Shown here: positions 1-64,000 of the stretch, in pieces
Layout: each line of letters starts with the position of its first letter
How positions within the stretch are numbered: position 1 is the stretch's first letter
Assembly: GCF_900638025.1 (NCBI RefSeq)
Contig: NZ_LR134481.1
Span: 1,054,001-1,118,000 of the forward strand
Length of the DNA: 64,000 nucleotides
From: Haemophilus parainfluenzae
GTDB lineage: Bacteria; Pseudomonadota; Gammaproteobacteria; Enterobacterales; Pasteurellaceae
Reading direction: 5' to 3'
Translations under genes and position numbers: made by a program
Notes under the pieces: generated by a model
Seen by the model: only the letters and a program-made list of their open reading frames with translations
What the model was told of the DNA's origin: nothing
Databases searched by the model: none

Positions 1-644
1 GGGCTTTTGCTTGGAATGCAGGTGTAATGTATCAATTTAATGAAAATCATCGAATTGGTTTAGCTTACCACTCTAAAGTAGATATTGACTTTACGGATCA
101 TGCTGCAACTAGTTTACAAGCTCAGCGTGTTGGGCAAGAAGGTGGTTTAAAGCTTAATTTGCCTGATTATTTAGAATTGTCAGGATTCCATCAATTGACT
201 GACAAATTTGCGATGCATTATAGTTATAAATATTCTCACTGGAGTCGTTTGAAAAACTTATATGCAACTTATCATGCTGATGGCGTAGAAGCATTTCATA
301 AGAAAATGTATTATAGAAATAGTTCGCGTGTTGCATTAGGTGGAACCTACGATGTGGATGATAAATTAACTTTACGAGCAGGTATTGCTTATGATCAAGC
401 TGCAGCAACTGAACATGCTAGTGCGGCAATTCCTGATACAGATCGTACTTGGTATAGCGTAGGTGCTACATATAAATTTACTCCAAATCTTTCAGTTGAT
501 TTAGGCTATGCTTATTTGAAAGGTAAAAAAGTTCATTTCAAAGAAGAGCAAATTATCCGCAATGGTGCTGTAGTGGTAACTGGAAATTACACCTCTAAAG
601 CAAGTGCAAATCTTTACGGTTTGAATTTAAATTATAGTTTCTAA
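1..644 (+). CDS. fadL: FadL/OmpP1-family outer membrane porin, C-terminal part
   Basis: This is the C-terminal part of an outer membrane beta-barrel of the FadL/OmpP1 family, which takes long-chain fatty acids and other hydrophobic compounds across the outer membrane. The frame is open from the left edge, so the N-terminus and signal peptide lie outside the window. Family features seen are the N-A-G-V-M-Y-Q-F strand, the H-R-I-G-L-A-Y-H-S-K-V-D stretch, alternating aromatic/polar strands, and a terminal Phe after Y-G-L-N-L-N-Y-S, the usual signal for barrel assembly. The internal Met at 27 is not the start. An intrinsic terminator follows at 668-704. Family confidence is high; substrate is inferred. 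Confidence 0.85.
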   Translation, partial: AFAWNAGVMYQFNENHRIGLAYHSKVDIDFTDHAATSLQAQRVGQEGGLKLNLPDYLELSGFHQLTDKFAMHYSYKYSHWSRLKNLYATYHADGVEAFHKKMYYRNSSRVALGGTYDVDDKLTLRAGIAYDQAAATEHASAAIPDTDRTWYSVGATYKFTPNLSVDLGYAYLKGKKVHFKEEQIIRNGAVVVTGNYTSKASANLYGLNLNYSF

Positions 645-667
645 TCGGTTAGAAAATTTAGCATAAT

Positions 668-704
668 AAAGCACACCTCCACACGAAGTGTGCTTTTCTT
701 TTTT
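668..704 (+). terminator. Intrinsic terminator after fadL
   Basis: A hairpin with arms AAAGCACAC (668-676) and GTGTGCTTT (688-696) is followed by a T-rich run to 704. It begins 24 bases after the fadL stop and ends before ogt, so it should separate the two genes. Confidence 0.8.
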
Positions 705-721
705 ATAAAACAAGGCAAAAA

Positions 722-1261
722 ATGACCGTACTTTATTATACTTATTATCCTTCTCCTATCGGGCGGCTTTTAATTTTATCTGATGGTGAAAGTATTACAC
801 ATATTGATTTTGAAAAAGAGCAATATGAACCTAATCCTAAATGGCGTAAAAAAGATGAATTGCCTGTTTTTCAAAAAGTATACTTGGCTTTTGAACGATA
901 TTTTAGTGGGGAAGTCGAGCGTTTTTCAGATATCCCCTTGAAGCCAGAAGGTACAGCGTTTCAACTTTCTATTTGGCAAGTTTTACGCGAAATTGATTAT
1001 GGTGAGCTTTCCTCTTATGGTGATCTTGCGTTGCAGATTAATAATCCTAAAGCGGTTCGAGCCGTAGGTGGTGCGGTAGGGAGTAATCCGATTAGTATTA
1101 TTATTCCTTGTCACCGCATTTTAGGCAAAGATCGTACTTTAACTGGTTTTGGCGGAGGCTTAGAGGCAAAACGTTTTTTATTACAATTAGAAAAAATTCC
1201 CTATATTGATAAAGGTACTGAAAATACTAAGCCTCGCTTTTTTAAGAAATATCACGAATGA
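722..1261 (+). CDS. ogt: Methylated-DNA-[protein]-cysteine S-methyltransferase
   Basis: Suicide DNA-repair protein that moves the alkyl group from O6-alkylguanine (or O4-alkylthymine) to its own cysteine. At 179 residues it has the Ogt length rather than that of full Ada. The active-site P-C-H-R motif places the acceptor Cys near residue 130, followed by the [10 protein letters not shown] loop. The helix-turn-helix region around residues 95-120 (S-S-Y-G-D-L-A ... V-R-A-V-G-G-A) is the DNA-binding part. The stop overlaps the mutH start (ATGA), so the two repair genes are probably translationally coupled. Confidence 0.92.
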
Positions 1262-1929
1262 TTCCACAAACCCCTGAACAATTACTTTCCAAAGCGCAAT
1301 CCATAGCTGGCTTAACTTTTGGTGAATTAGCTGACGAATTACATGTTCCAGTTCCACCGGATTTAAAACGCGATAAAGGTTGGGTTGGGATGTTGCTTGA
1401 AACTGCATTAGGTGCTACGGCAGGCAGTAAGGCTGAACAGGATTTTTCCCATTTAGGCATTGAATTAAAAACATTACCCATTAATGCAGAAGGCTTTCCG
1501 TTAGAAACTACGTTTGTGAGCCTTGCACCTTTGGTTCAAAATTCGGGAGTGAATTGGGAAAATTCACACGTTCGTCATAAATTATCGAAAGTATTGTGGA
1601 TTCCCATTGAGGGCAGTCGTGATATTCCGTTACGTGAGCGACATATTGGTCAGCCTATTTTGTGGCAACCTTCGACTGAACAAGAACATCAATTACGCCA
1701 AGATTGGGAAGAGTTGATGGATTATATTGTGCTCGGAAAGTTAGATCAGATTACGGCACGTATTGGTGAAGTTATGCAACTGCGTCCAAAAGGTGCAAAC
1801 AGTAAAGCCATTACAAAAGGCATTGGTAAAAATGGGGAAGTGATTGATACCTTGCCGCTGGGGTTTTATTTACGGAAAGAATTTACAGCAGGTATTTTAA
1901 ACGCTTTTCTTAATCATAAAAATGGGTGA
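1258..1929 (+). CDS. mutH: DNA mismatch repair endonuclease MutH
   Basis: Sequence-specific endonuclease that nicks the unmethylated strand at hemimethylated GATC sites when activated by MutS-MutL, giving strand discrimination in mismatch repair. The 223 residues match the family's usual length. The catalytic D-x6-E-x-K pattern is visible as Asp62, Glu69 and Lys71 in [10 protein letters not shown]. The gene starts within the last codons of ogt (4-base overlap). It ends inside a bidirectional terminator that separates it from the convergent tilS. Its presence implies Dam-directed repair in this organism. Confidence 0.95.
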
Positions 1930-1946
1930 ATCATCACCCATTTTTT
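1918..1946. terminator. Bidirectional terminator between mutH and tilS
   Basis: A hairpin with arms AATGGGTGA (1921-1929) and TCACCCATT (1934-1942) has an A-run before and a T-run after, so it can work on both strands. The mutH stop codon lies in the left arm, and tilS ends at 1945 on the other strand. Confidence 0.8.
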
Positions 1947-3237
1947 ATTTCTCTAAATTATGAAAAACACGGAAAAAACCCACCGCACTTTGTAAAGTCT
2001 CACCATAAAAAATGAGTGGAATGCGATTTCGTTGCCAAGGCGGAACACCGAGCTCTTGCCAAATTTTTTTCATGGTTTCGGCAGGGCGATTATGCTGTCG
2101 TTTCACTTTGCTAGTATAAGCAAATCGTATTTGAATCGGTTCTTGTGTATCGGCAAGTTGAACCTGTTTTTCGTTCCAATTGACTAAAATGCCTTTCGTG
2201 TTGTGGGCTGCACAAATTGTTCCAAGATTATCAGGCAAGGTAATCTGTTGATTTAATGGCATATCAAGACAAGTTTGCGACAAATCAACGAATTTCTCTG
2301 TTAAATAGAGATGCTGTTGATATCGGCGAATAATATGTTCCCCAAGTTGAAATTGTGGGGATGCATCCGCTTTTGCCTGAATAACATCATCAATAATATG
2401 CATTAATTGAATCTGCGTTGGCATGGCAATCTGATTTTTAGCCAACCACATGCGCAAAAGTGCGGTTTGTTTTTGCGGTGAATAGTCTAGAAAATTTACA
2501 AGCGAAAACTGTTTTTGATCCTCAAGAATGTGCTGCTCAAAGCAAGGTTGTAATAATTCATTAATCAGTTGTTGTTGCTCAAAACAATGTTGTGCGGCAC
2601 GCTGAACAGCATGGTCAAAATGTCCCCAGCGTTGGCGTAATTCAGGCAAAATTTGATTTCGTAAGAAATTGCGATCGTAATGATTATCTTGATTGCTTTC
2701 GTCTTCGACCCAAGATAGATTTTCTTGATGAACGTAATCTTCTAATTCATTACGGCTAAAAGAAAGAAGAGGCCGTAGAATTGACATCCCAAACAATTTG
2801 CTTTTTTTTTGCATAGCGCCTAAACCCTGTAATCCAGCGCCGCGTTTTAATGCGAGGAAAAAGGTCTCAGTTTGATCATTTAAATGATGTGCAGTGACTA
2901 GATATTCATTTGGTTGAATATGTGTTGAAATAGCCTGATAACGGGCTTCTCTAGCGCCCGCTTCAATGCCATCGTGCATTTCCACTTTGACTTTTTCAAT
3001 AATAAGTGGAATGGCAAATTGCTCACAGAGTTGTTGGCAATGTTCTGTCCAAGTATCCGCATTCGGGCTTAATCCGTGATGGATATGAATAGCTCGTAGG
3101 CTTAAGTGCGGTCGTTTTTCGCTGAGTTTTTTAACTAAAGAAAGCAGGGCAGTTGAATCCAAACCACCGCTAAAAGCAATGAGAAGCTTATTGGCGGTGG
3201 TTGGGATTTGTGCTTGGAATAATGAAAAAAGATCCAT
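1945..3237 (-). CDS. tilS: tRNA(Ile)-lysidine synthetase
   Basis: ATP-dependent enzyme that converts C34 of the CAU-anticodon tRNA-Ile to lysidine, switching it from Met to Ile identity and AUG to AUA decoding. It is essential in most bacteria. The N-terminal PP-loop ATPase motif S-G-G-L-D-S is at residues 23-28, with H-H-L-N-D-Q-T-E-T in the catalytic core. The remaining length to 430 residues fits the two C-terminal tRNA-binding domains of the gamma-proteobacterial form. The start is TAATG-coupled to the pdxY stop. Two uptake sequences lie within or at the end of the gene. Confidence 0.93.
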   Translation of the reverse strand: MDLFSLFQAQIPTTANKLLIAFSGGLDSTALLSLVKKLSEKRPHLSLRAIHIHHGLSPNADTWTEHCQQLCEQFAIPLIIEKVKVEMHDGIEAGAREARYQAISTHIQPNEYLVTAHHLNDQTETFFLALKRGAGLQGLGAMQKKSKLFGMSILRPLLSFSRNELEDYVHQENLSWVEDESNQDNHYDRNFLRNQILPELRQRWGHFDHAVQRAAQHCFEQQQLINELLQPCFEQHILEDQKQFSLVNFLDYSPQKQTALLRMWLAKNQIAMPTQIQLMHIIDDVIQAKADASPQFQLGEHIIRRYQQHLYLTEKFVDLSQTCLDMPLNQQITLPDNLGTICAAHNTKGILVNWNEKQVQLADTQEPIQIRFAYTSKVKRQHNRPAETMKKIWQELGVPPWQRNRIPLIFYGETLQSAVGFFRVFHNLEK

Positions 3238-4103
3238 TAGGCAACTTTAACAGCTTTGTAGTTTGTGCTTGGATTTAAGATCTCAAAACGTGCGGCAATA
3301 GGTTGTAGTTCGTAAGATTTCAAATCAAAGGTAGTTTTCATTACGCCAGCCACCGCATTATTCATTTTTTCAAAAGCTTCAACATCATTGCCACAGTTTA
3401 AGTAATGCGCCAAGAAAGTACCTGCAATTAAATCACCCACACCAACAGGTTCAAAGTTAAATTTGTAAAGTGGACGGCTTAAATGCCATACACCTTCAGG
3501 TGTCGCCATAATAATTTCAAAGGTATCTGGATCGTTCAATTTACCAGCTGTTCCAAGGTGTTTCACCAACACTTTTTTCACACCTTTGGCAACTAACGCA
3601 TTAGCCGCTTTGACTACATCATTAAAGGAATTGATAGGAAAATCAGAAAGTGTACGAAGTTCGGAAAGATTTGGTGTCATGATGTCTGCACGTGGAATGG
3701 CTTTTTCAATTAAGCGTTCACGTACGCCATCGGCGACCACGCAGACTTTTTCGGCATTTGGCATAACAGGATCGCACAAGTAAAGTGCATTTGGGTTACG
3801 CGCTTTGATTTTTTCTAAAGCATAGATAATTTGGTCAACTTGTTCAGCTGAACCTAAATAGCCAGAAAGTAACGCATCGCATTCTTGAAGTTTTCCGATG
3901 GCATCTAAACCGTTGGCAATTTCACCAATTTGCTCTTGTGGAATCACCATGCCAGTCCATTTACCATATTGGGTATGGTTAGAGAATTGTACGGTATTGA
4001 GTGCCCACACATCCACGCCTAATAGCTGCATTGGAAAGGTGGCAGATTTATTACCGGCAAAACCATAAACTACGTGAGATTGGATAGCTAATACGTTTTT
4101 CAT
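3237..4103 (-). CDS. pdxY: Pyridoxal kinase PdxY
   Basis: Ribokinase-superfamily enzyme phosphorylating pyridoxal to pyridoxal 5'-phosphate in the vitamin B6 salvage pathway. The N-terminal [15 protein letters not shown] and the C-terminal [10 protein letters not shown] anion-hole/catalytic Asp motif are typical. The 288 residues match E. coli PdxY (about 287), and the sequence is closer to PdxY than to PdxK. A clear AAGGAG ribosome-binding site precedes the ATG. The stop overlaps the tilS start by one base, suggesting a pdxY-tilS transcript. Confidence 0.93.
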
Positions 4104-4178
4104 TTTAAACTCCTTTTACGTTATTTTTATTTTAGCATTGATGCATTTTCTGGCATCCATGTATTATTCTTTAAACAC

Positions 4179-4210
4179 AAAAAAGAGCGGTTAAATTAAC
4201 CGCTCTTTTT
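4179..4210 (-). terminator. Terminator after accA
   Basis: A strong inverted repeat with arms AGAGCGGTTAA and TTAACCGCTCT around a single central base has a T-run on the minus strand just past the accA stop. A matching run on the other side makes it symmetrical. It separates accA from pdxY. Confidence 0.85.
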
Positions 4211-4218
4211 ATATATTA

Positions 4219-5166
4219 TTAACAATAGCCGTAAGACATTAAACGTTCATAACGTCTTTCTAATAAGCCATCTTTGTCGAAAGTATCGAGTTCGTTTAGT
4301 TCTTCAACAAGGCATTGTTTTAAATTACGTGCCATTTCATGATAATTACGATGTGCACCACCTAATGGCTCTTGAACGATATTATCAATTAAACCTAACT
4401 CTTTTAAACGAGTTGCGGTTAAGCCCATGACTTCTGCAGCGGTAGAGGCTTTGTCTGCACTCTTCCATAAGATAGAAGCACAGCCTTCTGGTGAAATAAC
4501 AGAATAGGTTGAATATTGCAACATATTCACTTTGTCACCAACACCAATGGCTAATGCACCACCAGAACCGCCTTCACCAATTACCGTACAGATAACAGGT
4601 ACTTTTAAGGTAGACATTTCACGTAAGTTGCGAGCAATGGCTTCAGATTGACCACGTTCTTCCGCACCGATGCCCGGATAAGCCCCTGGCGTGTCGATAA
4701 AGGTAATGATAGGTAAGTTGAAACGCTCAGCCATTTGCATTAAACGTAACGCTTTACGATAGCCTTCAGGTGCAGGCATACCAAAGTTACGACTCACTTT
4801 ATCTTTTACAGTCCGGCCTTTTTGATGACCGATAACCATGACCGCACGATCATCTAAACGTGCGAGACCGCCTACGATTGCTTTATCATCTGCAAAGGCA
4901 CGATCGCCTGCAAGTTCTTGGAAATCAGTAAAAATATGTTCGATATAATCAAGCGTGTATGGACGATTTGGATGACGCGCCATACGAGAAACCTGCCATG
5001 CATCAAGATTAGCAAAGGTTTTTTTGGTTAATTCATCGCTTTTCTTTTGCAAGCGTTTAATTTCATCGTGTAAATCAATTTTGTCATCAGATGCTGAACG
5101 TAGTGCTTCAATTTTGGCTTCAAGTTCAGCAATTGGTAATTCAAAATCTAAATATTCTTGGCTCAT
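4219..5166 (-). CDS. accA: Acetyl-CoA carboxylase carboxyltransferase subunit alpha
   Basis: Alpha half of the carboxyltransferase that, with AccD, moves the carboxyl group from carboxybiotin-BCCP to acetyl-CoA to form malonyl-CoA, the first committed step of fatty acid synthesis. The 315 residues match the family's usual length of about 319. The N-terminus ([14 protein letters not shown]) and the crotonase-type core [19 protein letters not shown] are diagnostic. An uptake sequence lies in the 87-base gap upstream towards znuB. The gene ends at a strong terminator. Confidence 0.96.
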
Positions 5167-5253
5167 GTCTTATCCTAAAAGATCATCAAAAGTTGACCGC
5201 ACTTTATCAAGATTTAAGGTGCGGCGCAAATGGTTTTCAATGGTTGGAGTAGA

Positions 5254-6039
5254 TTACAAATATTCCTTTTTGAGTAATGATAACAAAAACAAAAATGCGG
5301 AACAAATCACGACAGAAGGCCCCGCAGCAGTATCATAAAAGGCGGAAAGGAATAACCCGCCAACGACGGAAAGCATACTGATTAAAATCGCAATAAATAC
5401 CATTCGTTCAGGCGTTTTGGCAAAACGTCTTGCTGTTGCGGCTGGAATAATTAAGAGTGAGGTAATAATCAGAGCACCGACAAACTTCATACTTAAGGCA
5501 ATGGTAAGTGCAGTCAAAATCATCAAGATAAATCGCATTTTTTTGATATTAATGCCTTCCACTTGGGCGAGTTCTGGTGAAACTGTGGTGGAGAGTAAAG
5601 CTTGCCAGAAGTAAAGTAGCGTGATTAATACAATGACTACACCTGCAACGATATACGGTAAATCGCTAAAATTAATAGCAAGCAAATCGCCAAAAAGATA
5701 ACTCATTAAATCGACTCGGACATTTTTAAGTAAGCCAACTGTAACCACACCAAGAGAAAGACAACTGTGAGCGATAATCCCTAAAAGGGTATCCACTGAA
5801 AATTGCGTGTTACTTTCCAGCCAAACCATTAATACGGCAAGAATAATCGTCAAAATCACAATGGCAACATAAGGATTAATTTGTAGGAAAATTCCTAGTG
5901 CCACACCAAGTAAGGCTGAGTGAGAAAGGGTATCACCAAAATAAGCCATTTTACGCCACACCACAAAAGCACCGAGAGGTGCGGTAATTAAGGAAAGCAG
6001 TACGCCCGTAAGCAAGGCAGGAAATAAAATCTCAAACAT
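5254..6039 (-). CDS. znuB: Zinc ABC transporter permease ZnuB
   Basis: Inner-membrane permease of the ZnuABC high-affinity zinc importer (ABC-3 family). The 261 residues show repeated hydrophobic segments and the conserved P-L-G-A-F-V-V-W-R-K-M-A-Y-F-G-D-T-L-S-H-S-A-L-L-G region near the N-terminus that contacts the ATPase. It starts 9 bases after the znuC stop and is certainly co-transcribed with it. The periplasmic binding protein znuA is not in this window, so it must be encoded elsewhere. Confidence 0.94.
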   Translation of the reverse strand: MFEILFPALLTGVLLSLITAPLGAFVVWRKMAYFGDTLSHSALLGVALGIFLQINPYVAIVILTIILAVLMVWLESNTQFSVDTLLGIIAHSCLSLGVVTVGLLKNVRVDLMSYLFGDLLAINFSDLPYIVAGVVIVLITLLYFWQALLSTTVSPELAQVEGINIKKMRFILMILTALTIALSMKFVGALIITSLLIIPAATARRFAKTPERMVFIAILISMLSVVGGLFLSAFYDTAAGPSVVICSAFLFLLSLLKKEYL

Positions 6040-6048
6040 GATGTTTCC

Positions 6049-6843
6049 TTATTGTTGGCATTCTGATGGATTAGCACTGCAACTACAAACGTCTCCGTGC
6101 ATATTATGATGGTGATTATGATGATGCGTATAAAAGCCCACATTCTGTGAGATTTGATTGTCCCAAAGACGCATAAATGTGGGATCATTCGATAGGCTTT
6201 CAGGTGTACCGGCACAGCAAATGTGTTGATTGATACACAACACTTCTTTACTGTCCGCCATCACGATATGCAAGTCATGGGAAACCATTAAAACCGCACA
6301 ATTTAAGGCTTGTTGAGTTCGATGAATCAGCTGATAAAGTTCAGCTTGACCATTAATATCCACGCCTTGAGTCGGTTCATCTAACACCAGTAAATTGGGT
6401 TTATTTAAAATTGCACGAGCCAATAGTACACGTTGCATTTCTCCACCAGAGAGTTTTTGCATATTATGTTTTCTCAAATGAGTAATAGAAAGTTGCTCAA
6501 GTGCGGTCGATATTTCTTGGCTTTTTACCCCTTTTTTGAGAGCAAGAAAGCGCTCAACCGTCATTGGTAAGCTGTGATCTAAGTGAATTTTTTGTGGGAC
6601 ATAACCAATTCTAACATTAGGGCTATAAATAACTTTACCAGATGTTGGCGTTTGTAGTTTTAATAGCGTTTTTAAGAGGGTGGATTTCCCTCCTCCATTA
6701 GGACCGACAATGGTAATAATTGAATGAGGATAAATGTTAAGAGTAATATCCCGCAATGCGGTCTTTTGTTCAAAGACTACATTGATATTTTTTAGCGTAA
6801 TTAATGGTACTGATTGGGTTGGTTGAATGGCGTTAATTTGCAT
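6049..6843 (-). CDS. znuC: Zinc ABC transporter ATP-binding protein ZnuC
   Basis: ATPase of the ZnuABC zinc importer. The Walker A motif G-P-N-G-G-G-K-S-T is at about residues 47-55, followed by the L-S-G-G-E-M-Q-R signature and the Walker B L-L-V-L-D-E-P. The C-terminal 25 or so residues are rich in histidine and cysteine ([17 protein letters not shown]), probably a zinc-binding tail. It is first gene of a znuC-znuB operon transcribed away from mepM. The 181-base divergent region upstream should hold a zinc-responsive (Zur) site, but I could not recognise a convincing one. Confidence 0.94.
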
Positions 6844-7024
6844 AATTCCCCCCTTAAAAATAGCCCAATAACATAGCTTATTTTCTTATTTTTCTCAAGA
6901 AATTCTATCAGTGTCTAAATATTAGGCATAAGATTTTATATTCTTGGGGTAAAATGAATTTTTTCTAGATTTTGTAGTCTGAGTCACGAAAATCTTTTAT
7001 TTTATATCTACAAGGGTAGCAAAA

Positions 7025-8472
7025 GTGCAGCACGTTAAATTAGCCAGAGAACGACGGAAAAGAAAGTCCCGCATAAAAGCAGCGATTTTTTTACTGCACT
7101 TTTATTTATTTTTACAGGTACTTTTCTCGCCTTTAAAGATACAGCTGATTATGATCCTTCTCTGCAAAGTAATCTTGAGCCAGATGTGGTAGATAACGTT
7201 CAGTATCAATCACTTTCACCAGAATCTCATCCATCTCATTCTGAGTCTAAATTACATTCGAATACAGAGGATGCAACCTCTTATGATGATGAACTCCAAG
7301 CAAAAGATGATGAAGTTGATGAAATTAAGCCTCAGTTTGATGAGCTAAATGAGCTACCAAAAGATGCACAAGATGCATTGACCGGTATTTTAGATGTGGC
7401 TGATCAGGCACTACGTATTACCGATCAATTTAGTCATACCGTGGTACGAGGTGATTCATTAAAAGATGTGTTAGAACTTTCAGGTCTAGAAGATAATACT
7501 GCGAATAATTTGATTTCAACCTATCCTGAATTAAAAAACTTACGCGCAGGCCAACAGTTCTATTGGATTTTAGATAAAGAAGATCAACTGGAGTATTTAA
7601 ACTGGTTGGTATCTGAAAAAGAAGAGCGAATTTATGAGCGCACTGAAGACGGCAAGTTTAAACGCCAAATCTTAGAGAAGAAGAGTATTTGGAAGAAAGA
7701 GGTATTAAAAGGCACAATTAACGGATCTTTTGCATCAAGTTTGCGTGATTTAGGTTTGGATGGTCGTCAAATCAGTCAGTTAAGTTCCGCATTACAATGG
7801 CAGGTAAGCCTTCAAAAACTCAGTAAAGGCACCAAATTTGCGATTTTAGTGTCACGTGAATATTTAGGCGATAAATTAACGGGACAAGGTAATGTAGAAG
7901 CTATCCATATTATAACAGGTGGTAAAAGTTATTATGGAATTCAAGCGGCAAATGGTCGCTATTATAATAGACAAGGTGAGACTCTTGGCAAGGGCTTTGC
8001 GCGTTATCCACTACAACGTCAAGCGCGTGTTTCTTCGCCATTTAATCCAAATCGTCGTCATCCAGTCACAGGGCGTATTCGTCCACATAAAGGCGTCGAC
8101 TTTGCTGTTGCTCCAGGTACGCCCGTTATTGCGCCAGCAGAAGGCGTAGTTGAAAAGGTGGCTTATCAAGCAGGTGGTGCAGGACGTTATGTGGTGATAC
8201 GTCATGGTCGCGAATATCAAACAGTGTATATGCATTTAAGCCGAGCTTTAGTTCGTGCAGGGCAAACTGTGAAGAAGGGAGAGCGTATTGCTTTAACAGG
8301 AAATACAGGGATCTCAACGGGACCTCATTTACATTATGAGTTTCATATTAATGGTCGTGTTGTAAATCCATTGACAGTTAAATTACCTGGTACAAGTAGT
8401 GCAATGGCAACAGCAGAGCGTAAACAGTTCTTAGTGCAAGCGAAAGAAGCGGAAAAGATGTTAAAGCTGTAG
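7025..8472 (+). CDS. mepM: Murein DD-endopeptidase MepM (YebA-like), N-terminal frameshift
   Basis: M23-family zinc metallopeptidase that cuts peptidoglycan cross-links to let the wall grow. The catalytic domain lies near the C-terminus: R-P-H-K-G-V-D-F-A and T-G-P-H-L-H-Y-E supply the H-x3-D and H-x-H zinc ligands. A LysM/OapA-like region precedes it. The uninterrupted frame begins only at a GTG at 7186, lacking a membrane anchor. A GTG at 7025 with a good AAGGG site (7012-7016) encodes the expected basic start ([14 protein letters not shown]) in another frame. One extra T in the T7 run at 7086-7092 would join it to [14 protein letters not shown] and the rest. It is therefore either a frameshift mutant, a slippage-controlled gene or a sequencing error. 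Confidence 0.85.
7086..7092 (+). other. T7 homopolymer at the apparent mepM frameshift
   Basis: Seven T residues lie between the reading frame that carries the basic N-terminus and the one carrying the rest of MepM. Eight (or five) T would restore one continuous frame with a normal type-II signal anchor. The tract is the natural place for replication or transcription slippage, or for a homopolymer base-calling error. Confidence 0.6.
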
Positions 8473-8481
8473 CGAATAAAG

Positions 8482-8508
8482 TGCGGTCAAATTTGGACCG
8501 CATTTTTT
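8482..8508 (+). terminator. Terminator after mepM, built on an uptake sequence
   Basis: Arms TGCGGTC (8482-8488) and GACCGCA (8496-8502) are followed by six T. The left arm is part of an exact uptake sequence. A further reverse-orientation uptake sequence lies about 30 bases downstream. Confidence 0.75.
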
Positions 8509-8588
8509 ATGCACTTAAAAAATTAATCAAAAACTGACCGCACTTCATCTTTCCTCTTTTTCATCAATATGCTATCCTTCTTTGCGTT

Positions 8589-8603
8589 TTAGAATTATTC
8601 TCA
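8589..8603 (+). promoter_or_regulatory. Candidate Fur box ahead of the iron-chelate importer
   Basis: TTAGAATTATTCTCA is, on the reverse strand, a 7-1-7 inverted repeat matching 11 of 14 positions of TGATAAT-n-ATTATCA. It ends six bases before the first ATG of an iron-chelate ABC operon, which makes Fur repression plausible. No Shine-Dalgarno sequence is visible between it and the ATG. Confidence 0.55.
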
Positions 8604-8609
8604 TTTATT

Positions 8610-9563
8610 ATGATTAAGCGACGTTATCTCATTTTTCTTTTGATCGTGCTTTCCTTTGTCTCACTTTTTCTCGGGGTGAGCACTGTTAATCTGAAAGGGT
8701 TACTGAATTTTGAAGGTAATCAATGGCAGATCTTTTTAATTAGTCGCGTGCCTCGCTTAATCAGTATCTTGATTGCTGGCGCATCCTTGAGTATTTGTGG
8801 CTTAGTGATGCAGCAACTCAGTCGAAACCGATTTATTTCTCCCACCACGGCGGGCACAATGGACAGCGCACGATTAGGCATTTTAATGGCGATGCTGTTT
8901 TTCCCAACTGCTTCTATGTTGTTAAAAACCACTATTGCGGTCATCGTGTCTTTTCTTGGGACATTGTTATTTATGACGATTCTGTCCCGTTTGAAATTCA
9001 AGGACACGATTTTTGTGCCTTTAGTGGGGATTATGTTCGGCAATATCATTAGTTCAATTACCGCCTTTATTGCTTATAAAGAAGATTTATTACAAAACTT
9101 ATCCGGATGGCTACAAGGAGACTTTTCTCTTGTGATGTCAGGCCGTTATGAATTGTTGTATTTCAGTATTCCTACCCTCATCGTAGCTTATTTATTTGCG
9201 CATCGTTTTTCTATTGTCGGGATGGGGAAAGATTTTGCGGTTAATCTAGGTCTAAATTACAACCAAGTACTTTATCTCGGTCTGCTCATTGTGGCGGTCG
9301 TATCTTCAATTATTATTGTGTCTGTTGGCGTGATCCCTTTCTTGGGGTTAATTATCCCGAATATCGTCACACTTTATTTAGGTGATAACTTGAAGAAAGT
9401 GTTATCTCATACCGCCTTGTTAGGCGCCGTATTTGTTTTATTCTGCGATATTTTAGGTCGAAGTGTGATTTATCCTTATGAGATTTCCATTAATGCCGTG
9501 GTGGGCGTATTTGGCAGTGGTATCTTCTTATTTTTATTATTAAAGCGGTATCGAAATGGCTAA
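8610..9563 (+). CDS. Iron-chelate ABC transporter permease (FecCD family), first subunit
   Basis: Multi-spanning inner-membrane permease of the FecCD/BtuC family, 317 residues. Hydrophobic segments span the length, with S-R-V-P-R-L-I-S-I-L-I-A-G-A-S-L near residue 50 and V-G-V-I-P-F-L-G-L-I-I-P-N-I-V near residue 240, where such permeases contact the ATPase. It is first in a permease-permease-ATPase-binding protein operon, the order of ceuBCDE and of fat/vct-type siderophore systems. It overlaps the next gene by 8 bases. The start has no clear Shine-Dalgarno, so translation may be leaderless. The chelate is unknown; catechol siderophores are a guess from the family. Confidence 0.85.
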   Translation: MIKRRYLIFLLIVLSFVSLFLGVSTVNLKGLLNFEGNQWQIFLISRVPRLISILIAGASLSICGLVMQQLSRNRFISPTTAGTMDSARLGILMAMLFFPTASMLLKTTIAVIVSFLGTLLFMTILSRLKFKDTIFVPLVGIMFGNIISSITAFIAYKEDLLQNLSGWLQGDFSLVMSGRYELLYFSIPTLIVAYLFAHRFSIVGMGKDFAVNLGLNYNQVLYLGLLIVAVVSSIIIVSVGVIPFLGLIIPNIVTLYLGDNLKKVLSHTALLGAVFVLFCDILGRSVIYPYEISINAVVGVFGSGIFLFLLLKRYRNG

Positions 9564-10515
9564 GAAATCTTCTTCTCAACTGATTATATTGTCGTTGTTA
9601 GCCATTGTTTCTCTTGCACTCTATTTAGGCTACAACTTACCAAACCGTTGGCAATATGCCTTGGAAAATCGTGCCTTATCCTTAATTGCGATTGTGATTA
9701 CAGGTGCGGCAATTGCACTCGCTACGATGATTTTCCAAACGGTTGTGAATAACCGAATTCTCACGCCGAGTATTTTGGGTTTAGATTCGCTGTATTTACT
9801 GATTCAAACGGCGATTATTTTCCTTTTCGGTTCAAGCACATTGCTTTCAATGAATTCGATTGCCTTGTTTGTCTTGTGTACGGGATTAATGATGGCCTTT
9901 TCATTAGTGCTTTATCACTTCCTGTTTAAGAAAGAGAACCAAAATATTTTCTTCTTGTTGCTTGTCGGGATTATTTTCGGCACCTTCTTTGGTAGCTTAA
10001 CGACCTTTATGGAAGTGTTGATTGACCCAAATGAATTCCAGATCGCTCAAGATATTGGCTTTGCAAGTTTCAACCGAATCAATACTCAAATCTTGTGGGT
10101 CGCATTAGCCATTTTAGTGGCGACCATTGTTTTCAGTTTGAAATATTGGCATTGCTTTGATGTGTTGGCGTTAGGGCGAGAAAATGCCATTAACTTAGGT
10201 ATCGATTACCAAAAGACCTTAAAAGTCCTATTAATTCTCGTGGCAATTTTAACATCAGTATCGACCGCACTTGTTGGCCCACTTACTTTCCTTGGGTTAT
10301 TGGTAATGAATGTAACTTTTGAATTTATTCGTGATTATCGCCATAAGGTGCTTATTCCTGCTGCGATGTTAATTTCCATTATTACCTTGGTTTTTGGGCA
10401 ATTATTGGTTACTCATATTTTTACCTTCCGCACGACATTAAGCATCATCGTTAATTTTGTCGGCGGTGTGTACTTTATTTATTTGTTATTAAGAGCAAAC
10501 AAAAAATGGCAATAG
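9556..10515 (+). CDS. Iron-chelate ABC transporter permease (FecCD family), second subunit
   Basis: Second FecCD-family permease, 319 residues with many membrane segments, forming a heterodimer with the product of the gene it overlaps. Conserved patches include N-R-I-L-T-P-S-I-L-G-L-D-S-L-Y and V-G-P-L-T-F-L-G-L-L-V. It overlaps the downstream ATPase gene by 10 bases, indicating tight translational coupling. CeuC/FatC-like by position and sequence; the exact substrate cannot be read from the sequence. Confidence 0.85.
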   Translation: MAKKSSSQLIILSLLAIVSLALYLGYNLPNRWQYALENRALSLIAIVITGAAIALATMIFQTVVNNRILTPSILGLDSLYLLIQTAIIFLFGSSTLLSMNSIALFVLCTGLMMAFSLVLYHFLFKKENQNIFFLLLVGIIFGTFFGSLTTFMEVLIDPNEFQIAQDIGFASFNRINTQILWVALAILVATIVFSLKYWHCFDVLALGRENAINLGIDYQKTLKVLLILVAILTSVSTALVGPLTFLGLLVMNVTFEFIRDYRHKVLIPAAMLISIITLVFGQLLVTHIFTFRTTLSIIVNFVGGVYFIYLLLRANKKWQ

Positions 10516-11267
10516 AAATTCGCAATATTACGAAAAGTTACGGAAGCAAAAAGGTGGTGGACAACGTGTCTGTCACCATCCCAACGGGGAAAATTACGTC
10601 TTTTATCGGACCGAATGGCGCGGGGAAGAGTACAGTGCTGTCTATTATGAGCCGTTTGTTGAATGCTGATAGTGGCGAGATCTATCTCAACGGTGAATTG
10701 CTCAATCGTAAGAAAAGTAGCGATATTGCGAAACAACTTGCGATTTTAAAGCAAACGAACAACATTAATTTACGTCTAACCATTGAAGATTTAGTCGCTT
10801 TTGGGCGTTTTCCTTATAGCAAGGGAAACTTAACCCAAACTGACCGCACTTTTATTGATAATGCCATTGCCTATATGAATTTAGATGATATTCGTCATCA
10901 ATATATCGATAACTTAAGTGGTGGGCAGCGACAACGCGCTTATATAGCGATGACACTGGCACAAAATACCGATTATATTTTGTTGGATGAACCATTAAAT
11001 AATCTGGATATGAAGCATTCTGTGCAGATCATGCAAGTTTTGCGTAAATTAGCGACAGAACTCAACAAAACCGTGGTGATTGTGATTCATGATATTAATT
11101 TTGCCTCTTGTTATTCAGACTACATTGTTGCCATGAAAAATGGAAAATTAGTCCAACAAGGTGAAGTTTACCACATTATGCAATCAACCGTATTACAAGA
11201 TATTTATGATATGACGATTCCTATTCAGGATATCGACGACCATAAAATTGCCGTTTATTTTAGATAA
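10506..11267 (+). CDS. Iron-chelate ABC transporter ATP-binding protein
   Basis: Cytoplasmic ATPase of the importer, 253 residues. Walker A is G-P-N-G-A-G-K-S-T near residues 36-44, the signature is L-S-G-G-Q-R-Q-R, and Walker B is Y-I-L-L-D-E-P-L-N-N-L-D, with the switch histidine in V-I-V-I-H-D-I-N-F-A. It resembles CeuD/FecE-type siderophore ATPases. It lies between the second permease (10-base overlap) and the binding-protein gene (14-base gap with an AAGGA ribosome-binding site). Confidence 0.88.
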   Translation: MAIEIRNITKSYGSKKVVDNVSVTIPTGKITSFIGPNGAGKSTVLSIMSRLLNADSGEIYLNGELLNRKKSSDIAKQLAILKQTNNINLRLTIEDLVAFGRFPYSKGNLTQTDRTFIDNAIAYMNLDDIRHQYIDNLSGGQRQRAYIAMTLAQNTDYILLDEPLNNLDMKHSVQIMQVLRKLATELNKTVVIVIHDINFASCYSDYIVAMKNGKLVQQGEVYHIMQSTVLQDIYDMTIPIQDIDDHKIAVYFR

Positions 11268-11281
11268 ATAAGGAAATCTTC

Positions 11282-12190
11282 ATGAAAAAAACATTATCAA
11301 CTTTAGCACTTTCACTCTTCGCACTTTCTGGTATTGTACAAGCTGCGGATATTACGGTGGAAAATTCTGTTGGAAAACAAGTAGTGCCACAAAATCCACA
11401 ACGTGTGGTGGTTCTCGATTTTGGTGCAGCTGATACGCTTCGTGCATTAGGTGTGCAAGATAAAATTGTGGGCTTCCCACAAAGCGGAAAAATTCCAAAC
11501 TATCTTTCAGAATTTGCAGACAAAAAATATAAAAATGTTGGTGATTTGAAAGAACAATCATTGGAGCAAATTAACGAACTTAATCCAGATTTGATCATTG
11601 CGTCTAAACGTCAAGAAAAAATGATCGACAAATTTAAAGAAATAGCACCAGTATTTAATGTTGAAAATGACTACACAAATTATTATCCAAGTTTTCAACA
11701 AAATGTGACCGCACTTGGACAGATCTTTGACAAAGAAAATGTAGCAAAAGAGAAATTATCCGCGTTAGACAGTAAAGTCGCGCAAGTCGCGAAAGACGCA
11801 CAAAGTAAAACGGCACTATTGGTGTTGGTTAATGAAAGTAAAATCAGTGCTTTTGGTGATGGTTCTCGCTATGGTATGGTGTATCAAAAATTTGGTTTTA
11901 AACCGATTGATGACAGCATCAAATCGTCTACGCATGGACAAAGCGTTGGTTTTGAATATATCTTAGAAAAAAATCCAGACTTTTTACTCGTAGTAGATCG
12001 TACAGCGGCCATTACAGAAAAAGCCAACAATGCACAAAAAGTATTGGATAACGATATCATCAAACAAACCAAAGCGTATAAAGATGGACACATTGTGTAC
12101 CTTGATGCAGCCAATTGGTATCTTGCGTTTGGTGGCTTAGAAAGCATGGGAATCATCGCACAAGAACTTGATCATGCAGTGAAAAAATAA
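11282..12190 (+). CDS. Periplasmic siderophore-binding protein
   Basis: Solute-binding component (FatB/CeuE/YclQ-like, cluster-A fold) that presents a ferric chelate to the importer. The 302-residue product has a Sec signal peptide with likely cleavage after V-Q-A at about residue 21. There is no lipobox Cys, so it is a soluble periplasmic protein. Family motifs include P-Q-R-V-V-V-L-D-F-G-A-A-D-T-L-R-A-L-G, L-E-Q-I-N-E-L-N-P-D-L-I-I-A and the late Y-L-D-A-A-N-W-Y-L. The gene ends the operon and is followed by a terminator. Confidence 0.88.
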   Translation: MKKTLSTLALSLFALSGIVQAADITVENSVGKQVVPQNPQRVVVLDFGAADTLRALGVQDKIVGFPQSGKIPNYLSEFADKKYKNVGDLKEQSLEQINELNPDLIIASKRQEKMIDKFKEIAPVFNVENDYTNYYPSFQQNVTALGQIFDKENVAKEKLSALDSKVAQVAKDAQSKTALLVLVNESKISAFGDGSRYGMVYQKFGFKPIDDSIKSSTHGQSVGFEYILEKNPDFLLVVDRTAAITEKANNAQKVLDNDIIKQTKAYKDGHIVYLDAANWYLAFGGLESMGIIAQELDHAVKK

Positions 12191-12205
12191 TACGAAAAAT
12201 AATTT

Positions 12206-12235
12206 AAAAGGGCAGTCAATGATTGCCCTTTTTAT
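12206..12235 (+). terminator. Terminator of the iron-chelate operon
   Basis: Hairpin arms AAGGGCA and TGCCCTT lie around an 8-10 base loop, flanked by an A-run and a T-run. It begins 16 bases after the binding-protein stop. Confidence 0.8.
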
Positions 12236-12310
12236 ATGTAAATTAATCTTTACACATATCAATAAACTTCCTATCATATCGGCATCATTTAATAAAACAG
12301 AGCTTATTTT

Positions 12311-13261
12311 ATGCTGACATTTAATCCACAAGAACCGTTCTCTTGCTTTGTCACTCAAAGCCTTTCCATGAAAAGTGCGGTCGAAAATGCACAACGTTTT
12401 GCGATGTTTGATGTGCCGCTTTTAATTCAGGGTGAAACGGGCACGGGTAAAGATTTATTAGCCAAAGCTTGCCATTTTGCGAGCTTGCGCCGTGAGAAAA
12501 AATTCATTGCAGTAAACTGTGCAGGCCTGCCGGATGAAGATGCGGAAAGCGAAATGTTTGGGCGTAAAGTGGGTGACAGTGAAACCATCGGTTTTTTTGA
12601 ATATGCTCACGAAGGCACGGTGTTGTTAGATGGCGTTGCCGAGCTTTCATTAAGTTTACAGGCAAAATTATTGCGCTTTTTAACGGATGGTTCTTTCCGT
12701 CGAGTGGGTGAAGAAAAAGAACATCATGCAAATGTTCGGGTGATTTGTACTTCACAAGAGCCGATGGAAAAGTTGTTAGAACAAGGGAAATTGCGCAGTG
12801 ATTTATTCCATCGCTTAAATGTCTTAGCACTAAATGTACCGCCCTTGCGTGAGCGAGTTGAAGATATTCAGCCTTTAACGGACGGTTTTTTACAAGAAAT
12901 TAGCACGCAGCTTAAGATTCCAATGCCGCAATATGATGCTGATTTTTTGAATTATTTGAAAGCGCAGCCTTGGCAAGGTAATGTGCGAGAGCTTTACAAT
13001 GTCTTGTATCGAGCCTGTTCCTTAGCGAAAAATAACCAGCTTGATATTGAAAGTTTAAATTTAAAACCCGTACAAAGTACGGTCATTTCTGCGGGTGATT
13101 TTGGTGAGCAAACACTGGATGAGATCATGGGACAATATGAGGCGAGTGTATTGCGTGCTTTTTATGCGCAGTATCCAAGTACACGAAAATTAGCACAACG
13201 ATTAGGCGTATCACATACGGCGATCGCCAATAAATTAAAACAATACGGTATTAGTAAATAA
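12311..13261 (+). CDS. tyrR: Transcriptional regulator TyrR, short form
   Basis: Regulator of aromatic amino acid genes. At 316 residues it lacks the N-terminal ACT/PAS region of the 513-residue E. coli TyrR, like the H. influenzae protein as I remember it. It has the AAA+ ATPase domain of sigma54-type activators (Walker [10 protein letters not shown] near residues 39-47, the Walker B region [11 protein letters not shown]) but no GAFTGA loop, as expected of TyrR, which acts on sigma70 promoters. A helix-turn-helix ([15 protein letters not shown]) sits at the C-terminus. Its 3' end overlaps the convergent hflX by 11 bases. Confidence 0.88.
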
Positions 13262-14606
13262 TTTCTGACAGTTTAGGGAATTGTTTACAAAGTTTGAGCC
13301 ATTCGACTTTATCAATTTGTACATTGAGGATAAATTCACCTTCATCCGAAATTTGTTCGTGACGAATGCTATCTAATTGATAGAGCGCATGGCGAATTTT
13401 GCCCTCTTGAGGTAGCAGTGTGAGGGTGAAAGAAAGTATCTCATTTTTCAACCGCACTTTAATGGCTTCAAGTAGCAGATCTAATCCTTCACCTGAATGT
13501 GCTGAAAGGTAAACGGCAACGGGCTTATTCTCGTCATCATATTCAATATGGGGCGCTATATTTTCCAATAAATCGATTTTGTTGTACACCAACAATGCAG
13601 GTACTTTGTCAGCCTTAATTTCTTCCAATACTAAATTTACCGCTTCAATATTTTCTAGCTTACGAGCGTCTGCAGCATCAATGACGTGCAATAACAAACT
13701 GGCTTCTACCGTTTCTTGCAAGGTAGATTTAAAAGCAGAAACTAAATCATGAGGAAGTTGGCGAACAAAACCAACGGTATCCGCGAGAATGGCCGTACCT
13801 ACATCCTGAATTTGCAAACGTCTTAATGTGGGATCAAGGGTGGCAAAAAGCTGATCTGCCGCATAGACATTCGATTGTGTGATGAAATTGAATAGTGTCG
13901 ATTTGCCCGCATTGGTATAACCAACCAAAGAAATGGTAGGGATATCCGCTTTTTGTCGAGTTTGGCGATTTTGATTACGTTGTTTTTCGACTTTCGCCAA
14001 ACGATTTTGCAACTGCGCAATACGCACCTTGATTAAACGGCGATCCGTTTCTAATTGCGTTTCGCCTGGACCACGTAATCCAACTGCACCTTTTTGCTGA
14101 TCTAAGCCTGTTTTTCGACGAACTAATCGAGTGGATAAATGCTTGAGTTGGGCTAATTCAACTTGTAATTTCCCTTCGTGCGATCGGGCTCGTTGAGCAA
14201 AGATATCTAAAATTACTCCAGTGCGATCCACTACTCGGCATTGGCAGATGCTTTCTAAATTACGAGTTTGTGCAGGGGTTAATTGATGATTCACCAAAAC
14301 AACATCGGCATCTAAGGCTTTTACTGCATCCGCAATTTCTTGTGCTTTTCCTTCACCGATAAAATATTTCGCTTGTGGCGTCGCTCGGCTCGTGGTGATG
14401 ATTTGTAAAATCTCAACATTGGCAGATTCTGCTAAAAGCTGGAATTCTTGCAGATCTTCAATGTTTTTATTTTGAGAAAAGAAAACATGCACGACGACAG
14501 CTTTATCTTTTGTCGATTGGCTATTGTCGCCTGTTTTAGATGACGAAAGTGCGGTTGAAATTTCAGGTGAATTTTCAACCGCACTTAAACTGATGAAATC
14601 GTTCAT
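13251..14606 (-). CDS. hflX: GTPase HflX
   Basis: Ribosome-associated GTPase that splits stalled or inactive ribosomes under stress. The 451 residues contain the glycine-rich HflX N-domain ([24 protein letters not shown]) and the G domain, with P-loop [19 protein letters not shown] (G3) and N-K-I-D (G4). It follows hfq by 9 bases, the conserved hfq-hflX pairing. The N-terminal segment contains two uptake sequences in opposite orientation (about 14550 and 14579). Confidence 0.94.
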
Positions 14607-14615
14607 TGAACAGAA

Positions 14616-14897
14616 TTATTCTGCTTGTGTTTCTACTTCCGCTACAGCATCAGAAGCTTGTGCTGCATGATGACCGTTATTATTGTGGTGAGAAACAGAA
14701 CGTGCTGGAACCACAGTTGAAATAGCGTGTTTATACACCATTTGATTAACAGTGTTTTTTAATAAAATCACGAATTGGTCGAATGATTCGATTTGACCCT
14801 GTAATTTAATCCCATTAACGAGATAAATCGAAACAGGAATACGTTCACGGCGTAACGCATTCAAATAAGGATCTTGTAATGATTGTCCTTTTGCCAT
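14616..14897 (-). CDS. hfq: RNA chaperone Hfq
   Basis: Hexameric Sm-like protein that pairs small RNAs with target mRNAs and influences mRNA decay. The 93-residue product has the conserved core: [28 protein letters not shown] (Sm1, residues about 7-32, shown here as a motif description) and [10 protein letters not shown] (Sm2). An acidic and His/Asn-rich tail follows, shorter than in E. coli (102 residues). It lies between rluC and hflX. RNase E, which works with Hfq, is encoded nearby. Confidence 0.96.
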
Positions 14898-14985
14898 TTT
14901 TTGCTATCCTTTGTTGTTATATGTTAATTAATGATAGAAACGAGTTGTCTCCATCATCAAATATAGCAATAAACATTTTTCTTGT

Positions 14986-15966
14986 CTATGGGTTTATCTC
15001 TTTGCTTTCACGCAGTTTTTTCAGAATTGTTTTCATTTTTTCATCTAGTTGTGCGTTGAAACGTAATGTTTCGCCCGTTTTAGGGTGTTCAAATCGAATA
15101 GAAAATGCATGTAAAAACAAACGATTGAGTCCGAGATCTTGCATATATTTATCGAATTCTTTATCACCGTATTTATCATCCAGCGCGATTGGGTGACCTG
15201 CATATTGAGTATGAACTCGGATCTGATGGGTCCTTCCCGTGACAGGCGACGCTTTTACTAAGGTCGCATTCTGGTAGCGTTCTTCAATAGCAAATCGCGT
15301 TTCAGAAGGTTTGCCTTGTTCACTGACTTTAACGATGCGTTCGCCACTGGCTAATTCATTTTTTAATAAAGGTGCTTGCACGACTTTCACATGAGATTGC
15401 CATTGTCCACGCACGAGTGCGAGATAGTCTTTTTGTACCGTTTTAACACGAAGTTGTTCGTGTAAGTTACGTAAGGCAGAGCGTTTCTTTGCCACCAATA
15501 AAATGCCTGATGTATCTCTGTCTAAGCGATGAACCAATTCTAAAAAACGGGCTTCAGGACGTAATGCACGCAAGGCTTCAATCACACCAAAATTCAAGCC
15601 GCTCCCGCCATGAACCGCAATGCCAGAAGGTTTGTTCAATACTAATAAACAATCATCTTCAAAAATAATATGGCTTTCAAGGGAGGCGATTTTATTCAAG
15701 TTTTTAGAAATCGGCGCGGTATTTTTTTCAGAAACACGAACTGGTGGCACACGCACCACATCGCCATTTTGCAATTTATATTCAGGTTTGATTCGCCCTT
15801 TGTTCACACGTACTTCACCTTTACGCAGAATGCGATAAATCAAACTTTTTGGCACACCTTTTAATTTTGCCAATAAATAATTATCAATGCGTTGTCCTGC
15901 TTCATCCTCAGAAATCGTAAGCATTTTGACGGATTGATTGATGATTTTTTCTTGTTTTTCAGTCAT
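14986..15966 (-). CDS. rluC: 23S rRNA pseudouridine(955/2504/2580) synthase RluC
   Basis: Isomerises three uridines in 23S rRNA. The 326 residues hold an N-terminal S4 RNA-binding domain (A-G-Q-R-I-D-N-Y-L-L-A-K-L) and the RluA-family catalytic domain with H-R-L-D-R-D-T-S-G, in which the second Asp is the nucleophile. The length is close to E. coli RluC (319). It is divergent from rne across a 426-base region, the same arrangement as in enterobacteria. hfq follows 88 bases downstream on the same strand. Confidence 0.92.
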   Translation of the reverse strand: MTEKQEKIINQSVKMLTISEDEAGQRIDNYLLAKLKGVPKSLIYRILRKGEVRVNKGRIKPEYKLQNGDVVRVPPVRVSEKNTAPISKNLNKIASLESHIIFEDDCLLVLNKPSGIAVHGGSGLNFGVIEALRALRPEARFLELVHRLDRDTSGILLVAKKRSALRNLHEQLRVKTVQKDYLALVRGQWQSHVKVVQAPLLKNELASGERIVKVSEQGKPSETRFAIEERYQNATLVKASPVTGRTHQIRVHTQYAGHPIALDDKYGDKEFDKYMQDLGLNRLFLHAFSIRFEHPKTGETLRFNAQLDEKMKTILKKLRESKEINP

Positions 15967-16049
15967 TGAATCTGTCCTTTAAAAATTGGGCTGAATCATA
16001 TCACAATATCCCTGGTGATAATAGCAAGAATGCCTTGCTAATTTAGCCC

Positions 16050-16392
16050 CGAATGTGGATAATAGAGCGTCTTTCTATGCCTAAAATTTGGCATTTAGAA
16101 AGCGATTTTGTATGTTGGTCAATACTCAATGCAGCGAATGGCATAAGACATTGATAATCAACATATTTTTCTTGAAGATTAACGCTTCCTTGCAATGCGT
16201 AATTAACACACCGCATTGTTTTACGAAAATTGTCTTAGATAACAATTGAGTATGCTATCAATGCACCCAGCAACACACAGTCGTGAGATTGACTGTTCGC
16301 GAGAAACACGAGGTCGATGGCTAAGGTCAGTCAATCTGTAAAGTGCGGTTAATTTTCAAGGTATTTTAGATAATTCAAACGAGAAATTGACA
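16050..16392 (+). promoter_or_regulatory. Structured 5' leader of rne (autoregulatory element candidate)
   Basis: The long region upstream of rne holds at least three hairpins. They are 16071-16102 (outer arms CTTTCTA/TAGAAAG), 16193-16218 (arms CAATGCG/CGCATTG) and 16286-16337 (arms AGATTGACTG/CAGTCAATCT, enclosing further structure). An uptake sequence lies near 16340. In enterobacteria the rne leader lets RNase E control its own mRNA level through such stem-loops. The hairpins are seen; their function is inferred from that family. rluC promoter signals must share the left part. Confidence 0.6.
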
Positions 16393-19197
16393 ATGAAAAG
16401 AATGTTAATCAATGCGACTCAAAAAGAAGAGTTGCGCGTTGCGTTGGTCGATGGCCAGCGTTTATTCGACTTGGATATTGAAAGTCCGGGTCATGAACAG
16501 AAAAAAGCCAATATTTACAAAGGAAAAATCACTCGCGTAGAGCCGAGTTTAGAAGCTGCCTTTGTGGATTATGGTGCAGAGCGCCATGGCTTCCTTCCTT
16601 TAAAAGAAATTGCCCGCGAATATTTCCCTGCTGATTATGTATTCCAAGGTCGTCCAAATATCCGTGATATTTTGACTGAAGGTCAAGAAGTGATCGTTCA
16701 GGTGAACAAGGAAGAGCGTGGCAATAAAGGCGCAGCCTTAACCACTTTTGTTTCCCTTGCCGGTAGTTATTTGGTGATTATGCCAAACAATCCGCGTGCA
16801 GGTGGCATCTCTCGCCGTATTGAAGGCGATGAACGTATCGAATTAAAAGAAGCATTGAGTTCTTTAGATGTACCAGAAGGCGTAGGTCTTATCGTGCGTA
16901 CAGCGGGTGTAGGTAAATCACCAGAAGAATTACAATGGGACTTAAAAGTACTGTTACATCATTGGGAAGCGATTAAACAAGCTTCACAAAGTCGTCCGGC
17001 GCCATTCTTAATCCACCAAGAAAGTGATGTGATTGTTCGTGCGATCCGTGATTACTTGCGTCGTGATATCGGTGAGATCTTAATTGATAGCCCGAAAGTA
17101 TTTGAAAAAGCGAAAGCACACATCAAACTTGTGCGTCCAGATTTCATCAATCGTGTGAAACTGTATCAAGGCGAAGTGCCGCTATTTAGCCACTATCAAA
17201 TTGAATCTCAAATTGAATCCGCCTTCCAACGTGAAGTACGTTTACCTTCTGGTGGTTCGATTGTGATCGATGTGACAGAAGCGTTAACAGCGATTGATAT
17301 CAACTCGGCGCGTTCAACTCGTGGTGGTGATATTGAAGAAACGGCATTAAATACCAACCTTGAAGCGGCGGATGAAATTGCTCGTCAATTACGTTTACGT
17401 GACTTAGGTGGCTTAGTGGTTATCGACTTCATCGATATGACACCTGTTCGTCACCAACGTGAAGTAGAAAACCGTATCCGTGATGCCGTGCGTCAAGACC
17501 GTGCTAGAATTCAAATTAGCCGTATTTCTCGCTTCGGTTTGTTGGAAATGTCACGTCAGCGTTTAAGCCCATCATTAGGTGAGTCTTCTCACCATGTTTG
17601 CCCACGCTGTCAAGGTACGGGTAAAGTGCGTGATAACGAAAGTTTATCTCTTTCTATCTTACGTTTAATCGAAGAAGAAGCGTTAAAAGAAAACACCAAA
17701 CAAGTACATACTATCGTGCCTGTACAAATTGCGTCTTACTTACTTAACGAAAAACGTAAAGCCGTTCATAGCATCGAAAAACGTCATGATGTTGATATTA
17801 TCGTCGTGCCAAATGAAGCGATGGAAACGCCACATTTCAGCGTATTCCGTGTTCGTGAAGGTGAAGAGCTAAATGAATTAAGCTATAACTTAACGAAATT
17901 CCATGATGCACAAGATGATACATTTGTACCAGAAGAGTCTCTTGTTTCTCGCAATATCGAAACTGCAGCAGTGACCTCTGAGCAAGTGATGGAAAGTGCA
18001 GCAGTATCTTTATCGATCCCAACAGCTGCACCAGCACCGGTTGAGCGTAAATCGGAAAAACCGTCATTGTTTGCGAAAATTGTTGCCGCAATTAAAGGTT
18101 TATTTGCTTCTGAACCAAAAGAAGAAGAGAAAAACCAAAATAACCGTAATAATCGTAACAGCAACCGTAATAATCGTCGCAACCAAGAACGTCGCAATAA
18201 TCGCCGTTCTCGCAATAACGAAAACAACGATAACGCGAAAAATACAGACGAAGAAAATACACGTCCAACTCGCGAGCGTGTAAATAATCGTCGCAATCGT
18301 CGTAATGGGAATGAAGAAGTGACATCTGAAAGTGCGGTTAATTTAGCTAATGTTTCTGATGATCATCGTCAAGAAGAAAAAGTAGAGAAACCAGCAGCAG
18401 AGCGTCGTCAACGTCGGGATTTACGTAAACGTGTTCGTATTGAGAACGATGCGAATAATATCCACAATAATATTGTCGAACAAGCTGAAGCACCTACAGT
18501 TAAAAATGAAGTGACTGAAAGTCATACCGTAGAGCATACGGAGGATAAACCTCGTCAAGAACGTCAGCGACGTACACCACGTCATTTACGAACATCGAAT
18601 AATCAACGTCGTCGTCGTAATGAAGTGAAGTCACCAATGCCATTGTTTGCAGCGGTTGCTTCGCCAGAATTAGCAAGCGGTAAAGTTTGGGTTGATTATT
18701 CTGTTGTGAATTCAGTGAAAGAAAGTAATTTCTTATCTGTGGATGAACTGCTTGAGCAAGAAAAAACGAAAAAAGGTGTGATCACGCCTGCAATGGGTAT
18801 TGTCGTGGAGGAAAAATCGGTAAAAACTCAGCCGGCTTTAGATTTTATTACTCAACCGGCAAATGAAGCGGTACAACAGAAAGTGCAAGAATCATTAGAA
18901 CGCTTGCATCATAAATCAGAACCTATTGCTCAAATCGAAACAGCTGAAGTTGAACCACAAGAAAAAGCAGAATTTGTTCGTTCTTATGTGTTCACTGGTC
19001 GTGCAGGTACCATTTCAGCAGTACAGCACACTAAAGCAGCGATGACATTAGCTAAAGCACCTGATGAAGTGTCTAAACCATTCCCAATTGTAGAATGGAC
19101 GGAGTCTCGCTATTACTTTAACGGTAAAGGAGCAGCAGGCCATCATAGTGCAATTAGTCATATTTATTCTGAAGCGACACAAGCGAAAGCAGAGTAA
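16393..19197 (+). CDS. rne: Ribonuclease E
   Basis: Essential endoribonuclease for mRNA decay and for rRNA/tRNA processing, and the scaffold of the degradosome. The ATG at 16393 gives the standard M-K-R-M-L-I-N-A start; a TTG six bases upstream is unlikely. The catalytic half contains the S1 domain (residues about 35-125), catalytic Asp motifs ([17 protein letters not shown]) and the zinc-link C-P-R-C-Q-G-T-G. The C-terminal half is low complexity, with Arg/Asn-rich stretches around residues 575-640 likely to bind RNA. The 934 residues are shorter than E. coli (1061). An intrinsic terminator follows. Confidence 0.95.
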
Positions 19198-19213
19198 TAT
19201 CTCAATAATAAAG

Positions 19214-19238
19214 ACGGAGCCAGTAGGTTCCGTTTTTT
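19214..19238 (+). terminator. Terminator after rne
   Basis: Hairpin arms ACGGAGCC (19214-19221) and GGTTCCGT (19226-19233) with a 4-base loop are followed by a T-run. It lies 16 bases after the rne stop. Confidence 0.85.
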
Positions 19239-19305
19239 ATTTTGTGTATTTTTAAAACATTGTGATTTAAAAGTAGTCAGTCAGATAATTTTTTTATTTT
19301 CTTGC

Positions 19306-19334
19306 TTGACGGGGTGGGGGAAAAAACGTATTAT
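19306..19334 (+). promoter_or_regulatory. Promoter for tRNA-Ser
   Basis: A TTGACG -35 hexamer (19306-19311) and a TATTAT -10 hexamer (19329-19334) are separated by exactly 17 bases. The tRNA begins 18 bases further on. Confidence 0.75.
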
Positions 19335-19352
19335 TCACCTCGCTTAAATCAC

Positions 19353-19442
19353 GGAGGAATGGTCGAGTGGTTGAAGGCACCGGTCTTGAAAACCGGCGAG
19401 GGTTTACGCCCTCCGTGAGTTCGAATCTCACTTCCTCCGCCA
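19353..19442 (+). tRNA. tRNA-Ser (anticodon UGA)
   Basis: A 90-base class II tRNA with acceptor arms GGAGGAA and TTCCTCC, discriminator G and encoded CCA. The anticodon loop C-T-T-G-A-A-A places TGA at 19387-19389, reading UCA-type serine codons. A long variable arm (GAGGGTTTACGCCCTC-like hairpin) is as expected for serine, and the T-loop is TTCGAAT. It has its own promoter and a terminator at 19453-19485. Confidence 0.97.
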
Positions 19443-19452
19443 TCAAATTCAA

Positions 19453-19485
19453 AAAATCCCTAAATCGAAAGATTTAGGGATTTTT
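19453..19485. terminator. Terminator after tRNA-Ser
   Basis: A 14-base arm AAAATCCCTAAATC and its complement lie around a GAAA loop, with runs of A and T outside. It can terminate the tRNA transcript on the plus strand and priC (ending at 19512) on the minus strand. Confidence 0.85.
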
Positions 19486-19511
19486 GCTTTTCAGTCTATT
19501 TTAAAAAGATC

Positions 19512-20093
19512 TTATTTTTTGATCGCACTGTCTTGAGCCTCTTTAAAAGCAAGGTATTCTTCTAAGGTCTCAATCGCTTCTAAACATTTTTGTCGGCGTG
19601 TTAAATAAATCGTAGCTGTTTGCTTATATATATCTCGTTGAATGTCTGTTTGAGCCGTATTAGCTTGTGCTTTGGCTTCTCCGTATTTTTCTGTGAGTTG
19701 CTGCAAGGCTTCATAATACTTTTCTAGACGCTCTCTAGGAGGGAGACGATGAATGCTATGTTGTGATTTATTACTTGTAACGGGTTGTTCCGTTTTTTTC
19801 GGTTGAATAGCCTTTTTATGCTTGCGATTCATCGCTTCGTTCAAAGCGGTACATTGCCCTAAAAGATGTTCTGCCATAAATACAATTTGTTCTTCATTTT
19901 GATGAGGAATTTTACATAGCTTAGTTAAGCTTTGTTGGATTTCTTTGAGATAAAAACCAACGGTTTCAAAATCTTCGGTAAATAAAGTGCGGTTAAATTT
20001 CGCATTGATTTTTTTATCAGAGTTAGGTTGATAGGTTTGAGTTAGTTGAAGTACTTTTTGCTCGAGCGTATTGAGTAATGATTGAATAGACAT
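19512..20093 (-). CDS. priC: Primosomal replication protein PriC
   Basis: Replication-restart protein that helps load DnaB at stalled forks independently of PriA. The 193-residue basic, mostly helical product shows PriC family signs: F-N-R-T-L-F near residue 33, the repeated L-x-x-L pattern, and R-L-P-P-R-E-R-L-E-K-Y-Y-E-A-L around residue 117. The ATG immediately follows the T-run of the upstream transporter's terminator. The only SD-like bases (GGGGA) therefore lie inside that hairpin. The family is poorly conserved in sequence, so confidence is moderate to high. Confidence 0.82.
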   Translation of the reverse strand: MSIQSLLNTLEQKVLQLTQTYQPNSDKKINAKFNRTLFTEDFETVGFYLKEIQQSLTKLCKIPHQNEEQIVFMAEHLLGQCTALNEAMNRKHKKAIQPKKTEQPVTSNKSQHSIHRLPPRERLEKYYEALQQLTEKYGEAKAQANTAQTDIQRDIYKQTATIYLTRRQKCLEAIETLEEYLAFKEAQDSAIKK

Positions 20094-20128
20094 AAAAAAA
20101 TCCCCGCATAATATACGCAGGGATTATA
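20094..20128 (-). terminator. Terminator between the histidine-attenuated transporter and priC
   Basis: On the minus strand AATCCCTGCGTA and TATGCGGGGATT form a stem with two G-T pairs, followed by six T that run directly into the priC ATG at 20093. It begins just after the transporter stop at 20133. Confidence 0.7.
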
Positions 20129-20132
20129 ACGA

Positions 20133-21485
20133 TTAAAGGGTCATGGCTGCAATCCAACCGAATGTTAATAATGGGATATTGTAATGCATAAAAGTTGGTA
20201 TAACTGAATCCCAAATGTGGTCGTGTTTACCATCCATATTTAAACCGGATGTTGGCCCAAGTGTGGAGTCAGAAGCCGGTGAACCCGCATCCCCTAGTGC
20301 CGCCGCTACACCTACGATAGCCACTGTCGCAAGTGGTGAGAAACCAAAAGAGAGACAAAGAGGTACATAAATTGAGGTGATAATTGGTACAGTTGAGAAG
20401 GAAGAACCAATACCCATAGTAATCAATAACCCAACGAGTAACATTAAGAATGCCGCAACGCCTTTACTTTGAATCGCACCAGTTGAAAGTGCATCAACTA
20501 AATCTTGTACACCACTTGTGGTATTAATGACATTAGCAAAACCAGAAGCTGTAATCATAACAAAGCCGATCATCGCCATTAAACGTAAGCCTTGTTGGAA
20601 AATGTCATTACTTTCTTTGAGTTTGAAGATACCGAATACACCGAAAATGACTAAACCGACTAAACCACCAATAATTGTTGAGCTTGTGAAAAGCTGTGTA
20701 GCAAAAGTAGCGACAATAGCAACCGCACTTGCAGTAATTTGAATAGGTGTAATGTTCGCAATGTGTTGTTCAATTTCGGTTGTCGTTGGCTCGGTAGTTG
20801 TTACTACATATTCACGTGGTTTACGATAGGTAATAAATACAGCAGTGAGTAAACCAAGAATCATGCCTGAAACAGGGATAAGCATAGCAAGGGAAACTTC
20901 ACCTACGCTGGTTTGTAATCCGAGTGGTGCACCAGCAAGATTGATATTTTTGACTAACACGCTCTCAATGAAAATTTTTCCAAAACCAACAGGTAAGATC
21001 ATATAGGTTGCGGTTAAACCAAAGGTAATAATACAGGCCACTGCCCTGCGGTCAATTTTTAAACGGTTAAAAATAGAAAGTAAAGGCGGTAAAACAATTG
21101 GAATAAATGCAATGTGTACTGGTAGCAAATTTTGGGATGAAATAGCAAATAAGAGTAAAATGCTAAGCAGAATATATTTAAACCACGCTAAATTTTTACC
21201 GGTTGGTGTTTTGTTCATTCGGGTAATCATTTTGTAGGCAAGCAAATCAGTAATGCCGGATTTTGAAATCGCAATGGCAAATGCACCGAGCATCGCATAG
21301 TTCATCGCTACTTCAGCACCACCACCTAAGCCGCCTGTAAAGGTTTCAATGGTTTTAGTTAAACCCAAGCCACCACCTAAGCCTGCGGTCAGAGCGGAAA
21401 TCACCAGTGCGATAATCACGTTTAAGCGTAGCAAGCTTAACGCCAGTAGCACGGCAATTGAAATAACAACGGGATTCGATAACAT
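20133..21485 (-). CDS. YuiF/NhaC-like transporter, predicted histidine transporter
   Basis: Inner-membrane transporter of 450 residues with roughly eleven or twelve hydrophobic segments. It contains G-L-G-G-G-L-G-L-T-K-T and, late, A-L-G-D-A-G-S-P-A-S-D-S-T-L-G-P, typical of the Na+/H+ antiporter-like (YuiF/NhaC) superfamily. It would commonly be annotated as a sodium/proton antiporter. The upstream leader is a histidine attenuator (21583-21731), so the natural substrate is more likely histidine or a histidine precursor. This agrees with published predictions, as I recall them, that YuiF-type proteins carry histidine. Its SD (AAGGA) overlaps the stop of a mini-ORF 14 bases upstream. An efficient terminator separates it from priC. 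Confidence 0.82.
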   Translation of the reverse strand: MLSNPVVISIAVLLALSLLRLNVIIALVISALTAGLGGGLGLTKTIETFTGGLGGGAEVAMNYAMLGAFAIAISKSGITDLLAYKMITRMNKTPTGKNLAWFKYILLSILLLFAISSQNLLPVHIAFIPIVLPPLLSIFNRLKIDRRAVACIITFGLTATYMILPVGFGKIFIESVLVKNINLAGAPLGLQTSVGEVSLAMLIPVSGMILGLLTAVFITYRKPREYVVTTTEPTTTEIEQHIANITPIQITASAVAIVATFATQLFTSSTIIGGLVGLVIFGVFGIFKLKESNDIFQQGLRLMAMIGFVMITASGFANVINTTSGVQDLVDALSTGAIQSKGVAAFLMLLVGLLITMGIGSSFSTVPIITSIYVPLCLSFGFSPLATVAIVGVAAALGDAGSPASDSTLGPTSGLNMDGKHDHIWDSVIPTFMHYNIPLLTFGWIAAMTL

Positions 21486-21499
21486 ATTGTTGTTCCTTA

Positions 21500-21556
21500 T
21501 TAATTAAAAGAAAAAGGTCGCATAAAAGAAAATTGATTTAAGGTTAAATGTCGCAT
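21500..21556 (-). CDS. 18-residue mini-ORF between attenuator and transporter
   Basis: ATG at 21556, preceded by AGGAG at 9 bases, encodes M-R-H-L-T-L-N-Q-F-S-F-M-R-P-F-S-F-N, then tandem TAA stops. It ends 14 bases before the transporter ATG, and its stop region forms the transporter's own SD. It lies downstream of the attenuator's terminator, so it is made only on read-through transcripts. A role in translational coupling is an inference; expression is unproven. Confidence 0.45.
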   Translation of the reverse strand: MRHLTLNQFSFMRPFSFN

Positions 21557-21582
21557 AGTTATAAACTCCTGTAATTGGTAAT

Positions 21583-21617
21583 AAAACAAAACCCCTCGAA
21601 AGTTGCCTTCCGAGGGG
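21583..21617 (-). terminator. Attenuator terminator upstream of the predicted histidine transporter
   Basis: On the minus strand the arms CCCCTCG and CGAGGGG, extended by GAA/TTC, close a stem (21592-21617) followed by TTTTGTTTT. It is the terminator (3:4) hairpin of the histidine leader. Confidence 0.85.
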
Positions 21618-21686
21618 TAAGATTTTTTTGATCTTTATCTTGTCAGCTCGGAAGAAATCTTCCAAGCACGCCAACAGCCTGAAAGA
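21618..21686 (-). promoter_or_regulatory. Pause and antiterminator region of the histidine attenuator
   Basis: After the leader peptide stop the minus strand can form a pause hairpin (GGAAGA/TCTTCC with GCT/AGC flanks). Alternatively, CTTCCGAG (21654-21647) can pair with CTCGGAAG (21614-21607), which is the 5' arm of the terminator. The two pairings exclude each other, so ribosome stalling at His codons would favour the antiterminator. This is the standard 1:2 / 2:3 / 3:4 layout. Confidence 0.8.
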
Positions 21687-21731
21687 TTATTCAGTTGAAT
21701 GACGATGATGGTGACGAAGGATAAAGTTCAT
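21687..21731 (-). CDS. Histidine-rich leader peptide (hisL-like)
   Basis: A 14-codon ORF reads M-N-F-I-L-R-H-H-H-R-H-S-T-E, then TAA. Four of the 14 residues are His, three of them consecutive, like HisL leaders of his operons but in front of a transporter gene. A weak GAG SD precedes the ATG. The stop lies 33 bases before the left part of the pause/antiterminator elements. The peptide's role is to sense charged tRNA-His by ribosome stalling; this follows from the attenuator architecture and has not been tested here. Confidence 0.82.
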   Translation of the reverse strand: MNFILRHHHRHSTE

Positions 21732-21827
21732 TTGAAACTCGCTTATTTAGATAACTAAATTGAACTATATTTTAAAATACGGTAAAGCGAAAACGATTGC
21801 AAGTTTTTTCTAGAAAAATTTTAAAAA

Positions 21828-22517
21828 TTAAAGTGCGGTCTGATTTTCAGCTGTTTTTTCCGTTTCATTTGTTTGAGCAATATGTGGGAATCCCCCGAGA
21901 TCTTTTAAATGATTCACCATATAGCAAAATAATTCTGCTGTACGTTCAGTATCATAGAGCGCAGAGTGTGCTTGTTTGCCATCAAAAGGAATTTTTGCCG
22001 CTTGGCACGCCTTGACAAGTACCGTTTGGCCAAACATAAAACCGGCAAGCGTTGCGGTATCAAACATCCCAAAAGGGTGGAATGGATTGCGTTTTACACC
22101 TGTACGTTCAGCCGCCGCCATCACGAAACTTTGGTCAAAAGTGGCATTGTGCGCTACGATGATAGAGCGCTGACATTCTGCATCTTTTTGTCCACGACGC
22201 ACCATTTGGAACAATCCCGTGATCGCATCTAATTCAGATACGGCACCACGCAATGGATTGTGAATATCAATTCCATTAAATTTGAGTGATTCGGGATTAA
22301 TATTCGCTCCTTCAAATGGTTCAATATGAAAATGGCATTTTTGATCAGGTTGCAAATTGCCATTTTCATCCATTTTTAAGGTGATTGCCGCAAGTTCTAA
22401 AAGTGCATCTTTTTTTGCATCAAATCCTGCTGTTTCCACATCAATAATAACGGGAAAATAGCCACGAAAACGGTTTTTTAATTGATAGTGATAAGGAATT
22501 TCTGATGAATTGGACAT
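21828..22517 (-). CDS. rnt: Ribonuclease T
   Basis: DEDDh-family 3'-5' exoribonuclease that trims tRNA CCA ends and matures 5S, 23S and other small RNAs. The 229 residues show the exonuclease motifs I-D-V-E-T-A-G-F-D (Exo I, residues about 22-30), the central N-A-T-F-D-Q-S-F (Exo II) and [11 protein letters not shown] (Exo III with catalytic His/Asp). An uptake sequence occupies the last codons. A hairpin (22537-22560) lies between it and gloA upstream. Confidence 0.94.
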
Positions 22518-22536
22518 ATTTTATCCTTTAAAATGA

Positions 22537-22560
22537 ATAACGCAGGTAACCCTGCGTTAT
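22537..22560 (-). terminator. Hairpin between gloA and rnt
   Basis: ATAACGCAGG and CCTGCGTTAT pair perfectly around a 4-base loop. On the minus strand it is followed by TCATTTT, a weak T-run, so it may be a partial terminator after gloA or a stabilising structure. Confidence 0.5.
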
Positions 22561-22591
22561 AAAAGAGTGAAAAAATCAACTGCACTTTTAA

Positions 22592-22999
22592 TTAATTGCC
22601 TAGACCAGATTTTGAACTTTTATTTTCGATAAATTCAATTTTATAGCCATCTGGATCTTCAACGAAGGCAATAACGGTTGTACCACCTTTAACTGGGCCT
22701 GGTTCGCGAGTCACTTTACCACCACTTGCACGAACGGCTTCACAAATGGCATAAATATCATCAACGCCGATAGCAATATGTCCATATGCTGTACCTTGTT
22801 CATATTTATCTACGCCCCAGTTGTATGTTAATTCAATTTCTGCAGCGCTTGCGCCATCTTCGTAACCTAAAAAAGCAAGCGTATATTTATATTCAGGGTT
22901 TTCACTCGTACGCAATAAACGCATACCTAAAACATCTTGATAAAACTTAATAGAGCGGTCTAAATCACCTACTCGAAGCATCGTGTGTAAAATTTGCAT
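22592..22999 (-). CDS. gloA: Lactoylglutathione lyase (glyoxalase I)
   Basis: Metal-dependent enzyme turning the methylglyoxal-glutathione hemithioacetal into S-lactoylglutathione. At 135 residues it equals the E. coli protein. It carries the two-module glyoxalase fold, with metal ligands in the His of L-H-T-M-L-R-V-G-D (residue 5), the Glu of A-E-I-E-L-T-Y-N, the His of Y-G-H-I-A-I-G-V and the Glu of Y-K-I-E-F-I-E. It lies between cmoA and rnt on the same strand. Confidence 0.96.
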
Positions 23000-23094
23000 T
23001 TTGTTTTCCTCTTTTCTATTTGGGTGTTGGGCGATTATAGCATAGAAATTGGTTGCTTCTATTGCAAGATATAACTTGCTTTCTAGGATTTGGT

Positions 23095-23856
<762 letters not shown>

Positions 23857-23929
23857 TTAGATAAAATGTAAAAAACTGCGGTCATTTTAGTGAAAGTTTT
23901 TAAAGGATCAAATAAATTTCGCTTTTCAA

Positions 23930-23958
23930 TTTAAAAGGCATGTCTTTTTCCGTATAAT
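23930..23958 (+). promoter_or_regulatory. Candidate aspS promoter
   Basis: A perfect TATAAT (23953-23958) has a weak TTTAAA -35 element 17 bases upstream (23930-23935). The aspS ATG is 47 bases downstream of the -10, preceded by AAAGGA. Confidence 0.6.
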
Positions 23959-24004
23959 CAACGCGTTAATTATCCATTTTTAGAAAAATGAAAGGAATAC
24001 AGAA

Positions 24005-25771
24005 ATGATGCGTACACATTATTGCGGTGCATTAAACCGCAACCATATTGGACAAGAAGTAACATTAAGCGGTTGGGTTCACCGTCGTCGCGATTTAGGT
24101 GGTTTAATTTTTATTGATATGCGTGATCGCGATGGTGTCGTACAAGTTTGTTTTGACCCGAAATATCAAGAAGCGTTAACTGCAGCTTCGAGCTTACGTA
24201 ATGAATTTTGTATTCAAATTAAAGGTGAAGTAATCGCGCGTCCTGATAATCAAGTTAATAAAAATATGGCGACAGGCGAAGTAGAAGTATTGGCGAAAGA
24301 ATTACGCATCTACAACGCTTCTGACGTTTTACCATTAGACTTCAACCAAAATAACACCGAAGAACAACGTTTAAAATATCGTTATTTAGATTTACGTCGT
24401 CCAGAAATGGCACAACGTTTGAAAACCCGTGCAAAAATCACCAGCTTTGTGCGTCGTTTTATGGATGACAACGGTTTCCTTGATATTGAAACCCCAATGC
24501 TTACCAAAGCAACGCCAGAAGGTGCACGTGACTATTTAGTACCAAGCCGTGTGCATAAAGGCAAATTCTATGCATTGCCACAATCACCGCAGCTTTTCAA
24601 ACAGCTTTTAATGATGTCTGGTTTTGATCGTTATTATCAAATTGTGAAATGTTTCCGTGATGAAGACTTACGTGCAGATCGTCAGCCTGAATTTACTCAA
24701 ATCGATGTGGAAACTTCTTTCTTAACTGCGCCAGAAGTACGTGAGATCATGGAACGCATGGTACGCGGTTTATGGCAAAACATCATTGGTGTGGATTTAG
24801 GTAAATTCCCACAAATGACCTGGCAAGAAGCAATGACTCGTTTTGGTTCAGATAAACCGGATTTGCGTAACCCGCTTGAATTAGTCGATGTGGCAGATAT
24901 CGTTAAAGATGTTGAATTTAAAGTATTTAATGAGCCAGCAAACAATCCAAACGGCCGTGTGGCAGTCATTCGTGTACCAAATGGTACTGAAATCACTCGT
25001 AAACAAATTGATGAATATACACAATTTGTGGGTATTTACGGTGCAAAAGGTTTGGCTTGGGCGAAAGTAAATGACATTAATGCAGGCCTTGAAGGCGTAC
25101 AAAGCCCGATCGCAAAATTCTTAAATGAAGAGGTATGGAAAGCGTTAGCTGAACGTGTGAAAGCTCAAACTGGCGATATCTTATTCTTCGGTGCAGATAA
25201 ATGGCAAACTACTACGGATGCAATGGGGGCATTGCGTTTGAAATTAGGTCGTGATCTTGGCTTAACTCGTTTAGACGAATGGCAACCACTTTGGGTAATT
25301 GATTTCCCAATGTTTGAACGTGACGATGAAGGTAATCTTGCAGCAATGCATCACCCATTCACTTCACCAAAAGATTTTACGCCAGAACAATTAGAAGCGA
25401 ATCCAACCGATGCGGTAGCAAATGCTTACGATATGGTGATCAACGGCTATGAAGTAGGTGGTGGTTCCGTGCGTATTTTTGATCCGAAAATGCAACAAAC
25501 CGTCTTCCGCATTCTTGGTATCAATGCACAAGAACAACGTGAAAAATTCGGTTTCTTATTGGACGCATTAAAATTCGGTACACCGCCACATGCTGGTCTA
25601 GCATTTGGTTTAGACCGTTTAACCATGCTTTTAACAGGCACCGAAAATATCCGTGATGTGATTGCATTCCCGAAAACAACAGCAGCAGCTTGTTTAATGA
25701 CAGAGGCACCAAGTTTTGCGAATCCGCAGGCTCTAGCTGAGTTGAGTATTGCTGTGACGAAAGCTGAATAA
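24005..25771 (+). CDS. aspS: Aspartate--tRNA ligase
   Basis: Class IIb aminoacyl-tRNA synthetase charging tRNA-Asp. The 588 residues have an OB-fold anticodon-binding domain ([11 protein letters not shown]), a class II motif 2 ([16 protein letters not shown]), the bacterial GAD insertion, and motif 3 (G-L-A-F-G-L-D-R). The length matches the bacterial-type enzyme. Translation begins at ATG-ATG, and the first is preferred from spacing to AAAGGA. An uptake-like hairpin terminator (25811-25835) follows. Confidence 0.97.
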
Positions 25772-25810
25772 TTTTGCTAATATTTAAAAATAAAGAAAGT
25801 AAGTGCGAAG

Positions 25811-25835
25811 TGCGGCCAATTGGGGCCGCATTTTT
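25811..25835 (+). terminator. Terminator after aspS
   Basis: TGCGGCC (25811-25817) pairs with GGCCGCA (25824-25830) and is followed by five T. The left arm is a one-mismatch uptake sequence (AAGTGCGGC). It overlaps the extreme 5' end of the next open frame, which argues that the frame's real start is downstream. Confidence 0.8.
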
Positions 25836-26241
25836 GTGGAGAGTAAATGAGCAGCCTACATCATTAAAAGTAATTGCAGGAATTAATATCCTTGCTTCAG
25901 TGAGTGGATTTTTGTCAGTTTTCTATATTTTATGGGATGGGTGGCGAACTTTAGGATATGTAGTTCCTGGAGCTATCCTATATTTAATTTTTGCATTTGT
26001 AGTTTCTTTCCTTGTATTTTTATCTTCTCTTGTAATGCTGGAAGGTAAATCATGGGGAAGAACACTTTATATATTTATAGGATGTTTGTCTGTTGCCGTT
26101 GGTTTTATCGATGGCAGATATGCAGATAAAGATGCAATTAGAAGTCTAATTAAATTATGTATTTTGGGATTTTTCCTATATCGTCCAATTATTAATGAAT
26201 ATTTCAAGTCCTCAAAAATAGAAAACGTTCAAAATAATTAG
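25834..26241 (+). CDS. Small membrane protein of unknown function, start uncertain
   Basis: The frame is open from 25774, but its first 20 codons coincide with the aspS terminator, so a later start is likely. The remaining product of about 135 residues has three to four hydrophobic segments (I-A-G-I-N-I-L-A-S-V-S-G-F, V-V-P-G-A-I-L-Y-L-I-F-A-F-V-V, L-Y-I-F-I-G-C-L-S-V-A-V-G-F, L-C-I-L-G-F-F-L-Y) and a charged C-terminus. I do not recognise the family. The best SD-ATG pair (GGAG at 25838, ATG at 25847) is in another frame and stops after six codons; one extra base just after that ATG would restore M-S/R-Q-P-T-S-L-K. In-frame alternatives are TTG 25834 or GTG 25810. It is possibly a decaying gene. 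Confidence 0.5.
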   Translation: MWRVNEQPTSLKVIAGINILASVSGFLSVFYILWDGWRTLGYVVPGAILYLIFAFVVSFLVFLSSLVMLEGKSWGRTLYIFIGCLSVAVGFIDGRYADKDAIRSLIKLCILGFFLYRPIINEYFKSSKIENVQNN

Positions 26242-26257
26242 TTTTATTATTCTTACG

Positions 26258-26297
26258 GTGCGGTCAAAAATTTAACTGATTTTGACCGCACTTTCTT
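26258..26297. terminator. Terminator from paired uptake sequences
   Basis: GTGCGGTCAAAA (26258-26269) pairs with TTTTGACCGCAC (26280-26291) and is followed by a T-rich run. The right arm is an exact uptake sequence. No gene is seen in the 26298-26516 remainder, which is AT-rich and must contain the promoter of the downstream transporter. Confidence 0.8.
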
Positions 26298-26516
26298 TTT
26301 ATTGAAAAAATTTTATTTACTTAAAAACATCCGTTTTTTGGTATGAATACTGGGGAAATTTATTTGTTTTAGAGTTATATTCTGATATTTTAAAATAATT
26401 AGATTTTTATTTTTTATTAGTGCTTTTACATGGATTTTATTGACTTTACTCAAGGATAAAATTCTATTATAAATAAGGCCTTTTCGATTTATGATTAATT
26501 TATAAGAGAACATTTT

Positions 26517-27785
26517 ATGAGTGAAGTTTCAACTCCAGTAGAAAAATCAACGTGGGCGAGTAAATTCTCTGCCTTAGGCCCTGGCATTGTGATGGCATCA
26601 GCAGCTGTTGGTGGTTCACATATTATTGCATCTACCCAAGCTGGTGCGATCTATGGTTGGGAATTAGTGAGCATTGTCATTCTAGCTAACTTATTTAAAT
26701 ATCCTTTCTTCCGTTTCGGTGTTCAATATACCCTAGATACGGGTAATACCTTGTTAGAAGGTTACCGTCAAAAAGGGAAGTTCTACCTTTGGTTATTCCT
26801 TGCTTTAAACGTTTTTGCCACAGTAATTAATACCGCGGCAGTGGGATTATTAACGGCAGCAATTTTAACGTTTATTACACCAATTCCACTTCCAATGCCC
26901 GTGTTAAGCTCATTAGTGATTCTTGTGACAACTGGCATTTTATTGTTAGGGAAATATCGTTTATTAGATAGTTTATCGAAAATCATCATGATTGCTTTAA
27001 CAGTAACAACCGTAAGCGCTGTCGTGATTGCCTTTATGCGTAACGGCATCCATGGTGTAGCCTCACCTGATTTTGTCGCGCCTTCTCCATGGGAATTAAG
27101 TAAATTAGCGTTTTTAGTTGCGTTGATGGGCTGGATGCCTGCACCAATTGAAATTTCTGCAATTAACTCAATGTGGGTGGTAGCAAAACGTCGTCTAACG
27201 AAAGTATCTTATGAAGACGGCTTGTTTGACTTCAATGTAGGTTACATCGGCACAGCAATTTTAGCTGTCGTCTTCTTAGCGCTTGGTGCATTGGTGCAAT
27301 ATGGTTCTCCAGAAACCGTAGAGATGGTTGGCGGAAAATATATCGCACAACTTATCAATATGTATGCAAGTACTATTGGTGAATGGGCGCGTTTATTAAT
27401 TGCCGTGATTGCGTTCATGTGCATGTTTGGAACAACAATTACGGTAATTGATGGTTATTCTCGTACCAATGTTGAAGCCGTGCGTATCTTGTTTGGTAAA
27501 CAAGAAAGCTCTGTGAGAATTCTTAATATCGGCATGATTTTAGCAGCGTTGTCTGGTTTAGCGATTATTTTCTATTTCAATAATGCTGTGGGTCCAATGT
27601 TGAAATTCGCGATGATTGCTTCATTTGTTTCTGCACCAATCTTTGCTTGGTTGAATTTATCTCTGACTAAGCACGCGAAACACAGTGTAAAAGGTGGATT
27701 ATTGTGGTTATCCCTTATCGGTTTATTCTACTTAACTGCTTTTGCAGGCTTGTTTATCGCCCAACAAGCTGGCTGGTTAAACTAA
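26517..27785 (+). CDS. Nramp-family transporter lacking the DPGN motif
   Basis: Inner-membrane protein of 422 residues with about eleven membrane segments and the overall Nramp/MntH pattern (G-P-G-I-V-M-A-S near residue 22, then the Q-A-G-A-I-Y-G-W loop). In true Mn/Fe transporters, the first helix carries D-P-G-N and helix 6 carries M-P-H, the metal ligands. Here these positions read V-G-G-S-H and M-P-A, so classical Mn2+/Fe2+ coordination is doubtful. It may carry another ion or solute. It is monocistronic, ending at a paired-uptake-sequence terminator. Confidence 0.75.
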   Translation: MSEVSTPVEKSTWASKFSALGPGIVMASAAVGGSHIIASTQAGAIYGWELVSIVILANLFKYPFFRFGVQYTLDTGNTLLEGYRQKGKFYLWLFLALNVFATVINTAAVGLLTAAILTFITPIPLPMPVLSSLVILVTTGILLLGKYRLLDSLSKIIMIALTVTTVSAVVIAFMRNGIHGVASPDFVAPSPWELSKLAFLVALMGWMPAPIEISAINSMWVVAKRRLTKVSYEDGLFDFNVGYIGTAILAVVFLALGALVQYGSPETVEMVGGKYIAQLINMYASTIGEWARLLIAVIAFMCMFGTTITVIDGYSRTNVEAVRILFGKQESSVRILNIGMILAALSGLAIIFYFNNAVGPMLKFAMIASFVSAPIFAWLNLSLTKHAKHSVKGGLLWLSLIGLFYLTAFAGLFIAQQAGWLN

Positions 27786-27798
27786 AATAATTGAGATA

Positions 27799-27837
27799 AT
27801 TACCGCACTTTAGTTTTAAAGTGCGGTAATTTTTTTG
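27799..27837. terminator. Terminator from two inverted uptake sequences
   Basis: ATTACCGCACTTTA and TAAAGTGCGGTAAT pair perfectly around GTT, followed by seven T. Both arms contain exact uptake sequences. Confidence 0.85.
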
Positions 27838-27886
27838 AAAGTTTTTAGTAGAAAAGGTATGATGCTACCCATTCTCAATCATGTAG

Positions 27887-28345
27887 ATGACGAGCTTGAA
27901 ATATAAAAATAATCAATCGGTTCTTGTGGTGATTTATGCGGAAAGCACGCATCGTGTTCTTATGCTTCAGCGCCAAGATGATCCCTGCTTTTGGCAATCC
28001 GTTACGGGGACATTGGAAACCAACGAAACACCAAGAGAAACGGCAATTCGAGAAGTTTGGGAAGAAGTTGGATTAAAAATAGAAGAAAATTTGACCGCAC
28101 TTTTTGATTGTAAAGAGAGTATAGAATTTGAAATTTTCCCGCATTTCCGCTATAAATACGCACCGAATGTGACTCACTGTCATGAACATTGGTTTTTATT
28201 GGCAGTTGAACAGGAATTTGAACCGATATTAAGTGAGCATTTTGCGTATCAATGGGTTTCTCCAGAACATGCGATCCAAATGACGAAATCGCCGAATAAT
28301 GCCGAGGCCATCAAAAAATATTTGATGAACGGCTTTCCTCTATAG
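27887..28345 (+). CDS. nudB: Dihydroneopterin triphosphate diphosphatase
   Basis: Nudix hydrolase removing pyrophosphate from dihydroneopterin triphosphate in folate synthesis. The 152 residues are close to E. coli NudB (150). The Nudix box is complete: G-T-L-E-T-N-E-T-P-R-E-T-A-I-R-E-V-W-E-E then V-G (residues about 44-65). An uptake sequence lies inside the gene. yebC begins 47 bases downstream, and the nudB-yebC-ruvC order is conserved in gamma-proteobacteria. Confidence 0.92.
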   Translation: MTSLKYKNNQSVLVVIYAESTHRVLMLQRQDDPCFWQSVTGTLETNETPRETAIREVWEEVGLKIEENLTALFDCKESIEFEIFPHFRYKYAPNVTHCHEHWFLLAVEQEFEPILSEHFAYQWVSPEHAIQMTKSPNNAEAIKKYLMNGFPL

Positions 28346-28392
28346 AAGAGGATTTCATTTAAAAACGTTTTTAAGATAAGAAGGAAAACAAC

Positions 28393-29133
28393 ATGGCAGG
28401 CCATAGTAAGTGGGCAAATATTAAACACCGTAAAGCCGCACAAGATGCGCAACGCGGTAAAATTTTTACAAAATTAATTCGTGAATTAGTGACTGCTGCA
28501 AAAATTGGTGGCGGTGATGTAAGTGCTAACCCGCGTCTACGTGCGGCAGTAGATAAAGCCTTATCGAGCAATATGACTCGCGATACCATTAACCGTGCGA
28601 TTGAACGCGGTGTGGGTGGTGGTGATGACACCAATATGGAAACAAGAATTTACGAAGGTTATGGTCCGGGTGGAACTGCTGTGATGGTTGAGTGTCTAAG
28701 TGACAACGCAAACCGAACCATCTCACAGGTTCGCCCAAGTTTCACTAAATGTGGTGGTAACTTAGGAACTGAAGGTTCAGTGGGCTACTTATTCAGCAAA
28801 AAAGGCTTGATTTTAATTAGCCAAGGTGAAGAAGATGCGTTAATGGAGGCGGCAATTGAAGCTGGTGCGGATGATGTTCAACCACAAGATGATGGTTCAT
28901 TCGAAATCTATACTGCGTGGGAAGATTTAGGTTCTGTGCGCGATGCAATCGAAGCAGCAGGATTTAAAATTGATAACGCAGAAGTGACAATGATTCCATC
29001 AACAACGGTTGATCTTGATCTTGAAACTGCGCCTAAATTGTTGCGTTTAATTGACATGTTAGAAGACTGTGACGATGTACAAAACGTATATCATAACGGT
29101 GAAATTAGTGATGAAGTTGCAGCTCAGCTGTAA
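28393..29133 (+). CDS. yebC: YebC/PmpR-family transcriptional or translational regulator
   Basis: Conserved 246-residue protein of the YebC family, beginning [18 protein letters not shown]. The E. coli member is reported to act as a regulator, and related proteins help ribosomes through difficult peptide sequences. The whole length is typical, including G-Y-G-P-G-G-T-A and the acidic C-terminus. An AAGGAA SD precedes the ATG. It lies upstream of a lipoprotein gene inserted before ruvC. Confidence 0.94.
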
Positions 29134-29150
29134 TTTTAAGGAGACTTATA

Positions 29151-29585
29151 ATGAAATTTGCTAAAGTATTACCAGCAATGGCCGCTCTTGTTGTTTTATC
29201 TGCGTGCGCAAGCGATGCACCAAAAATGGAAAACAAAGCGGAACAAATGGCAACCCCTACTGTAATGGATAAAACAGTCGTTTATACCTGTAACAAGAAA
29301 ACGGTAACTGCAGTTTATCAATTCGAAAACCAAGAGCCAACAGCAGCAATGGTGATGGTGGGTAACAAAGTTATCGCGAAAGATTTCGCTCGTGATGCAG
29401 CTCAAAAAGACTTCACTTCATTTACTTCAGGCAAATATGTTTGGAACGTAGATAGTGGTTTAACTTTAGATAAATTTGATTCTGTTGTGCCAGTAAATCT
29501 TTTAATCAAAGGCAAAACAGCAGATAAAATTGTTGTGAAAAACTGTGATGTAGATGCAAAAGCAACTGCAAAAGCAAATCAATAA
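29151..29585 (+). CDS. Small lipoprotein, MliC-like features
   Basis: A 144-residue lipoprotein. The signal peptide ends in the lipobox L-S-A-C with the lipidated Cys at residue 19. The mature part has two Cys (Y-T-C-N near residue 47 and K-N-C-D near 132) and the pattern Y-x-C-x-x-x-T-V-x-A-x-Y ... S-G-K-Y-V-W. This recalls the MliC C-type lysozyme-inhibitor fold, but the match is weak, so it may be another Pasteurellaceae surface lipoprotein. It sits 17 bases after yebC and ends at a strong terminator before ruvC. Confidence 0.72.
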   Translation: MKFAKVLPAMAALVVLSACASDAPKMENKAEQMATPTVMDKTVVYTCNKKTVTAVYQFENQEPTAAMVMVGNKVIAKDFARDAAQKDFTSFTSGKYVWNVDSGLTLDKFDSVVPVNLLIKGKTADKIVVKNCDVDAKATAKANQ

Positions 29586-29596
29586 TTAACGCTAAA

Positions 29597-29627
29597 AAAC
29601 GGCCGGCATTGACCGGCCGTTTATTTT
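29597..29627 (+). terminator. Terminator between the lipoprotein gene and ruvC
   Basis: AAACGGCCGG and CCGGCCGTTT form a very stable GC-rich stem around CATTGA, followed by a T-rich run. ruvC starts only 10 bases later. Confidence 0.85.
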
Positions 29628-29636
29628 TGAAAATTT

Positions 29637-30209
29637 ATGAGTATTATTTTAGGTATTGATCCTGGTTCTCGTGTAACGGGCTATGGTGTGATTAGACAAA
29701 ATGGCCGCCATTTAGAATATCTCGGCAGTGGAGCAATCCGCACGCAGGTAGAGGATTTACCTACACGCTTAAAACGAATTTATGCTGGCGTGACAGAAAT
29801 CATCACACAATTTCAGCCTGATATGTTTGCCATTGAACAAGTGTTTATGGCTAAAAATGCGGATTCAGCGTTAAAACTGGGGCAAGCACGTGGTACGGCG
29901 ATTGTGGCTGCAGTGAACCATGATTTACCTGTATTTGAATATGCGGCTCGTTTGGTGAAGCAGACTGTCGTAGGGATTGGTTCTGCAGATAAAGTTCAAG
30001 TACAAGATATGGTGACACGAATTTTGAAGCTCTCAGATAAACCACAAGCCGATGCGGCAGATGCTTTAGCTATTGCCATCACTCATGCTCATACCATTCA
30101 ACATTCCTTGCATATAGCTAGCTCGGTCAAAACCACAGAAATACACGAAAAAATGACCGCACTTTTAAGAACAAGGTACAGCCGAGGCCGATTTAGATTA
30201 AAAATTTAA
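29637..30209 (+). CDS. ruvC: Crossover junction endodeoxyribonuclease RuvC
   Basis: Holliday junction resolvase. The 190-residue product has the catalytic acidic residues in [14 protein letters not shown] (Asp7), A-I-E-Q-V-F (Glu near 66) and [12 protein letters not shown] (Asp pair near 140). It is somewhat longer than E. coli RuvC (173) through the C-terminal tail, which contains an uptake sequence. It is first of the ruvC-ruvA-ruvB cluster. Confidence 0.95.
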
Positions 30210-30267
30210 CTGGATTAATATCCAGTTTTATTTTATGCTATGCAAAATTTTTTTACATGAAAATCTT

Positions 30268-30879
30268 ATGATCGGTCGTTTAAAAGGCATCCTATTAGAA
30301 AAACAACCTCCTGAAATTTTGCTTGATGTACAAGGCGTCGGTTACGAATTATTGTTACCAATGACCAGTTTTTATGACTTACCTGAAATCGGGCAAGAAA
30401 CTACTTTATTTACCCATCTTGTTGTGCGTGAAGATGCTCATCTTCTTTTTGGATTTGCCCAAAAAACTGACCGCACTTTATTCCGTGAATTAATTAAAAC
30501 CAATGGTGTTGGCCCTAAATTGGCACTTGCGATTTTATCTGCAATGTCAGTAGAGCAGTTTGCTTACGCTATTGAGCGAGAAGAACTGTCAAAATTAGTT
30601 AAAATTCCTGGTGTGGGCAAGAAAACGGCTGAACGTTTATTAGTAGAGTTAAAAGGGAAGTTTAAGGATGTTCGTCAAAGTGATTTCTTTGTGGAGAGCA
30701 AACATATTCCGTCAACGTCAGAATTGCGCCAGGCTGAGAGCTCAGCTGATGAAGCGGTTGCTGCATTGGTTGCATTAGGCTATAAACCAAGCGATGCTGA
30801 AAAAATGGTGAAAAAAGTCGCTAAAGCGGATTTAAGCAGTGAGCAATTAATTCGTGAAGCCTTAAAAGCCGCATTATAA
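30268..30879 (+). CDS. ruvA: Holliday junction branch migration protein RuvA
   Basis: Tetrameric protein that binds four-way junctions and recruits RuvB. The start at 30268 gives M-I-G-R-L-K-G and 203 residues, the same length as in E. coli; an upstream in-frame ATG at 30235 would add an atypical extension. The OB-fold N-domain, the helix-hairpin-helix motifs ([18 protein letters not shown]) and the C-terminal RuvB-interacting helices are all visible. Confidence 0.95.
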
Positions 30880-30892
30880 AGAATAAGCAGAT

Positions 30893-31900
30893 ATGATTGA
30901 AGCAGATAGAATTATTAGCAGTCAGGCAAAGATGGATGAAGATGTCATCGATCGTGCGATTCGTCCAAAGCTTTTAGCTGACTATGTGGGACAGCCACAA
31001 GTGCGAGAGCAGATGGATATTTTTATTAAGGCGGCAAAATTGCGTCAAGATGCCTTAGATCATCTTTTGATCTTCGGTCCTCCTGGCTTAGGAAAAACGA
31101 CGCTAGCTAATATTGTGGCGAATGAAATGGGCGTGAATATTCGTACCACATCAGGTCCTGTTCTTGAAAAAGCTGGAGATTTAGCGGCAATGCTGACAAA
31201 TCTTGAACCCCATGATGTGTTGTTTATTGATGAAATTCACCGTCTTTCCCCTGCGATTGAAGAAGTGCTTTATCCAGCAATGGAAGATTATCAGCTGGAT
31301 ATTATGATCGGTGAAGGCCCTGCTGCACGCTCAATTAAATTGGATTTGCCACCTTTCACATTAATTGGTGCAACAACTCGAGCGGGTTCGTTAACTTCAC
31401 CATTACGCGATCGTTTTGGTATTGTTCAGCGTTTAGAATTTTATTCAGTTGAAGATTTAACTTCTATTGTGACAAGAAGTGCCTCTTGCTTAAATCTAGA
31501 ATTAGAAGATAAAGCCGCTTTTGAAGTGGCGCGTCGTTCACGTGGTACTCCTCGTATTGCAAACCGTTTATTGCGTCGAGTTCGAGATTTTGCTGATGTG
31601 CGTAATAATGGCATTATTTCGGCAGACATTGCGAAACAAGCGCTTTCAATGTTAGATGTAGATGATGCGGGCTTTGATTATTTAGATAGAAAATTACTTA
31701 CCGCTGTAATTGAACGTTTTGATGGTGGGCCAGTTGGGTTAGATAACTTGGCAGCAGCAATAGGTGAAGAGCGAGACACTATCGAGGATGTTTTAGAACC
31801 TTACTTGATTCAACAGGGATTCTTACAGCGTACGCCTCGAGGCCGAATTGCGACTTCCTTAACTTATCGACACTTCGGACTTCAGAAACCCTTAGAATAA
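30893..31900 (+). CDS. ruvB: Holliday junction branch migration ATPase RuvB
   Basis: AAA+ motor that drives branch migration with RuvA. The 335 residues contain Walker [10 protein letters not shown], Walker B F-I-D-E-I-H-R, sensor 1 G-A-T-T-R-A-G, and the C-terminal winged helix (R-T-P-R-G-R-I-A-T). It begins 13 bases after ruvA and ends at a bidirectional terminator shared with the convergent downstream gene. Confidence 0.96.
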
Positions 31901-31910
31901 GAGATATAAA

Positions 31911-31946
31911 AAAGGACATATTGATATCAATATGTCCTTTCTTTTT
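31911..31946. terminator. Bidirectional terminator after ruvB
   Basis: AAAGGACATATTGA and TCAATATGTCCTTT pair around a 2-base loop, with A and T runs outside. It serves ruvB on the plus strand and the small secreted protein gene on the minus strand. Confidence 0.85.
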
Positions 31947-31955
31947 GAAATCAGC

Positions 31956-32267
31956 TTAGTTAGTTCCTTCAGTATAGTTCTTCATGCTATTTAATCTTGC
32001 TAAACCCACATCACAGCTTTTTTGTTGAGTCGCTAATTCCATTTCAAGAATTTGCTGTTTGCTTTGATTAAGTTTACTTTTGATTTTACCGACTTGAGTA
32101 TGAGTGCCAGGCTGTTTTTCTGCTTGAGCAATCAAATTTTCTGTTTCTTTAAATAACTGTAAACATTGCTGTGGAAATACAGCTTTACTTTCTGCTATAG
32201 GCGCTGCAGTAGCAGATAATGCAATAGAACCAAAAAGAGCGGTCAATATTTTATAAATTTTTTTCAT
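31956..32267 (-). CDS. Small secreted protein (DUF5339-like)
   Basis: A 103-residue exported protein. The start at 32267 (M-K-K-I-Y-K-I-L) has an AGGA site; a longer in-frame start at 32342 would add a non-signal extension. The signal peptide likely ends after A-T-A-A. The mature part is helical and charged, with two Cys (C-L-Q-L-F-K-E-T and K-S-C-D-V-G) that could form a disulfide. It resembles short Pasteurellaceae periplasmic proteins grouped as DUF5339; the assignment is from memory and the function unknown. Confidence 0.6.
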   Translation of the reverse strand: MKKIYKILTALFGSIALSATAAPIAESKAVFPQQCLQLFKETENLIAQAEKQPGTHTQVGKIKSKLNQSKQQILEMELATQQKSCDVGLARLNSMKNYTEGTN

Positions 32268-32711
32268 TGTTAATCCTAACAAAAGACTTTTACAGAGTGC
32301 TTTTCTGGGAAAATACCAAAATTTTACAATATTGTCTAGCATTTCTTAGATAAGTTGGGTTTTCTAATTAAATACAACGGCTGAGATAGGCAAAAAGACA
32401 TCATATTCTATATAGATCAATTTTGATAGCTTTACATAGAATGGGGTATTTTGTAATTTATATCAAAAATGTGATCAAACTAACAATTTTTGCTATTTTT
32501 TATCCTTATAAATAGTAGTAGAATAGACGCCAGTTCTGAGTGTTTACATTATAATTAGGTAAAGCTCTTTTTTTCTAAAGAAAAGGGCGATTATCGTGTA
32601 AATAGTTCAAGCTTGCTTGACGCATTGTGTTGAGTCTTTAGGGGTGGTTATTTTAGGTTATCCTTGGTAATCATAAAGTGAAAATCTTGTAGATTTATAC
32701 AAGGAGTTGAG
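32268..32711 (+). other. Gene-free region upstream of cydA
   Basis: No gene is supported in these 444 bases. The region is AT-rich and must hold the promoters of the small secreted protein (leftward) and of cydAB (rightward). An imperfect hairpin CTTTTTTTCT/AGAAAAGGG lies near 32567-32590. Sequences resembling half-sites of FNR/ArcA (ATCAA, TTGAT, GTTTACATT) occur, but none is a convincing full site. The cydA SD is AAGGAG just before 32712. Confidence 0.5.
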
Positions 32712-34277
32712 ATGTTAGACGTTGTTGATCTCTCACGCTTGCAGTTTGCATTAACTGCGTTATATCACTTCATTTTTGTACCATTAACATTAGGTTTATC
32801 TTTCGTTCTTGTGATCATGGAAACCATTTATGTTAAAACGGGCAAAGAAGTATATAAAGATATGACAAAATTCTGGGGTAAGTTATTTGGTATTAACTTT
32901 GCTCTAGGGGTGACGACCGGTATTATCATGGAGTTCCAATTCGGGACAAACTGGTCTTATTATTCTCACTATGTAGGTGATATTTTCGGTGCGCCATTAG
33001 CAATCGAAGCATTACTTGCGTTCTTCTTAGAGTCCACTTTCGTGGGGCTATTCTTCTTCGGTTGGGATCGTTTAACTAAAGGTAAACACTTACTCGCAAC
33101 TTACTGCGTAGCCTTTGGTTCGAACCTTTCTGCGATGTGGATTTTAGTGGCAAACGGTTGGATGCAACATCCGGTAGCGGCAGAGTTTAACTTTGAAACC
33201 GTTCGTATGGAAATGACCAGCTTCTTAGATCTTTGGTTAAATCCAGTTGCGCAAAGTAAATTCTTACACACATTAACAGCAGGTTATACAACCGGTGCAA
33301 TGTTTGTATTAGGTATCAGTGCATTCTATTTATTAAAAGGTCGCGATATCGGTTTCGCTAAGCGTTCATTCTCTGTAGCGGCAACTTTTGGTTTTATCGC
33401 TGCATCAGCTGTATTAATTATGGGTGATGAATCAGGTTATGATATCGGTAAAGTACAACCTGTGAAATTGGCTGCAATGGAAGCTGAGTTTGATACTCAT
33501 GCAGCTCCAGCACCATTCCATCCAGTTGCGATTCCAAATACCGCTGAAATGAAAAATGATTTTGCGATTGAAATCCCTTACTTAGGTGGTTTAATTGCAA
33601 CGCGTTCTTTAGACACTGAAATTGTTGGTTTGAAAGACATTCAAGCGAAAAATGAAGGTCGTGTTCGTAACGGTATGGTTGCTTATGATTTATTCACGCA
33701 ATTAAAAGCAGAGAAAAAATCAGCAGGTCAAGTAAATCCAGAAACTAAAGCAAAATTTGATGAAGTCAAAGGTGATTTAGGTTTCGGTTTATTATTAAAA
33801 CGTTACACAGATAAAGTTGTTGATGCAACGGATGAACAAATTAAACAAGCAGCACGTGATACTATTCCAAACGTAGGTCCTAACTTCTGGGCATTCCGTG
33901 GTATGTTAGCAGCAGGCGGTTTAATTATTTTACTTACCTTTGGTGCATTTGTTCAAAATTTACGTAACAAAGTGACTTCTTCTCGCTTATTACTTAAAGC
34001 ATTGCTTTGGGGTATCCCATTGCCAATCTTAGCGATTGAATTTGGTTGGTTCTTAGCTGAATTTGGTCGTCAACCATGGGCGATTTATGAAGTATTACCG
34101 GTAGGTGTGTCTGCCTCTAACTTGAGTGTAGGTGATTTATGGTTCTCTATCGGTTTAATTTGTGTACTTTACTTCTTCTTCATTATTGCGGAAATGTATT
34201 TGATGTTTAAATATGCACGTTTAGGTCCAAGTGCATTGAAAACCGGCAAATACTATTTTGAGCAATCATCTAAATAA
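32712..34277 (+). CDS. cydA: Cytochrome bd ubiquinol oxidase subunit I
   Basis: Catalytic subunit of the high-affinity terminal oxidase, carrying hemes b558, b595 and d and the quinol-binding Q-loop. It reduces O2 with ubiquinol (or menaquinol) and is used at low oxygen. The 521 residues match the long-Q-loop E. coli type. The N-terminal [23 protein letters not shown] with its heme-ligand His, and the G-R-Q-P-W motif late in the protein, are diagnostic. It is first gene of cydA-cydB-cydX-ybgE. Confidence 0.97.
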
Positions 34278-34291
34278 GCAGGAGATGGATT

Positions 34292-35431
34292 ATGCTTGAT
34301 TATGAAATTCTACGTATTATTTGGTGGGTGCTAGTTGTTGTATTGCTTATCGGTTTCTCTGTAACAGATGGATTCGATATGGGCGTGACCGCACTTTTAC
34401 CAGTAGCAGGTAAGAAAGAAGTAGAAAAACGAATTATGATTAACTCTATTGCTCCACACTGGGATGGTAACCAAGTTTGGTTATTAACTGCTGGTGGTGC
34501 AATCTTCGCGGCATGGCCGATTGTTTATTCTGTAGCGTTTTCAGGCTTCTATATTGCCTTATTCCTCGTGTTAGCTGCGTTATTCTTCCGTCCAATTGGT
34601 TTTGAATATCGTGCGAAAATTGATAATCCAACATGGCGTGCTGTGTGGGATTGGGGCTTATTTGCGGGTGGTTTTGTACCTGCATTAGTATTCGGTGTAG
34701 CATTTGGTAATTTATTACAAGGTGTCCCATTTGAATTAAATGAGCTTTCACAAGCAACTTATACGGGTTCTTTCTTTGCATTATTAAACCCATTCGCATT
34801 ACTTTGTGGTGTGTTAAGCCTTGCAATGTTAGTGACTCACGGTGCAAACTGGTTACAAATGAAAACCACTGCTGCATTGCGTGATCGTGCAAGAGCGATT
34901 ACACAAATTGGTGCATTAGTAACATTAATTACTTTTATACTTGCAGGTGTGTGGCTTTCATTCAAAGACGGTTATGTGGTGACTAGCACGATTGATCATT
35001 TTGCAGCATCAGCACCAGCTTCAGGTAAGCAAGTAGCAGTTGAAGCAGGTGCATGGTTCAAAAACTTCAATGAAAATCCAGCTTTATGGGCATTCCCAGT
35101 ATTAGCTGTGGTTGGTGCATTATTAAATGTGGTTGCATCTAAAGCAAATCGTTGTGGTTTTGCGTTCTTCTTCTCTGTATTAACCATGGCTGGTGTGATC
35201 ATCACTGCGGCAATATCAATGTTCCCATTTGTAATGCCTTCAAGTACTCATCCAGAACAAAGCTTGTTAATGTGGGATGCAACGTCAAGTGAATTAACAT
35301 TAACCTTAATGTTCTACTTGGCACTAGTATTTGTTACCATCTCATTGCTTTACACCATTTGGTCATACTACAAAATGTTTGGTCGCTTGGATGAAAGCTT
35401 TGTTGAAGACAACAAAAACTCATTATACTAA
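34292..35431 (+). CDS. cydB: Cytochrome bd ubiquinol oxidase subunit II
   Basis: Second membrane subunit of cytochrome bd, 379 residues as in E. coli. Conserved parts are the N-terminal L-R-I-I-W-W-V-L-V-V-V-L-L-I-G-F, T-D-G-F-D-M-G-V, and A-P-H-W-D-G-N-Q-V-W-L. It begins 14 bases after cydA with a GGAG site. An uptake sequence is embedded early in the gene at about 34389. cydX follows 11 bases downstream. Confidence 0.97.
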   Translation: MLDYEILRIIWWVLVVVLLIGFSVTDGFDMGVTALLPVAGKKEVEKRIMINSIAPHWDGNQVWLLTAGGAIFAAWPIVYSVAFSGFYIALFLVLAALFFRPIGFEYRAKIDNPTWRAVWDWGLFAGGFVPALVFGVAFGNLLQGVPFELNELSQATYTGSFFALLNPFALLCGVLSLAMLVTHGANWLQMKTTAALRDRARAITQIGALVTLITFILAGVWLSFKDGYVVTSTIDHFAASAPASGKQVAVEAGAWFKNFNENPALWAFPVLAVVGALLNVVASKANRCGFAFFFSVLTMAGVIITAAISMFPFVMPSSTHPEQSLLMWDATSSELTLTLMFYLALVFVTISLLYTIWSYYKMFGRLDESFVEDNKNSLY

Positions 35432-35442
35432 GGAGAAACAAT

Positions 35443-35541
35443 ATGTTATACGTAATTTGGGTAGTGGGTGTGTTGGCTGCAGTTATGGTGAGTGCTAATT
35501 TAACCATTGGTAAAGAAAAGTCAGGTAAATTTGACGAGTAA
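35443..35541 (+). CDS. cydX: Cytochrome bd small subunit CydX
   Basis: A 32-residue single-span membrane protein, M-L-Y-V-I-W-V-V-G-V-L-A-A-V-M-V-S-A-N then a charged tail. It is required in E. coli for stable heme binding and activity of the bd oxidase. The start is backed by an AAGGAG site directly after the cydB stop. Its stop overlaps the next start as TAATG. Such short genes are often missed. Confidence 0.92.
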   Translation: MLYVIWVVGVLAAVMVSANLTIGKEKSGKFDE

Positions 35542-35831
35542 TGATGATTAATTCACTCTATCAATTAAGTAATAAGGGTTCCTTGCGAACCCTTTCGTTT
35601 ATTTTAGCGTTATTTTTAACTGCGGCTTTCTTTTTAAATTTAAGTCAATTTTCGACCGCACTTCGAACTGCTCATCCTGCTTGGATTCTTGCAATCTTTT
35701 GGGGATTGATTAATTTATGGATCCACGGAATTGGATTTGATATTCGTCGGGCGATATGGCAGCTTGTTTTCTTGCCATTTATTGGTTATTTCACCACAAT
35801 AATCGCTATTTTTCAGCATTGGCTATTATAA
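35541..35831 (+). CDS. ybgE: Cyd operon protein YbgE
   Basis: Small inner-membrane protein of 96 residues with about three hydrophobic segments, found after cydX in many gamma-proteobacteria. The role is unknown; a part in cytochrome bd assembly is suspected from position. The ATG overlaps the cydX stop (TAATG). Conserved W-G-L-I-N-L-W-I-H-G-I-G-F-D-I-R-R is the family hallmark. An uptake sequence lies within the gene. Confidence 0.85.
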   Translation: MMINSLYQLSNKGSLRTLSFILALFLTAAFFLNLSQFSTALRTAHPAWILAIFWGLINLWIHGIGFDIRRAIWQLVFLPFIGYFTTIIAIFQHWLL

Positions 35832-35902
35832 GAATGATAGACAAATATTATTATTTGGATCTTGCACATCTAATTAACAGGTTCTAAAATAAGCGGCTTG
35901 TT

Positions 35903-36331
35903 ATGGCTGATAATTTGAGCATTATTTTGAATAACCAATGTTTTACTTTTCCGATTCGTGTGTATTATGAAGACACGGATGCAGGCGGAGTAGTGTATCA
36001 CGCACGTTACTTACATTTCTTTGAGCGTGCGCGAACTGAATATTTAAGAACGCTTAATTTTTCCCAACAATCATTATTGCAGGAACAACAGTTGGCTTTT
36101 GTGGTTAAAACCATGTCTATTGACTATTGTATTCCAGCAAAATTGGATGATTATCTTATTGCCGAAACTGAAATAACGGCAGTGAAAGGGGCGACAATCC
36201 TTTTTGAACAGCGGTTAGTTCGTGATACGGTGATGTTATCAAAGGCTACTGTTAAGGTAGCCTGTGTTGATCTAGGCAAAATGAAACCTGTCGCAATTCC
36301 TGAAGAATTAAAAGCGGCATTTTTAAAGTAA
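35903..36331 (+). CDS. ybgC: Acyl-CoA thioesterase YbgC (Tol-Pal system associated)
   Basis: Hot-dog-fold thioesterase, 142 residues, with the catalytic segment [16 protein letters not shown] (Asp near residue 24). It acts on short acyl-CoA or acyl carrier protein thioesters and is linked to phospholipid metabolism. It is first gene of the conserved ybgC-tolQ-tolR-tolA-tolB-pal cluster; tolQ starts 20 bases later. Confidence 0.94.
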
Positions 36332-36351
36332 ATAACTTTTCGGAGTATGCA

Positions 36352-37038
36352 ATGACTGCAGAATTGAACTTTTTAGATCTTTTTCTAAAAGCGAGTATTG
36401 TTGTTCAACTTGTAATTGTGATCTTAATTTCGTTCTCAATTATTTCTTGGGCAATCATCATTCAACGTAGCCGTATTTTGACGAGTGCGTTAAAAGAAGC
36501 GAACACTTTTGAAGATCGTTTCTGGTCTGGTGAAGATTTAAATAAACTTTATGATGGTTTATCTAATCGTCGTGAGGTATTAACAGGTAGCGAACAAATT
36601 TTCTTTGTTGGCTTTAAAGAATTCTCTCGCTTAAAACAAGTGAATGCTGATGCCCCAGAAGCAATCATCAAAGGTACGACTCGTGCAATGAACCTTGCGA
36701 TGAATCGTGAAGTAGAATCGCTTGAAAGTCGAGTACCTTTCTTAGCAACAGTGGCTTCCGTAAGTCCATATATCGGTTTATTTGGTACCGTTTGGGGGAT
36801 CATGCACGCATTTATGGCATTAAGTGGTGCGAAACAAGCAACATTACAAATGGTTGCTCCAGGTATCGCAGAAGCCTTGATCGCAACAGCAATCGGTTTG
36901 TTTGCGGCGATTCCAGCTGTAATGGCGTATAACCGTTTAAGCTTACGTGTAAATGCAATTGAACAAAATTATGGTAACTTCATTGATGAATTCACCACAA
37001 TTTTACATCGTCAAGCTTTTGGTAAAGCGCCCCATTAA
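36352..37038 (+). CDS. tolQ: Tol-Pal system proton channel subunit TolQ
   Basis: Inner-membrane subunit (ExbB/MotA-like) that, with TolR, uses the proton gradient to energise TolA for outer membrane constriction at division. The 228 residues match E. coli TolQ (230). Three membrane segments are seen near residues 15-38, 133-155 and 167-190. The conserved [15 protein letters not shown] precedes the second. Confidence 0.96.
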
Positions 37039-37116
37039 AAATAAATGAAAAATTGACCGCAGTTAATAAATAAAACGAAAAGTGCGGTGGATTTTAGCGA
37101 AGTTTTAGAGGAAATT

Positions 37117-37536
37117 ATGGCTCGTCGTCAGCGTAAAGACATTAAATCTGAAATTAACATCGTGCCATTTCTCGATGTTCTTTTAGTTTTAGTGTTAATT
37201 TTTATGGCAACTGCGCCGATTATCAGTCAGAGCGTTCAAGTGGAACTCCCTGACTCGGTGCAAAGTCAAAATGTATCAAATGAAGATAAAACACCGGTTA
37301 TTTTAGAAGTAGCAGGTATTGGGCAGTATTCGATTTCGATTGGTGGTCAACGCCAAGAAGGTCTTAACGAAGAAATGGTAACCCAATTATCAAAACAAGA
37401 ATTTGATAAAGACAATAACACAATGTTCTTAGTGGGCGGAGCAAAAGATGTACCTTATGAAGAAGTGATTAAAGCACTGAATTTACTACATCTTGCCGGC
37501 ATTAAGTCTGTGGGTTTAATGACCAACCCAATTTAA
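37117..37536 (+). CDS. tolR: Tol-Pal system protein TolR
   Basis: ExbD-like partner of TolQ, anchored by one N-terminal helix with the conserved channel Asp in I-V-P-F-L-D-V-L-L-V-L-V-L-I-F. The ATG at 37117 (M-A-R-R-Q-R-K-D-I) with upstream GAGGAA gives 139 residues, the usual size. A GTG at 37087 in frame lies inside an uptake sequence (37078-37090) and is unlikely to be used. The periplasmic domain ends in the typical G-I-K-S-V-G-L-M-T. Confidence 0.95.
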   Translation: MARRQRKDIKSEINIVPFLDVLLVLVLIFMATAPIISQSVQVELPDSVQSQNVSNEDKTPVILEVAGIGQYSISIGGQRQEGLNEEMVTQLSKQEFDKDNNTMFLVGGAKDVPYEEVIKALNLLHLAGIKSVGLMTNPI

Positions 37537-37554
37537 GAATAAGTAGGTAAAACT

Positions 37555-38808
37555 GTGCAGAATAATCGACGAAAAAAACGTGCAAATGAGTTTGTCATCT
37601 CTATTGCGATGCACCTTGCATTGTTTGGTTTGTTGATTTGGAGCTCTCTTTATCAAACCGTTGAAATAATGGGTGGTGGAGAAGGTGAAGGTGATGCCAT
37701 GGGAGCTGTGATGGTCGATACTGGCAGCGCAGCGCAGGAATGGGGACGTATTCAACAACAGAAAAAAGGTCAGACTGATAAACAGAAAAAACCAGAACCT
37801 GTAGTCGAAGAGAAAAAACCAGAGCCAGAACCTGAACCAAATCAGCAAGAAATTGCGAAACAAGAAGAGATTAAGCGTCAGCAGGAAATTCAACGTCAAA
37901 AAGAACTTGAAAAACAAAAGCAGCAAGAAATTGAAAAGCAGAAGCAAAAACAGCAACAAGAGCTTGCTCGTCAAGAGGCGTTAGAAAAACAGAAACAAGC
38001 TGAAGAAGCAAAAGCAAAACAAGCTGCAGAAGCAGCGAAGTTGAAAGCTGAAGCCGAGGCAAAACGTTTAGCTGCAGCTGCTAAACAGGCTGAAGAAGAG
38101 GCAAAAGCGAAGGCACAAGCTGAAGCTCAAAAAGCGAAAGAAAAAGCAGAAGCAGATGCTAAAGCCAAGGCTGAGGCGAAAGCAAAAGCAGAGGCTGAAG
38201 CAAAAGCGAAGGCAAAAGCTGAGGCAGACGCCAAAGCGAAAGCTGAAGCGGATGCTAAGGCGAAGGCGAAAGCTGAGGCCGATGCCAAAGCGAAAGCAGA
38301 AGCTGAGGCAAAAGCGAAGGCAGAAGCAAAAGCTAAAGCGGATGCAGAAGCTAAAGCGAAGGCTGATGCGAAAGCCAAAGCAGATGCAGCAAAACGTAAA
38401 GCGGATCAAGCTGCTTTAGATGATTTCATGAACGGTGGTGATATCGGTGGTGGTAGTGCATCTAAAGGTGGTAATGCGAATAAAGGCGGTACACAAGGTA
38501 GTGGTGCAGGACTTGGCGCTGGAGACGGTGGCAAAGTTGGTGACCAATATGCAGGTGTAATTAAGCGTGAAATTCAACGTCGTTTCTTAAAAGATCCTAG
38601 TTTTGCTGGTAAAGTTTGTAGTATTAAAATCCAGCTTGGCCGAGATGGTACTATTTTAGGCTACCAACGTGTCTCAGGACCTGATGACATTTGTACTGCA
38701 GCATTAAGTGCGGTTGCAAGAACGAAAAAAGTTCCAGCGGCACCATCTGATGCAGTGTATGAAAAATACAAAGCGCCGACTATCGATTTTGATATCAATG
38801 CTCGATAA
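37555..38808 (+). CDS. tolA: Cell envelope integrity protein TolA
   Basis: Spans from the inner membrane (helix at about residues 14-35) to Pal at the outer membrane. The start is GTG (37555). Residues about 70-290 form a long Lys/Glu/Ala/Gln-rich helix, first K-Q-x-x-E repeats, then many copies of K-A-x-A-D/E-A. A glycine-rich linker (G-G-G-S-A-S-K-G-G-N) leads to the compact C-terminal domain that contacts Pal/TolB. The 417 residues are close to E. coli (421). An uptake sequence encodes L-S-A-V-A near the end. Confidence 0.95.
   Translation: MQNNRRKKRANEFVISIAMHLALFGLLIWSSLYQTVEIMGGGEGEGDAMGAVMVDTGSAAQEWGRIQQQKKGQTDKQKKPEPVVEEKKPEPEPEPNQQEIAKQEEIKRQQEIQRQKELEKQKQQEIEKQKQKQQQELARQEALEKQKQAEEAKAKQAAEAAKLKAEAEAKRLAAAAKQAEEEAKAKAQAEAQKAKEKAEADAKAKAEAKAKAEAEAKAKAKAEADAKAKAEADAKAKAKAEADAKAKAEAEAKAKAEAKAKADAEAKAKADAKAKADAAKRKADQAALDDFMNGGDIGGGSASKGGNANKGGTQGSGAGLGAGDGGKVGDQYAGVIKREIQRRFLKDPSFAGKVCSIKIQLGRDGTILGYQRVSGPDDICTAALSAVARTKKVPAAPSDAVYEKYKAPTIDFDINAR
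38090..38400 (+). repeat. Tandem Lys-Ala-Glu/Asp codon repeats in tolA
   Basis: Imperfect repeats of units such as GCAAAAGCGAAGGC and GCTGAGGCAGATGC encode the TolA K-A-(E/D)-A helix. The near-identity makes length change by recombination or slippage likely. It also produces long spurious open frames on the opposite strand. Confidence 0.8.
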
Positions 38809-38849
38809 TCGGTTTTAAGAAAGTAACAACGTTAAAATAAGGTGATTAA

Positions 38850-40133
38850 ATGAAATTGATCAAACGTGTTATAGGGCTATTTGTGGTGATGTTTGCATTT
38901 GCAAGCACAGCAATGGCAGAAGATGAAGTTCGAATTGTGATTGATGAAGGGGTAGATGGGGCTCGTCCTATCGCAGTTGTTCCTTTCACAGGTTCAGCAC
39001 CTGAAAATATTGGTCAAATTGTTGCGGATGACTTACGTAATAGTGGTAAATTTAACCCAATTCCAGTAAGCCAAATGCCACAACAACCAGCAACTGCAGC
39101 AGAAGTGAAACCAGAGGCTTGGACTGCTTTAGGTATTGATGCTGTTGTTGTAGGTCAAGTGACTTCAACTGGTAGTGGTTATAACATTTCTTATCAGTTA
39201 GTTGACACTGTAGGGGCATCAGGTACGCCAGGTGCAGTGCTTGTACAAAATAGCTATACCGTGACTAATAAATGGTTGCGTTACGGTGCGCACACTGTGA
39301 GTGATGAAGTATTTGAAAAATTAACTGGTATTCGTGGTGCATTCAGAACGCGCATTGCTTATGTGGTACAAAAAAATGGTGGTTCACAACCTTATGAAGT
39401 TCGTGTAGCAGATTATGATGGTTATAACCAATTTATCGTAAATCGTAGCTCACAGCCAATTATGTCTCCAGCATGGTCTTCAGATGGTAAACGTTTAGCT
39501 TACGTATCTTTTGAGAACAAAAAATCACAACTTGTTGTACAAGACCTTGGTTCAGGTTCTCGTAAAGTTGTTGCTTCTTTCCCAGGTCATAACGGTGCAC
39601 CAGCGTTCTCTCCAGACGGTTCTAAACTTGCGTTTGCTTCTTCACAAGATGGTTTATTAAACATCTATGTAATGGGCTCAAATGGTGGTACACCTACTCA
39701 ATTAACTCGCGGTGCGGGTAATAATACAGAACCATCATGGTCTCCAGATGGTAGCTCAATTCTCTTTACTTCAGATAGAAGCGGTTCACCACAAGTTTAT
39801 CGTATGAGCGCAAGCGGTGGTGGCGCATCACCAATAGGTGGTCGTGGTAGTGCACAAATCAGTAGTGATGGTAAAACACTTGTGATGATTAACGGTAATA
39901 ATAACGTGGTGAAACAAGATCTCACAACTGGTAGCTCTGAGGTATTAAGTACATCTTTCTTAGGTGAAAGCCCAAGCATTTCTCCTAACGGTATTATGAT
40001 TATTTACAGCTCTACACAAGGGTTAGGAAAGGTGTTACAATTAGTTTCTGCAGATGGTCGCTTTAAGGCGAGTCTTCCAGGAAGTAATGGCCAAGTGAAA
40101 TTTCCTGCTTGGTCGCCATATTTGACTAAATAA
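38850..40133 (+). CDS. tolB: Tol-Pal system periplasmic protein TolB
   Basis: Periplasmic protein of 427 residues with a signal peptide (cleavage after A-M-A at about residue 23), an N-terminal alpha/beta domain (R-P-I-A-V-V-P-F), and a six-bladed propeller built of repeats such as [13 protein letters not shown] and [13 protein letters not shown]. It binds Pal and TolA and controls Pal mobility. An AAGGTG site precedes the ATG, and it lies 41 bases after tolA. Confidence 0.96.
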
Positions 40134-40157
40134 AAGAACTCATTGAGGAGAAATCTA

Positions 40158-40628
40158 ATGAACAAATTTGTTAAATCATTATTAGTTGCTGGTTCAGTAG
40201 CTGCATTAGCAGCATGTAGCTCATCAAACAACGATGCAGCAGGCAACGGTGCTAACAACAACGGCCAAACTTTCGGTGGTTACTCTGTTGAAGATCTTCA
40301 ACAACGTTATAACACCGTTTATTTCGGTTTCGACAAATTCAACATCGAAGGTGAATACGTTCAAATCTTAGATGCTCACGCAGCATACTTAAATGCAACT
40401 CCAGCTTCTAAAGTTATTGTTGAAGGTAACACTGACGAACGTGGTACTCCAGAGTACAACATTGCTTTAGGTCAACGCCGTGCTGACGCAGTTAAAGGTT
40501 TCTTAGCTGGTAAAGGTGTTGATGCGGGTAAAGTATCAACTGTTTCTTACGGTGAAGAAAAACCTGCAGTGTTAGGTCACGATGAAGCAGCATACTCTAA
40601 AAACCGTCGTGCAGTGTTAGCATACTAA
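40158..40628 (+). CDS. pal: Peptidoglycan-associated lipoprotein Pal (P6)
   Basis: Outer membrane lipoprotein that binds peptidoglycan non-covalently, known in H. influenzae as the P6 antigen. ATG at 40158 with GAGGAGA gives 156 residues; an earlier in-frame start at 40143 overlaps the SD and is rejected. The lipobox L-A-A-C is at about residues 17-20. The OmpA-like domain carries the diaminopimelate-binding motif [14 protein letters not shown] and ends R-R-A-V-L-A-Y. Terminator follows at 40653. Confidence 0.97.
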
Positions 40629-40652
40629 TTTTTAGGGAATTTTGATTCTTAG

Positions 40653-40682
40653 AAAAGGAGAGAAATTCACTCTCCTTTTTTT
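40653..40682 (+). terminator. Terminator of the tol-pal operon
   Basis: AAAAGGAGAG and CTCTCCTTTT pair around AAATTCA and are followed by a T-run. It lies 25 bases after the pal stop. Confidence 0.85.
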
Positions 40683-40747
40683 GTAAAAAAATATATTCTG
40701 ACATTGGTGAGTATTCGTGCAACTAGCGTGATTTCTTCAGATTTTTC

Positions 40748-40775
40748 TTGCATCCAAAAATAAAATCTGTAACAT
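40748..40775 (+). promoter_or_regulatory. Candidate promoter for the tRNA-Lys genes
   Basis: TTGCAT (40748-40753) and TAACAT (40770-40775) are 16 bases apart, and the first tRNA begins 28 bases after the -10. It is weakly matched but appropriately placed. Confidence 0.45.
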
Positions 40776-40802
40776 ACAAAGCCATAGCAGTATCATGATC
40801 AT

Positions 40803-40878
40803 GGGTCGTTAGCTCAGTCGGTAGAGCAGCGGACTTTTAATCCGTTGGTCGAAGGTTCGAATCCTTCACGACCCACCA
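40803..40878 (+). tRNA. tRNA-Lys (anticodon UUU)
   Basis: A 76-base tRNA with acceptor arms GGGTCGT/ACGACCC and encoded ACCA end. The anticodon loop C-T-T-T-T-A-A puts TTT at 40846-40848. D-loop AGCTCAGTCGGTAGAGC and T-arm GAAGGTTCGAATCCTTC are normal. It is co-transcribed with the second tRNA-Lys 27 bases downstream. Confidence 0.97.
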
Positions 40879-40905
40879 TTTTCTCATATCATTATTTAAC
40901 CGGTT

Positions 40906-40981
40906 GGGTTGTTAGCTCAGTTGGTAGAGCAGCGGACTCTTAATCCGTCGGTCGAGAGTTCGAATCTCTCACAACCCACCA
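40906..40981 (+). tRNA. tRNA-Lys (anticodon CUU)
   Basis: A 76-base tRNA with acceptor arms GGGTTGT/ACAACCC. The anticodon loop C-T-C-T-T-A-A places CTT at 40939-40941, reading AAG. It is clearly a copy of the preceding tRNA-Lys(UUU), with compensated changes in the acceptor and T arms (GAGAG/CTCTC instead of GAAGG/CCTTC), so it is under selection and not a pseudogene. Confidence 0.95.
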
Positions 40982-41042
40982 ATAAAGATCTCATATATCC
41001 TATTACTTCCAATAAATTAAGAAAAAACTAAATATTTTTTAA

Positions 41043-41067
41043 ATTCTTGACTATATTTAACGGTTAT
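41043..41067 (+). promoter_or_regulatory. Candidate IscR type 1 site and promoter ahead of trmJ-iscR
   Basis: The 25 bases match 20 positions of the IscR type 1 consensus ATASYYGACTRwwwYAGTCRRSTAT. The left half C-T-T-G-A-C-T-A is intact and overlaps a TTGACT -35 hexamer (41047-41052). A TATGTT -10 candidate lies at 41068. This would allow [2Fe-2S]-IscR to repress trmJ and the isc genes together. Confidence 0.6.
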
Positions 41068-41104
41068 TATGTTAGAATATCCACAAATTTAAGTCGGGCA
41101 TAAA

Positions 41105-41830
41105 ATGTTACAAAATATTCGTATTGTTTTAGTTGAAACATCACATAGCGGAAACATCGGTTCAGCTGCGCGTGCAATGAAAACGATGGGATTATCCAAT
41201 CTTTATTTGGTATCGCCAAAATCAGTGGATGAACAATCTATCGCATTAGCAGCAGGGGCAGATGACGTTTTGCAAAATGCTAAAATTGTTGACACTTTTG
41301 AGCAAGCAATAGAAGACTGCTCCTTGGTAATTGGTACTAGTGCGAGATTACGTCATTTACAGAGTACGTTGATTGAGCCTAGAGAATGTGCTGAGAAGGC
41401 CAGTGTTCATCAAGGTCAAGTAGCGATTGTGTTCGGTCGTGAGCGTGTTGGCCTCACAAATGAAGAATTACTTAAATGTCATTATCATTTAAATATTCCA
41501 GCTAATCCTGAATATTCTTCGCTAAATTTAGCGATGGCAGTTCAGTTAGTAAGTTATGAAATGCGAATGGCATTTTTAGCAAAAGGTAAAATGGAAAATA
41601 CTCTTTCTATAATAGAAAATATCTATCCAACAACACAAGAAATAGAGTATTTTTTTATGCATACAGAACATGTATATAAATCACTTGGTTTTATTCAAAA
41701 TCAAGGGGTTATGCAAAAATTGAGACGACTTTATAATCGTTCCTTTTTGGAGAAAAATGAATTGAATATTTTGCATGGGATGCTAAGCTCCGTTGAAAAA
41801 CACGTCAATTTGGAAAAAGGGCAAAGTTGA
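41105..41830 (+). CDS. trmJ: tRNA (cytidine/uridine-2'-O-)-methyltransferase TrmJ
   Basis: SPOUT-class methyltransferase modifying position 32 of several tRNAs. The 241 residues begin N-I-R-I-V-L-V-E-T-S-H-S-G-N-I-G-S-A-A-R-A-M-K. The SAM-binding knot includes I-V-F-G-R-E-R-V-G-L-T-N-E-E and Y-S-S-L-N-L-A-M-A-V-Q. It is directly upstream of iscR (53-base gap with no terminator), as in E. coli. Here the IscR-like box precedes trmJ and not iscR. Confidence 0.94.
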   Translation: MLQNIRIVLVETSHSGNIGSAARAMKTMGLSNLYLVSPKSVDEQSIALAAGADDVLQNAKIVDTFEQAIEDCSLVIGTSARLRHLQSTLIEPRECAEKASVHQGQVAIVFGRERVGLTNEELLKCHYHLNIPANPEYSSLNLAMAVQLVSYEMRMAFLAKGKMENTLSIIENIYPTTQEIEYFFMHTEHVYKSLGFIQNQGVMQKLRRLYNRSFLEKNELNILHGMLSSVEKHVNLEKGQS

Positions 41831-41883
41831 CTATTACAGTCAGATATGTAAACTGCCCAAATATTGATTAATAGGAATATTTT

Positions 41884-42339
41884 ATGAAACTTACATCTAA
41901 AGGACGATATGCAGTTACTGCGATTTTAGATATCGCATTACATGCAGGGTCTGCGCCAGTTTGTTTAGCGGATATTTCGGAACGTCAAAATATTTCACTT
42001 TCTTATCTTGAGCAGCTATTTGCAAAATTACGAAGAGGTGGATTAGTAAAGAGCGTTAGAGGTCCAGGAGGCGGCTATTGTTTAGCTTTACCACTTGATC
42101 AAATATCTATTGGTATGGTGATTTCTGCTGTAAATGAAAATATTAATGTAACTAGATGCCTAGGAAAAGGAAATTGTAAAGACGGAGTAGAATGTTTGAC
42201 TCATACTTTATGGCAAGAATTAAGTGATCGTATTTCTGATTTTTTAGATGAGATCTCATTAGCTGAGCTTGTTGAGAAAAAAACAGGAAAACATAAAGCT
42301 CACAAAGATTTTGATGATTTGGTTGTAGTCAACCAATAA
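41884..42339 (+). CDS. iscR: Fe-S cluster regulator IscR
   Basis: Rrf2-family transcription factor that senses the [2Fe-2S] supply and represses the isc operon. The 151-residue protein has the winged helix ([17 protein letters not shown]) and the cluster-binding Cys at 92, 98 and 104, the same numbering as in E. coli. The fourth ligand, His107, is also present in C-L-T-H. iscS follows after 63 bases containing an uptake sequence. Confidence 0.95.
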
Positions 42340-42402
42340 TAGGAAAGTAGATCAAAGTGCGGTCAAAATGATGGGATTTTTGATAGTTATTTAGGAGTGA
42401 AA

Positions 42403-43617
42403 ATGAAATTACCAATTTATTTAGATTATGCAGCAACATGTCCAGTTGATGAACGTGTGGCTAAAAAAATGATGGAATATTTAACCATTGATGGTGTATT
42501 CGGTAATCCAGCATCTCGTTCACATAAATTTGGCTGGCAAGCTGAAGAAGCTGTAGATATTGCACGTAATCAAATTGCGGATTTGATTGGCGCAGACTCA
42601 CGTGAGATCGTGTTTACTTCTGGCGCAACAGAAGCAGATAACCTTGCAATTAAAGGTGCAGCGCACTTTTATCAAACAAAAGGTAAGCACATTATCACCT
42701 GTAAAACTGAGCACAAAGCCGTATTAGATACTTGTCGTCAATTAGAGCGTGAAGGCTTTGAAGTCACCTATTTAGATCCAGAAGAAGATGGTTTAATCGA
42801 TCTTGAGAAATTTAAAGCAGCATTGCGTCCAGACACAATTGTTGTGTCAATCATGCATGTAAATAATGAGATTGGCGTGATTCAAGATATTAAAGCAATT
42901 GGTGAGCTTTGCCGTGCAAACAAAACCATTTTCCACGTAGATGCAACACAAAGCGTAGGTAAAGTTCAAATCAATCTTGCTGAATTACAGGTGGATTTAA
43001 TGTCAATGTCTAGCCACAAACTATACGGGCCAAAAGGGATTGGTGCATTATATGTTTGTCGTAAACCGCGTGTTCGTTTAGAAGCAATTATCCATGGTGG
43101 TGGTCACGAACGTGGTATGCGTTCAGGTACATTACCGGTACACCAAATCGTGGGTATGGGTGAAGCTTATCGTATTGCAAAAGAAGAAATGGATACTGAA
43201 ATGCCACGTATTCGAGCATTGCGAGATCGTTTATACAATGGTTTAAAAGAAATTGAAGAAACTTATGTAAATGGTTCCATGGAACACCGAGTCGCCAATA
43301 ATTTGAATATCAGTTTTAACTATGTTGAAGGTGAATCATTAATGATGGCATTACGTGATGTGGCAGTTTCTTCTGGTTCTGCTTGTACTTCTGCAAGTTT
43401 AGAGCCATCTTATGTACTACGTGCATTAGGTCGTAATGATGAATTAGCACATAGCTCAATTCGTTTCACACTTGGTCGTTGGACAACGGAAGAAGAAATT
43501 GATTACACCATTAATTTAACTCGTAATGCAGTAGCAAAACTTCGTGAATTATCGCCACTTTGGGATATGTTCAAAGAAGGCATTGATTTAAATACTATTG
43601 AGTGGTCAGCTCACTAA
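42403..43617 (+). CDS. iscS: Cysteine desulfurase IscS
   Basis: PLP enzyme delivering sulfur from cysteine to IscU and to tRNA thiolation. ATG at 42403 with TAGGAG gives 404 residues, identical in length to E. coli; an in-frame GTG at 42397 lies inside the SD. The PLP lysine is in [12 protein letters not shown] (about 206). The active Cys is in [12 protein letters not shown] (about 328). The C-terminus W-S-A-H is intact. Confidence 0.97.
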
Positions 43618-43671
43618 TTTTAAGGGCGGCTTGACCGCCTGATAGCAACTTATTTAGGAAAGGAATATAAT

Positions 43672-44055
43672 ATGGCTTACAGTGAAAAAGTTATCGATCA
43701 TTATGAAAATCCACGTAACGTAGGTTCGATGGATAAAAAAGATAATTCAGTAGGAACGGGTATGGTTGGCGCACCGGCTTGTGGTGACGTTATGCAATTA
43801 CAAATCAAAGTAAATGATAGCGGCATTATTGAAGATGCGAAATTTAAAACCTATGGTTGTGGTTCTGCGATCGCTTCTAGCTCTTTAATTACTGAATGGG
43901 TAAAAGGAAAATCTTTAGATGAAGCTGGCGCAATTAAAAACAGCCAAATTGCGGAAGAACTTGAATTACCGCCAGTAAAAGTACACTGCTCAATTTTAGC
44001 AGAAGATGCAATTAAAGCCGCTATTGCTGACTACAAAAATAAACAAGGTAAGTAA
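43672..44055 (+). CDS. iscU: Fe-S cluster scaffold protein IscU
   Basis: Scaffold on which [2Fe-2S] clusters are built from IscS sulfur before transfer by HscA/HscB. The 127 residues contain the three ligand Cys (G-A-P-A-C-G-D, Y-G-C-G-S-A-I and V-H-C-S-I-L), the key Asp in A-C-G-D, and the HscA recognition L-P-P-V-K. A GGAAAGGAA site precedes the start. An inverted uptake-sequence hairpin follows before iscA. Confidence 0.97.
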   Translation: MAYSEKVIDHYENPRNVGSMDKKDNSVGTGMVGAPACGDVMQLQIKVNDSGIIEDAKFKTYGCGSAIASSSLITEWVKGKSLDEAGAIKNSQIAEELELPPVKVHCSILAEDAIKAAIADYKNKQGK

Positions 44056-44057
44056 TC

Positions 44058-44087
44058 AAAAGTGCGGTCGAAAATGACCGCACTTTA
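44058..44087. other. Paired uptake-sequence hairpin between iscU and iscA
   Basis: AAAGTGCGGTC (44059-44069) and GACCGCACTTT (44076-44086) form an 11-bp stem with a 6-base loop. It is followed by ATCTATTTT and not by a clean T-run. Inside an operon it may cause partial termination or protect upstream mRNA. Confidence 0.65.
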
Positions 44088-44107
44088 TCTATTTTAAGGA
44101 TCAGAAT

Positions 44108-44431
44108 ATGTCAATAACACTCACTGAAAAAGCGGCACAACGAGTTCGTACTTTTCTTGAAAATCGTGGAAAAGGCATTGGTTTGCGCTTAGGTGTGAAA
44201 ACATCAGGTTGTTCGGGTTTAGGTTATGTGCTTGAATTCGTTGATGTGCTCAATGATGACGATCTTGTTTTTGAGCAGCATGGCGTGAAAGTCATAGTCG
44301 ATCCAAAAAGTTTGGTTTATTTAAATGGCATTGAGCTAGATTACGTCAAAGAAGGTTTGAACGAAGGCTTTAAATATAGCAACCCGAATGTGAAAGAGTC
44401 TTGTGGTTGTGGTGAAAGTTTCCACGTTTAA
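44108..44431 (+). CDS. iscA: Iron-sulfur cluster assembly protein IscA
   Basis: A-type Fe-S carrier, 107 residues as in E. coli. The three conserved Cys are in T-S-G-C-S-G-L-G-Y (Cys35) and E-S-C-G-C-G-E-S-F (Cys99 and Cys101). An AAGGA site lies upstream. hscB follows 9 bases downstream. Confidence 0.96.
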
Positions 44432-44440
44432 GGAATAAAA

Positions 44441-44962
44441 ATGATAAATCCTTTTGCTATTTTTGATTTACCCGTTGCTTTCAATGTTGATCAAGCCCTT
44501 TTGTCTGAACGCTATTTAGTACTTCAAAAGAGCTTGCACCCTGATAATTTTGTTACGGCAGATGCGCAAGAACAACGTATCGCAATGCAAAAGTCGACAG
44601 AAGTGAATGATGCATTAAAAACCTTGAAAGACCCGATTCTACGCGCAGAAGCAATTATTGCGTTAAATACGGGAGAAGCACAAGATTTAGAACAAAAGAG
44701 TACGCAAGATGTAGCATTCCTAATGCAGCAATTAGAGTGGCGTGAAGAACTCGAAAATATTGAGCAAAGCCAGGATGAAAATGCGTTAGAATCCTTTGCA
44801 AAACGCGTTAAAAAAGAAACAAAAGAAATGTTGACCGCACTTGAAGCACAGCTTAATGAGCAACAATGGTCAACTGCTGCACAGTTCTGTGATAAATTAC
44901 GTTTTCTTAAAAAATTGGCGGATGAAATTAGCCAAGTAGAAGAACGTCTATTTGAATTATAA
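44441..44962 (+). CDS. hscB: Fe-S assembly co-chaperone HscB
   Basis: J-type co-chaperone that brings IscU to HscA and stimulates its ATPase. The 173-residue product (E. coli 171) has the J-domain with H-P-D-N at about residue 33 and the C-terminal three-helix IscU-binding domain. An uptake sequence lies near 44834. In E. coli hscA follows directly; here a 228-residue DUF2625 gene intervenes. Confidence 0.94.
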   Translation: MINPFAIFDLPVAFNVDQALLSERYLVLQKSLHPDNFVTADAQEQRIAMQKSTEVNDALKTLKDPILRAEAIIALNTGEAQDLEQKSTQDVAFLMQQLEWREELENIEQSQDENALESFAKRVKKETKEMLTALEAQLNEQQWSTAAQFCDKLRFLKKLADEISQVEERLFEL

Positions 44963-44967
44963 TCTTG

Positions 44968-44990
44968 AGGGCGTTTAATACGCCCTTTTC
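44968..44990 (+). terminator. Hairpin after hscB
   Basis: AGGGCGT and ACGCCCT pair around TTAAT and are followed by TTTCG. The T-run is short, so it is probably a partial terminator. A perfect 12-base palindrome GGGCAGCTGCCC (45004-45015) follows immediately. Confidence 0.5.
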
Positions 44991-45036
44991 GCTATTGATA
45001 AATGGGCAGCTGCCCTCATACTAATGAAATCCGATT

Positions 45037-45723
45037 ATGCAAACTTTAGAACAACTGACTGATGCCTCAAAATCTGCTTGGGTAACCATTTTCCAATGGA
45101 TTGAGCATGCTCGCAATCATTGTGATGTGATTAAAAAAGATCAATCTAGTGCAGAGCGTGAGCTTTTCAGCATGCAAATGCCCACTTCTTCTCCAATGGG
45201 AGCAGTTATTTATGAAACCGGTGGCATTTTAATTCATCATGGCTGGTTACGTATATTGGGGTCAGGAAGTTTTAAATTACCACGTGGATTAATGGACTGG
45301 AATTTTAGCAAATCCTTTAATCAATCAGGTGATAAACCAAAATATTTGCTTGTTGCGGACGATGTCATTGGTGGTTATTTTGCTTTAAATGGTGGCTCTT
45401 TAGGTTCTAATCTTGGCAAGATTTATTATTTTTCGCCAAAAGATTTAACTTGGCATGATTTAAATTTTACCTATACGGATTTCTTAGCTTGGGCATTAGA
45501 TGGTGACATTGAAGCATTTTACCGAAATCTGTTTTGGCAAAATTGGCAAGAAGATGTAAAACAACTTGATGGTAACCACATGATTGTTTTTACGCCAGAA
45601 CTTTCTGAAGATAAAATGACAGACATTAATCAGCGTGAACGACGCGAAGTCAACATTGAAACCCATTACAACGCAAGTTTCACCGAACAAGATAAATTTG
45701 CACAAGCTTATTCAGTGGCATAA
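45037..45723 (+). CDS. DUF2625 family protein inside the isc operon
   Basis: A 228-residue soluble protein recognised as DUF2625 by S-P-M-G-A-V-I-Y-E-T-G-G-I-L-I-H-H-G-W-L-R-I-L-G-S-G, L-L-V-A-D-D-V-I-G-G-Y-F-A-L-N-G-G-S-L-G, and the W-H-D-L-N-F-T-Y-T-D-F-L-A-W-A-L-D-G-D segment. The family has no known function, and there is no signal peptide or Cys-rich motif. It is flanked by a hairpin and hscA (40-base gap), so it is probably co-expressed with Fe-S assembly genes. I recall an unannotated gene in the same place in H. influenzae. Confidence 0.82.
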   Translation: MQTLEQLTDASKSAWVTIFQWIEHARNHCDVIKKDQSSAERELFSMQMPTSSPMGAVIYETGGILIHHGWLRILGSGSFKLPRGLMDWNFSKSFNQSGDKPKYLLVADDVIGGYFALNGGSLGSNLGKIYYFSPKDLTWHDLNFTYTDFLAWALDGDIEAFYRNLFWQNWQEDVKQLDGNHMIVFTPELSEDKMTDINQRERREVNIETHYNASFTEQDKFAQAYSVA

Positions 45724-45763
45724 CGAGCCCTTAACGAATTAATTATTAGAGATAAAAAGAGAT

Positions 45764-47620
45764 ATGGCATTACTCCAAATTGCAGAGCCTGGACAAACGG
45801 CTGCACCACATCAACATCGTCTTGCGGTAGGGATTGATTTAGGTACAACAAACTCTTTAGTTGCCGCTGTACGTAGCGGTCAAGCAACCATTTTAAATGA
45901 TGAACAAGATAGAAGCCTTGTCCCTTCAGTCGTTTATTATGGTGAAAATGAAAAACTTGTTGGTACAGAAGCATTTGCAAAAGCTACGGTTGATCCTAAG
46001 AATACGATTATTTCCGTAAAACGTCTGATTGGACGTAGTCTTGGTGATGTGCAATCTCGTTATACCAATTTACCCTATGAGTTTGTGGCAAGTGAAAATG
46101 GGTTGCCATTATTGGTCACGCATCAAGGGAAAAAAAGCCCTATTGAAGTCTCTGCGGATATTTTATCTCGTTTAAATCATATTGCAGAACAACGCCTTGC
46201 AGGTGAGCTTTCTGGCGTGGTGATTACCGTACCCGCCTATTTTGATGATGCTCAACGCCAAAGTACAAAAGATGCAGCACGTCTTGCAGGGTTAAATGTA
46301 TTACGTTTATTAAATGAACCCACTGCAGCAGCAGTCGCTTATGGCTTAGATAGCGGAAGAGAAGGCGTCATCGCTGTTTATGACTTGGGTGGCGGTACCT
46401 TTGATATCTCGATTTTACGCTTGTCTAAAGGTGTATTTGAAGTCTTAGCAACAGGTGGGGATACTGCTTTAGGTGGTGATGATTTTGACCATTTAATTGC
46501 CGATTGGATTGTTGAACAAACGGGTATTCAACCAGAAAATGTAAATGAGCAGCGTGAGCTTTTAAGCTTAGCGACCCAGACTAAAATTGCTTTAACAAGT
46601 GCACAAAGTGCGGTCATTTCTTGGCGCGGATTTGAAGGTGAGTTAAGTCGTGAGCAATTCAATGAATTAATCCACTCATTGGTAAAACGCTCTTTATTAA
46701 CCTGTCGTCGTGCATTGAAAGATGCGAATGTTGAAGCTGAAGACGTACAAGAAGTGGTTATGGTTGGTGGTTCAACTCGCGTGCCTTACGTACGTGAGCA
46801 AGTGGGCGAGTTCTTCGGTAAAACCCCATTAACCTCGATTGACCCAGATAAAGTAGTAGCCTTAGGTGCGGCAATTCAAGCGGATATTTTAGTGGGCAAC
46901 AAAAATGACAGCGATATGTTGTTACTCGATGTTGTACCACTTTCTTTAGGCATTGAAACTATGGGCGGTTTAGTGGAAAAAATTATTCCACGTAATACCA
47001 CGATTCCAGTGGCTCGCGCGCAAGAATTTACCACCTTTAAAGATGGTCAGACTGCGATGACGGTACACGTAGTACAAGGTGAACGTGAATTAGTGGATGA
47101 TTGCCGTTCTTTAGGTCGTTTTACGTTGCGTGGTATTCCGCCAATGGTGGCAGGCGCAGCTCATATTCGAGTGACTTATCAAGTGGATGCGGATGGCTTA
47201 TTAAATGTGACCGCCATGGAAAAATCCACAAAAGTCCAAGCATCGATTCAAATTAAGCCTTCTTATGGCTTAACAGATGAAGAAGTAACGGCAATGATTA
47301 AAGCTTCTTTTGATAATGCACAAGATGATATGCAAGCCCGTGAATTAGCTGAGCAGCGCGTTGAGGCTGATCGTGTGATTGAAAGCGTGATTGTAGCATT
47401 ACAACAAGATGGGGCGGAATTATTAACCGAAGCCGAATTCCACCAAATTGAAAATGCATTGAAACAATTAATGGATGTAAAAGAAGGAACAGATCGTCAT
47501 GCTATTGTTCAAGGAATCAAAGCCCTTGATGTCGCAACTCAAGAATTTGCGGCAAGACGAATGAATAAATCCATTAACCAAGCGCTAACAGGTAAATTGG
47601 TGTCAGATATTGAGCAATAA
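45764..47620 (+). CDS. hscA: Fe-S protein assembly chaperone HscA
   Basis: Specialised Hsp70 (618 residues; E. coli 616) that releases clusters from IscU. The N-terminal ATPase has [12 protein letters not shown] and [10 protein letters not shown]. The substrate-binding domain shows [23 protein letters not shown]. fdx begins 45 bases downstream after an uptake sequence. Confidence 0.96.
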
Positions 47621-47665
47621 AGTGCGGTTATAAATTAACGAGTTTTTTATATTGAGGAAAGTAAT

Positions 47666-48007
47666 ATGCCAAAAGTGATTTTTTTACCGAATGAAGAATT
47701 CTGCCCAGAGGGTATGGTGGTTGATGCAGCAGCAGGCGACAACTTATTAGAAGTGGCACATAATGCGGGCGTTGAAATTCACCACGCTTGCGATGGTTCT
47801 TGTGCTTGTACAACATGCCATGTAGTTATTCGTGAAGGGTTTGATTCATTAAATGAAGCGAGCGATCAAGAAGAAGACATGTTAGATAAAGCATGGGGTT
47901 TAGAAATGGATAGCCGCCTTTCTTGCCAATGTGTCGTGGGCGATGAAGATTTAGTGGTGGAAATCCCTAAATATAATATTAACCATGCGAATGAGGCAGC
48001 CCACTAA
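47666..48007 (+). CDS. fdx: ISC system 2Fe-2S ferredoxin
   Basis: Adrenodoxin-type [2Fe-2S] ferredoxin of 113 residues (E. coli 111) that supplies electrons for cluster assembly. Ligands are in [13 protein letters not shown] (Cys at about 42, 48 and 51) and S-C-Q-C-V-V (about 87). A GAGGAAAG site precedes it. Its stop overlaps the iscX start (TAATG). Confidence 0.96.
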
Positions 48008-48201
48008 TGAAATGGACCGATACCCAACTTATTGCAGAAGAACTTTATGATCGTAATCCAGATTTAGATCCTAAAACAGTACGTTTCACGGATTTGCATA
48101 AGTGGATTTGTGAACTAGACGATTTTGATGATGATCCAATGAAATCTAACGAGAGTATTCTCGAAGCGATTTTGTTGAAATGGTTAGATGAATACGAATA
48201 A
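48007..48201 (+). CDS. iscX: Fe-S cluster assembly protein IscX
   Basis: Small acidic protein (64 residues; E. coli 66) that binds IscS and iron and modulates cluster formation. Typical motifs are [28 protein letters not shown] and the acidic D-F-D-D-D-P. It is last gene of the isc operon, TAATG-coupled to fdx. The stop lies inside the following terminator's left arm. Confidence 0.95.
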
Positions 48202-48231
48202 GCCTGATTACACAGGCTTATTATCTTTTTA
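48197..48231. terminator. Terminator of the isc operon
   Basis: AATAAGCCTG and CAGGCTTATT pair around ATTACA and are followed by ATCTTTTT. The convergent methyltransferase gene ends 5 bases downstream. Confidence 0.8.
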
Positions 48232-48235
48232 ATAG

Positions 48236-48892
48236 TTAATCTGATAGTTTTTGTATATAAAGTTGGTAAACCGGTAACATTTGTAAAACATGTAGTTTTT
48301 GCTGATAGATATTGACGTAAGCATCGACAGCAGGTTTTACTAGGTGGTAGTGGTTTTGTTTTCCATTTTCTTCTGGGCTCCATAAATAGTCATCAAAAGC
48401 AATAATACCATTATTTTTTACTAATTTATGGGCTAAAATAGCATCAAATAGTACATCTGGGGCTTCATGAGAACCATCTATATAGATAAAATCAAATTTT
48501 CCAGCTTCACCTTTTGCTAATAGTTCAATCATTTTAGTATGGGAATATCCCTTATGTTTGATAATATTAAGGGATTTTCTGCATCGTTTGGCATAAATCA
48601 TTAATGTTTGAATATTCTCATTGAAAGATTGCTCAACAGAACTCATATCCCACTTTCCTTGATGCTCTAATCCACCTTCCCAAGAATCAATACAATGAAT
48701 CTCTATTTCATTATGGTATTTAAGCATTTCCTCAGTAAAAAAATGAGTTGAACGCCCTTCAAATGAACCAATTTCTAAGATTCTTTGAGGTGTAAATTGT
48801 TCAAAAATATAGGATAGAGAAGGGATATTATGAGTAAACCAGTCAGTACTGAAATTGACAGTTAAATTATCTTTAGTTACGTTGTTTGACAT
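48236..48892 (-). CDS. Class I SAM-dependent methyltransferase of unknown substrate
   Basis: A 218-residue protein of the Methyltransf_24 type. The SAM-binding glycine motif is I-L-E-I-G-S-F-E-G-R-S, followed by I-H-C-I-D-S-W-E-G-G and F-D-F-I-Y-I-D-G-S-H-E-A-P-D-V, then G-I-I-A-F-D-D-Y-L-W. Such enzymes are often linked to cell-surface sugars or secondary products, but nothing nearby shows the substrate. It is AT-rich, lies alone between the isc operon and an IS element, and starts just left of an inverted uptake-sequence pair. It could be an acquired gene. Confidence 0.72.
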   Translation of the reverse strand: MSNNVTKDNLTVNFSTDWFTHNIPSLSYIFEQFTPQRILEIGSFEGRSTHFFTEEMLKYHNEIEIHCIDSWEGGLEHQGKWDMSSVEQSFNENIQTLMIYAKRCRKSLNIIKHKGYSHTKMIELLAKGEAGKFDFIYIDGSHEAPDVLFDAILAHKLVKNNGIIAFDDYLWSPEENGKQNHYHLVKPAVDAYVNIYQQKLHVLQMLPVYQLYIQKLSD

Positions 48893-48918
48893 TTTAAATC
48901 CTTAGATTGATTAAATAT

Positions 48919-48948
48919 AAACCGCACTTTATTGCTAAAGTGCGGTTA
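48919..48948. terminator. Inverted uptake-sequence pair beside the IS
   Basis: AACCGCACTTT and AAAGTGCGGTT form a stem around ATTGCT, both arms being exact uptake sequences. It lies upstream of the methyltransferase and against the left IS end. It is probably a remnant terminator of a gene that once lay to the right or left. Confidence 0.6.
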
Positions 48949-49008
48949 TTTTGATCTGCACCCCAAAAGTTGGACTAACCAAACCAACAATTGAGGTGCA
49001 GATTTTTT

Positions 49009-49362
49009 ATGGGTAAACACTACACAATCGAATTTAAATTACAGGTTCTTCAACCTATTTTGAATGGGAAAATGAGTATTAGAGAAACTGCGCGTTTTTA
49101 CAATATTCCTTCCAACGCCTTAGTCGGAACATGGTTGAAACGGTTTGAAAAAAGTGGCATAAAAGGACTTATTCCCCGTAAACCATCAGGACGACCGCCG
49201 ATGAAACCCAAATATGCAAAAATGCCACCGCCACCCAAAACTGAAGAAGACCGTTTACGCCTGAGAATTTTACAGCTTGAAGCGGAGGTAGCCTACCTAA
49301 AGGAGTTGAGAAGGCTCAGACTTCAGGACGAAGCCGAGCAACGGAAATTATCCAAAGGTTAA
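49009..49362 (+). CDS. IS3-family transposase OrfA
   Basis: A 117-residue product starting at ATG 49009 (an in-frame TTG at 48991 is closer to the end repeat and less likely). The N-terminal helix-turn-helix (G-K-M-S-I-R-E-T-A-R-F-Y-N-I-P-S-N-A) binds the end repeats. A leucine-zipper-like C-terminal part (I-L-Q-L-E-A-E-V-A-Y-L-K-E-L-R-R-L) mediates multimerisation. Its frame ends at 49362, overlapping orfB, into which ribosomes must shift by -1 to make the full transposase. Confidence 0.9.
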   Translation: MGKHYTIEFKLQVLQPILNGKMSIRETARFYNIPSNALVGTWLKRFEKSGIKGLIPRKPSGRPPMKPKYAKMPPPPKTEEDRLRLRILQLEAEVAYLKELRRLRLQDEAEQRKLSKG

Positions 49363-50168
49363 GAACACGCTATCCGTTAAAATGGCTTTTAGGCTTTGCA
49401 CAATTAGCGCGTAGTACGTTTTTTGCTAAACTTCAGATTAAACTGGATAAGGATGAGTTGTTGAAAAAGACCATTAAACGCATCAAAGCCAATCATCCTG
49501 ATTATGGCTACCGACGTGTTCATGCCTGCTTGCCAGGCGTGAATCATAAAAAAGTTCAACGTTTAATGCAGACACTTGGGCTTCAAGTGCGGTCAAGAAA
49601 AAGCAAGAAATTTACGACCTATCGAGGCACGATAGGGGTGATTGCTCCTAATCATCTTGAACGCGATTTTAGTGCAACGGCCCCGAACCAAAAATGGGTG
49701 ACCGATATCACCGAGTTTAAGGCGAAAGATGGGAGTAAAGTCTATTTATCTCCAATTTTAGACTTATTTAACAATGAGATAGTTTCATATAATCTCAGCT
49801 ATTCCCCAAACTGGGCGCAAGTAGAGGACATGTTAATGCAAGCCGTCAAAGGATTAAATAAAGCTTGTGGTGTCATTTTACATTCAGACCAGGGATGGCA
49901 ATATCAAATGGTGGCTTATCGTCGAATCTTGGCTGAACATGGCATCATTCAAAGTATGTCGAGAAAAGGGAATTGCTTGGACAACGCCGCAATGGAAAGT
50001 TTCTTTGGACGATTAAAAACAGAATGTTTTTATGGTCGGGAATTTAACAGTAGAGAGGAGATAGTTGATGCCGTCAGGGATTATTTGGATTACTATAATC
50101 ACCGACGGATTCAACTAAAATTAAAAGGACTGAGTCCGGTACAATATCGAAAACAATCCTTTAAATAA
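49281..50168 (+). CDS. IS3-family transposase OrfB (DDE integrase domain)
   Basis: The frame is open from 49281, overlapping orfA by about 80 bases, so expression is expected as an OrfAB fusion through -1 frameshifting. Candidate slip points are the AAAG tetranucleotides at about 49299 and 49353. An internal TTG at 49458 could give free OrfB. The catalytic residues are in W-V-T-D-I-T-E-F, L-H-S-D-Q-G-W-Q-Y and N-A-A-M-E-S-F-F-G (D-D-35-E pattern). The last residues Y-R-K-Q-S-F are just before the right end repeat. It appears functional. Confidence 0.88.
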   Translation, partial: SGGSLPKGVEKAQTSGRSRATEIIQRLRTRYPLKWLLGFAQLARSTFFAKLQIKLDKDELLKKTIKRIKANHPDYGYRRVHACLPGVNHKKVQRLMQTLGLQVRSRKSKKFTTYRGTIGVIAPNHLERDFSATAPNQKWVTDITEFKAKDGSKVYLSPILDLFNNEIVSYNLSYSPNWAQVEDMLMQAVKGLNKACGVILHSDQGWQYQMVAYRRILAEHGIIQSMSRKGNCLDNAAMESFFGRLKTECFYGREFNSREEIVDAVRDYLDYYNHRRIQLKLKGLSPVQYRKQSFK

Positions 50169-50213
50169 CAGTCTAACTTTTTGGGGTCAGATCATTTTTA
50201 TCGTTGTTTTTAA

Positions 50214-51224
50214 TTATTTTTTCTTCGCGTATTTTAAGGAGTCGATAGCAACCGCGAGGATGATAATGCTACCTTTAATGATATATTGCCAGTAAGGGTT
50301 TACACCGATGTACGTTAAACCATAGTTAATTACGGTGAAGATGATAACACCCGTGATTACACCGATAACAGTACCCACACCACCAGCGAAAGATACACCA
50401 CCTACTACGCAGGCTGCAATCGCATCTAATTCATACATGAAACCAAGGTTGTTGGTAGCACTACCGATACGACCTGCTTCTAACATACCACCGAATGCAT
50501 AGAACATACCTGCAATCATGTAAATCACAACAAGGTTACGCGCTACGTTTACGCCCGATACTTTTGCTGCTTCAGGGTTACCACCGATAGCAAAGATATT
50601 TTTACCGAAGCGTGTTTTATTCCACATTACCCATACTAAGAATGCACAAATTGCCGCATAAATAGTGATGTAGGATAATTTGAACGAACCAAGTCTGAAG
50701 AAGCCTTGTGCGAAGTTAGAGAAAGACTCACTGAAACCAGCAATTGGTGAACCACCCACGCCATCGTAATAAAGTGAGTTAAAACCGTAGACGATGATCA
50801 TGGTACCCATTGTTGCAATGAATGGAGTTACGTTGAGATAGGCGATAACTAAACCATTCACTAAGCCGATTACAGCACCGACAGCACAAACAATAAGAAT
50901 AACAACTGGAATAGGAATTTCACCTAAATTAGGGAACACCCGGTTCATGTTTTCCATTGACTGCAAGAGGGTAGCAGAAATAACCGCGGCTAAACCGACT
51001 TGGCGACCAGCCGATAAGTCAGTACCTTGAGTGATAAGCAAGCCTGCAACACCAAGGGCGATAATGAGACGGACGGATGATTGAGTTAAAATGTTACTAA
51101 AGTTGCGAACATTCAAGAATGTTGGATCTTGTGCGATGATAATGCCAAGTAAAATCAACAACACAAAATAAATCGCATTTTGTTTTAAGAAATCGAATGA
51201 TTTATTTTTTGGTAAGGCACTCAT
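50214..51224 (-). CDS. mglC: Galactose/methyl galactoside ABC transporter permease MglC
   Basis: Inner-membrane permease of the MglBAC importer, 336 residues, as in E. coli. About ten hydrophobic segments are present, with the family motifs L-I-T-Q-G-T-D-L-S-A-G-R-Q-V-G-L-A and I-G-G-N-P-E-A-A-K-V-S-G-V-N-V. It follows mglA by 18 bases. The IS right end lies only 20 bases past its stop, so any native terminator has been displaced or lost. Confidence 0.95.
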   Translation of the reverse strand: MSALPKNKSFDFLKQNAIYFVLLILLGIIIAQDPTFLNVRNFSNILTQSSVRLIIALGVAGLLITQGTDLSAGRQVGLAAVISATLLQSMENMNRVFPNLGEIPIPVVILIVCAVGAVIGLVNGLVIAYLNVTPFIATMGTMIIVYGFNSLYYDGVGGSPIAGFSESFSNFAQGFFRLGSFKLSYITIYAAICAFLVWVMWNKTRFGKNIFAIGGNPEAAKVSGVNVARNLVVIYMIAGMFYAFGGMLEAGRIGSATNNLGFMYELDAIAACVVGGVSFAGGVGTVIGVITGVIIFTVINYGLTYIGVNPYWQYIIKGSIIILAVAIDSLKYAKKK

Positions 51225-51242
51225 AATTTGTTCCTTTATGGT

Positions 51243-52757
51243 TTATAAATATTTTGCGGCAAGTTGCAAAATTTCTTCTTGAGACGTTTTTGCCGTTTCA
51301 ACGATGCCAGCAACACGACCATTACTCATGACCAAAATTCGGTCTGTTACGCCTAATAATTCCGGCATTTCTGATGAAATCATAATGATGCCTTTATCTT
51401 TTTTAGCGAGTTCTTGAATGAGCTGATAAATTTCAAATTTTGCCCCAATATCAATACCACGAGTTGGTTCATCGAGCATTAATATATCAGGTTGGGTTAA
51501 AAGCCAACGACCGATAATCACTTTTTGTTGGTTACCACCAGAAAGCGAGCCAATCGTTGTTTTGTGAGAAGGTGTTTTCACGTTCATCGCATCAATCACC
51601 CATTGTGTATCGCTCGCCATTTTTTTATTGCTGAGCAATTTCCATGGGGTGAGGTAAGATTTCATATTTGAAATCAAAGAGTTAAATTCAATACTTAGGT
51701 TTGAATAAATCCCAGTTGAACGACGTTCCTCAGTCACCAAAGCAAAACCGTGGTTAATCGCCTCAAGTGCGGTATGATTTTTCACGATTTTTCCGTTGAG
51801 CTTGATCGTCCCTTCTTTTAATTCGCGTACACCAAAAATGGCTTCTACAATATCGGTTCGTTTTGCTCCAACAAGACCTGCGATACCTAAAATTTCACCT
51901 TTGCGCAAATTAAAGGAAACATCTTGAATGGAAGGTTGGTTCACCGCAGTTAAATGTTCCACTTCAAGCGTGATTTCTTTTGGTACATTAGCTCTTTCAG
52001 GGAAACGTTGTGTTAATTCACGGCCTACCATCATTGAAACAATTTCTTCCATGGTGGTGCCTTTAACTTCAACAGTATTGATCCATTTACCATCACGAAG
52101 AATGGTAATTTCATCACAAATTTTGAAGATTTCATCCATTTTGTGTGAAATATAGATAATGCCACAACCACGATCTTTTAATTTTTGAATAATTTTGAAA
52201 AGATGTTCTACTTCTTTTTCTGAAAGTGAGGATGTGGGCTCATCCATAATTACGATTTTAGCGTTATAAGAGAATGCTTTCGCAATTTCGATCATCTGCA
52301 TTTGTGAAACGGAAAGTTTGGCCACTTTTTCTTTTGGATCAACATCAATACCCAATTCATCGAAAATTGCTTTGGTATCACGATACATTTTGGCGTGATC
52401 CACAAAAGGACCTTTAAGTGGGTATCGACCTAACCATAAGTTATCCATTACACTGGTTTGACGCACCAAGTTAAGTTCTTGGTGAACCATTGAAATCCCA
52501 TTTTCAAGGGCTTCTTTTGATGTTTTAAAATCAACAGGTTTGCCTAGGAATAAAATTTCACCTTCATCTTTTGCATAAATTCCGAAGAGGCATTTTAATA
52601 GTGTCGATTTACCCGCCCCGTTTTCGCCCATTAAGGCGTGAACAGAGTGGGAACGAACCGTTAGATTGGCGTGATCAAGGGCTTTTACACCGGGGAAAGA
52701 CTTACTGACATCCGTCATCGTCAGTAGTACATCACTGTCTTGGGTTTGAGTTGTCAT
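51243..52757 (-). CDS. mglA: Galactose/methyl galactoside ABC transporter ATP-binding protein MglA
   Basis: Double-domain ATPase of 504 residues (E. coli 506). The first domain has G-E-N-G-A-G-K-S-T and [10 protein letters not shown]. The second has a degenerate Walker A (G-L-V-G-A-K-R-T-D), L-S-G-G-N-Q-Q-K and [12 protein letters not shown]. The start at 52757 (M-T-T-Q-T-Q-D) has a GAGG site 7 bases upstream; an in-frame ATG at 52772 has none. An intrinsic terminator precedes it, lowering its expression relative to mglB. Confidence 0.95.
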
Positions 52758-52770
52758 ATCCAACCTCATC

Positions 52771-52806
52771 AAAAAAGGGGAAAGGGAATTTGGGTTTCCT
52801 TTCCCC
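52771..52806 (-). terminator. Intra-operon terminator between mglB and mglA
   Basis: On the minus strand GGGGAAAGG and CCTTTCCCC pair around a 12-base loop and are followed by six T. In binding-protein-dependent operons such a partial terminator keeps the binding protein in excess over the membrane complex. Confidence 0.8.
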
Positions 52807-52834
52807 TAAAATTAAAGAAAAGCAATAGATTTTC

Positions 52835-53830
52835 TTATTTTAAGAATTCATTTAGGTTATTTTTATCCACACCAACATAAGGAATACGTACCACACGGTT
52901 TTCTAATTTCCATTGTGTACCTTCTGTTGCTGCTTTACCGTTAGCAAGGTTTGCAGAAAGTTGAACAACTGCTTTACCTTGGTTAACACCATCGTTTAAT
53001 ACCGTACCTGCAATTTCGCCTTTCTTAATTAATTGAAGTACCTCTGGTAACGCATCTACACCAAAGATTGGTAGTTTTTTACCGTGAGCTTTGGTTGCTT
53101 CTAATGCGCCTAATGCCATACCATCATTATTTGAAATAATTATTTCAATTTGATTGGCCTTAGAACTAGATAACCAGGCATCCACTTTATCTTTTGCCAT
53201 TGCTGCATCCCACATACCGGTATCAATAAATAATTGTTCGGTTTGGATACCTTTAGCATTTAATTGCTCAATTACATATTTAGTACGCGCTTCAGCATCC
53301 GGGTGACCAGGTTCACCTTTTAATAGCACATATTGAATTTTACCATCTTTGTTTAAGTCTAAGTCTGGCATTGCTTTCCATTGTTTTGCAATTAGATCAC
53401 CTTGGATTAAACCAGATTCTTTCGGATCAGTACCAACATAGTAAGCGTGATCGTAGCTACCGATTGCTTTGGCGCCCGGATCTTTATTGAAGAAAACAAC
53501 AGGAATGTCATCTTGTTTCGCTTTCTTGATAACAGTTGAAGCAGCTGCTGGGTCTACTAAGTTAATCGCTAAGGCTTTCACACCTTTAGAAAGCAAGCCA
53601 TCTACTTGGTCGTTTTGAATAGATTGTGCATTTTGAGAGTCATTCATTAATAACTCAATGCCGCCAAGGGCTTTCGCTTCTTTATCGATTTCTTTACGCA
53701 TCAATGACATGAAGTTGTCATCATATTTATAAATGGTAACACCAATACGGTTATCGGCTGCGAAACCTGAAGTAGCTGAACTTAAACCGATTGCTAAAGC
53801 GACCGTACTTAATACTGCTGTTTTTTTCAT
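52835..53830 (-). CDS. mglB: Galactose/glucose-binding protein MglB
   Basis: Periplasmic binding protein of 331 residues (E. coli 332). ATG at 53830 has a GGAG site; an in-frame upstream start at 53905 would put 25 non-signal residues ahead of the signal peptide. The signal is cleaved after S-G-F-A-A or nearby. Sugar-contacting motifs such as [18 protein letters not shown] and I-I-S-N-N-D-G-M-A are present. It heads mglBAC under CRP and GalS-type control. Confidence 0.96.
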
Positions 53831-53922
53831 AAAAACGCTCCTATGTAGAGAAAGAGATTTTATTGTTGATTTTTTATATATCAAATAGAGACATGTTGCG
53901 TACATCTATTGCAACTGAGTTC

Positions 53923-53928
53923 ATCATA
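53923..53928 (-). promoter_or_regulatory. Candidate mglB -10 element
   Basis: TATGAT on the minus strand (53928 to 53923). If transcription starts near 53916, the perfect CRP site at 53950-53965 is centred at about -41.5, the class II activation position. Confidence 0.5.
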
Positions 53929-53949
53929 ACGAAATCAGCATCATTAATC

Positions 53950-53965
53950 TGTGATCAAACTCACA
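53950..53965 (-). promoter_or_regulatory. CRP-cAMP site in the mgl promoter
   Basis: TGTGATCAAACTCACA matches both TGTGA and TCACA half-sites exactly with the required 6-base spacer. Together with the operator beside it, it indicates catabolite-controlled galactose uptake. Confidence 0.85.
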
Positions 53966-53969
53966 TAAA

Positions 53970-53983
53970 TGAAAACGATTACA
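53970..53983 (-). promoter_or_regulatory. GalR/GalS operator in the mgl promoter
   Basis: TGAAAACGATTACA matches the LacI/GalR-type consensus TGnAAnCGnTTnCA at every fixed position. It sits 4 bases from the CRP site, as expected for a repressor that antagonises CRP. Confidence 0.82.
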
Positions 53984-53999
53984 TGGCAATCTTTAAATT

Positions 54000-54015
54000 T
54001 GTGATCTTCATCACG
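54000..54015 (-). promoter_or_regulatory. Second CRP-like site at the galS 3' end
   Basis: TGTGATCTTCATCACG has nine of the ten half-site bases. It overlaps the last codons of galS and lies about 50 bases upstream of the first CRP site. Confidence 0.6.
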
Positions 54016-55018
54016 GTTTCATTGCATTTTCTACAGAAAAACGTCTTACCAACGTTGGATTAAACTGTACAACAGTGGGGGTCACAATCGAAGAGTCGAC
54101 TAAACTTAGTGCTAGCTTTGCGGCATAATTTGCCATTAAATCAATTGGATATCGAATAGTGGTAAGTTTCGGAATTAAATATCGAGCAATCGGCATATCA
54201 TCAAATCCTACAATAGAAAATTGTTTCGGGACTTTGATATTGTTTTCATTTAAAACAGAAATTGCCCCCGCTGCCATTGTATCGTTATAGGCTACCACAG
54301 CGGTTAAGTTGGAGTTGTAGCTTAATAAATCAATCATGGCCTTTTCACCGCCTTCAAAATCAGGTGAATTATGCACAATGGCTTGTTCTACAATGGGGAA
54401 GTTATGTGCTTCTAAGGCCTCTAAGTAGCCTTCCTTACGTTCTGTTTCATCTAAAATACCGTGATTGGAACCAATATAGGCAATGTGCTTATGGCCATAA
54501 CGAATCAGCATTTCAGTGGCAAGATAAGTACCTTGTCGATTATCGAGACTCACGCAACGATTTTCATAGCCTGCAATCACACGGTTAATCACCACCATAC
54601 CGGGTACATTTTCTAAATAATGCTGTAACTCTTCGTCAGAAAGGGCTTTGGAATGAACGACTAAACAGCTACAACGTTTGCGTAGCAAGGTATCAATGGC
54701 TTCACGCTCTTTTTCTGCGTAGTGGTATCCAATGCCGATCAAAATCGTTTTTTGATGCTCTTCAGCGACTTTATCGACCGATTTAACCAAGATAGCAAAG
54801 AATGGATCTGTCACATCCGTAACGACTACACCAATGGTATCGGTGTTTTGTATCGCTAGAGCTTGAGCATTCGCATTAGGTTGATAATTTAAAACTTCCA
54901 TCGCACGTTGTACCGAATGGCGAGTTTTTTCACTGACAGAGGGAGAGTGATTCATTACCCGAGAAACAGTGGCAACCGACACGCAAGCTAATTCAGCAAC
55001 ATCTCGAATTGTAGGCAT
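54011..55018 (-). CDS. galS: LacI-family galactose regulator (GalS/GalR)
   Basis: Repressor of 335 residues from the ATG at 55018 ([21 protein letters not shown]), which begins directly at the LacI-type helix-turn-helix. Longer in-frame starts at 55036 and 55111 exist but none has a good SD. The hinge Q-A-L-A and the periplasmic-binding-like core follow, with close resemblance to GalS ([22 protein letters not shown]). The operators at 53970 and 55204 mark its targets, mglBAC and galTKM, on either side of it. Confidence 0.9.
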
Positions 55019-55042
55019 AACAGGAATCTCATTCATTTTTTC

Positions 55043-55056
55043 ATGATAATTATCAT
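55043..55056. other. 14-base perfect palindrome before galS
   Basis: ATGATAATTATCAT lies just upstream of an alternative galS ATG (55036) and within its 5' leader. It resembles Fur-type hexamer repeats but lacks the central spacing of a full site, so its meaning is open. Confidence 0.4.
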
Positions 55057-55148
55057 AGTAAATTTGAATAAAATTGAAAGCGGTTACTTTCAAAAATGCT
55101 ACATTCGTCACAAAAAACTGATTGGATTATTAGCTTATTTGCTGATTT

Positions 55149-55164
55149 TGTGATAATGATCACG
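55149..55164 (+). promoter_or_regulatory. CRP-cAMP site in the galTKM promoter
   Basis: TGTGATAATGATCACG matches nine of ten half-site bases. With a -10 candidate around 55184-55193 (TATCTT/TTATCA) it would be centred near -41.5. The divergent galS promoter may share it. Confidence 0.75.
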
Positions 55165-55203
55165 GTTTATTTTTTTAATTTGTTATCTTATCAGAAATTT
55201 TTT

Positions 55204-56279
<1,076 letters not shown>

Positions 56280-56288
56280 GAAATCCTT

Positions 56289-56309
56289 TCCCTCTTGAAT
56301 TAAGAGGGA
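56289..56309. other. Intercistronic hairpin between galT and galK
   Basis: TCCCTCTT and AAGAGGGA pair around a 5-base loop, extended by outer CTTT/AAAG pairs. It has no T-run, so it more likely affects mRNA stability than termination. A similar CCCTCTTT/AAAGAGGG hairpin lies between corC and lnt. Confidence 0.6.
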
Positions 56310-56333
56310 GTGTGAAAGATAAAGGAAAATAAT

Positions 56334-57488
56334 ATGACTCCAGTCCAAAAATCCCAACACATTTTTACGCAAAAATATAACAAGCAACCTGAACTGACCG
56401 TGTATGCACCAGGTCGTGTGAACATTATCGGCGAACATACCGACTACAATGATGGCTTTGTAATGCCTTGTGCGATCAATTATGGTACAGCCATTGCGGG
56501 CTCAAAACGTGCTGATCATATTTGGAATGTTTATGCAGCAGATCTTGATCTTGAGGATACCTTTTCTCTTGATGAAGATTTCCCTCAAAGTGAGCAAAAA
56601 TGGGCGAATTATGTGCGTGGTGTCGTTAAATTTATCCAAGAACGTTGCCCACAATTTAAACAAGGTGCTGATTTGGTGATTTCCGGAAATGTGCCACATT
56701 CTTCTGGTTTGAGTTCTTCTGCTGCTCTTGAAGTAGCGACGGGTAAGTTCTGCCAACAACTCAGTGATTTACCTTTAACACATACAGAGATTGCTTTAAT
56801 TGGTCAAAAAGCTGAAAACAAATTTGTTGGCGCAAATTGCGGGAACATGGATCAATTAATTTCCGCTTTAGGACAAAAAGATCATCTCTTAATGATTGAT
56901 TGCCGTAGCTTAGAAACACAACCAACGCCTGTGCCGAAAGATGTTGCCGTCATTATTGTGAACTCAAATGTACCCCATGATTTGGTGACAGGTGAATACA
57001 ACACACGCCGTTGGCAATGTGAAAAAGCGGCAGAATTCTTTGGCGTAAAAGCGTTACGTGATGTGTCAGTAGAAGAATTCCAAAAAAGAGAAGCGGAATT
57101 GACCGCACTTGATCCTTTAGTAGCAAAACGAGCACGCCATGTGGTGACTGAAAACCAACGCGTACTTGATGCTGTTGAAACCTTAAAACATAACGATTTA
57201 ACAAAATTAGGCGAGTTAATGGGACAATCTCACGAATCAATGCGCGATGATTTCGAGATTACCGTGCCGCAAATCGATTATCTTGTTGAACTTGCTCAAT
57301 TAGTGATTGGTAAAACTGGTGGTGCGAGAATGACAGGCGGTGGTTTTGGTGGCTGTATTGTTGCCCTTGCTCCTCATGATAAAGTCGAAGCCGTGCGTAA
57401 AATTATTGCCGATAATTACGAAAAACAAACAGGGTTAAAAGAAGATTTCTACGTTTGCACAGCCTCACAAGGAGTGAGTCTATGCTAG
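56334..57488 (+). CDS. galK: Galactokinase
   Basis: GHMP kinase phosphorylating galactose at C1. The 384 residues (E. coli 382) contain the galactokinase signature [16 protein letters not shown], the ATP motif [11 protein letters not shown], and the C-terminal M-T-G-G-G-F-G-G-C. An AAAGGA site lies upstream. The last codons overlap galM by 7 bases (ATGCTAG). Confidence 0.96.
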
Positions 57489-58507
57489 AAAAAACGGCGT
57501 TCAATGCACCAGATGGACAGCCTTATCAACTTGTTCAACTCACCAATTTACATGGCATGACGGTGCAATTTATGGATTGGGGAGCCACTTGGCTTTCTTG
57601 TAAAGTTCCCGTGAATGGTGAGTTGCGAGAAGTTTTACTTGGCTGCAAAGTGGAAGATTATCCTCATCAAACGGCTTATTTGGGCGCAAGCGTAGGACGC
57701 TATGCGAACCGTGTTGCTAACGCCCAATTTGAATTAGGTGAGCGAACAATCCAGCTGGTCGCGAGTCAAGGCAATCATCAATTACATGGTGGTAAAGAAG
57801 GCTTTGATAAACGCCGTTGGAAAGTGGGAGAGTGCGGTCAGAATTTTGTGCGTTTTTCCCTTGTGTCTCCCGATGGTGATCAAGGTTTTGAAGGCAATGT
57901 ACAAGTTAATGTACTTTACACGCTGACCGATGAAAATAGCGTAAAAATTGAATATGAAGCAGAAAGTGATAAAGATACCGCACTTAACTTAACGAACCAC
58001 GCTTATTTCAATTTAGAAAATGCTGAGCAGGGCAGTGATGTGAGAAATCATATATTACGCCTTAATGCGGATTTTTATCTACCGGTTGATGGCGAAGGCA
58101 TCCCCAATTCACCGCTTAAGCATGTGGTGAATACCAGCTTTGATTTTCGTGTGGCAAAACCAATCGTACAAGATTTCCAACAAGGCGATCAAGTGGTCAC
58201 GAAAGGCTACGATCATTCCTTTATTGTCAATAAAGCATGGCAAAAGCCTTGTGTATTATTGACTTCCCCTAATGAAGATTTAAGCCTTGAAGTGCTTACA
58301 TCCCAAGCCGCATTACAGGTATATACGGGAAACTATCTTGCAGGCACTCCAACTCGTAAAGATGGCACTTATCAAGATTTCAGTGGCATCGCACTTGAAA
58401 CTCAATGCCTTCCCGATACCCCAAATCACCCAGAATGGCAGAATTATGGTGGTATTCAAAAAGCTGGTGAGCGGTATTACCAGTGGACAGAGTTTAGGTT
58501 TAAATAG
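57482..58507 (+). CDS. galM: Aldose 1-epimerase (galactose mutarotase)
   Basis: Interconverts beta- and alpha-D-galactose to feed galactokinase. The ATG at 57482 (M-L-E-K-T-A-F-N), with an AAGGAG site in the end of galK, gives 341 residues (E. coli 346); an in-frame start at 57455 has no support. Catalytic residues are seen in N-H-A-Y-F-N-L (His), Q-L-H-G-G and the late [13 protein letters not shown] (Glu). The operon ends at a long uptake-sequence terminator. Confidence 0.93.
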
Positions 58508-58517
58508 GTAATCATTG

Positions 58518-58560
58518 AAAGTGCGGTTAAAAATTATCACGTTTTTAACCGCACTTTATT
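58518..58560. terminator. Terminator of galTKM from paired uptake sequences
   Basis: AAAGTGCGGTTAAAAA and TTTTTAACCGCACTTT form a 16-base perfect stem around TTATCACG (58518-58557), followed by ATTTT. Both arms are exact uptake sequences. Confidence 0.85.
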
Positions 58561-58648
58561 TTCAGCCATTTATCTGAAGTTTTTTGCGCTTTTGGTCAAA
58601 ATATGCTACTTTTCACACCGTCAATCCGACAGTAACACATTTAATTTT

Positions 58649-59545
58649 ATGAACGAAGAACATTCGAGTAATCAAACTGAAACAACTAAAAAATCTTTTT
58701 TCCAATCACTTATTGGCCGCTTTTTCCAAGGTGAGTTGAAAAACCGTGAAGAACTCGTCGAAGTGATTCGCGATTCAGAACAAAACGATTTAATCGATCA
58801 AAACACTCGTGAGATGATTGAAGGGGTAATGGAAATCGCAGAGCTTCGCGTGCGAGATATCATGATTCCTCGCTCGCAAATTGTATTTATTGAATCGAAT
58901 CAAGATCTCGATGCCTGCTTGAATACCATTATTGAATCTGCCCACTCTCGTTTTCCTGTGATTGCAGATACGGATGACCGCGATAATATTGAAGGTATTT
59001 TGCACGCAAAAGATTTGCTTAAGTTTTTACGTGAAGATGCGGAAGAGTTCGAACTTTCCAAGTTGTTACGTCCAGTTGTGATTGTGCCGGAAAGTAAACG
59101 TGTTGATCGTATGTTAAAAGATTTTCGCTCTGAGCGTTTCCATATGGCAATTGTGGTAGATGAGTTTGGTGCGGTATCAGGTTTAGTGACCATCGAAGAT
59201 ATTCTCGAACAAATTGTTGGTGATATTGAAGACGAATTTGATGAGGAAGATGTCGCGGATATTCGTCAGCTTTCTCGCCACACTTATGCCGTGCGTGCAC
59301 TAACGGATATTGATGATTTTAATGCGCAATTTAATACGCATTTTGATGATGAAGAAGTGGATACCATTGGCGGTTTAATCATGCAAGCCTTTGGGTATTT
59401 GCCTAAGCGTGGTGAAGAAATCACCTTAGAAAATATCCAGTTTAAAGTGACTTCTGCTGATAGTCGCCGTTTAATTCAGATACGTGTAACCGTGCCAGAT
59501 GAGCATTTGACGGATATGGCAGGCGTGGAAGAGCAAGCTGAGTAA
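58649..59545 (+). CDS. corC: CorC/YbeX-family CBS-domain protein
   Basis: Cytosolic protein of 298 residues (E. coli CorC 292) tied to magnesium/cobalt efflux. The start at ATG 58649 (M-N-E-E-H-S-S) follows the family; an in-frame GTG/ATG-type start at 58592 would add 19 unrelated residues. Two CBS domains span about residues 70-195 ([28 protein letters not shown]), followed by the CorC_HlyC C-terminal domain. It is upstream of lnt as in E. coli. Confidence 0.92.
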
Positions 59546-59571
59546 GTTACTCAGTTTGACCGTATTCTTAG

Positions 59572-59602
59572 CCCCCTCTTTACTAAAGAGGGGGAATGTT
59601 TT
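59572..59602 (+). terminator. Strong hairpin between corC and lnt
   Basis: CCCCCTCTTT and AAAGAGGGGG pair perfectly around ACT and are followed by AATGTTTTTT. It may act as a partial terminator. The lnt ATG lies 16 bases after the stem. Confidence 0.65.
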
Positions 59603-59609
59603 TTGTAGT

Positions 59610-61151
59610 ATGGATAAAATGAATAAATTAGTCGTTTATCTTATAGCCCTAATTTCTGGCGTAATTGGCGTATTTGCCTTTTCACCGTTTGATTATTGGG
59701 GATTAGCCTATGTATCCTTAGGCGGATTGCTTTTTGTGGCGAAAAATGCCAAAAAATCAACCGCACTTTTGGCCACCTTTTTGTGGTCAATGGGCTTTTT
59801 CTGTTTTGGTGTAAGTTGGTTGAATGTCAGTATTCATCAATTTGGTGGGGCATCCCTTGGCGTGAGCTATCTCTTGGTGGGCTTACTTTCGGCCTATCTT
59901 GCACTTTATCCAATGCTTTTCACTTATTTAGTGCAGCGTTTTCAGGTGCAAAGTGCGGTCATTTTTGCCGCGATTTGGACATTAACTGAATTCTTGCGTG
60001 GTTGGGTGTTTACCGGTTTTCCTTGGTTACAATTTGGTTATACTCAAATCGACAGTCCGTTTTACGGTATCGCGCCGATTTTTGGTGTCACGGGGATGAC
60101 ATTCTTTACCGTTTGGGCAAGTGCGGTCATTTTTAATTTTGTTTTTTCACTATCAAAAAAACAATGGAATTTAGTCGGTGTAAATGCATTGCTATTATTG
60201 GTTGTAGGGGGATTAAGTGCTTATGCAGGTAAGGTGAATTTTGTTCAACCCAAAGAAGGTAAAGGACTAACTATCACGCTTGCACAAGGTAATATTGAGC
60301 AAAATTTAAAATGGGATCCTGAATATCTTTATGCCACCGTAGATATCTATCAAAAACAAATTTTGGCGCATTTAGGCAAGTCTGATTTGATTATTTTGCC
60401 CGAGTCTGCGTTGCCAACTTTGGAAAATACCATTACGCCATTTTTTGAAGCTTTAGATAAAGTCACGAAAGAGAAAAACACGGAAGTGATGATTGGTACT
60501 GTATATCGCGATGAGCAAAGCGGTAAATTATTAAATTCCATTGTGACGGCCGGGAATCCTGATTTCCCTTATGAGCTGACGACAAAAAATCGTTACAGCA
60601 AACATCATCTCGTGCCATTTGGTGAGTACGTGCCGTTAGAAAGTTTGTTACGTCCGCTTAATTCCGTATTTAATTTGCCAATGTCTGCATTCCAAAGTGG
60701 CGATGTAGTACAGCCATCTTTTATGGCAAAACAACATGCTTTCGCACCGGCTATTTGTTATGAAATTATTTTTGGTGAGCAACTTCGTGAAAATCTGAAA
60801 AAAGAAACAGATTATTTGCTGACGATTTCTAATGATGCATGGTTTGGTGATAGTATTGGCCCTTGGCAGCATTTACAAATGGCTAGAATGCGCGCACTCG
60901 AATTAGGCAAACCATTAATTCGTGCAACGAATACGGGTATTTCAGTGTTTATTGATGCAAAAGGCAACATTGAAGCCCAAGCGCCTCAATTTGAGGAAAC
61001 AACGTTGACCCATAAAATGGTGCCAACAGAAGGCAAAACGCCTTATGCAGCATTAGGTAATTTACCTATTTATGTGTTGTCATTGATTTTTGTGTTATTA
61101 CGTGGCTTCACGACGTTATTGAAACGCCGCTTGAACCTTTCACAAAAATAG
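59610..61151 (+). CDS. lnt: Apolipoprotein N-acyltransferase
   Basis: Inner-membrane enzyme adding the third acyl chain to lipoproteins such as Pal. The ATG at 59610 gives 513 residues (E. coli 512). About six to seven N-terminal membrane segments are followed by a periplasmic nitrilase domain with the catalytic triad Glu (I-L-P-E-S-A-L-P), Lys (R-Y-S-K-H-H-L-V-P-F-G-E) and Cys (A-I-C-Y-E-I-I-F). One membrane segment follows at the C-terminus. Three uptake sequences lie in the gene's first third. Confidence 0.94.
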   Translation: MDKMNKLVVYLIALISGVIGVFAFSPFDYWGLAYVSLGGLLFVAKNAKKSTALLATFLWSMGFFCFGVSWLNVSIHQFGGASLGVSYLLVGLLSAYLALYPMLFTYLVQRFQVQSAVIFAAIWTLTEFLRGWVFTGFPWLQFGYTQIDSPFYGIAPIFGVTGMTFFTVWASAVIFNFVFSLSKKQWNLVGVNALLLLVVGGLSAYAGKVNFVQPKEGKGLTITLAQGNIEQNLKWDPEYLYATVDIYQKQILAHLGKSDLIILPESALPTLENTITPFFEALDKVTKEKNTEVMIGTVYRDEQSGKLLNSIVTAGNPDFPYELTTKNRYSKHHLVPFGEYVPLESLLRPLNSVFNLPMSAFQSGDVVQPSFMAKQHAFAPAICYEIIFGEQLRENLKKETDYLLTISNDAWFGDSIGPWQHLQMARMRALELGKPLIRATNTGISVFIDAKGNIEAQAPQFEETTLTHKMVPTEGKTPYAALGNLPIYVLSLIFVLLRGFTTLLKRRLNLSQK

Positions 61152-61223
61152 AGGTCAAAACGACCGCACTTTTTTAACGTGAGAGAAAAATAAATTTCTT
61201 CTTATAAAACCAATGAGATTTTA

Positions 61224-62018
61224 ATGAATAAAAATCTAATCGAAGTCAAAAACCTGACCTTTAAACGAGGTGAGCGTGTGATTTACGATAACCTGAATTT
61301 GAAAGTCCAACAGGGCAAAATTACGGCCATTATGGGGCCATCAGGGATCGGGAAAACCACGCTACTAAAATTAATCGGTGGTCAGTTGCATCCTGAACAA
61401 GGTGAGATTTTGTTTGATGGACAAGATATTTGTCGTCTTTCAAATCGAGAGCTTTATGAAGTGCGTAAACGCATGGGAATGTTATTCCAATCAGGTGCAT
61501 TATTTACGGATATTTCAACGTTTGATAACGTGGCATTTCCGATTCGCGAGCATACGCGTTTGCCAGAAAGTCTAATTCGTCAAATTGTGTTGATGAAATT
61601 AGAAGCGGTGGGCTTACGAGGTGCTGCAGATTTAATGCCTTCAGAGCTTTCTGGTGGGATGGCGCGTCGTGCAGCATTAGCTCGAGCGATAGCACTTGAC
61701 CCAGATTTAATCATGTTTGATGAGCCGTTTACAGGGCAAGATCCAATCAGCATGGGCGTAATCGTGAGCTTAATTAAACGCTTAAATGAAGCGCTGAACT
61801 TAACGTCTATCGTGGTTTCTCATGATGTGAATGAAATATTAAGTATTGCGGATTATGCCTATATTATTGCGGATAAGCATGTGATCGCTGAAGGAACATC
61901 AGAACAACTGCTTGCTAGCCAAGATCCTCAAGTGGTGCAGTTCTTGAAAGGTGAAGCAGATGGTCCGGTAAAATTCCATTATCCGGCAGGTGATTATGTG
62001 GAGGAGTTATTTAAATGA
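61224..62018 (+). CDS. mlaF: Phospholipid transport ABC ATPase MlaF
   Basis: ATPase of the MlaFEDB complex that moves phospholipids between the outer and inner membranes to keep lipid asymmetry. The 264 residues have Walker [10 protein letters not shown], the signature L-S-G-G-M-A-R-R, and Walker [12 protein letters not shown]. The stop overlaps the mlaE start by 4 bases (ATGA). It is first gene of the mla operon, preceded by an uptake sequence at about 61163. Confidence 0.94.
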
Positions 62019-62800
62019 TCGTTGATATGATTTCTTCACTTGGACGAAGCGTAATCAAATTTTTCCGCGCGTTAGGCCGTTCAGGCTTTATGTTGTTCGG
62101 TGCGTTAGTGGGTAAACCACAAATTCGTCAACATTTTCCCGTGTTAGTCAAGCAATTACATGTATTAGGCGTACAGTCGTTATTAATTATCCTGCTTTCA
62201 GGTTTATTTATTGGAATGGTGCTAGGTTTACAGGGCTATGTAGTCTTAGTTGATTTTTCAGCAGAAACCAGCCTTGGACAACTTGTGGCACTGTCTTTAT
62301 TACGTGAATTAGGCCCCGTAGTAACCGCACTTCTGTTCGCTGGTCGTGCAGGTTCTGCGTTAACGGCTGAAATTGGCTTGATGAAAGCTACGGAACAACT
62401 TTCCAGTCTTGAAATGATGGCGGTTGATCCGCTACGTCGAGTGATAGCGCCACGCTTTTGGGCGGGGGTAATTGCGATGCCAATTCTTGCGATTCTTTTT
62501 ACTGCGATTGGTATTTGGGGTGGCTCGCTTGTGGGAGTTGATTGGAAAGGTGTGGATGCTGGTAGTTTCTGGTCAGTGATGCAAAACTCAGTGAGCTGGA
62601 GCTATGACATTCTAAACGGATTTATAAAAAGCGTATTTTTCGCCATTGCGGTGGTGTGGATTGCGTTATTCAATGGTTATGATTGTATGCCAACATCTGA
62701 AGGTATCAGTCAAGCCACAACTAGAACAGTTGTCCACGCATCACTAGTGGTACTTGGGCTGGATTTCATCTTAACTGCTATTATGTTTGGGGCAGGCTAA
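62015..62800 (+). CDS. mlaE: Phospholipid transport permease MlaE
   Basis: Inner-membrane permease of the Mla system, 261 residues (E. coli 260). MlaE-family motifs are [30 protein letters not shown] and M-A-V-D-P. The start overlaps mlaF. An uptake sequence encodes V-T-A-L in the conserved loop. mlaD begins 12 bases downstream. Confidence 0.94.
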
Positions 62801-62812
62801 AAGGGTATTTTT

Positions 62813-63319
62813 ATGAGACAAACAATTAAATATGAATTTTGGGTAGGCTTATTTTTACTACTTGGTATCGCTGCGTTAGTGTTTCTTGGCTTACGCGTAG
62901 CAAATGTTCAAGGTTTTGGAGAAACAAAATCTTATACCGTCATTGCAACTTTTGACAATATTGGTGGACTAAAAGTCCGTGCACCACTTAAACTTGGTGG
63001 GGTAGTCATTGGTCGCGTGTCTGATATTACGTTAGACGAAAAATCGTACTTGCCAAAAGTCAGTATTGCGATTAATGAAGAATATCAAGAAATTCCAGAA
63101 AACAGTTCGTTATCGATCAAAACATCAGGATTATTAGGCGAGCAATATATCGCTTTAAGCATGGGGTTTGATGATGGTGAAACCGCAATGCTAAAAAACG
63201 GTAGCCAAATTCAAGACACTAAATCCGCAATGGTATTGGAAGATTTAATCGGTCAGTTCCTTTACGGTGATAAAAAAGTAGATGGTAATGCTGACAAAGC
63301 AGAATCAGATGTAAAATAA
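62813..63319 (+). CDS. mlaD: Phospholipid transport MCE-domain protein MlaD
   Basis: A single N-terminal membrane anchor (residues about 8-28) plus one MCE domain that forms a hexameric lipid channel. The 168 residues are a little shorter than E. coli MlaD (183). Conserved parts are F-D-N-I-G-G-L-K-V-R-A-P-L-K-L-G-G-V-V-I-G and S-L-S-I-K-T-S-G-L-L-G-E-Q-Y-I-A-L. Confidence 0.93.
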   Translation: MRQTIKYEFWVGLFLLLGIAALVFLGLRVANVQGFGETKSYTVIATFDNIGGLKVRAPLKLGGVVIGRVSDITLDEKSYLPKVSIAINEEYQEIPENSSLSIKTSGLLGEQYIALSMGFDDGETAMLKNGSQIQDTKSAMVLEDLIGQFLYGDKKVDGNADKAESDVK

Positions 63320-63340
63320 TAATCTTTATTTAGGAGATTT

Positions 63341-63988
63341 ATGATGAAATTTATTCAGTTAAAAAAATGGTTTAGCCTAATGGCATTTGCAGTGGCTACG
63401 CTTTTTGTGACTCAAACTGTACGTGCAGAAACCAGTCCTTATGTGCTGATGCAGCAAGCATCAGATAAGTTATTTTCTGATATCAAAAATAATCAGGCGA
63501 AAATTAAAAAGGATCCAAATTATTTACGTACTATCGTGCGTAATGATTTATTACCTTACGTGCAAGTAAACTATGCAGGTTCTTTGGTATTAGGTTCACA
63601 TTTTAAATCAACCACACCAGAACAACGTGAAAAATTCTTTAAAGCCTTCAGCGATTTTATTGAACAAGCTTATGCACAAGTTTTAACTGCTTATACTGAT
63701 CAAAATATTCAAATTGAACCAGCTAAAGAGGTGGGGAATAAGAATTTAGTTAGTATTCGTGTCAATATCGTTCAAAATGGTGGACAAGCGCCAATCAAAT
63801 TAGATTTTAAATGGCGTAAAAACAGTAAAACATCTCAATGGCAAGCTTATGACATGGTCGCTGAAGGTGTAAGCATGGTAGTGACTAAACAAAATGAATG
63901 GAGCGGTATCTTACGCCAACAAGGTATTGAAGCATTAACAGCTCAAATTCAAAAATCGGCCGCAACACCAGTGACATTGAGCAAATAA
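63341..63988 (+). CDS. mlaC: Periplasmic phospholipid-binding protein MlaC
   Basis: Soluble shuttle between MlaA at the outer membrane and MlaD. The 215 residues include a Sec signal peptide (cleavage after V-R-A at about residue 29) and the MlaC fold with N-D-L-L-P-Y-V-Q-V-N-Y-A-G-S-L-V-L-G. Two adjacent ATGs are possible (63341 and 63344); AGGAG precedes. The gene is complete and mlaB probably follows at once. Confidence 0.93.
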   Translation: MMKFIQLKKWFSLMAFAVATLFVTQTVRAETSPYVLMQQASDKLFSDIKNNQAKIKKDPNYLRTIVRNDLLPYVQVNYAGSLVLGSHFKSTTPEQREKFFKAFSDFIEQAYAQVLTAYTDQNIQIEPAKEVGNKNLVSIRVNIVQNGGQAPIKLDFKWRKNSKTSQWQAYDMVAEGVSMVVTKQNEWSGILRQQGIEALTAQIQKSAATPVTLSK

Positions 63989-63992
63989 GCGA

Positions 63993-64000
63993 ATGACTGC
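63993..64000 (+). CDS. mlaB: Probable start of mlaB (cut by the window edge)
   Basis: An ATG 4 bases after the mlaC stop opens a frame (M-T-A) cut by the window end. In the conserved mlaFEDCB order the STAS-domain protein MlaB comes next. The identification rests on position alone. Confidence 0.35.

Follow-up and report, generated by a model that had tools for sequence, protein, structure and literature searches.

The minus strand of the window (the whole 64,000-nucleotide stretch of Haemophilus parainfluenzae DNA that was analysed) carries, at 21591-21731, a complete his-type attenuator consisting of a leader peptide, a pause hairpin and mutually exclusive antiterminator and terminator helices. 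Behind it lies yuiF, which encodes a predicted transporter (Table 1). The leader matches the Rfam family His_leader (RF00514) over the full model (1-126) with 73.2 bits (E = 1.1e-9), above the curated cut-off of 49, and is an ordinary member of this known RNA family. Its folding z score is -6.7, with 0 of 200 shuffled sequences folding equally well. As is characteristic of his-type attenuators, an ORF with a run of His codons (4 of 14) stands ahead of the hairpins, and the terminator and antiterminator folds exclude one another and are supported by covariation. The parts named in the original prediction reappeared when the region was re-read: the 14-codon ORF with four His codons holds, the pause hairpin following it was found as A:B, the 8-base pairing said to exclude the terminator is exactly D:E, and the terminator, placed near 21583-21617, has a 12-pair stem with a U-tract. 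Folding of the 5′ leader, proposed there as a check, recovered both alternative folds, and the 10-bp B:C antiterminator helix is an addition to the features described earlier. The probable promoter has 8 of 12 consensus bases by our own count, which is below the scan threshold and explains its omission by the promoter scanner; hexamers resembling TTGCAA and TATTTT occupy the same location in 12 other yuiF upstream regions that we inspected.

Table 1 Features of the yuiF leader region in the window
Feature	Position	Strand	Details or basis
Probable promoter, TTGCAA (21802-21797), 17 nt, TATTTT (21779-21774)	21774..21802	-	Read from sequence
his leader peptide ORF, MNFILRHHHRHSTE	21687..21731	-	14 codons, four His (CAC CAT CAT CGT CAT)
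A:B pause hairpin, 21694-21690 with 21683-21679, overlaps leader stop codon	21679..21694	-	Folding, alignment
B:C antiterminator helix, 10 bp, 21686-21677 with 21667-21658; excludes A:B and C:D	21658..21686	-	Folding, covariation
C:D hairpin, 9 bp, 21667-21659 with 21654-21646; holds D apart from E	21646..21667	-	Folding, alignment
D:E antiterminator helix, 8 bp, 21654-21647 with 21614-21607	21607..21654	-	Folding, covariation
E:F intrinsic terminator, stem 21618-21607 with 21602-21591 (12 pairs), then U-tract	21581..21618	-	Folding, covariation
Second short ORF, MRHLTLNQFSFMRPFSFN, AGGAG upstream, between terminator and yuiF	21500..21556	-	Read from sequence
yuiF, 450-aa transporter, predicted histidine importer	20133..21485	-	PF13726 + PF03553

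When segment A was masked and arm F was absent, the lowest-energy fold combined B:C with D:E; with arm F present, the terminator fold was the more stable, even without A. Because the terminator wins once F exists, antitermination must be kinetic and, like that of other attenuators, depend on timing. By analogy with those attenuators, we infer that the switch would depend on the ribosome. With charged tRNA-His in short supply, the ribosome would stall at the leader His codons and mask segment A, whereupon B would pair with C and D with E, the terminator would come too late and yuiF would be transcribed. When histidine is plentiful, the ribosome would reach the stop codon, C:D and then E:F would form, and transcription would stop before yuiF. 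Histidine import would in this way be switched on when charged tRNA-His runs short.

A further check proposed at the outset was to align the leaders of orthologues and look for conserved His codons and covarying stems, and both are found: each of the 57 Pasteurellaceae yuiF leaders keeps three to six His codons, and both folds covary. We compared the 44 distinct sequences among these leaders (alignment A1) and a wider set of 42 leaders from three target classes (alignment A3), made up of 20 of the 44 yuiF, 8 of 9 binding-protein and 14 of 19 his-gene leaders. In A1, 98.7% of cells are paired in the termination fold and 99.6% in the antitermination fold; when the partners were slid by 1-3 columns, just 26-65% remained paired. 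The corresponding values for A3 are 96.1% and 99.4%. Both sides have changed at seven pairs of the termination fold and three of the antitermination fold in A3, where the E:F terminator has such changes at 5 of its 12 pairs. At columns 69/87 of A1, a B:C pair occurs as AU in 30 sequences, GC in 12 and GU in 2, and one D:E pair in A3 as GC in 36, AU in 5 and GU in 1. None of 500 shuffles reached any of the covariation scores of the two folds in the two alignments. The shuffle control is in part modest for the number of pairs with changes on both sides, which in A1 was matched by 4 of 500 shuffles for the termination fold and 27 of 500 for the antitermination fold, and in A3 by 22 and 12 of 500, respectively. 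At the level of sequence, these comparisons show the parts of the attenuator and how they pair.

The two short ORFs upstream of yuiF have changed in different ways. Among the 10 genomes of the genus that carry the leader, all 3 distinct codon changes in the leader peptide are synonymous. In the second short ORF, all 5 distinct changes counted across the genus are nonsynonymous (G076, in which the downstream frame differs, was left out of this count); there is therefore no sign of selection on its peptide, and selection at that level was rejected. An equivalent is kept in 21 of 42 clade-A leaders, starting with MRH, MQH or MQRH; these equivalents begin with one to three His codons, and the one in G058 reaches MQRHHHY. 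Some other clade-A leaders hold decayed versions, and the nine of the Aggregatibacter group hold none. A role of the second ORF in ribosome loading before yuiF is possible.

We found yuiF in 138 of 140 Pasteurellaceae genomes. An ORF with a His run occurs in the 500 bases upstream of 60 of these genes, compared with 4.4% of shuffled regions (122 of 2760) and, on the reverse strand, 1 region in 138. Three of the 60 cases (G013, G069 and G082) were dropped as not leader-like, so that leader and terminator stand on 57 of the 138 genes and 81 are leaderless. The original prediction had held that orthologues without such a leader would count against it; leaderless orthologues do exist in number, but this is not decisive, as 57 keep the leader, and the remainder would be leaderless because the leader was recruited in some lineages only. 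In a YuiF tree built by a quick method from 81 rows (the window and 80 named loci, each of which was assigned to a surveyed genome through identical upstream sequence), the leaders group in two clades, and the state, leader or no leader, changes five times; one locus (L213) was relabelled leaderless for this purpose, having a pattern match without a His run in a genome, G082, that has no RF00514 match. The first leader clade comprises Haemophilus, Aggregatibacter and Rodentibacter, mostly with the order rnt - leader - yuiF - priC. The second comprises Glaesserella, Ursidibacter, Otariodibacter, Bibersteinia and their kin, where rnt and priC were looked for near yuiF and neither was found. Measured between tblastn ends, the rnt-yuiF gap is 36-227 bases long in 37 leaderless pairs and 311-741 bases long in 25 pairs with the leader. 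Elsewhere in the order, 600 bases at each of 56 orthologues (40 + 16) held no His-run leader; weak His-pattern ORFs in 3 of the 40 and 1 of the 16 were judged by eye as not leader-like. Given this absence among the outside orthologues, the leader was most likely recruited to yuiF within Pasteurellaceae, and the leader counts are compatible with gain as well as loss.

Some loci in this survey stand apart. Within the leader clade, the two Rodentibacter species at L181 and L186 are leaderless, with a short rnt-yuiF gap, and both keep hisD. A record titled Pseudomonas stutzeri NCTC11607 (L196) has a Rodentibacter-like yuiF locus that groups with Pasteurellaceae, and is probably a mislabelled strain. 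In G079, the sole genome of the genus with hisD, the leader is absent from yuiF, and the upstream region (L079) has retained a promoter-like sequence of similar type, together with an inverted repeat that is rich in GC and has a T run.

The genome that contains the window (H. parainfluenzae group) was searched for hisD and hisG. Both are absent, as they also are from 9 of 10 other genomes of the genus, and histidine auxotrophy is therefore predicted. In H. influenzae type f, where the his operon has been lost, growth tests have shown auxotrophy (PMC3928620). The yuiF leader is the only RF00514 match above the cut-off in the genome of the window; a second match (L002, 35.6 bits, below the cut-off), which falls on the 3′ end of a gene that we read as LysR-type and on the adjoining hairpin, was rejected as chance. 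Across the family, yuiF is kept in 36 of 37 genomes without hisD. The leader stands on 26 of these 36 yuiF genes, leaving 10 leaderless, versus 31 of 102 in genomes with hisD (Fisher p = 2.2e-5). Phylogenetically independent pairs gave no support for a leader excess in hisD-less genomes, and as far as can be told the excess reflects shared ancestry; we therefore do not claim that losing his genes drove the recruitment of leaders.

His leaders also stand before genes other than hisG and yuiF. Among 13 such places that we opened, five precede a DppA/HbpA-like SBP_bac_5 protein (L317, L318, L319, L326 and L329), three precede hisC (L323, L327 and L328; TIGR01141 402-405 bits, cut-off 276.55) and five are from Mannheimia (L320, L321, L322, L324 and L325), where the leader stands before a RhuM-family gene or genes without a clear link. 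These five are apparent remnants after his-gene loss; the relative L323 has hisC there. Six more places comprise four before the same kind of DppA/HbpA-like protein (L360, L362, L363, where the gene is broken, and L364), one without a same-strand gene nearby (L361) and one sub-cut-off match without a His ORF (L365). Another leader (L334, in G085) is interrupted by a contig end, and G005 has, by coordinates, one leader 5′ of hisD. Among the places opened, which take in part of the his-gene leaders, leaders away from hisG and yuiF thus stand before hisC in three cases, before DppA-like genes in nine and before hisD in one, the remainder being remnants or without an assigned target; beyond these places, the scan also gave sub-cut-off RF00514 matches of 34-42 bits.

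The DppA/HbpA-like targets are distributed over nine Pasteurellaceae genomes. Four intact proteins score 785-801 bits for DppA (cut-off 1005) and 438-450 bits for SapA (cut-off 560), and are therefore relatives of DppA and not certified DppA; the nearest solved relatives of the one protein examined (L329) are dipeptide-binding proteins and haem-binding protein A. A His-run leader was present at 7 of 30 sampled binding-protein places; two of the 23 leaderless ones, L376 and L379, offer only 249 and 77 upstream bases. By coordinates, the gene immediately behind leader-controlled yuiF on the same strand encodes such a binding protein in seven other genomes (G047, G048, G103, G104, G135, G136 and G137). 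Inspection of L235, L239 and L242 confirmed such a gene 184-210 bases past yuiF, an arrangement that suggests a joint operon. In G084, which lacks hisD and has a leaderless yuiF, the sole His leader sits on a binding-protein gene. Leaders on binding-protein genes, and such genes behind leader-controlled yuiF, suggest a histidine-acquisition regulon. On balance, and with some reserve, we favour the view that the his attenuator is a portable module of such a regulon in Pasteurellaceae, placed on yuiF in two clades and separately on genes of DppA/HbpA-like proteins that would import histidine-bearing peptides, with his-less genomes, that of the window among them, keeping the importer alone. In those genomes the regulon would have shrunk to the importer, and the old biosynthesis switch would therefore read only imported histidine.

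The 450-residue protein encoded at the locus is the YuiF/NhaC-like transporter of the original prediction: PF03553 (247.5 bits, gathering score 23) and PF13726 (114.3 bits, gathering score 29.8) both score above threshold, and we take this pair to mark YuiF. From its position next to rnt and priC, we assume that the gene is the orthologue of H. influenzae HI0325. HI0325 is labelled as a Na+/H+ antiporter (PMC3877243). Pfam gives both domains the same name and the public names examined agree, in keeping with the original expectation that the usual annotation would miss a link to histidine. A PDB sequence search with YuiF returned no related structure, only weak, chance-like matches with E up to 1. 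The predicted structure is a moderate model (mean pLDDT 75.7), for which the best 50 Foldseek rows are mostly INDY/NaS, MtrF/YdaH and TRAP proteins, the last being membrane subunits. The best matches are Na+-coupled dicarboxylate symporters and NaS1, with TM scores of 0.32-0.50 in the first 18 rows, and the predicted fold resembles that of Na+-coupled organic-solute transporters. Row 10 is MleN (9a59_A, integrative model), which we take to be an NhaC-type antiporter; the fold is therefore compatible with exchange as well. Among proteins described as relatives, SAUSA300_0846 of S. aureus, called both YuiF-type and NhaC-type, is reported as the main histidine transporter; the mutant lost 3H-histidine uptake, and complementation brought it back (PMC10817146). 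In Firmicutes, YuiF is placed in HisR and T-box(His) regulons and listed as a histidine permease (PMC9413887).

We consider it very likely that a his-operon-type, ribosome-mediated transcription attenuator controls yuiF and that YuiF is most likely a histidine importer, not mainly a Na+/H+ antiporter. A gene switched on at histidine shortage, in a genome without hisG and hisD, argues for this function, and the simplest account is that YuiF brings in histidine or a closely related compound. The import that the original prediction proposed is supported as the best reading by the leader context, the loss of his genes and the S. aureus YuiF-type transporter; coupling to a cation is probable. The same attenuator could also serve a YuiF that moves a relative of histidine, be it a His dipeptide such as carnosine, histamine or another imidazole, with histidine as the end product sensed. 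The switch would respond to charged tRNA-His and not to the substrate, and the DppA-like peptide-binding genes that carry the leader in nine genomes or follow yuiF in seven would fit such a role; uptake of free histidine by the S. aureus YuiF-type protein (PMC10817146) argues against it, and we regard it as unlikely.

A working attenuator in front of what is mainly a Na+/H+ or K+/H+ antiporter, tied to histidine supply through pH balance, for example, strikes us as very improbable. The Pfam and public names, the presence of MleN among the fold matches and a preprint, cited in PMC10817146, on K+/H+ antiport by SAUSA300_0846 would be in keeping with it, whereas the other leader places opened mostly concern histidine supply genes, the moderate structural model looks like organic-solute transporters in its leading matches, and none of five other S. 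aureus antiporter mutants has the acid phenotype of 0846 (PMC10817146). A further reading, in which the leader is a decayed his-operon remnant that stands before yuiF by chance, has a parallel in those Mannheimia His leaders that stand as remnants before unrelated genes. It is barely credible for a leader that two clades have conserved, whose folds covary and whose peptide shows only synonymous changes, and which in the clade of the window sits in an enlarged rnt-yuiF gap.

Histidine import under a his-type attenuator has counterparts in known systems. The leader shares with the his-operon His_leader of E. coli and Salmonella (RF00514) the His-run peptide, segments A-F, the choice between B:C plus D:E and C:D plus E:F, and the terminator before the first gene; what sets the window leader apart is its target, a transporter gene, and its setting, a genome that lacks both hisG and hisD. 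The YuiF permeases of Firmicutes, which we liken by name, have the same starvation-control logic, but are described as controlled by the HisR repressor or T-box(His), whereas ribosome attenuation would control yuiF in the window; the auxotrophs Alloiococcus and Dolosigranulum are reported to have T-box-controlled yuiF (PMC9413887). SAUSA300_0846, likened by description only, is described as YuiF-type and NhaC-annotated, like the window protein, but belongs to another phylum and has another regulator (PMC10817146). For Gram-positives, a role of YuiF as histidine permease has already been published (PMC9413887, PMC10817146), which bears out the original caution that the idea may not be wholly new. 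Judged from titles, the papers naming YuiF in the literature searched include none on Pasteurellaceae. An analysis of proteobacterial attenuators by Vitreschak et al. (2004) reportedly exists and may already list Pasteurellaceae yuiF. A scan of nine Pasteurellales genomes with RF00514, which has a category of RNA-regulated histidine transporters, may list the Pasteurellaceae yuiF leader too (PMC3766115). For His leaders on binding-protein genes, our literature search, with most subscription journals outside its scope, found no prior report; what appears to be new is the leader on binding-protein genes and its occurrence in two clades.

Histidine import by YuiF would correct a misleading Na+/H+ antiporter annotation of a protein shared by almost the whole family (138 of 140 genomes), human commensals and pathogens included, and predicts a route by which histidine auxotrophs among Pasteurellaceae obtain this essential amino acid. 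The DppA-like binding proteins would be testable new members of a histidine regulon; if the regulon reading is true, they import histidine-bearing peptides, beyond general dipeptides or haem. The locus would also illustrate clearly how a switch that belongs to biosynthesis has been transferred to genes for uptake. In Actinobacillus pleuropneumoniae, too, an amino-acid-sensing leader is reported to adjoin a Na+/H+ antiporter-family gene; that leader is a lysine riboswitch, whereas the window leader is, in our reading, a ribosome attenuator (PMC4986893).
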